Below are positions 1 to 24,581 of a stretch of DNA of 24,581 nt, one piece after another. Source of the stretch: a bacterium (GTDB lineage Bacteria; Planctomycetota; J058; JAJDCP01); contig JAUIEM010000112.1 of assembly GCA_030428695.1 (NCBI GenBank), positions 1 through 24,581 on the forward strand, read 5' to 3'. How positions within the stretch are numbered: the first letter of the stretch is position 1; every line of letters begins with the position of its first letter. The translations under genes were made by a program, and so were the position numbers. The notes below the pieces were generated by a model. The model searched no databases, was not told where the DNA came from, and worked only from the letters and a program-made list of their open reading frames with translations.

Positions 1-212
1 AGCCCATGCAGCGCCATAGGTGAGCAGCGCAGAAGGCTCGAAGTGCCCGAGATCTGCGGCATCCGGGTCCGCAGCAGGAATCCCGGTGAATCAAACGGGA
101 TCATCGCGGCGACCGGTAGCAGCCCCAGGCCCTGCAGCAGCAGCGCTTTTCCGGGGTACGGCCCCGGCCGCCCTTCCCAGACCGCCGGACCCGACGGCTC
201 TTCCTTCGGCAT
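1..212 (-). CDS. Partial unrecognised ORF running off the left edge
   Basis: Read leftward from an ATG at 212-210, the frame stays open for 70 codons to position 1. It starts MPKEEPSGPAVWEGRPG and contains PYPGKALLLQGLGLLPVAAM, which is mildly hydrophobic. A strong Shine-Dalgarno (GGGGGAGGAG on the minus strand) lies about 7 bases upstream of the ATG, which is the main reason for calling it. The distal part (positions 91-16) coincides with a dispersed repeat also found near 21.4 kb. So the reading frame either ends in, or is truncated by, that repeat, or the ORF is spurious beyond residue 40. It is divergent from the AraC-type gene. I do not recognise a family and infer no function. Confidence 0.4.
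   Translation of the reverse strand, partial: MPKEEPSGPAVWEGRPGPYPGKALLLQGLGLLPVAAMIPFDSPGFLLRTRMPQISGTSSLLRCSPMALHG
16..91 (-). repeat. Dispersed repeat, copy 1
   Basis: This stretch matches 21387-21462 in the same orientation with scattered substitutions and two or three small gaps. Shared blocks include ctcgaag.gcccga, gcggc.tccggg and aatcccggtga. Its reverse complement also begins like the start of 21315-21345 (TCACCGGGATTCCTG). It ends near a small hairpin (atcccg/cgggat, 80-100). The behaviour resembles a REP-type intergenic repeat; only copies inside this window could be compared. Confidence 0.55.
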
Positions 213-296
213 GTGAGAGCTCCTCCCCCCTCCCGGATGGTACCCCGCGCTCCGGTCGCGCGACACCCGCGGCGGCGTGCCGGCCCTGGCTGCGCT

Positions 297-1124
297 ATGC
301 TGGAGCAGACCCTCCGGAGCGCCGTCTTGGACTACGTCGAACAGCCCCCGCATCCCTCGCTCGCGCGCTGGCTGCGCTGCTTCTGGTTCCTGCGCGGCGC
401 CGCCGGCGAGCCGGAGAAGGTCGTGCCCGACGGCTGCGGCGAGATCGTGCTCAACCTCGCCGACCCCTTCGAGCGGCTCGAGGCCGGCGGCGCGGAGCTG
501 CAGGCGAAGACCCTGCTGGTCGGCCAGCTTCCGCGCTACATCACCATCCGCCCGACCGGCCGCGTCTGCCTGCTCGGCATCCGCTTCGAGCCGGCGGGCC
601 TGTTCGCGCTGCTCGGCGAGGACCAGTCCCGCATCCTCGGCGCCCGCATCGAGCTCGCCAGCATCGCGCCGGAGCTCGCCGGCGCCCTCGAGGCCGCCGC
701 CTGCGCGCCGACCCCCGCGGCCGCCGTCGTCCGCCTCGAGAAGGTGCTGCGCGCGCGCTTCCCCGCCGCTCCCCTGTCCCCGATCGAGCGCGCGCTCGCC
801 CTGCAGGAGCGCGCGTCCGGCCGGGTGCGCGTCGACGCCCTCGCCGATCTGTGCGGGGTCAGCGAGCGCACCCTGGCCCGGCGCTTCCGCCGCGAGGTCG
901 GCCTGTCGCCGAAGGCCCACGCCCGCGTGCTGCGCTTCGCCGAGGTGCTGCGCCTGAGCCAGGGCGGGCAGCCGGTGTCCTGGGCGCGGCTGGCGGTCGA
1001 CTGCGGCTACACCGACCAGGCCCACCTGATCCGCGACTTCAAGGCCTTCTCCGGCCTGAGCCCGACCCGCTGGCGGCGGGAGGAGCACACCTTCGCGGGC
1101 TTCTTTTCGGGGCTGGGGGAGTGA
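297..1124 (+). CDS. AraC-family transcriptional regulator
   Basis: A 275-residue DNA-binding regulator. The N-terminal part (about 1-150; YVEQPPHPSLARWLRCFWFL, then VVPDGCGEIVLNL and FEPAGLFALLG) fits the DUF6597-type sensor region of AraC-like proteins. The C-terminal third carries the two helix-turn-helix motifs, seen in VDALADLCGVSERTLARRFR and VDCGYTDQAHLIRDFKAFSG, ending in the typical LSPTRWRRE. The ATG at 297 was chosen because the conserved domain begins directly after it. In-frame starts at 213 (GTG) and 237 (ATG) would add a basic proline/arginine-rich tail with no homology signal, and none of the three has a convincing Shine-Dalgarno. The gene ends 4 bp from the convergent aldo/keto reductase. 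The effector and targets are unknown; the divergent ORF at the left edge is one possible target. Confidence 0.85.
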   Translation: MLEQTLRSAVLDYVEQPPHPSLARWLRCFWFLRGAAGEPEKVVPDGCGEIVLNLADPFERLEAGGAELQAKTLLVGQLPRYITIRPTGRVCLLGIRFEPAGLFALLGEDQSRILGARIELASIAPELAGALEAAACAPTPAAAVVRLEKVLRARFPAAPLSPIERALALQERASGRVRVDALADLCGVSERTLARRFRREVGLSPKAHARVLRFAEVLRLSQGGQPVSWARLAVDCGYTDQAHLIRDFKAFSGLSPTRWRREEHTFAGFFSGLGE

Positions 1125-1128
1125 GGGC

Positions 1129-2154
1129 CTACCAGGCCTTCTGCACGCGGTGGAGGAAGTCGTACGGGTAGGTCTTCTCCCAGGCGCTCGCCTCGTCGAG
1201 CCGCGCGCGCTGGTCTTCCGACAGGCTGAGCTCCGCCGCGGGCAGGCAGCCCTCGAGCTGCTCGAGGTTGCGCGCCCCGAAGATCACCGAGCGGACGGTC
1301 GGGCGGGTCAGCAGCCAGGCGAGGGAGACCGCCGCGCAGCTGGTCTCGTGCTCCGCCGCGACGGCGCGCACCGCGTCGATGATCTTCCAGTTGCGGGGCT
1401 TGTCGAAGCGCCCGTAGCGCTCCTTCCACTTCGCCAGCCGCGCGCCCGCGGGCGGTTCCTCCCCCTCCTTGTACTTGCCGCTCAGGAAGCCGCCGGCCAG
1501 GGGCGACCAGGGCAGGATGCCGACGCCGCGCCCCGCGCACAGCGGCACGTGCTCGCGCTCGAGGCCGCGCTCGAGCAGGCTGTATTGCGCCTGCAGGGTG
1601 ACGAAGCGCTCGAGGTTCTTCGTCTCGCTGGTCCACAGGCTGTCGCACAGGCGGTAGGCGGCGTAGTTGCTCGCGCCGACGTAGAGCACCTTGCCCTGGC
1701 GGACCAGGTCGTCGAGGGCGCGCAGGATCTCGTCCTCGGGGGTGTCGAGGTCCTGCATGTGGATCTGGTACAGCTCGATGCGGTCGGTCTGCATCCGCCG
1801 CAGGCTGTCCTCGACGCAGCGCATGATGCGCAGCCGCGAGGCGCCCTGGCCGTTCGGGCCGTCCCACATGCGGAAGCGGAACTTGGTCGCGAGCACGACC
1901 TCGTCGCGCCGCTTCGACTGCTGGAACCACTTGCCGAGGACCCGCTCGGAGAGCCCGTCCTGGCCGTAGACATCGGCGACGTCGACGAAGTTGATGCCGG
2001 CCTCCAGGGCGCGGTCCATCAGCGCGAAGGAGGTCGCCTCGTCGCAGCCGACCTTGTGCATGAAGGAATTCTCGTCGGCCTCGCCGAAGGTCATCGCGCC
2101 GAGGCACAGGGTCGAGACCTTGCAGCCGCTGCGTCCGAGCGTGCGGTATTCCAA
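1129..2154 (-). CDS. Aldo/keto reductase
   Basis: A 341-residue NADPH-dependent oxidoreductase of the AKR superfamily, (beta/alpha)8 barrel, cytosolic. The catalytic tetrad is visible: D58 and Y63 in NFVDVADVYG, K91 in VVLATKF and H132 in YQIHMQDLDTP. The opening MEYRTLGRSGCKVSTLCLGAMTFG and the late GARNLEQLEGCLPA segment (cofactor-binding end) are typical of the YajO/Tas-like group. The start codon is TTG at 2154-2152, supported by a strong GGAGG Shine-Dalgarno 6-7 bases upstream and by alignment with the family N-terminus. It lies 25 bp downstream of the MoxR-like ATPase gene on the same strand, so the two are probably cotranscribed. The substrate cannot be deduced. Confidence 0.92.
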   Translation of the reverse strand: MEYRTLGRSGCKVSTLCLGAMTFGEADENSFMHKVGCDEATSFALMDRALEAGINFVDVADVYGQDGLSERVLGKWFQQSKRRDEVVLATKFRFRMWDGPNGQGASRLRIMRCVEDSLRRMQTDRIELYQIHMQDLDTPEDEILRALDDLVRQGKVLYVGASNYAAYRLCDSLWTSETKNLERFVTLQAQYSLLERGLEREHVPLCAGRGVGILPWSPLAGGFLSGKYKEGEEPPAGARLAKWKERYGRFDKPRNWKIIDAVRAVAAEHETSCAAVSLAWLLTRPTVRSVIFGARNLEQLEGCLPAAELSLSEDQRARLDEASAWEKTYPYDFLHRVQKAW

Positions 2155-2179
2155 GCTGTCCTCCAGGGTTTTGGGACTG

Positions 2180-3286
2180 TCAGTGCAGCTGCGAGCGCGC
2201 CGCGTAGTAGTCCTTCCACGCCCCCGAGCGGCGGCTCTTGACGACGTGGTTGAAGTAGTGGCGCAGGCGCTTGACGTCCTCGGGCTCGTCCTTGAGCGCC
2301 GAGCCGAGCAGGCTCTGCACCAGGTGCGCCGGGCGGATCTCGCCGCCCTCGTAGTAGTAGGCGTGCATGCCCGCGGCGTAGCCGACGGTGACCGCCTCGG
2401 CGGTCGACATCACGCTGGTCAGCGGCTCGAGGGACTTGCCGCTCGCCGTGCGCCCGTTGCGCAGCTCGTGGAAGGTGGTGACGAGCAGCTCGGTCAGGTC
2501 GGGGTGCAGGCTGAGGGGAATCTGCGCGCGGGCCAGCCAGGCGTCGGTCTCGCGCTGGACCAGCTCCATCTCCCGGCGCAGGTCGGGGATCGGATGGACG
2601 GTCTCGAAGTTGAAGCGGCGCTTGAGGGCGGCGCTCATCTCGTTGACCCCGCGGTCGCGGGTGTTCGCGGTCGCGATCACGTTGAAGCCGACCTTCGCGA
2701 AGCGGGTGCCTTCCCCTTCCAGCTCCGGGATGTGCAACACGCGGTCGCTCATCACGGAGAGCAGGCAGTCCTGGATCTCGAGCGGGCAGCGGGTGATCTC
2801 CTCGAAGCGCACGAGCTTGCCCCCGGTCAGCCCGCGGAACAGGGGGGCGGGGACCAGCGAGCGCTCGGAGGGTCCTTCGGCGAGCAGCAGCGCGTAGTTC
2901 CAGGAGTACTTGATCGCGTCCTCGGTGGTGCCCGCGCTGCCCTGGATGGTCAGGGTGGAGTCGCCGGAGATCGCCGCCGCGAGCAGCTCGCTGAGGTAGC
3001 TCTTGGCGGTGCCGGGCTCGCCGATCAACATCAGGCCACGCTGGGTCGCGAGGCTGACGATGCAGCGCTCGAGGAAGCTGCGCGCGCCGACGAACTTCGG
3101 CTGCAGCCCGCGCTCGGGGTTGCCGAGCACGAAGTCGAGGACCGCGCGCGGGCTGAGCTTCCAGCCCGGGGGCTTCGGCTGCTTCTTGTCCGCGGCCGCG
3201 AGCGTCTTCAGCTCGTCGGCGTAGAGGATCTCGGCGGACGGCCGTTGCAGCTCCTCGGTTTTTTTGGTCTTCTTGCGCTTTGCCAT
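2180..3286 (-). CDS. MoxR-like AAA+ ATPase
   Basis: A 368-residue AAA+ ATPase. It has a lysine-rich N-terminus (MAKRKKTKK), Walker A GEPGTAKS at 89-96, Walker B LVRFEE ending at E162-E163, sensor 1 at N208 in [10 protein letters not shown], and an arginine-finger-like ALKRRF near 220-225. The segment [20 protein letters not shown] and the motifs that follow closely resemble the MoxR-type ATPases usually encoded beside VWA-domain, SWIM zinc-finger and DUF5682 proteins, as I recall the family. MoxR ATPases generally act as chaperones that remodel or activate VWA-containing partners. No such partner is present here: the downstream gene is an aldo/keto reductase and the upstream gene is divergent. 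The start ATG follows a GGAGGG Shine-Dalgarno displayed in the loop of a short hairpin. Confidence 0.88.
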
Positions 3287-3306
3287 GCGCTCCCTCCGTG
3301 AGCGCA
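3286..3306 (-). promoter_or_regulatory. Hairpin presenting the MoxR Shine-Dalgarno in its loop
   Basis: On the minus strand the sequence reads TGCGCTC, loop ACGGAGG, GAGCGCA. This is a perfect 7-bp inverted repeat whose 7-nt loop contains the GGAGG and whose stem includes the A of the ATG. It could modulate initiation, or simply be chance in GC-rich DNA. Confidence 0.4.
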
Positions 3307-3346
3307 GACTATTCCCCCACGGGCCAACAAGTCAACCGAGGACGGC

Positions 3347-4408
3347 ATGGGCGAGCGACGCTGGCTGTTGTACGGCGCCTACGGCTACACCGGGCGGCTG
3401 ATCGTCGAGGGCGCGGTCGACCGCGGCGAGGCGCCGATCCTCGCCGGACGGGCGGCCGAGAAGCTCGACGCCCTCGCCATCCCCCTCGGCCTCGAGACGC
3501 GCGCCTTCGGCCTCGACGACCCCGCCGCCCTGGCCGAGGGCCTGCGCGGGGTCGACGCGGTGCTGCACGCCGCCGGGCCCTTCTCGGCGACCGCGCGGCC
3601 GATGGTCGACGCCTGCCTGGCCGCCGGCTGCGCCTACCTCGACATCACCGGCGAGCTCGCGGTCTTCGAGGCCATCCACGCCCGCGATGCCGAGGCGCGG
3701 GAAGCGGGCGTCGCGCTGCTGCCCGGGGTCGGCTTCGACGTCGTGCCGACCGACTGCCTGGCGGCGCTGCTCGCCCGGGACATGCCGGACGCCTCGCACC
3801 TCGAGCTCGGGATCCACATGGGCGGCGGGGCGAGCGGCGGCACCACCAAGACGATGGTCGAAGGCCTCGCGACGGGCAGCGCGGAGCGCATCCACGGCCG
3901 CATCACGCCGCTGGGAGCCGGCTCGCGGACACGCTGGGTGCCCTTCGCGGACAAGACCCGCCACGCGGTCGGCATCCCCTGGGGAGACGTCAGCACCGCC
4001 TACTACTCGACCGGCATCGACAACATCCGCGTCTACATGGCGATGCCCGCGCGCCTCTCGCGCTGGCTGCCCCTGGTCGGGGCCGGCGCGCCGCTGCTCG
4101 GCCTGGGGCCCGTGCAGGGCGCCCTGAAGAAGCTGGTCGAGTGGCGGGTGCGGGGGCCTTCGGCGGAAGTTCTCGAGAGCGCGCGCAGCCAGGTCTGGGG
4201 CGAGGTGCGCAACCCCGGCGGGGAGATCCTCAGCCGCACGCTCAGCACGCCCCAGGGCTACGCCTTCACCGCCGACGCCGCCCTGCGCGCCGTGCGGCGG
4301 GTGCTCGACGAGGGACCGACGGGGGCGCTGACGCCTTCTCTGGCCTTCGGCCCGGACTTCGTCGCGGAGTGCGACGGCGTCGAGCTCGGCGCGGTCCAAC
4401 GCCACTGA
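3347..4408 (+). CDS. Saccharopine dehydrogenase-like NAD(P)-binding oxidoreductase
   Basis: A 353-residue protein of the saccharopine dehydrogenase / trans-acting enoyl reductase family. The N-terminal Rossmann fold is clear: WLLYGAYGYTGRLI (dinucleotide-binding glycine motif, about residues 6-19), AGRAAEKLDAL, and VDAVLHAAGPFSATARPMVDACLAAG. These are followed by YLDITGE and the family signature LLPGVGFDVVPTDCLAALLA. The rest is a GGASGGTTKTM-type catalytic/dimer domain. There is no signal peptide; the protein is probably cytosolic. The ATG at 3347 follows a GAGGA Shine-Dalgarno. The gene is divergent from the MoxR-like gene across 60 bp and lies 18 bp upstream of aroF, so the two probably form an operon. 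The substrate is unknown: members range from lysine metabolism to lipid enoyl reduction, and nothing here ties it to the shikimate pathway beyond position. Confidence 0.85.
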   Translation: MGERRWLLYGAYGYTGRLIVEGAVDRGEAPILAGRAAEKLDALAIPLGLETRAFGLDDPAALAEGLRGVDAVLHAAGPFSATARPMVDACLAAGCAYLDITGELAVFEAIHARDAEAREAGVALLPGVGFDVVPTDCLAALLARDMPDASHLELGIHMGGGASGGTTKTMVEGLATGSAERIHGRITPLGAGSRTRWVPFADKTRHAVGIPWGDVSTAYYSTGIDNIRVYMAMPARLSRWLPLVGAGAPLLGLGPVQGALKKLVEWRVRGPSAEVLESARSQVWGEVRNPGGEILSRTLSTPQGYAFTADAALRAVRRVLDEGPTGALTPSLAFGPDFVAECDGVELGAVQRH

Positions 4409-4426
4409 TTCCACACAGGAGCGACC

Positions 4427-5527
4427 ATGGTCATCACCCTCGAACCCGGCGCCGACCAGGCCCTGATCGACCGGGTCTGCCGGCTCGCCGAGCGCTATGA
4501 GGGCGTCTCCCCGCGGGTCCACACCTTCGAAGGGGCCAGCCTCGCGATCACCGAGGTGCACCTGGTCGGGAAGACGACCCACCTCGTGCCGACCGACACC
4601 TTCGCCAGCCTGCCCGGCGTGCGGAGCGCCCTGCGGGTGTCGACCCGCTACCGGCTGATCGGGCGCCACGACGCGGCGGCGACGCCGGGCTTCGTCTACA
4701 ACGACGTCGCCTTCGGCGACGAGCACCTCAACATCTTCGCGGGCCTGTGCGCGGTCGACACCCCCGAGCACGTCGAGCAGATGGCGGCAGCCCTCGCGCG
4801 GCACGGGCTCAATACGACCCGCATGGGCGCCTACAAGCCCCGCACCAGCCCCTACGACTTCCAGGGCCTCGGCAAGGACTGCCTGCCGTGGGTGTTCGAG
4901 ATCTGCGGGAAGCACGGCATCAAGGTGGTCTCGATGGAGGTCACCGATGTGCGCCACATCGACGAGATCCGCGCCGCCCTCGACGAGACCGGCCAGGCGA
5001 CCGGGGTGATGCTGCAGATCGGCACCCGCAACGCGCAGAACTTCGAGCTGCTCAAGGGTGTCGGCCAGCAGGGGGTGTTCCCGGTGCTGTTCAAGCGCGG
5101 GATGGGCATCACCCTCGAGGAGTCGCTCAACGCCTGCGAGTACATCGCGACCGAGGGCAACCCGCAGATCGTCTTCTGCCTGCGCGGGGTCAAGACCCAC
5201 CTCGGCGATCCCCACCGCAACCTGGTCGACTTCGCCCACGTCCCGGTGGTGCGGCGCCAGACCCGGCTGCCGGTGTGCGTCGACCCCTCCCACAGCGTCG
5301 GCCGGATGATGACCGCGCCCGACGGCCTGCCGGAGATCTTCCATGCCTGCGCCCAGGGCCTGATCGCCGGCGCGAGCAACGTGCTCGTCGACTTCCATCC
5401 CCACCCCGAGACCGCCCTCTGCGACGGACCGCAGGCGCTGACCCTGCCGCAGCTCCCGCGCTTCCTCGAGGCGATGCGGAAGGTGCGCCAGACCTACCTC
5501 GAGCTGGTCGCGCTCGGGCCGGGGTAG
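4427..5527 (+). CDS. aroF: 3-deoxy-7-phosphoheptulonate (DAHP) synthase, type I-beta
   Basis: A 366-residue enzyme condensing phosphoenolpyruvate and erythrose 4-phosphate into DAHP, the first step of the shikimate pathway. An N-terminal ferredoxin/ACT-like domain (about 1-70, MVITLEPGADQALIDRV) precedes the TIM barrel, as in the Thermotoga/Bacillus-type I-beta class. Barrel signatures include RMGAYKPRTSPYDFQGLG (PEP-binding loop; the family usually has RGGA(F/Y)KP, so M replaces one G), QIGTRNAQNF, LFKRGMG, FCLRGVKT, CVDPSHSVGR with the metal-ligand histidine, and VDFHPHPETALCDGPQAL. Start ATG 4427 has AGGAG 6 bases upstream. The closely spaced oxidoreductase gene upstream suggests cotranscription. 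The N-terminal domain suggests possible feedback control by aromatic amino acids or prephenate, which is a family property not shown here. Confidence 0.95.
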   Translation: MVITLEPGADQALIDRVCRLAERYEGVSPRVHTFEGASLAITEVHLVGKTTHLVPTDTFASLPGVRSALRVSTRYRLIGRHDAAATPGFVYNDVAFGDEHLNIFAGLCAVDTPEHVEQMAAALARHGLNTTRMGAYKPRTSPYDFQGLGKDCLPWVFEICGKHGIKVVSMEVTDVRHIDEIRAALDETGQATGVMLQIGTRNAQNFELLKGVGQQGVFPVLFKRGMGITLEESLNACEYIATEGNPQIVFCLRGVKTHLGDPHRNLVDFAHVPVVRRQTRLPVCVDPSHSVGRMMTAPDGLPEIFHACAQGLIAGASNVLVDFHPHPETALCDGPQALTLPQLPRFLEAMRKVRQTYLELVALGPG

Positions 5528-5547
5528 CTTCGCAAGGGGGCGCTCGA

Positions 5548-6324
5548 ATGGGACGGGGGTGGATGCCGTCCGTAGGAGACACCGTTCTCGAGGAGCAGCC
5601 CACGAACGAACCCTCAGCCCGAACCGCGGGGGCCCTGCGCAGCCGCTCCTGTTGTTCGCCCTCGCCGTGGGCCTCTCTCTCCCCCGCCCTCGCGCAGGAA
5701 CGCTGGACCGTCGACGACGTCATCGGCGACTACGAGCGGCGACCGGTCGAGAACGACTGGCACGCGGGCCGGATCGAGCGCACGTCCACCGGGCTCCTGC
5801 GCTGGACCAACACGGCCGGGCGCAGCTGGCTGCTGCAGACCGACCTCGACGGCGCGAGCCCGAAGCTCCTGACCGGCGACGACAACCCCTACGCTGGCAA
5901 CGACAGCCCGCTCTCCGCGCCGATCTGGTCCGGGCGGCACGCTCGCATGACCCACGGCGGGGCGCGGGTCGGCGTGCAGTTCGAGCTCGCGGAAGGGGAC
6001 TCCGGGAGCCCGACCGACATCGAGCCGGGCGCCCGCGTCTACCTCAAGCTCGCCAGCACCGATGACGTCGCCGACGGCTACCCGGCCACGCACCGCTACC
6101 TGTTCGTCGGGCACCAGGCGAACATCTTCTGCGGCGAGAAGACCGAGCGCGTCGCGACGTGGACGCTGTCGATCCTCGGGGAGCTGCCCGCTGGCGGGAT
6201 CACGACCAACGCCTGGTTCGACCTGACCAACGTCGCCGAGAAGCTCCCGCTGCGCTCGGAGGCCGACGACTGGGTCAAAGGGGGGACCGGCTACGGGTAC
6301 CTGCAGTGGAGGTCCTCGCCCTGA
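5548..6324 (+). CDS. Unrecognised exported protein with a probably frameshifted signal peptide
   Basis: The mature frame (from about 5686) reads ALAQERWTVDDVIGDYERRPVENDW and continues as a polar, glycine- and beta-rich domain of about 210 residues (LRWTNTAGRSWLL, YRYLFVGHQANIFCGEK, YGYLQWRSSP at the end). In this frame the segment before ALAQ is serine/cysteine-rich and not hydrophobic. One frame over (from an ATG at 5559) the same DNA encodes LLLFALAVGLSLP, an ideal signal-peptide core. Deleting one C from the run at 5681-5685 joins them as LLLFALAVGLSLPALAQ, with an AxA-type cleavage site. So the sequence probably carries a single-base insertion, real or an assembly error. The start is therefore uncertain (5548 as read, 5559 if repaired). 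It follows aroF by about 20 bp. The function is not recognised. Confidence 0.6.
   Translation: MGRGWMPSVGDTVLEEQPTNEPSARTAGALRSRSCCSPSPWASLSPALAQERWTVDDVIGDYERRPVENDWHAGRIERTSTGLLRWTNTAGRSWLLQTDLDGASPKLLTGDDNPYAGNDSPLSAPIWSGRHARMTHGGARVGVQFELAEGDSGSPTDIEPGARVYLKLASTDDVADGYPATHRYLFVGHQANIFCGEKTERVATWTLSILGELPAGGITTNAWFDLTNVAEKLPLRSEADDWVKGGTGYGYLQWRSSP
5675..5686 (+). other. Likely +1 frameshift position in a signal peptide
   Basis: The tract CTCTCTCCCCC lies exactly where the hydrophobic core (frame of 5559) must join the cleavage site and mature domain (frame of 5548). Removing one C restores a continuous export signal. Confidence 0.55.
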
Positions 6325-6415
6325 GCGGGGATGGTCGCGCGCAACCTGTTCGCCAGCGCGCTGCTCGCCGTGCCAATCTGCTGCCCGACCAACCTCGAGC
6401 TGGTCGCGCTGCCTG

Positions 6416-7105
6416 TCAACCGCGGAAGTCGTATCGACCGCTGGGAGCCAGGGCCTTCGTCGCGGTGACGCGGATGGTACCGAAGCCCGGAGAGTGGATG
6501 ATCACCGCTAAGGTCCCCCCGCCCGGCAGGGCAAGGTCTCCGAGGTTGCGGGCGTAGGCCTTCCGCTCGACCTCCGCACCATCGACCACGCCGCCAGTCT
6601 GGTGAAGGAGAGCTTGGAACTGTAGAGCGGTGTACGGCCAGTAGTTCTCTCGGTTCTCGACGTGCACGATGGCCCTTCCGTGGACCCCCGTGGCGAGGCG
6701 AAGTCTGACCTGAGCGACCGCATCGCGTGCCTGGGCATCGACATCGGCCGGGTTGGCCGTACGCGTCGCTTTGATCTCGTCTGCACGCTCCATGGAACCC
6801 ATCGGGCCCGTGTGCACGTGTCGAACATCCGGTTCGTTGCGCAGGTTCGAGCTGAGGATCGGCACCGACCACTGTGTGCCCTCCCGGCCCAGGGAGCTTC
6901 TCACCTCGTGGTCGATCGCATCGAGCTCACGCACCTTCCCGTTGAGGAAGCTGAAGACGTCGAACTTCCACTTCTCTATGCCTGCGCGCATTCTCTGGGC
7001 GGTCTCGAAACCCAGCCCCGACTGGAATCGGACGTCACGGGACTGCAGTATGTGATGGTTGATGATCCTTTCGGCCCGGTTGACCAGCTCTTTGATTTTG
7101 TCCAC
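6416..7105 (-). CDS. Unrecognised protein, lower-GC accessory gene
   Basis: A 229-residue predicted cytosolic protein, starting at GTG 7105 with GGAG about 7 bases upstream (MDKIKELVNRAERIINHHIL). The N-terminal half is helical and charged (RAGIEKWKFDVFSFLNGKVR). The C-terminal half looks beta-rich (GRAIVHVENRENYWPYTAL, then GGTLAVIIHSPGFGTIRVTA). No signal peptide, transmembrane helix or catalytic motif is apparent. Its base composition and codon use (AAG/AAA, GTA, CAT, ATA-like usage) are visibly less GC-rich than every neighbour, which suggests recent acquisition. It converges on the exported protein with a 91-bp gap and diverges from the HAD gene. I do not recognise a family. The reading frame is supported by its length and ribosome binding site, but not by homology I can name. 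Confidence 0.6.
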   Translation of the reverse strand: MDKIKELVNRAERIINHHILQSRDVRFQSGLGFETAQRMRAGIEKWKFDVFSFLNGKVRELDAIDHEVRSSLGREGTQWSVPILSSNLRNEPDVRHVHTGPMGSMERADEIKATRTANPADVDAQARDAVAQVRLRLATGVHGRAIVHVENRENYWPYTALQFQALLHQTGGVVDGAEVERKAYARNLGDLALPGGGTLAVIIHSPGFGTIRVTATKALAPSGRYDFRG

Positions 7106-7341
7106 GACACTCTCCGCTCAGTTTCGCTCGTTCCTCGATGATACCCGCCGGTCGGGACCCGTCGGTTTTCCCCATTTCCACATCCTTCCCCCGTCCCCGG
7201 CTCCCGCGGCATGCCGCAAGCCCCTGCAGCGCGCACGCTCAGCTCCCCGAGAGCCGGTCAGCGGAATTCACAAAACACCGCGCCTGCCGTTCACTCGAGC
7301 TGCGTAATCATCCACGTAGAGACCTCCTCCGGAGTCGCGCG

Positions 7342-8385
7342 ATGTCTGATCCCCCCGACCGCTCCCCGGGCGGCCGCCCGGGCGCGGTGACCATCACCAG
7401 CCTCGACGCCGTCCTCGCCCGCATCGACCGGCTCCGCTCCCCCGGCGCCTGCGCCGTGTTCGACTGGGACCACACCGCCCTGTACGGCGACCTCGGCGAG
7501 ACGGTCCTGCAGCACCTCCTGACCCCGGCCCTGCGGCTGAGCCCGGACGCGCTGCTGCGCCATCTGCCGCGCTTCCCCGCGAGCCTGGTCCTCGATGGGC
7601 GCGCGCTCGCGCTCGCCGACCTGCGGGCGGACATCGGTCGCGCCTACCGCGCGCTGGGTAGGGGCTGTGACGCGGACGCCGGGCGCGCCTTCCGGGTCGG
7701 GATGACCGGCCTGTACCGCGCGCTGTGCGCGACCCCGGGCTTCGGCGAGCGGCGGGCCTTCCCCTGGCTCGCGGGCCTGCTCGGGGGCTACCGGCCGACC
7801 GAGCTGCACGGGCTGGCGCTCGAGGTCTTCGCGCGGGAGCAGCGGGTGCCGCTGCGGCGCCTGCGGCTGACGATGCCCGAGGGCTACCGCTGCGCCGGGC
7901 TGCGAGTGACGATCGCCCAGGGGCTGCGCATCGTCCCGGTGGTGCGGCGGCTGATCCACCAGCTGCGGCGGCGCGGCGTCGCGGTGTTCGTCGTCAGCGC
8001 CTCCGAGGAGCACCTCGTGCGCGCGATCGCCGGACCCGACGGCCCGGGCTACGACATCGACCCGGCCCGCGTCTTCGGCCAGCGCCTGCACAACGTCCAG
8101 GGGCGGCTCGTGCGGCATCCGGCCCCGGGCTGGCCGGTGCCCTGCTTCGAGGGCAAGGTCGCCGCGATCCGCCAGGTGCTGCCGCGGGCGCCGTTGCTGG
8201 TCGCGGGGGACAGCCTGAACGACCTGGCGATGTTGACGAGCTTCGACGACACCGCCGTGCGTCTGGTCGTCCAGGCCGGCGAGCGCGACACCGGGCTGGT
8301 CGAGGCCGTCTCCGCCTCCGGCCGCGCCTGCTCGGTGCTGAGCGCCCGGCCGGCCCGCGGCCTGCGGATGTCGCGGGCGTTCTGA
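7342..8385 (+). CDS. HAD-superfamily phosphatase (SerB-like)
   Basis: A 347-residue haloacid-dehalogenase-type hydrolase. Motif I is FDWDHTALYGD, with nucleophile D41 and acid/base D43. Motif II is the serine in VFVVSASEEH. The motif III lysine is in CFEGKVAAIR, and motif IV is VAGDSLNDLAML. A helical cap of about 150 residues separates motifs I and II, as in phosphoserine-phosphatase-like and polar-lipid phosphatases. The substrate cannot be assigned; the long cap and the N-terminal extension before motif I differ from typical SerB (around 210-320 residues). The ATG at 7342 is preferred over the in-frame upstream start at 7138 because GGAG lies about 7 bases upstream and coding bias begins here. 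The 236-bp upstream gap holds a perfect 12-bp palindrome (GCGGCATGCCGC, 7206-7217) and otherwise nothing recognisable. The rhomboid gene follows after 54 bp. Confidence 0.85.
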   Translation: MSDPPDRSPGGRPGAVTITSLDAVLARIDRLRSPGACAVFDWDHTALYGDLGETVLQHLLTPALRLSPDALLRHLPRFPASLVLDGRALALADLRADIGRAYRALGRGCDADAGRAFRVGMTGLYRALCATPGFGERRAFPWLAGLLGGYRPTELHGLALEVFAREQRVPLRRLRLTMPEGYRCAGLRVTIAQGLRIVPVVRRLIHQLRRRGVAVFVVSASEEHLVRAIAGPDGPGYDIDPARVFGQRLHNVQGRLVRHPAPGWPVPCFEGKVAAIRQVLPRAPLLVAGDSLNDLAMLTSFDDTAVRLVVQAGERDTGLVEAVSASGRACSVLSARPARGLRMSRAF

Positions 8386-8439
8386 GCTGCGCGCACGGCG
8401 GCGTGCTACCCTGGGGCAGGTCCAGCCTGGGGAGATCCC

Positions 8440-9516
8440 GTGCTCCTTCCGATCGGCGACGCTCCGCGCACGCGCACGCAGCCCTGGACGACCTACGCGC
8501 TGATCGCGCTCAACCTCGCCGTGTACCTGTTCGTGACGGTGCCCTTGGCGGGCGCGGCCGTCGATCCGCGGGATCCGGCGGTGCGCGAGTACCTCGAGGC
8601 GCTCGCTCCCGAGGCGGGGCTGCCGGAGCTCGAGCAGCGGCTGCGGGCGATGTCCCGCTACGACCTCGTCGTCTTCCGCTACGGCTACCGGCCGGCGGCG
8701 CCCGACTTCCTCGCGCTGTGGACCAGCCTGTTCCTGCACGGCGGGCTGTTGCACCTGCTCGGCAACATGATCTTCCTGTGGACCTACGGGGCGAACGTCG
8801 AGGCGCGCCTCGGGCCGCCGGGCTTCGTCGCCGCGTACCTGGCCTGCGGGGTCCTCGCCAGCCTCGCCCACGCGCTGCTCGCGAGCGGCTCGCCGATCCC
8901 GACCATCGGGGCCTCCGGGGCGATCTCGGGGGTGCTCGGGCTGTACTTCCTGTGGTTCCCGCGCAACACCGTGCGGCTGCTCCTGCTGTTCCCCTTCTGG
9001 GTCGACGTGTTCGTGCTGCCGGCGCGGCTGGTGCTCGGCATCTACGTCGTGTTCGACAACATCCTCCCGCTGCTCGTCAGCGCCGGCTCCGGCGTCGCCT
9101 ACGGCGCCCATCTCGGCGGCTTCGCGGCCGGCCTGCTCGGCGCCTGGGCGGTCGGGCTGTGGCAGCGGCGGCCGGTCGGAGGAGGAAGCGGCGCCGACCC
9201 CGAGGCGGCGCGCGCCCTGGAGACGGTGCGCCAGCTGCGCGCGGAGGGCCGGACGCGGCTCGCGCTGCACGTCGTCGGCATGGTGCTGCGCGGGACCCGC
9301 GACAAGGAAGCGCGGGCCGCCGCCCACGCCGAGGCCGGCTGGATCTGGCTCGAGGACCTGCGGCGGCCGGTCGAGGCCTACCAGCACTTCCTGACCGCCC
9401 TCGACCTCAACCCGCCGGTCACGGTGCTCGAGCGTGCGCGGGCGGGGGTGGAGGCGATCGACGCCCTGCACCGCTGGCGCATCCGGCCGCGCAGCTCGCG
9501 CTACCGGTGGGGGTAG
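8440..9516 (+). CDS. Rhomboid-family intramembrane serine protease with TPR-like tail
   Basis: A 358-residue membrane protein. Rhomboid hallmarks are present: H100, H105 and N109 in LFLHGGLLHLLGNM (HxxxN oxyanion helix), the catalytic serine S159 in GASGAISG, and the catalytic histidine H224 in YGAHLGGFAAG. About six transmembrane helices run from LIALNLAVYLFV to LLGAWAVGLW. Between the first helix and the H100 helix there is a long charged loop (about 40-88). After the core, residues 240-345 form a soluble helical region (ALETVRQLRAEGRTRLALHVV, then AGWIWLEDLRRPVEAYQHFL) that looks TPR-like. Rhomboids cleave transmembrane substrates within the membrane; the substrate here is unknown. The start is GTG 8440 with GGGAG about 6 bases upstream. 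The gene probably shares a transcript with the HAD gene upstream. Confidence 0.9.
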   Translation: MLLPIGDAPRTRTQPWTTYALIALNLAVYLFVTVPLAGAAVDPRDPAVREYLEALAPEAGLPELEQRLRAMSRYDLVVFRYGYRPAAPDFLALWTSLFLHGGLLHLLGNMIFLWTYGANVEARLGPPGFVAAYLACGVLASLAHALLASGSPIPTIGASGAISGVLGLYFLWFPRNTVRLLLLFPFWVDVFVLPARLVLGIYVVFDNILPLLVSAGSGVAYGAHLGGFAAGLLGAWAVGLWQRRPVGGGSGADPEAARALETVRQLRAEGRTRLALHVVGMVLRGTRDKEARAAAHAEAGWIWLEDLRRPVEAYQHFLTALDLNPPVTVLERARAGVEAIDALHRWRIRPRSSRYRWG

Positions 9517-9598
9517 GGCGCTCAGGGCTTGTGCATCACGATCGATGATCTCGACCGGGTAGAACAAGGCGGCCAGGTGCGGGGAGGCCCGCGCCCGC

Positions 9599-10591
9599 TC
9601 AGAGACCCGCCAGCCGGCGCGCGAGGCGGCCTCCGCCGGTCAGGCGGGCGAACAGCGAGTCCGGGTCGATGCGCGGGCCGAGGGCCAACAGCTCGCGGCG
9701 CAGGGGCTCCCGGTCCTCGACCAGGAAGAACCACAGGGCGGCGGCGTGGCGCGCGTAGGGGGTGGTCGCGCACGCCACGTGGTCCGGAGCGCCGAGGGAG
9801 CGCTCGTAGGCGTGGAGGACTTCCTCCCGGGCGTCCTCGCGGGCGAGGTAGGCGCGGGTGCCCTCGGGGTCCTGCTCGATCCAGCGCGGGAACAGCGCGC
9901 GCTCGGTGTGGGCGACGGCGATCAGCATCTGCAGGTCGCTGTGGGGGCCGGCGGAGCGTGCGGCTTCGTGGGCCAGCTCGAACATCGCGTCGTGGCTGCC
10001 GCTCCACTTCTCGCAGCGCAGTGAGAGCATCGCGGCGTGGGCGAACCAGCTCTGTGGATCCCGCCGCCGCGCCTCGGCGAAGTGCAGGGCGCCGGTCTCG
10101 GGCTCGCCGAGGCCCTTGGCGACGGTGATCAGCCAGGCCCAGGGGATCGCGCTGTCCGGGGCGAGCTCGGCCGCCCGCTCGAGCACCGCGCCGGCCTCGT
10201 GCAGGACCATCACGAAGTCGGCGGCCGCCTCCGAGGAGACCTCGCTGCCCTTGCCGTAGCCGCGGATCTTCCAGGCCCGCTCGATCAGCGCGACGCCGGA
10301 CACCATGCAGGCCCAGGGGCTGTCGGGCTCGGCGAGGCGCCAGGTCTCGAGCACGCCGGCGCGGACGGTGCGGCCGAGGACGTGGACCGCGAAGGCGCGC
10401 GCGGCGGGATCGGCGGCGACGTGCGCGAAGAACCCGGAGAGCGCGGCGTGGTCGGTGCGGGAGGCGCGGAGCACGGCGACCAGCTCCGGGTCGAGCAGCG
10501 CCCGGGACTCGTCCTTCGGCCGTCCCCGCAGCTTCCAGAGCAGCGGCACGCTGCCGAGCAGGATCATCACGCCGAGCACCACCCACTCCAT
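9599..10591 (-). CDS. Membrane-anchored helical-repeat protein of unknown function
   Basis: A 330-residue protein. It begins with one hydrophobic helix (MEWVVLGVMILLGSVPLLW), then a basic stop-transfer stretch and a soluble all-helical domain. Segments such as LERAAELAPDSAIPWAWLITVAKGLGEPETGALHFAEARRRDPQSWFAHAAMLS have TPR spacing. It is likely anchored to the inner membrane with the repeat domain on one face. The ATG at 10591 is chosen over in-frame upstream starts because the transmembrane helix starts there and AAGGGAGG lies just upstream. That Shine-Dalgarno is inside a perfect 11-bp hairpin. Similar proteins are scattered in actinobacteria and myxobacteria, to my recollection without a known function. 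It converges on the rhomboid gene (82-bp gap, no clear terminator) and diverges from the GntR regulator. Confidence 0.75.
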   Translation of the reverse strand: MEWVVLGVMILLGSVPLLWKLRGRPKDESRALLDPELVAVLRASRTDHAALSGFFAHVAADPAARAFAVHVLGRTVRAGVLETWRLAEPDSPWACMVSGVALIERAWKIRGYGKGSEVSSEAAADFVMVLHEAGAVLERAAELAPDSAIPWAWLITVAKGLGEPETGALHFAEARRRDPQSWFAHAAMLSLRCEKWSGSHDAMFELAHEAARSAGPHSDLQMLIAVAHTERALFPRWIEQDPEGTRAYLAREDAREEVLHAYERSLGAPDHVACATTPYARHAAALWFFLVEDREPLRRELLALGPRIDPDSLFARLTGGGRLARRLAGL

Positions 10592-10592
10592 C

Positions 10593-10619
10593 GTCGGCCC
10601 CTCCCTTCGAGGGGCCGAC
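10593..10619 (-). promoter_or_regulatory. Shine-Dalgarno-sequestering hairpin
   Basis: A perfect 11-bp inverted repeat, minus strand GTCGGCCCCTC, loop GAAGG, GAGGGGCCGAC, ends one base before the ATG at 10591. The ribosome binding site AAGGGAGG spans the loop and the 3' arm, so folding would hide most of it. It could be a translational switch, thermosensor or protein-binding operator. Confidence 0.6.
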
Positions 10620-10682
10620 TGTACAAGAGGGCGGGGAGGTGCGCCAGCGTGTGTGAGGGCGGAGGAAATTCCTGAAAACAAG

Positions 10683-10716
10683 ATGACAATCAATAAGTCG
10701 GACTTATTCTGGATGC
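10683..10716 (+). promoter_or_regulatory. Promoter with palindromic operator for the GntR regulator
   Basis: AATAAGTCGGACTTATT (10692-10708) is a perfect 8-bp inverted repeat around one base, in an AT-rich island. It sits between a candidate -35 (ATGACA, 10683-10688) and -10 (TATTCT, 10705-10710; 16-bp spacer), overlapping the latter. A second partial site AAGTCCGAC (10729-10737) lies in the first codons of the gene. This placement is what an autorepressing GntR protein would use. The projected transcription start falls at about the ATG. Confidence 0.6.
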
Positions 10717-11436
10717 ATGAGCGCACGCAAGTCCGACACCGTCGTCTCCACCCTGCTCGCCCGCATCGTCCGCGGAGAGCTGGCGGTCGGCAGCTTCCTC
10801 CCGACCGAGGCGGCCCTCGCCGAGGAGTTCGGCGTCAACCGCAGCGTGGTCCGCGAGGCGATCAAGCGGCTCGAGGTCCACCGGCTCGTGCGCCCGATCC
10901 GCCGCAAGGGCACCGAGGTGCTCGACCCGATCGCCTCGCTGAGCCCCCAGGTGCTGCAGGTGATGCTGATGCCGCGGCCCCAGGCCCTCGACCGCGACAC
11001 CCTCGCCGAGCTGCTCGAGATCCGCACGCTGTTCGACGTCGCGATGTGCGGCTACGCAGCCGAGCGCCGCACCGAGGCCCAGCTCGCCGAGCTCGAGGCG
11101 CTGGCCGCCCGGGTCGAGGCGGCCGGCTTCTCGCCGCGCGCCTTCTCCGAGACCATCGACGCGATGGCCGACGTCGTCGCCCGCGCCAGCGGCAACCGCA
11201 TCTTCGCGATGCTGCTGAGCTGGTCGCGGCTGATCTTCCGCCCGATCGAAGACCTGCTCCTCTTGTCCCGGCTGCCCCGCCCGGAGCGCCAGGTCGGCCT
11301 GCGCCTGCTGGTCGAGGCGATCCGCGCCCGCGACGCCGACACCGCCCGGCGCCTGATGTCCGAGCACCACCGGCTGGCGACGGCCGACATCCTCGCCGCC
11401 GTCCACGCGATGTCCCCCGAGGAGGATTCCCGATGA
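10717..11436 (+). CDS. GntR/FadR-family transcriptional regulator
   Basis: A 239-residue regulator. The winged helix-turn-helix occupies about 8-68 (LARIVRGELAVGSFLPTEAA, then FGVNRSVVREAIKRLEVHRL and the wing RRKGTEVLDP). A helical FCD-type ligand domain fills about 85-225 (LAELLEIRTLFDVAMCGYAA, then the DADTARRLMSEHHR end typical of FadR-subfamily proteins). ATG 10717 has no Shine-Dalgarno before it, and the predicted -10 box ends 7 bases upstream, so the mRNA may be leaderless. The stop codon overlaps the next gene's start (ATGA, 11433-11436), indicating translational coupling with the C45 acyltransferase. It probably binds the palindrome in its own promoter; the effector may be a carboxylate or amide handled by the coupled enzyme (inference). 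Confidence 0.9.
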   Translation: MSARKSDTVVSTLLARIVRGELAVGSFLPTEAALAEEFGVNRSVVREAIKRLEVHRLVRPIRRKGTEVLDPIASLSPQVLQVMLMPRPQALDRDTLAELLEIRTLFDVAMCGYAAERRTEAQLAELEALAARVEAAGFSPRAFSETIDAMADVVARASGNRIFAMLLSWSRLIFRPIEDLLLLSRLPRPERQVGLRLLVEAIRARDADTARRLMSEHHRLATADILAAVHAMSPEEDSR

Positions 11437-13142
11437 GCCCCGCCCTCGCCACCGACCGCTACACCCACGACGGGACGATGCACGTCCTGCGCCTGTCGGG
11501 CAGCCCCCGGGAGATGGCCCACCAGCACGGCAGCCTCCTGCGCGAGGCGATCGCGCGCGGGCCCCTGCACCACTACCGCCACTACGTCCGCCGCACCCTG
11601 CGGCGCTCGGGCCTCGGCTGGCTGACCCCGATCGCCTGGAGCCTGCTGCGCTTGCTGGTCGGCCGGCGGGTGCGCGACTGCCTGCCCCCGGAGGTGCGGG
11701 CCGCCGCCGAGGGCCTGGCCGCCGGCGCCGGCATCCCGCTCGCCCAGGTGCTCGACGCCTGCACGATGCCCGACGTGCTCCTGTGGCTGGCCGCTCGCCT
11801 GCAGCGCCGGCTGCCGCGCGCGACGGCCCACCGCCTGGCGCTCGGCCTCGGCTGCTCGAGCGCCCTGGCCTGGGGCCGGGCCACGGCCGACGGCAAGCTG
11901 CTGCACGCGCGCAACTTCGACTACCACGGGGTCGGCTGCTGGGACCGCGAGACCGCGGTGATCTTCTACGAGCCGGACGATGGCCAGCCCTACGTGTCTG
12001 TCGCCGCGGCCGGCGTCTTCCTCGGCGGCGTGACCGCGATGAACAGCGCGGGCCTGACACTGACGATGCACCAGCACATGTTCAGCGACGGCACGCGCCT
12101 CGGCGGCACCCCCGCCGGGGCGGTCGGGGCGCGGGTGATGCGGGAGGCCCGCGACCTCGACGAGGCCGAGGCCATCCTCGAGGAGCACACGCCGATCGGC
12201 TGCTTCAGCTACGTGGTCGGCGACGCCCGGCGCCGCGAGGTGCTGTGCTACGAGGAGAACCCCGACCGCGGCGTCGCCCTGCGCTACGGGAGCGAGCGGC
12301 CGGACGCGGTCGAGGGGGCGCCGGACACCTTCCGCTACACCAACATCTACATCGACCCCCCGCTCGCCGCGACCGAGAAGGACCTCTACCCATCGTACTG
12401 GCGCCACAACCAGGGCCGCTGGCGGCGGCTGGAGGAGCAGCTGCGGGCGGGCTGGGGAAGCCACGGAGCGGAGTCCCTCGCCGGGATCATGGGCGCGACC
12501 GGCGAGGAGGACGGCTGCCGGCTGCGCGAGGCGATCGCGATGCTGCTGACCGTCGGCTCGGTGGTCTTCCGCCCGGAGGACGGCAGCCTGTGGGTAGCGA
12601 GCGGGGAGGCGCCGGTGTCGCGCCAGCCCTACCGGCCGTTCTCCCTGGCGAAGGCCGGTCCCGCGCCGGAGCTCGGGGAGCTGCGCCCGGTTACCCCCGG
12701 TCCGGGGGACGAGGCCTTCGCGGCCTACAAGCGCGCCTACCTCGCCTTCTTCGAGCGGGAGGATCCCGCCGCCGCCCGCCGAGCGCTGGCGGAGGCCCTG
12801 CGCCTGGCGCCGAGGGAGGCCTGCTACCACGCGGTCGGCGGCCTGCTCGCCCTGGTCGAGGGCGACCTGCTCGCGGCGGAGGAGGCGCTGCGCGCCGCGC
12901 TCGGCCTCGGCCATCCGGACGCGGCGCGGGTCGCCGGCTTCCGCCTCTGGCTCGGCTGGGTGCTCGACCTCGCCGGCCGCCGGCAGGAGGCCTGCGCGGC
13001 CTACCGGGAAGCGCTCGCCGCGCCGGAGGTCGACGGTCCGGTGCGGGCGGCGGCGCGCGAGGGCCTGCGCCGGGCGTTTCCCCGGCGGCGGGCGCGGAAG
13101 CTGTCGATCGAGTTCAGCTTCGCCGATGTGATACGGCCCTGA
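11433..13142 (+). CDS. C45-family autoproteolytic acyltransferase/hydrolase with TPR-like tail
   Basis: A 569-residue protein. About 10-400 fits the C45 (isopenicillin-N acyltransferase / acyl-CoA:6-aminopenicillanate acyltransferase-like) Ntn-hydrolase family. The key motif is GLGCSSALAWGRATADGKLL with candidate nucleophile C141, then HARNFDYHG (N161-F-D163), MNSAGLTLTMHQH, and a late LLTVGSVVFRPEDGSLWVASG. Family members self-cleave before the cysteine to expose it, and then cleave or transfer amide-bound acyl groups. Residues about 430-555 add a TPR-like segment (ARRALAEALRLAPREACYHA, VEGDLLAAEEALRAALGLGH), unusual for the family. No signal peptide is visible, so it is probably cytosolic. 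GGAGG lies 7 bases before ATG 11433, and the start overlaps the GntR stop. The substrate is unknown; penicillin chemistry should not be assumed. Confidence 0.85.
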   Translation: MSPALATDRYTHDGTMHVLRLSGSPREMAHQHGSLLREAIARGPLHHYRHYVRRTLRRSGLGWLTPIAWSLLRLLVGRRVRDCLPPEVRAAAEGLAAGAGIPLAQVLDACTMPDVLLWLAARLQRRLPRATAHRLALGLGCSSALAWGRATADGKLLHARNFDYHGVGCWDRETAVIFYEPDDGQPYVSVAAAGVFLGGVTAMNSAGLTLTMHQHMFSDGTRLGGTPAGAVGARVMREARDLDEAEAILEEHTPIGCFSYVVGDARRREVLCYEENPDRGVALRYGSERPDAVEGAPDTFRYTNIYIDPPLAATEKDLYPSYWRHNQGRWRRLEEQLRAGWGSHGAESLAGIMGATGEEDGCRLREAIAMLLTVGSVVFRPEDGSLWVASGEAPVSRQPYRPFSLAKAGPAPELGELRPVTPGPGDEAFAAYKRAYLAFFEREDPAAARRALAEALRLAPREACYHAVGGLLALVEGDLLAAEEALRAALGLGHPDAARVAGFRLWLGWVLDLAGRRQEACAAYREALAAPEVDGPVRAAAREGLRRAFPRRRARKLSIEFSFADVIRP

Positions 13143-13146
13143 GGGG

Positions 13147-13443
13147 TCAGGCCTGCGCTTCGGGTTCCTCTTCCTCGTCGAGGATGTCGCTGTCTTCGAG
13201 GGCCTTCTCCCAGTCGGGCTTCTCGACCTCCTCCTCGGGCTCCGGCGGGAGCTCTTCGTGGGCCTGGAAGCGGGCGGTCGGGACGTGGCTCCAGCCGACC
13301 AGGCTGAAATCGGGATCGCGGATCAGCGAGCGCACCCGCGCCTCGGGCAGGTAGACGATGGTGCCCTGCTGGAACACCCCGATGTCCGGGACGTTGCGCA
13401 CGCCCTCTCCGATGTAGCGTACGGCGTAGGTCCGCTCGGGCAT
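13147..13443 (-). CDS. Small acidic protein, unrecognised
   Basis: A 98-residue protein. The N-terminal half looks like a small beta barrel (YAVRYIGEGVRNVPDIGVF, then GTIVYLPEARVRSLIRDPDF). The C-terminal third is strongly acidic (EEELPPEPEEEVEKPDW-like, ending DEEEEPEAQA). The GEGVRNVPDIGVFQQG pattern is reminiscent of small phage head/tail-associated or SH3-like proteins, but that is only a resemblance; no phage genes are nearby. Start ATG 13443 has GGGGGAG 5 bases upstream, in the loop of a weak GATC/GATC hairpin. It ends 4 bp from the convergent C45 gene and is divergent from the sigma-54-driven ribbon-helix-helix gene. The acidic tail suggests a binding or DNA-mimic-like role, which is speculative. 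Confidence 0.65.
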   Translation of the reverse strand: MPERTYAVRYIGEGVRNVPDIGVFQQGTIVYLPEARVRSLIRDPDFSLVGWSHVPTARFQAHEELPPEPEEEVEKPDWEKALEDSDILDEEEEPEAQA

Positions 13444-13489
13444 GATCTCCCCCTGATCTGGATGCGCGGTCGTGCAGCGTGTTCCAGCG

Positions 13490-13528
13490 TGAGACGGGGC
13501 GGCGGTCCCCTATCAAAATGAGACAGGG
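13490..13528 (+). promoter_or_regulatory. Direct repeats upstream of the sigma-54 promoter
   Basis: TGAGACGGGG (13490-13499) and TGAGACAGGG (13519-13528) form a direct repeat with a 29-bp period, 50-90 bp upstream of the -24/-12 element. This is the usual place for an enhancer-binding protein. They could equally be ribbon-helix-helix operators. Confidence 0.4.
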
Positions 13529-13578
13529 AAAGAGCCTCGCGCGGCCCCGCCGTCCGCATCTTCCGGCCGGCGGGCATT

Positions 13579-13594
13579 TGGCATGTCTCTTGCT
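13579..13594 (+). promoter_or_regulatory. Sigma-54 (-24/-12) promoter
   Basis: TGGCATGTCTCTTGCT matches the RpoN consensus TGGCACG-N4-TTGCW, with the invariant GG and GC exactly 10 nt apart. The projected transcription start is about 13606, leaving a leader of about 60 nt before the ribbon-helix-helix ATG at 13668. Transcription would need an activating enhancer-binding protein, not encoded in this window. Confidence 0.7.
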
Positions 13595-13667
13595 CCACCG
13601 CCCCGTGTACCGAGGTCTGCGTCTGGATCTCATTGACACTTCACTCTTGTAAGGAAGAGGCGACAGA

Positions 13668-13958
13668 ATGGCTAGTCTGTCTGTACGGTTGCGGGACGAT
13701 CTGATCGTTCGGCTCGATCAACTGGCGAAGAGCGTGCGTTTGACCCGTAGTCACATCGTACGCGCGGCCCTGGAGTACGGGCTGGAGCGGTTCGCCGAAG
13801 ATCCCGAGCTGCTCCTCCGCCCGGAGGCGGACTCCTCTCCGTCGGCAGAGCTCGAGCCCTTCGCGCGCCGCTTGTCCGACGCGGTCCAGAAGCTCGTGCA
13901 GGAGCACAAGACCGAGCTCCTGCAGGCGGTCGCCGAGGAGCCCGTGTCCGTCGGGTAG
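13668..13958 (+). CDS. Ribbon-helix-helix (CopG-like) DNA-binding protein
   Basis: A 96-residue protein. Residues 1-42 (MASLSVRLRDDLIVRLDQLA, then VRLTRSHIVRAALEYGL) fit the CopG/Arc/MetJ ribbon-helix-helix fold: a short beta strand for the DNA groove and two helices for dimerisation. Residues 60-90 form an amphipathic helix (LSDAVQKLVQEHKTELLQAV), perhaps for oligomerisation. Such proteins are often antitoxins, but no toxin gene is adjacent: upstream is divergent and downstream is pgi. A solitary regulatory role is therefore more likely. ATG 13668 follows AAGGAAG. Expression is predicted from the sigma-54 promoter about 75 bp upstream. A palindrome GGGAATTCCC (13964-13973) lies just after the stop codon. 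Confidence 0.85.
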   Translation: MASLSVRLRDDLIVRLDQLAKSVRLTRSHIVRAALEYGLERFAEDPELLLRPEADSSPSAELEPFARRLSDAVQKLVQEHKTELLQAVAEEPVSVG

Positions 13959-13963
13959 AGACC

Positions 13964-14003
13964 GGGAATTCCCTTGACGCCAGAGGTGAGCCTCGCCTTT
14001 CAT
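13964..14003 (+). promoter_or_regulatory. Possible pgi promoter with palindrome
   Basis: TTGACG (13974-13979) and TTTCAT (13998-14003) are separated by 18 bp and resemble a housekeeping promoter. The perfect palindrome GGGAATTCCC (13964-13973) directly abuts the -35. The leader to the GTG at 14062 would be about 50 nt. Confidence 0.35.
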
Positions 14004-14061
14004 GGGCCCACCCGGACGACCGGACGGATGCGCCGTGTCGCAGCGTTGAGGGAGAGCTTGC

Positions 14062-15585
14062 GTGGCACCGATCCACATCCTCCAGGTCCCCGATACCGGC
14101 ATCAGCCTCGACTTCACCGAACACGGTCCCCCGGCCGGGCTCGACGGCTGCGGGCCGGCGCTCGAAGCCCTCGCGGCCCTCGAGGGCGGGGCGCGGGCGA
14201 ACCCCGACGAGACCGGCAGCGACGGGCAGCCCGGGCGCCGCGTCGGCCACTACTGGCTGCGCGATCCCGCGCGCGCTCCGACCGGTCTGGGCGCCGAGAT
14301 CCGCGCCTCGTGGGTGGCCTGCAGCGAGCTCGCCCAGCGGTTGAAGTCCGAGCTCTCGGTGACGACGGTGCTGCATCTCGGCATCGGCGGCTCCGCGCTC
14401 GGTCCGCAGCTGCTCGCCGAGGCTCTCGCGCCCGTCGCGCCCTTCGGCGGGCTCAGCGCGCGCAGCTATCGGGTGCTCGACAACATCGACCCGGTCGGCC
14501 TGGCCGATCAGCTCGTCGGTGTCGAGCTCGCGCGCTGTCTGGTGCTGGTCGTCAGCAAGTCCGGCTCGACCCGCGAGACGATGGCCAACCTCGAGCTGCT
14601 CGCCGGGCGCTTCGCCGCGGCGAAGGTGCCGCTGGCGCCGCGCTGCGTCGCGCTGACCACGCCGGGCTCGAAGCTCGACAAGCGAGCGCAGGAGGAAGGC
14701 TGGGCCGGCTCGCTGCCGGTCTGGACCTGGGTCGGCGGGCGCACCAGCCTGACATCGTCGGTCGGCCTGTTCCCCGCCGAGCTGCTCGGCATCTCCTGCG
14801 AGGAGCTCCTCGCCGGCGCCGCGGCGATGGACCGGGCCGGACGGGCCGCGCCGGAGAAGAACCCCGCCGCCTGGCTCGCCTGTGCCTGGCGGCAGGCCCA
14901 GCGCGGGCGGCCCCGCGCGCTGGTGATGCTGCCCTACGCCGACCGCCTGGTCAGCCTCGGGCGCTACCTGCAGCAGCTGATCATGGAGTCGATCGGCAAA
15001 CGCCACGACCGCTCCGGGAACGAGATCCGCGCGGGCCTGAGCGTGTTCGGCAACAAGGGGACCACCGACCAGCACGCCTTCGTCCAGCAGCTCCGCGACG
15101 GGCCCGACGACTTCCTCGCCCACTTCCTCTCGATCGCCCGCCCCTCGGCCCCCGACCCCGCGCTCGCCGGCGGGGCGACGGCGGGCGACTGGCTGTTCGG
15201 CTTCCTGCTCGGCACCCAGCAGGCCCTGCACGAGGACGGCAAGGCCTCGCTGCAGCTCTGCCTCGAGCGCCTGGACGCGCGCAGCTTCGGAGCGCTGGTC
15301 GCGCTGTTCGAGCGGGCGGTCAGCCTGTACGCCGAGCTGCTCGACATCAACGCCTACCACCAGCCGGGAGTGCAGGCCGGGAAGCTCGCGGCCGAGGGCG
15401 CGCTCGCCGCGCAGCAGGCGCTGCTCGATGCCCTCGACGCGACGCCGCGCGGGGCCGAAGAGCTCGCCGCCCGCGCGGGCTGCGATCCGGTGCTGGCCTG
15501 GCGTCAGCTGCGGCGGCTCGCCCTCGCGAAACGGATCCGCAGCGAGCCGGGCAGCCCCGGCGCCGAGCGTTTCTCCGCCTCTTGA
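14062..15585 (+). CDS. pgi: Glucose-6-phosphate isomerase
   Basis: A 507-residue SIS-fold enzyme interconverting glucose 6-phosphate and fructose 6-phosphate in glycolysis and gluconeogenesis; cytosolic. Visible motifs are GIGGSALGP (107-115), SKSGSTRET (165-173, phosphate-binding), GGRTSLTSSVG (225-235), MESIGK with catalytic E309 and K313, NKGTTDQHAFVQQL with the conserved histidine, and NAYHQPGVQAGK near the end. The wording NKGTTDQHA/NAYHQPGV belongs to the cyanobacterial-like bacterial branch rather than the E. coli type. Two classic signature positions differ: T for F/Y in GGR(F/Y)S, and Q for E in GVExxK. The last 70 residues resemble a small winged-helix-like segment. Start GTG 14062 has GAGGGAGA upstream. 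The zinc-ribbon helicase gene follows after 82 bp. Confidence 0.95.
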   Translation: MAPIHILQVPDTGISLDFTEHGPPAGLDGCGPALEALAALEGGARANPDETGSDGQPGRRVGHYWLRDPARAPTGLGAEIRASWVACSELAQRLKSELSVTTVLHLGIGGSALGPQLLAEALAPVAPFGGLSARSYRVLDNIDPVGLADQLVGVELARCLVLVVSKSGSTRETMANLELLAGRFAAAKVPLAPRCVALTTPGSKLDKRAQEEGWAGSLPVWTWVGGRTSLTSSVGLFPAELLGISCEELLAGAAAMDRAGRAAPEKNPAAWLACAWRQAQRGRPRALVMLPYADRLVSLGRYLQQLIMESIGKRHDRSGNEIRAGLSVFGNKGTTDQHAFVQQLRDGPDDFLAHFLSIARPSAPDPALAGGATAGDWLFGFLLGTQQALHEDGKASLQLCLERLDARSFGALVALFERAVSLYAELLDINAYHQPGVQAGKLAAEGALAAQQALLDALDATPRGAEELAARAGCDPVLAWRQLRRLALAKRIRSEPGSPGAERFSAS

Positions 15586-15610
15586 CGGCGAGCGCGGACG
15601 CGAAGCGTGC

Positions 15611-15626
15611 GCCGCGGACGCGCGGC
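15611..15626 (+). terminator. Weak terminator-like hairpin after pgi
   Basis: GCCGCG, loop GACG, CGCGGC: a perfect 6-bp GC stem 25 bp after the pgi stop, without a T-run. In a genome this GC-rich such a stem can be chance. Confidence 0.25.
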
Positions 15627-15667
15627 ACCGATACTGATGGGGAGACGTTCCCTGGGGGCTCCGGACG

Positions 15668-18600
15668 ATGATCGCGGTCACCTGCCCCCGCTGCGCGTTG
15701 ACGATGAAGGTCGGCGACGAGCAGTCCCGCAGCAAGGTGACCTGTGACCTGTGCGGCTGCTCTTTTCTCCCGCCGCACCGCACCAGCGGGCACTTCGCGA
15801 CCTTCTCGGTCGCCGCGAGCCGCACCATCCCGTGCCCGGGCTGCGGGACGCGGTACAAGGTCGACAGGAAGCTGCTGGTCCGGAACCTGCACTGCGAGGT
15901 CTGCGAGAAGAGCTTCCCTGTCCGCCGGAGCGGCGTCCCTGTCGCCGGGAGCGTCCGCACGCGGCTGTGCCCCGTGTGCGGGCTGGCCTACAAGGTCTTC
16001 GCCGACGGCGAGGAAGAGCTGCGCTGCGACCTGTGCGAGGTCAGCTTCAGCGCCGAGCCGCCGCCGCCTGTTCCGGAGAGCCCCTCGGCGCGGCTGCGCG
16101 CGCTCGCTCCCGGGGTCGCCGCCCGGACCTGTGCGCACTGCGGGGCGCGCTATGTGTCGGGCCTCGGGGACAGCACCTGCGGGGTGTGCTCGACCTCCTT
16201 CGACGCCGAGCCCCCCGCCATCGAAGCGCGCAGCACCCCGTCCGCGCGGGTGCAGTGCCGCCAGTGTGGGACCCTGTACCGGGTCGGGGCCGGCTGTGAC
16301 GGCGAGGAATTCCCCTGCGACCTGTGCGGGCACGCCCTCGTTGTCGGTGCCTCGTGCGAAGATACGGAACCGCCCGCGCCCTCCGGAGAGACTGACGTGA
16401 TGCCTGAGACCCCCGCTGCCCGAGTCGTCAAGCTCGACGAGATGCGCCGCCTGCTGCTCGACCTGTCGCGCCGCAACCGCCTGCTCAACCACAAGCGCGG
16501 CAGCAAGCAGACCCTCGAGCTGGTCGGCGAGAGCGCCGCGGAGGTCTTCGGGCAGCTGCTCGCCGGCCGCAAGCTCGACTTCCTCGCCCGCGAGGAGGCG
16601 CCGCCCGAGGTCGCCGAGCGGCTGTTCGGCAGCGAGCGGGCGAGCGGCCAGACCGGGCGCTTCCGGCTGCCCGAGCTCGAGGGCGGGGGGCGCGATCGGC
16701 GCCTGCAGACCGCCTTCGAGGGCGGGCTGTTGCAGTCGCGGCTGCTGCACATCGCGCGCCGGGCGAAGAGCGCGTTGCTCGAGCAGGGCTACAACATCCT
16801 GTACTTGACCTTCGGCATGGTCTCCTGGCCGGACGGGGTGAAGAAGGGAAGCACCTCGCGGGCGCCTCTGGTGTTCGTGCCGGTCGAGCTGCGCCGGCCG
16901 AGTGTGCACCGGCGGCACCGGCTCGGCCCCTTCGAGGACGAGATCCTGACCAACCCGTGCCTGGTCGAGCTGTGCGCCCGGGAGTTCCGCTTCGCGCTGC
17001 CCGAGCTGGCCGGAGACGAGCCCGAGGCCCTCGAGGCCTACTTCGCGACGGTCGGGGAGACGATCGCCGAGCTGCCGGGCTGGAGCTTCGCTCCAGAGCT
17101 GCACCTCGGCCTGTTCAGCTTCGCCAAGCTGCTGATGTACCGCGACCTCGATCCGGAGAGCTGGCCGGAGAACAGCCGGCTCGACAGCCACCCGCTGGTC
17201 GCCGTCCTCGCCGGCCTGCCCGGGGCGAGCCTCGAGAAGCGCGTCGAGTTCCCCGACCCCGCCGAGCTCGATGCCCTCGACGTCAGCGAGAGCTTCCAGA
17301 TCCTCGACGCCGACGCGAGCCAGCAGGCGGCGATCCGGGCGGTGAAGGAGGGCGCGAACGTCGTGATTCAGGGGCCGCCCGGGACCGGGAAGTCGCAGAC
17401 CATCGCCAACGCCCTGTGCGAGTGCCTCGCCGCCGGCAAGACGGTGCTGTTCGTCGCCGAGAAGGCCGCCGCCCTCGAGGTCGTGCGGCGGCGGCTCAGC
17501 GATGTCGGCCTCGGCGACTTCGTGCTCGAGCTGCACAGCCGCAAGGCGAGCAAGAAGTCGGTGCTCAAGGACCTGCAGGCGGCCCTCGAGGTGCCCCTGG
17601 GCGACGAGCCCGCGGCCGCCGCCGACGCCGCCGAGCTCGCCCGCGTGCGGCAGGAGCTCAACGCCGTCCGCAGCGCCCTGCACGAGCCGGTCGAGCCCCT
17701 CGGCCTGTCGATCTTCGACGTGGTCTGCCGCTGTCTGGTGCTCGCCGATGAGCACGAGCCGGTCTGCGCGATGCCGGGGCTCGACACCTGGGACGAGGAG
17801 CAGCTGCGCCGGGCCGGCGAGCTGGTCGGGACGCTGGACCGGCGGCTCGAGCGGCTCGGCGACCCCTCCGCCGGGCCCTGGCGTGGGGCGGGCTGGACGA
17901 GCTTCGGGCTGGTCGTGCGCCAGCAGACCCAGCAGGCCCTCGACGAGCTCAGCGCGACCCTGCGCGCCCTGCAGAGCCGGGGGGCGGCGCTGGCCGAGAC
18001 CCTCGGCGCGCCGGCGCCCGGGCGGCTCGGCAGCGCACGGGGTCTGCACGCCGCCGGGCGCACGCTGCTGAAGACCCCCGACCCGGGACCGACGCGCCTG
18101 GACGATGCGACCTGGCAGGATCTCGACCCGGCCCTGGTCGCCTGGCTGGACAAGGGGGAGCGGCGCAAGCAGCTCGGTCCCACCTGGCGGCCGTACCTCG
18201 TGCCGGAGGCGGAGGAGGAGGAGGACTGGGACCAGGTGCTCGCGCGGCGCAAGGCCCACGGACGCTCGTTCTGGCGCTTCTTCCGCCCGTCCTGGTACCG
18301 CGACAACCGGCGCCTGCGCGAGGCGGCCGCCGACGGCGCGAAGGCCCTCGACCTCGCCGGCCAGATCGCGGCCCTCGAGGCCCTGGTCGAGAGCGGCGAC
18401 CTGCGCTTGGAGCTCGAGCGCGCCGGCAGCTTCGCCGAGCGGCTCGGCGGCGCCTGGCGCGGGCTCGACGGGAACTGGGACGAGTACCGCTCCCACTGCG
18501 ACAAGCTCGTCGCCGCGCGCGCGGCGATCGTCGCCGCGAACGTCGACGCCGCGCGGGCGGAGAGGGTCGTGCGCGGCGAGAAGGGCGAGCTCGAGCGGGC

Positions 18601-21304
18601 CGTCAGCGCCGCCCAGGGCGCGGTGGCTGCCTTCGAGCGGGCGTTCGAGGCCTGGCTCGCGGCCCTCGAGAGCGACGCGCAGACCTGGCTGGGCGCCGAG
18701 CTCGCCGACGCCGACCTCGAGATGCTGCACGGGCGCCTGCAGCCCCTGTTCCGCAGCATCGAGGCCGCCCACGACCGGGCGGCGTACAACGAGACCCTCG
18801 CCCGGGTGCGCGAGCTCGAGCTCGAGCCCTTCCTCGACTGGGTCCTCGGCAAGGCCGGGGAGTCGGCGCGCGGCCACCTGCCGCGGGTGTTCTCGCGGCA
18901 CTTCTACCGGCTCTGGCTCGACCGCCAGGTCGCGGCGCAGGAAGCGCTCCGGGGCTTCCGCGGCGAAGACCAGAACCGGCTGATCGAGCGCTTCGGGGCC
19001 CTCGACCGGCGCTGGATCGAGATCGGCCGCGAGCGTCTGCGCCGGCGCCTGCTCGAGCTGCGGCCCGGGCTCGGCGCCGACGCTCCGCGCAGCTCGAAGC
19101 TCGGGCTGCTCAAGGCGGAGATGCGGAAGAAGACGCGCTTCATGCCGCTGCGCAAGCTGTTCGCCGTCGCCGGGGACGTCGTGCAGAAGATCAAGCCCTG
19201 CTTCATGATGAGCCCGATCTCCGTCGCCCAGTTCCTCGAGCCGGGCGGGGTGGGCTTCGACGTCGTGATCTTCGACGAGGCCAGCCAGGTCGAGCCGGCC
19301 GACGCTTTCGGGGCGATCGCCCGCGGGCGCCAGCTGATGCTCGTCGGGGACGAGAAGCAGCTGCCCCCGACCAGCTTCTTCACGAAGCTCGACCGCGAGA
19401 CCACCCTCGAGGACGACGGGGACGACTGGTTCAAGGCCGGCGACCTCGAGAGCATCCTCGGCCTGGGCCTGGTGCACCTGCCGCACACCTGCCTGTTGCG
19501 CTGGCACTACCGGTCGCGCCACGCCTCGCTGATCGAGTTCTCGAACAAGAGCTTCTACGACGAGGGCCTGCGCATCTTCCCGAGCCCGCACATCGGCCGC
19601 GACGAGCTCGGCGTCTCGCTGCTGCACCTGCCCGACGCGGTGTACGACCGGGGCAGGACGCGGACGAACCGGGGCGAGGCCGAGGCGGTCGCCCGCGCCG
19701 TGCTGCATCACGCGCTCTCCCGTCCCGAGCTGACCCTCGGGGTCGCCGCCTTCAGCATGGCCCAGCAGTCGGCCATCGAGGACGAGATCGAAGGCCTGCG
19801 CCGGCGCACCGACCATCCCGCCATCGAGCGTTTCTTCCAGCTGCATCCCGAAGAGCCCTTCTTCGTCAAGAACCTCGAGAACGTGCAGGGCGACGAGCGC
19901 GACGTGATGTACCTCAGCGTCGGCTACGGCCGCGACGCCACGGGCCGCGTCGGCACCAACTTCGGGCCCCTGAACCAGGACGGCGGCTGGCGCCGGCTCA
20001 ACGTGCTCGTCACGCGCGCCCGGCGGCGCTGCTACGTGTTCAGCTCGATCCTCGCCGCGGACATCGACCTCAAGCGCACCAAGGCCCGCGGCGTCGTCGC
20101 CCTGCGCGACTACCTGCACTACGCCGAGCAGGGGGCGGCGCTCGAGCTCGAGCGCGCGCGGCGGGCGCCGGGCTCCGGCTTCGAGGCCGAGGTGCAGCGG
20201 AGCCTGCGGGAGATGGGCTGGGAGGTGCACACCGGCGTCGGCAACGAGGGCTTCGCGGTCGACCTCGCCGTCGTCGACCCCCGGCGGCCGGGGCGCTACC
20301 TGCTCGGGATCGAGGGCGACGGCGCGACCTACCGCTCCTCGCCGACGGCCCGCGACCGCGAGCGGCTGCGCAGCGAGGTGCTCGGCGGCCTCGGCTGGGC
20401 GCTGGCGCGGGTGTGGAGCTGGGACTGGTACCAGCAGCCGAAGAAGGCGCGCGACGCGCTCCTGGCGCAGATCAACGCCGAGCTGAAGGGCAAGCTGGTC
20501 GAGCCCGCCCCGGCGGAGAACCTGCTCTCCCTCGACATCGAGCTCGCCCCGGAGCCCGCGCCGGAGGCGACGCCGGAGGAGCCGGAACCAGACGCCGGGC
20601 CGGAGAAGCCCGCGGGCGACGCCGAGCCCGAGGGAGATGCCCCGGCGGAGCCCGCGCCGCAGCCCGCGAAGAAGCCGTCGCCGCAGCCGACGGCGGCCTC
20701 GGACGAAGCCGCGGAGCCCCGGCGCGAGGTGCGCACCCAGGCGCTCGCCGACGGTCTGAGCGAGTACGTCCCCCATCCGATGTTGATGCTCGGGGACAAG
20801 GACGCGCTGTACGCGATGGAGCCCGAGAAGCTCGCCCAGCTGATCCACAACCTCGTCTACACCGAGGGGCCGATGCTCGAGCTCGAGGCGATCAAGACCC
20901 TGGCGAGCTGGTTCCAGTCCAGAGCGACCGCGAAGCCCAAGCGCTGCTTCAAGAAGGCGCTCGCGCTGCTGCTCGAGAAGGACGAGCTGCGCCGGCGTGG
21001 CAAGTTCCTCTGGCACCCGTCCCACAGCGAGACGCGGGTGCGCTACCGCGGCGGCAACTGCCCGGTCAAGGACGCCCGCGCCATCCCGCCGGAGGAATAC
21101 GCCCAGGCGATCGTGCTCGTGCTCGAGCAGACCTTCGGCCAGCCGGAGGAGGATCTGCTGAGCAGCGCCCTGCACCTGATGGGCTACAAGGCCCGCGGCA
21201 GCCGCCTCGAGGAGGGGGCGCGCGAGGGCCTGAAGCTGCTCCGGGAGGCGGGGCGGGTGGCCGAGGACAACGCGGGCTTCGTCGTCCTCGCCAAGGAAGA
21301 CTGA
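15668..21304 (+). CDS. Zinc-ribbon array-DUF4011-SF1 helicase-nuclease-DUF3320 protein
   Basis: A 1878-residue protein. Five MJ0042-like zinc ribbons come first, with CxxC pairs at C6/9-26/29, 56/59-76/79, 101/104-120/123, 155/158-171/174 and 197/200-217/220. A DUF4011-type segment starts near 259 (MRRLLLDLSRRNRLLNHKRG). The Dna2/Nam7-like SF1 helicase has Walker A GPPGTGKS 569-576, Walker B FDEA at 1202-1205, GDEKQLPP 1227-1234, WHYRS 1279-1283, QGDERD 1407-1412 and RLNVLVTRAR 1443-1452. About 630 residues separate Walker A and B. A Vsr/MTES_1575-like nuclease spans about 1500-1605 (E1506/E1508, D1532, E1549-x-D1551). A Pro/Glu/Ala-rich linker (about 1612-1684) leads to a DUF3320-like C-terminus (from about 1717). 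DUF4011-helicase-Vsr proteins are, as I recall, antiphage factors (Hhe). The ribbons may bind nucleic acid. All catalytic motifs look intact. Confidence 0.9.
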   Translation: MIAVTCPRCALTMKVGDEQSRSKVTCDLCGCSFLPPHRTSGHFATFSVAASRTIPCPGCGTRYKVDRKLLVRNLHCEVCEKSFPVRRSGVPVAGSVRTRLCPVCGLAYKVFADGEEELRCDLCEVSFSAEPPPPVPESPSARLRALAPGVAARTCAHCGARYVSGLGDSTCGVCSTSFDAEPPAIEARSTPSARVQCRQCGTLYRVGAGCDGEEFPCDLCGHALVVGASCEDTEPPAPSGETDVMPETPAARVVKLDEMRRLLLDLSRRNRLLNHKRGSKQTLELVGESAAEVFGQLLAGRKLDFLAREEAPPEVAERLFGSERASGQTGRFRLPELEGGGRDRRLQTAFEGGLLQSRLLHIARRAKSALLEQGYNILYLTFGMVSWPDGVKKGSTSRAPLVFVPVELRRPSVHRRHRLGPFEDEILTNPCLVELCAREFRFALPELAGDEPEALEAYFATVGETIAELPGWSFAPELHLGLFSFAKLLMYRDLDPESWPENSRLDSHPLVAVLAGLPGASLEKRVEFPDPAELDALDVSESFQILDADASQQAAIRAVKEGANVVIQGPPGTGKSQTIANALCECLAAGKTVLFVAEKAAALEVVRRRLSDVGLGDFVLELHSRKASKKSVLKDLQAALEVPLGDEPAAAADAAELARVRQELNAVRSALHEPVEPLGLSIFDVVCRCLVLADEHEPVCAMPGLDTWDEEQLRRAGELVGTLDRRLERLGDPSAGPWRGAGWTSFGLVVRQQTQQALDELSATLRALQSRGAALAETLGAPAPGRLGSARGLHAAGRTLLKTPDPGPTRLDDATWQDLDPALVAWLDKGERRKQLGPTWRPYLVPEAEEEEDWDQVLARRKAHGRSFWRFFRPSWYRDNRRLREAAADGAKALDLAGQIAALEALVESGDLRLELERAGSFAERLGGAWRGLDGNWDEYRSHCDKLVAARAAIVAANVDAARAERVVRGEKGELERAVSAAQGAVAAFERAFEAWLAALESDAQTWLGAELADADLEMLHGRLQPLFRSIEAAHDRAAYNETLARVRELELEPFLDWVLGKAGESARGHLPRVFSRHFYRLWLDRQVAAQEALRGFRGEDQNRLIERFGALDRRWIEIGRERLRRRLLELRPGLGADAPRSSKLGLLKAEMRKKTRFMPLRKLFAVAGDVVQKIKPCFMMSPISVAQFLEPGGVGFDVVIFDEASQVEPADAFGAIARGRQLMLVGDEKQLPPTSFFTKLDRETTLEDDGDDWFKAGDLESILGLGLVHLPHTCLLRWHYRSRHASLIEFSNKSFYDEGLRIFPSPHIGRDELGVSLLHLPDAVYDRGRTRTNRGEAEAVARAVLHHALSRPELTLGVAAFSMAQQSAIEDEIEGLRRRTDHPAIERFFQLHPEEPFFVKNLENVQGDERDVMYLSVGYGRDATGRVGTNFGPLNQDGGWRRLNVLVTRARRRCYVFSSILAADIDLKRTKARGVVALRDYLHYAEQGAALELERARRAPGSGFEAEVQRSLREMGWEVHTGVGNEGFAVDLAVVDPRRPGRYLLGIEGDGATYRSSPTARDRERLRSEVLGGLGWALARVWSWDWYQQPKKARDALLAQINAELKGKLVEPAPAENLLSLDIELAPEPAPEATPEEPEPDAGPEKPAGDAEPEGDAPAEPAPQPAKKPSPQPTAASDEAAEPRREVRTQALADGLSEYVPHPMLMLGDKDALYAMEPEKLAQLIHNLVYTEGPMLELEAIKTLASWFQSRATAKPKRCFKKALALLLEKDELRRRGKFLWHPSHSETRVRYRGGNCPVKDARAIPPEEYAQAIVLVLEQTFGQPEEDLLSSALHLMGYKARGSRLEEGAREGLKLLREAGRVAEDNAGFVVLAKED
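16385..16402 (+). promoter_or_regulatory. Possible internal translation start of the helicase
   Basis: An in-frame ATG at 16400 (M245, MPETPAARVVKLDEM) follows GGAGAG at 16385-16390. It lies exactly between the zinc-ribbon array and the DUF4011 segment. Translation from here would give a 1634-residue form with the conventional architecture. Confidence 0.4.
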
Positions 21305-21314
21305 GCCCGTCTGC

Positions 21315-21360
21315 CTCACCGGGATTCCTGGTACGGACCCGGATGTGCCTGCTCACCTGT
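21315..21360 (+). repeat. Dispersed repeat, copy 2 (inverted, partial)
   Basis: CTCACCGGGATTCCTG, then CGGACCCGGATG and GCTCACCTGTGG, match the reverse complement of positions 16-91. They also form the left arm of an imperfect inverted repeat with 21387-21462. It starts 11 bp after the helicase stop codon. Confidence 0.6.
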
Positions 21361-21386
21361 GGACGGTGTGCGAGGGCTGAAAAACG

Positions 21387-21462
21387 GCTCCGCTGCTCGA
21401 AGACTCGAAGCGCCCGATCTCAAGCGGCCTCCGGGCCCTGGCGACGAAATCCCGGTGAGTCC
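21387..21462 (-). repeat. Dispersed repeat, copy 3
   Basis: This is the same element as 16-91, in the same orientation (shared ctcgaagcgcccga-like, gcggc.tccggg and aatcccggtgag blocks). It faces copy 2 in inverted orientation, so 21315-21462 is a hairpin-prone doublet like BIME/REP pairs. It occupies most of the 231-bp gap between the helicase and the next gene and could serve as a transcription boundary; there is no T-run. Confidence 0.6.
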
Positions 21463-21535
21463 GCCGGGTGAAAGATCGTGCAAAGACCTCCGGCATCCGG
21501 TTCTCGCGGCGATACTTCATGCAGGGGGATGGAAG

Positions 21536-23854
21536 ATGCGAGACGAGACCTCGAGCGCGAACCCCGGCTTCGCCCTCGGCCAGCTCGCCCGGGCGCTGAA
21601 GACCGCGCGGGAACACCCCGACGCGTCCACCCGGGAGCGCGCGCGGGACCGGGCCGAGGCCTGGCTGCGCACCTTCACCGGCATGGTCTCGGGGCGCCTG
21701 CGGGTCGGCGACCGGCAGCCGCTCGACGGCGTGCCCGCGTGGGCGACGCCGCGGGTGCAGCGGGGCGGTTTCCCGACCGGAGAGCTGCTCGCGGGCGGGC
21801 CGCTGCTACCCTTCGAGCGCGCGCTGCTGGCGGAACGGGGGGAACGCCCCGCAGGCGGCGAGCGCCGGGCCCTCAACACCTGGTTCGCGAGCCCGGAGGG
21901 CCAGGCGCGCCTGAGCACCTGGCTGGCGAGCGGGGCCTACCGCGTGCGGGTGCCGGAGGAAGGCGCGCTGGCGGCGCTGTGCTGGCTCTTGTGCGCCGGC
22001 CGGGACGACGAGGCGGACGCGCTGCTGGCGGCGATCGAGCCCTGGTTCGACCGCCTGCGCTTCTATCCGCGGCCGGCCGACAGCGCGCTGCCGGACGGCG
22101 ACACGGTCGCACTGCAGGACGTCGCGACCACGCGGGAACAGCTCCGGGCCGTGCGGCAGAACACGCGCTTCGCGGCGATGCGCGAGGCCATCGAGGTGTG
22201 GGCGCCGCTGTACGACCGCTGCCTCGCGCTGTTCGCGCAGACCGTCGAGGGGCCGCATCCAGAGCTGGACGCGCGGCGCCCGGACGGCTCCTGCGCGATC
22301 CGCGGCGGCTGGCCCTGTCAGCGCTATCCCGCCGGCTGGGCGGAGCACGGCCGGGCGCTGCTCGCCGACTACGAGGCGGCCTGCCAGCGGCACCGGCGCT
22401 GCGGCCGGCAGCGCGATCCGCGCCGCTCCTTCGCCATCCTGCGGGCGGCGCTCGCGCGCTGCCTGGCCGATCCCGCGCAGCTGACCGGGCGGGAGGTCGG
22501 CCGCGTGCGGATGGTGCTCGCCTGCGCGGCCCGCAAGCGCGGCGTGCCGGGCTCCACGCGGCACGTGACCTACCGGGCGGACCAGGCGCGCCAGCTCTGG
22601 CACCTGCCGTCGGGAGAGGCCGCGCTGCTGCTCGCCGCCCGCCTCGACGGGCTCGACCCCGAGGCCGGGCTGGCGACGCCCGAGGCGCACTGCGGGCCGC
22701 TGGGCGCGGCCGATGGCGCGCCGGAGCACGCCTGGGGGGCAGGGCTTCCCGAGGGCCTGCAGCGCATCGTCCTGCGCAGCCTCGAGGCGGCGCCCGAGGA
22801 GCTGATCGCGTGGGGCGTGCTGTCGTCCGCGGAGCTCTTTGCCCAGGTGCTGCCCGAGCTCTCCGGCCGCGCCCTGGTCACCGGCACGGAGCCGAGCCTG
22901 CGCGGGCTGCTGCGGCAGCTGTACGGGGCCTTCCGGCGGCGACGCTCGCTGCTGCTGCTCCAGCTGCAGAGCCAGGTGCGCCTCGGGGAGCTGCCCTGGG
23001 TCGCGCCCTTCTGGGGGAACGAGGGCACCGCCGCCGCGCGGGAAGCCGCCCGGGCGCTGCTGGTGCAGGTCGTCGTGCTCGCCCTGCGCAGCTGGCCCCA
23101 GGCGCTGCTGCCCAACCCGCTCCTCACCGAGCTGCGCCCCCTCGCGCGGGCCGCCGGCCTCGAGCTCCCGCTGGTGCCCGAGCTCGCCGCGGACATCTTC
23201 CAGGGGGCCTTCGCCGGGCGGTTCCTCCGCGCCGCCCAGCACAGCGCGACCGTGCTCGAGGGGCGGCTGTACGCGCGCTACTACCAGCTCCCGGCCGAGG
23301 CGCTGCTCGGCCTCGACGACATCGCGCCCCTGCCCTGGGGCCCGCGGGCCTCGAAGGGCTTCACCGCGCTGTGCTACCAGCGCGCCGGGCTGGCGCCGCC
23401 GAAGCGGGGGCGCTTCCGCCCCGAGGTCGGCGGGGCGGTGATCGAGCAGGCGCAGATCCTGACCACCCACAACCTCGCGGCGCTGTGGGAGGCGCTCGCG
23501 CTCGGCGAGGCGCTCGACCCCGCGGCCCTCGCCCGGCGCTGCCTGGAGTGGATCGCCGCCACGCTCGCTCCGCCCCGCCCGCGCCGCGCCCGGCTGCGCC
23601 GCATCAAGAACGCCGCCTACGCCTGGCGCCAGATGGTGTTCTTCCTGTCGTGGCTCGAGCACCCGCTTCAGGAGGCCTTCGCCGAGACCGCGCGCGGCCT
23701 GGTCGAGGAGCGGGAACCGGCCCTCGCCGCGCGCCTCGAGCCGGCCTTCGTCGGTCTCGACCAGGCCGTGGCCGGGGAGGTCCCGCAGGGGGCCGGCCGG
23801 CCCTTCCTCGGCTGGACGACGACGGGGAAGCACTGGTTGCTCGACGTCCCCTGA
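21536..23854 (+). CDS. Large unrecognised helical protein next to the helicase-nuclease
   Basis: A 772-residue predicted soluble, almost entirely helical protein. The N-terminal part (NPGFALGQLARALKTAREHP, then AEAWLRTFTGMVSGRLRVGD and PAWATPRVQRGGFPTGELLA) looks like a conserved family signature, not a chance ORF. Cysteine-rich spots occur around CAIRGGWPCQRYP and CQRHRRCGRQ. There is no Walker motif, nuclease motif, signal peptide or clear transmembrane helix. ATG 21536 is chosen because GGGGGA/GGAAG precedes it; the in-frame extension to 21359 would run through the repeat element. I have an impression that similar uncharacterised proteins exist in actinobacteria and cyanobacteria, but cannot name a domain. 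The gap to the helicase holds the repeat doublet, so cotranscription is uncertain. A role with the helicase is only suggested by position. Confidence 0.75.
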   Translation: MRDETSSANPGFALGQLARALKTAREHPDASTRERARDRAEAWLRTFTGMVSGRLRVGDRQPLDGVPAWATPRVQRGGFPTGELLAGGPLLPFERALLAERGERPAGGERRALNTWFASPEGQARLSTWLASGAYRVRVPEEGALAALCWLLCAGRDDEADALLAAIEPWFDRLRFYPRPADSALPDGDTVALQDVATTREQLRAVRQNTRFAAMREAIEVWAPLYDRCLALFAQTVEGPHPELDARRPDGSCAIRGGWPCQRYPAGWAEHGRALLADYEAACQRHRRCGRQRDPRRSFAILRAALARCLADPAQLTGREVGRVRMVLACAARKRGVPGSTRHVTYRADQARQLWHLPSGEAALLLAARLDGLDPEAGLATPEAHCGPLGAADGAPEHAWGAGLPEGLQRIVLRSLEAAPEELIAWGVLSSAELFAQVLPELSGRALVTGTEPSLRGLLRQLYGAFRRRRSLLLLQLQSQVRLGELPWVAPFWGNEGTAAAREAARALLVQVVVLALRSWPQALLPNPLLTELRPLARAAGLELPLVPELAADIFQGAFAGRFLRAAQHSATVLEGRLYARYYQLPAEALLGLDDIAPLPWGPRASKGFTALCYQRAGLAPPKRGRFRPEVGGAVIEQAQILTTHNLAALWEALALGEALDPAALARRCLEWIAATLAPPRPRRARLRRIKNAAYAWRQMVFFLSWLEHPLQEAFAETARGLVEEREPALAARLEPAFVGLDQAVAGEVPQGAGRPFLGWTTTGKHWLLDVP

Positions 23855-23858
23855 CGGT

Positions 23859-23907
23859 TTGTAACTTCTTCCCCCCGCGGCCTTGTACTTTCTTCACGGA
23901 AGTTCCG
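23859..23907 (+). promoter_or_regulatory. Direct repeats and palindrome upstream of the hemolysin-like gene
   Basis: TTGTAACTTCTTC (23859-23871) and TTGTACTTTCTTC (23883-23895) match at 11 of 13 positions with a 24-bp period. They are followed by the perfect palindrome CGGAAGTTCCG (23897-23907). The AT-richer stretch lies in the 127-bp gap before the hemolysin-like gene and is the likely promoter/operator. Confidence 0.4.
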
Positions 23908-23981
23908 CGAAGCCCCTGATCATGCGGCTTCCCGGATTGGCCCTCCGCTTGCTTCCCCCTCCTGAGGAAGGAGGAACGCGG

Positions 23982-24542
23982 ATGCTCACATTCACCGTCA
24001 CCGACCGCGGCCAGCCCCTGTACGACGAAGCGCTGCGCTTCGCGCAGGAACGCTACCGCCGCACCCATCAGGCCGCCCTGGACAGCGTCGCCCCACGGCT
24101 GCTGGTCGCGCACCAGAGCGGGCGGCTGCGCGGCTGCCTCGGGCTGACCTGCGCGGCCTCCGCGCCGCTGCTCGCCGAGCGTTACCTCGACGCCGGGCTC
24201 GAGGCGACCATCGCCGCCCGCACGGGCTGCCAGCCGCTGCGCCGCGCGATCGTCGAGATCGGCAGCCTGGCCGCGACAAGCGCCCGGGTCGCCCTCGCCC
24301 TCTTGCAGGCGGCGCCGGCGGCGCTGCAGGACGGCTACCGCTACGCCCTGGTCACCGCGACCCGCCTCGTGCGCCGGCTGATGCGGCGGGCGGGGATGGT
24401 CCCGCTGACCCTCGGCCCCGCCCGCAAGGAAGCCCTGCCCGCCGGCCAGCAGCAGGCCTGGGGACGGTACTACGAGGCCGACCCCCAGGTGATGCTGCTC
24501 GATCTCCACCCCATCGCCGGAGGACTCTCCCATGCTGCGTGA
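23982..24542 (+). CDS. Thermostable hemolysin-family protein
   Basis: A 186-residue protein matching the thermostable hemolysin family (T_hemolysin, GNAT-like fold). Visible features are APRLLVAHQSGRLRGCLGLT, FLEQYLD-like LLAERYLDAGLEATIAARTG, the signature RRAIVEIGSLAATS, the YALVTATRLVRRLMRRAGMV region, and the terminal GRYYEADPQVMLLDL. Despite the name, most members are not shown to lyse cells. They commonly sit before an AMP-binding (acyl-CoA ligase-like) gene, which suggests an acyl-transfer role (from memory and inference). ATG 23982 is preferred over the upstream in-frame start at 23883 because GAAGGAGG lies about 6 bases before it and the family N-terminus begins there. Its end overlaps the next start by 11 bp, so the two are translationally coupled. 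Confidence 0.85.
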   Translation: MLTFTVTDRGQPLYDEALRFAQERYRRTHQAALDSVAPRLLVAHQSGRLRGCLGLTCAASAPLLAERYLDAGLEATIAARTGCQPLRRAIVEIGSLAATSARVALALLQAAPAALQDGYRYALVTATRLVRRLMRRAGMVPLTLGPARKEALPAGQQQAWGRYYEADPQVMLLDLHPIAGGLSHAA

Positions 24543-24581
24543 CACCGTCGGATTCTTCCGCCGCGTCGCCCGCCAGGCCTG
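24532..24581 (+). CDS. Start of the next gene (cut by the window edge)
   Basis: ATG 24532 begins MLRDTVGFFRRVARQA and runs off the end. It overlaps the hemolysin-like gene by 11 bp, with CGGAGGA about 7 bases upstream. Because thermostable-hemolysin genes are often followed by AMP-dependent synthetase genes, that is the best guess, but 16 residues are too few to identify it. Confidence 0.55.
   Translation, partial: MLRDTVGFFRRVARQA

Follow-up and report, generated by a model that had tools for sequence, protein, structure and literature searches.

A gene on the forward strand of the window (the whole stretch of DNA analysed here, 24.6 kb) raises the question of what a row of zinc ribbons might do at the front of a helicase-nuclease. 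The gene forms a single uninterrupted frame running from an ATG at 15668 to a stop codon ending at 21304, and encodes 1878 residues (Table 1). A preliminary description had reported five consecutive CxxC-(12-16)-CxxC ribbons ahead of a complete DUF4011, SF1 helicase, Vsr-like nuclease and DUF3320 protein. The core is already known; the five-ribbon N-terminus is, on sequence grounds, a new variation on a known helicase-nuclease.

Five predicted zinc ribbons precede a DUF4011 helicase-nuclease core

Ten CxxC knuckles, starting at residues 6, 26, 56, 76, 101, 120, 155, 171, 197 and 217, group into five pairs spaced by 16, 16, 15, 12 and 16 residues, and CxxC is absent from the remaining 1633 residues. 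Shuffling residues 1-245 at the same composition (23 Cys) produced a maximum of two such pairs in 20000 trials, and shuffling the whole protein 5000 times a maximum of one. This confirms the ribbons as first described. Scanned separately, residues 1-256 matched the Pfam model Zn_ribbon_4 in four stretches (33.9 bits, cut-off 30.3). The NCBIfam MJ0042 model TIGR02098 did not reach its cut-off (18.3 vs 20.9), and a whole-protein Pfam scan at E <= 0.05 listed no zinc ribbon. We predict that each of the five tandem ribbons binds zinc, and the row of them may guide the enzyme to its target.

In the whole-protein Pfam scan, DUF4011, AAA_11, AAA_12, AAA_30 and MTES_1575 passed their cut-offs, so that DUF4011, a split SF1 helicase and an MTES_1575 nuclease lie in one chain. 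The DUF3320 part of the preliminary description is less secure: Pfam gave residues 1712-1755 a score of 16.3 bits where 25 are required, yet the alignments of two full-length family models run on through this region to residues 1841 and 1868. The helicase motifs GPPGTGKS, DEAS and QGDERD are conserved in an alignment of 120 proteins that includes the window protein. The same alignment retains D1532 (113/118), E1549 (111/118) and D1551 (118/118), counting only proteins with a residue at the column; we take these three to be the catalytic nuclease residues. The top sequence match among solved structures was the UPF1-like helicase SMUBP-2 (E 3e-10), followed by Sen1 and NAM7.

Table 1. Features of the five-ribbon helicase-nuclease gene in the window
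Feature	Residues	Position	Strand	Remarks
Whole gene: five-ribbon N-terminus, DUF4011, SF1 helicase, MTES_1575 nuclease, DUF3320-like C-terminus		15668..21304	+	
Predicted zinc ribbon 1, CPRC-x16-CDLC	C6-C29	15683..15754	+	net basic; 55% identity to P0002 (residues 1-40)
Ribbon 1-2 linker, HRxxGxFATFxVxxSRTI	37-54	15776..15829	+	conserved; ungapped against P0002
Predicted zinc ribbon 2, CPGC-x16-CEVC	C56-C79	15833..15904	+	net basic; 76% identity to P0002 (residues 51-88)
Predicted zinc ribbon 3, CPVC-x15-CDLC	C101-C123	15968..16036	+	net charge -3, same in P0002
Predicted zinc ribbon 4, CAHC-x12-CGVC	C155-C174	16130..16189	+	
Predicted zinc ribbon 5, CRQC-x16-CDLC	C197-C220	16256..16327	+	
DUF4011	263-434	16454..16969	+	Pfam, 123.7 bits
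SF1 helicase, N-terminal part (AAA_30 match)	549-610	17312..17497	+	Walker A GPPGTGKS at 569-576
SF1 helicase, C-terminal part	1196-1459	19253..20044	+	DEAS 1203, VGDEKQLPP 1226, VQGDERD 1406
MTES_1575 Vsr-like nuclease	1505-1602	20180..20473	+	Pfam, 101.9 bits; D1532, E1549, D1551 family-conserved
DUF3320-like stretch	1712-1755	20801..20932	+	under Pfam cut-off

Full-length family models bear out the earlier view that the core architecture is of a phage-defence-linked kind: PDC-S37 of PADLOC (1470 bits) and the anti-phage ProA model NF058533 of NCBIfam (1356 bits) are both filed under phage defence. The ProA score lies under the cut-off of 1500, and that of the NCBIfam Hhe model NF042953 (909.6 bits) under a cut-off of 2000. 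The ProA shortfall is not peculiar to the window protein, because ribbonless P0003 (1415 bits), P0020 with a single ribbon (1412) and P0105 with C-terminal ribbons (1321) also fall short, as does P0002 (1373).

The array is very rare among relatives

Relatives were collected by word matching across 5.8 billion proteins; the method depends on shared five-residue words, so diverged arrays may be missed. With residues 1-245 as the query, 1673 candidates yielded only the window protein and P0002, an NCBI protein of 1938 residues, and the same type of search returned no free-standing protein made of the ribbon part. A broader search for relatives gave 5648 matches among 7994 candidates scored. The best 120 of these were ranked by similarity to residues 1-600, which favours ribbon carriers, and CxxC pairs occurred in six of them, the window protein included. 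Five N-terminal pairs were present in the window protein and P0002; P0020 has one N-terminal pair, P0098 and P0099 one C-terminal pair each, and P0105 two at the C-terminus.

A recognisable DUF4011 start motif was found in 103 of the best 120: 97 have it in their first 40 residues, three at 41-80 and three beyond 80 (the window protein, P0002 and P0066, the last with one CxxC in its extension). Homologues that all started near residue 245 would have counted against the fusion as first described. This is nearly what was found, the exceptions being P0002, with the whole array, and P0020, with one ribbon.

A survey of genome collections gave 115 loci, of which 20 were dropped as their match began too far in, leaving 95 readable at the DUF4011 start; three genes were fetched twice each (L039/L056, L017/L091 and L040/L101). 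No ribbon array was present in any of the 95. DUF4011 was preceded by 60 residues or fewer in 70 loci, 61-200 in nine and more than 200 in 16, a measure that overstates some lengths owing to late match starts, mechanical start codons and contig ends. Two of these loci have one CxxC pair each, at or past the computed DUF4011 start, and 18 further loci (13 from IMG/VR, five from plasmids) have no CxxC ahead of DUF4011. A literature search, chiefly of open papers by title and abstract, found no description of ribbons fused to DUF4011. The suggestion of a possibly undescribed variant holds to that extent, the array being a conserved N-terminal variant. The array is genuine and very rare, and the window protein and P0002 are its two known carriers.

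Ribbons 1 and 2 are the best conserved part of the array

P0002 is 54% identical to the window protein across residues 1-600 and keeps all 20 ribbon cysteines (20/20) and the ribbon order at 43% identity, although its linkers are longer and an extra CxxC lies ahead of its ribbon 5. Residues 1-84 align without a gap. By ribbon, identities are 55%, 76%, 47%, 46% and 41% from first to fifth. In the core they are 62% for DUF4011, 75 and 76% for the helicase blocks and 50% for the stretch between them (701-1090), and in the C-terminal half 78% for the nuclease, 43% for the linker after it and 56% for the C-terminus. Ribbon 2 is thus as well conserved as the helicase blocks. The net charges of ribbons 1 and 2 are +2 and +6 in the window protein and +4 and +3 in P0002. 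Ribbon 3 is acidic in both; ribbon 4 carries -1 in the window protein and +3 in P0002, and ribbon 5 carries -1 in both.

In nine of ten ribbon comparisons the positional counterpart was the best match (the exception, B5, prefers A1), so all five ribbons were probably already in place when the lineages of the window protein and P0002 split. These two proteins pair in the tree with a support of 1.0, and P0020 and two ribbonless proteins join them with 0.876. The proteins with C-terminal ribbons (P0098, P0099 and P0105) form a separate clade (0.999), hence ribbons were probably gained in the DUF4011 family more than once.

Predicted structure and possible role of the ribbons

The structure of residues 1-545 was predicted with AlphaFold2 from 32 sequences (mean pLDDT 78.7, pTM 0.57). 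Paired strands are present in each ribbon and the linkers have a pLDDT below 50, such that the N-terminus is modelled as beads on a string. Confidence is uneven, ribbon 1 reaching block means of 82-86 and ribbon 2 of 56-77, and residues 37-49 of the ribbon 1-2 linker are modelled below 50 despite the conservation of their sequence. A model of residues 1-255 from two sequences has nearly identical strands at a pLDDT of 53.6. Fold searches gave no significant match, E 0.001 not being reached; the weak matches were RING-like and IBR zinc domains and RNA polymerase I chain I.

Our favoured reading, held at close to even confidence, is that the gene encodes a ProA/PDC-S37-like enzyme, a DUF4011/MTES_1575 helicase-nuclease working as one protein and probably directed against phages or other invading DNA, whose ribbon head recruits it to nucleic acid or to a complex on nucleic acid. 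By family likeness, the motor would translocate along nucleic acid and the Vsr-like nuclease would cut it. The anatomy suggests that the conserved, basic ribbons 1 and 2 could act as a recognition head bringing the enzyme to DNA, RNA or a complex bound to either, and that ribbons 3-5 and the flexible linkers might add reach or avidity. We infer a recognition device from position, conservation and charge. The gapless alignment of ribbons 1 and 2 with P0002, their net basic charge in both proteins, the high identity of ribbon 2, the strands modelled in every ribbon and the presence of C-terminal zinc ribbons in other family members argue for this, while the insignificant fold matches, the middling model confidence of ribbon 2 and the existence of just two known array carriers weaken it.

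Protein docking is a serious rival, though we consider it unlikely: the ribbons would tether the enzyme to a protein of host or phage, for instance a polymerase or a further defence protein, while nucleic acid would be handled by the motor. Small zinc domains resemble each other regardless of ligand. No fold match was significant, and the weak ones decide for neither nucleic-acid nor protein binding and lend docking no support; the two best-conserved ribbons are basic, which speaks against it.

Genomic context and distribution

Directly upstream, at 14062-15585 (+), lies a gene for phosphoglucose isomerase with a C-terminal DprA-type winged helix (Pfam, 24.7 bits, cut-off 22.9). Directly downstream, at 21595-23854 (+), a frame of 753 residues is a possible partner gene; it had no match in Pfam, NCBIfam or PADLOC at the thresholds used. 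A thermostable hemolysin family match (135.4 bits) is located near the window end, at 23997-24542. Further neighbours include rhomboid, GntR, DAHP synthase, AraC regulator and aldo/keto reductase genes, and the recognised neighbours are mostly metabolic or regulatory by appearance. PADLOC matched none of 12 proteins searched out of about 17 others in the 24.6 kb window, and no defence island was recognised there among these neighbours.

The whole protein found matches in 437/72556 plasmid records and 2/50697 phage records, and the DUF4011 part alone in 311/72556 and 1/50697; the plasmid matches are not independent, since 220 of the 311 are from Klebsiella. Five neighbourhoods were chosen by hand among 30 plasmid loci listed. 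One is beside a SIR2-family gene, one beside type I-E CRISPR-Cas and one beside two DUF262 genes; the remaining two show genes for a RecD-like helicase, WYL and PD-(D/E)XK proteins, as well as another helicase accompanied by a toxin-antitoxin pair.

A defensive role is probable by analogy with the family. It is supported by the PDC-S37 and ProA scores, by the conserved helicase and nuclease motifs, and by the carriage of the DUF4011 part on plasmids rather than phages, with defence-type neighbours (SIR2, type I-E CRISPR-Cas or DUF262) at three of the five plasmid loci. It is weakened by the 12 window neighbours lacking a PADLOC match and by the ProA and Hhe scores lying under their cut-offs.

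The metabolic setting of the window (phosphoglucose isomerase, DAHP synthase, rhomboid and aldo/keto reductase) would also suit a chromosomal repair or genome-maintenance helicase-nuclease without a phage role, its ribbons binding damaged or branched host DNA. The available part of PMC10250203 describes a defence hotspot bordered on its right by a DUF4011 gene, which every P. aeruginosa isolate examined there carries. The presence of the gene in every isolate favours repair, and the hotspot flank fits either reading. We nevertheless regard repair as distinctly improbable: the distribution is patchy (in two phyla, residues 1-600 matched 30/297 and 151/392 genomes at E <= 0.001, a count that takes in weak matches to the helicase alone), the DUF4011 part is carried on plasmids, and the closest models are filed as anti-phage.

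That the functional enzyme starts downstream, at M245 or M259, with the ribbons dispensable or an alternative N-terminus, is very improbable: an ATG at 16400 (M245) does stand 11 bases after GGAG (16385-16402), where a ribbonless isoform could start, and listed homologues mostly begin near DUF4011, but both methionines are absent from P0002 (by protein sequence, Met starts only), whose linker is free of Met and whose closest Met stands three residues beyond the place of M259, its ribbon cysteines and their order are kept throughout, and the ribbon stretch has a third-position GC of 0.91, like coding DNA in the window.

The N-terminus as a possible exchangeable position

The window protein enters the ProA model at position 345 and lacks its N-terminal module (about 1-344). 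The N-terminus of the surveyed locus L057, the sole long extension tested by profile, matched ProA positions 1-355 with 389.7 bits. The array therefore occupies the place of a module of about 350 residues. Ten of the 16 long extensions carry one or both of two short ProA-module motifs picked by eye. In addition, five IMG/VR contigs (L117, L118, L122, L123 and L128) have an extension of 374-383 residues before DUF4011 that looks ProA-module-like by eye. Pfam names no domain in the L057 module; motifs such as GxCxD and GHAFxxxW lead us to read it as a putative beta-sandwich with a transglutaminase-like domain. This fits the giant proteins with HEPN, transglutaminase-like, helicase, Vsr and winged-helix domains in the available part of PMC3710099. 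The nearest relatives of the window protein have neither array nor ProA-type module, and the array may be either a replacement or an addition to a protein that never had the module.

A broader idea, possible but doubtful, is that DUF4011 helicase-nucleases use their N-terminus as an interchangeable site for target recognition, filled by nothing, a ProA module, a HEPN/transglutaminase-like part, one ribbon or five, the five-ribbon form being a hitherto undescribed multivalent reader that chooses the nucleic acid or phage complex attacked. If true, widespread, little-understood and probably defensive enzymes would retarget by swapping what stands in front of an unchanged motor and nuclease, and the ribbon pair, at a compact 90 residues, would offer a convenient way of finding what DUF4011 enzymes recognise. 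If wrong, the array remains a clear and conserved instance of a helicase-nuclease with multiple zinc ribbons.

Comparison with known systems

Residues 241-1841 of the window protein correspond to ProA model positions 345-1902, with five ribbons in place of the first ~350 positions. The likeness to PDC-S37 runs along residues 255-1868. With its first aligned residue at 255 (model position 9), the model leaves the array uncovered. PDC-S37 is a candidate defence category, and a literature search for the name found no paper. In the case of Hhe, the helicase and nuclease are common to both, with a score far under the cut-off; the name 'Gao Hhe' occurs in the available part of PMC11291487. The MTES_1575-type giants, as presented in the accessible portion of PMC3710099, have HEPN and transglutaminase-like domains, whereas Pfam reported neither in the window protein.

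CnuH of the Type III-B CoCoNuT systems, described in the available part of PMC11090510 as a fusion of helicase and Vsr-like nuclease, is comparable in how it might work only. The same source has CoCoNuT systems also using zinc ribbons, one of which may bind nucleic acid according to its authors; DUF4011 does not occur in its text. In contrast to CoCoNuT, no McrB/McrC partner genes were recognised by Pfam in the genes adjacent to the window gene, and the sole AAA_5 gene found (2180-3286) is 12 kb from it. Among the relatives themselves, P0020 carries a single N-terminal ribbon, and P0002 shares all five with the window protein, in identical order.
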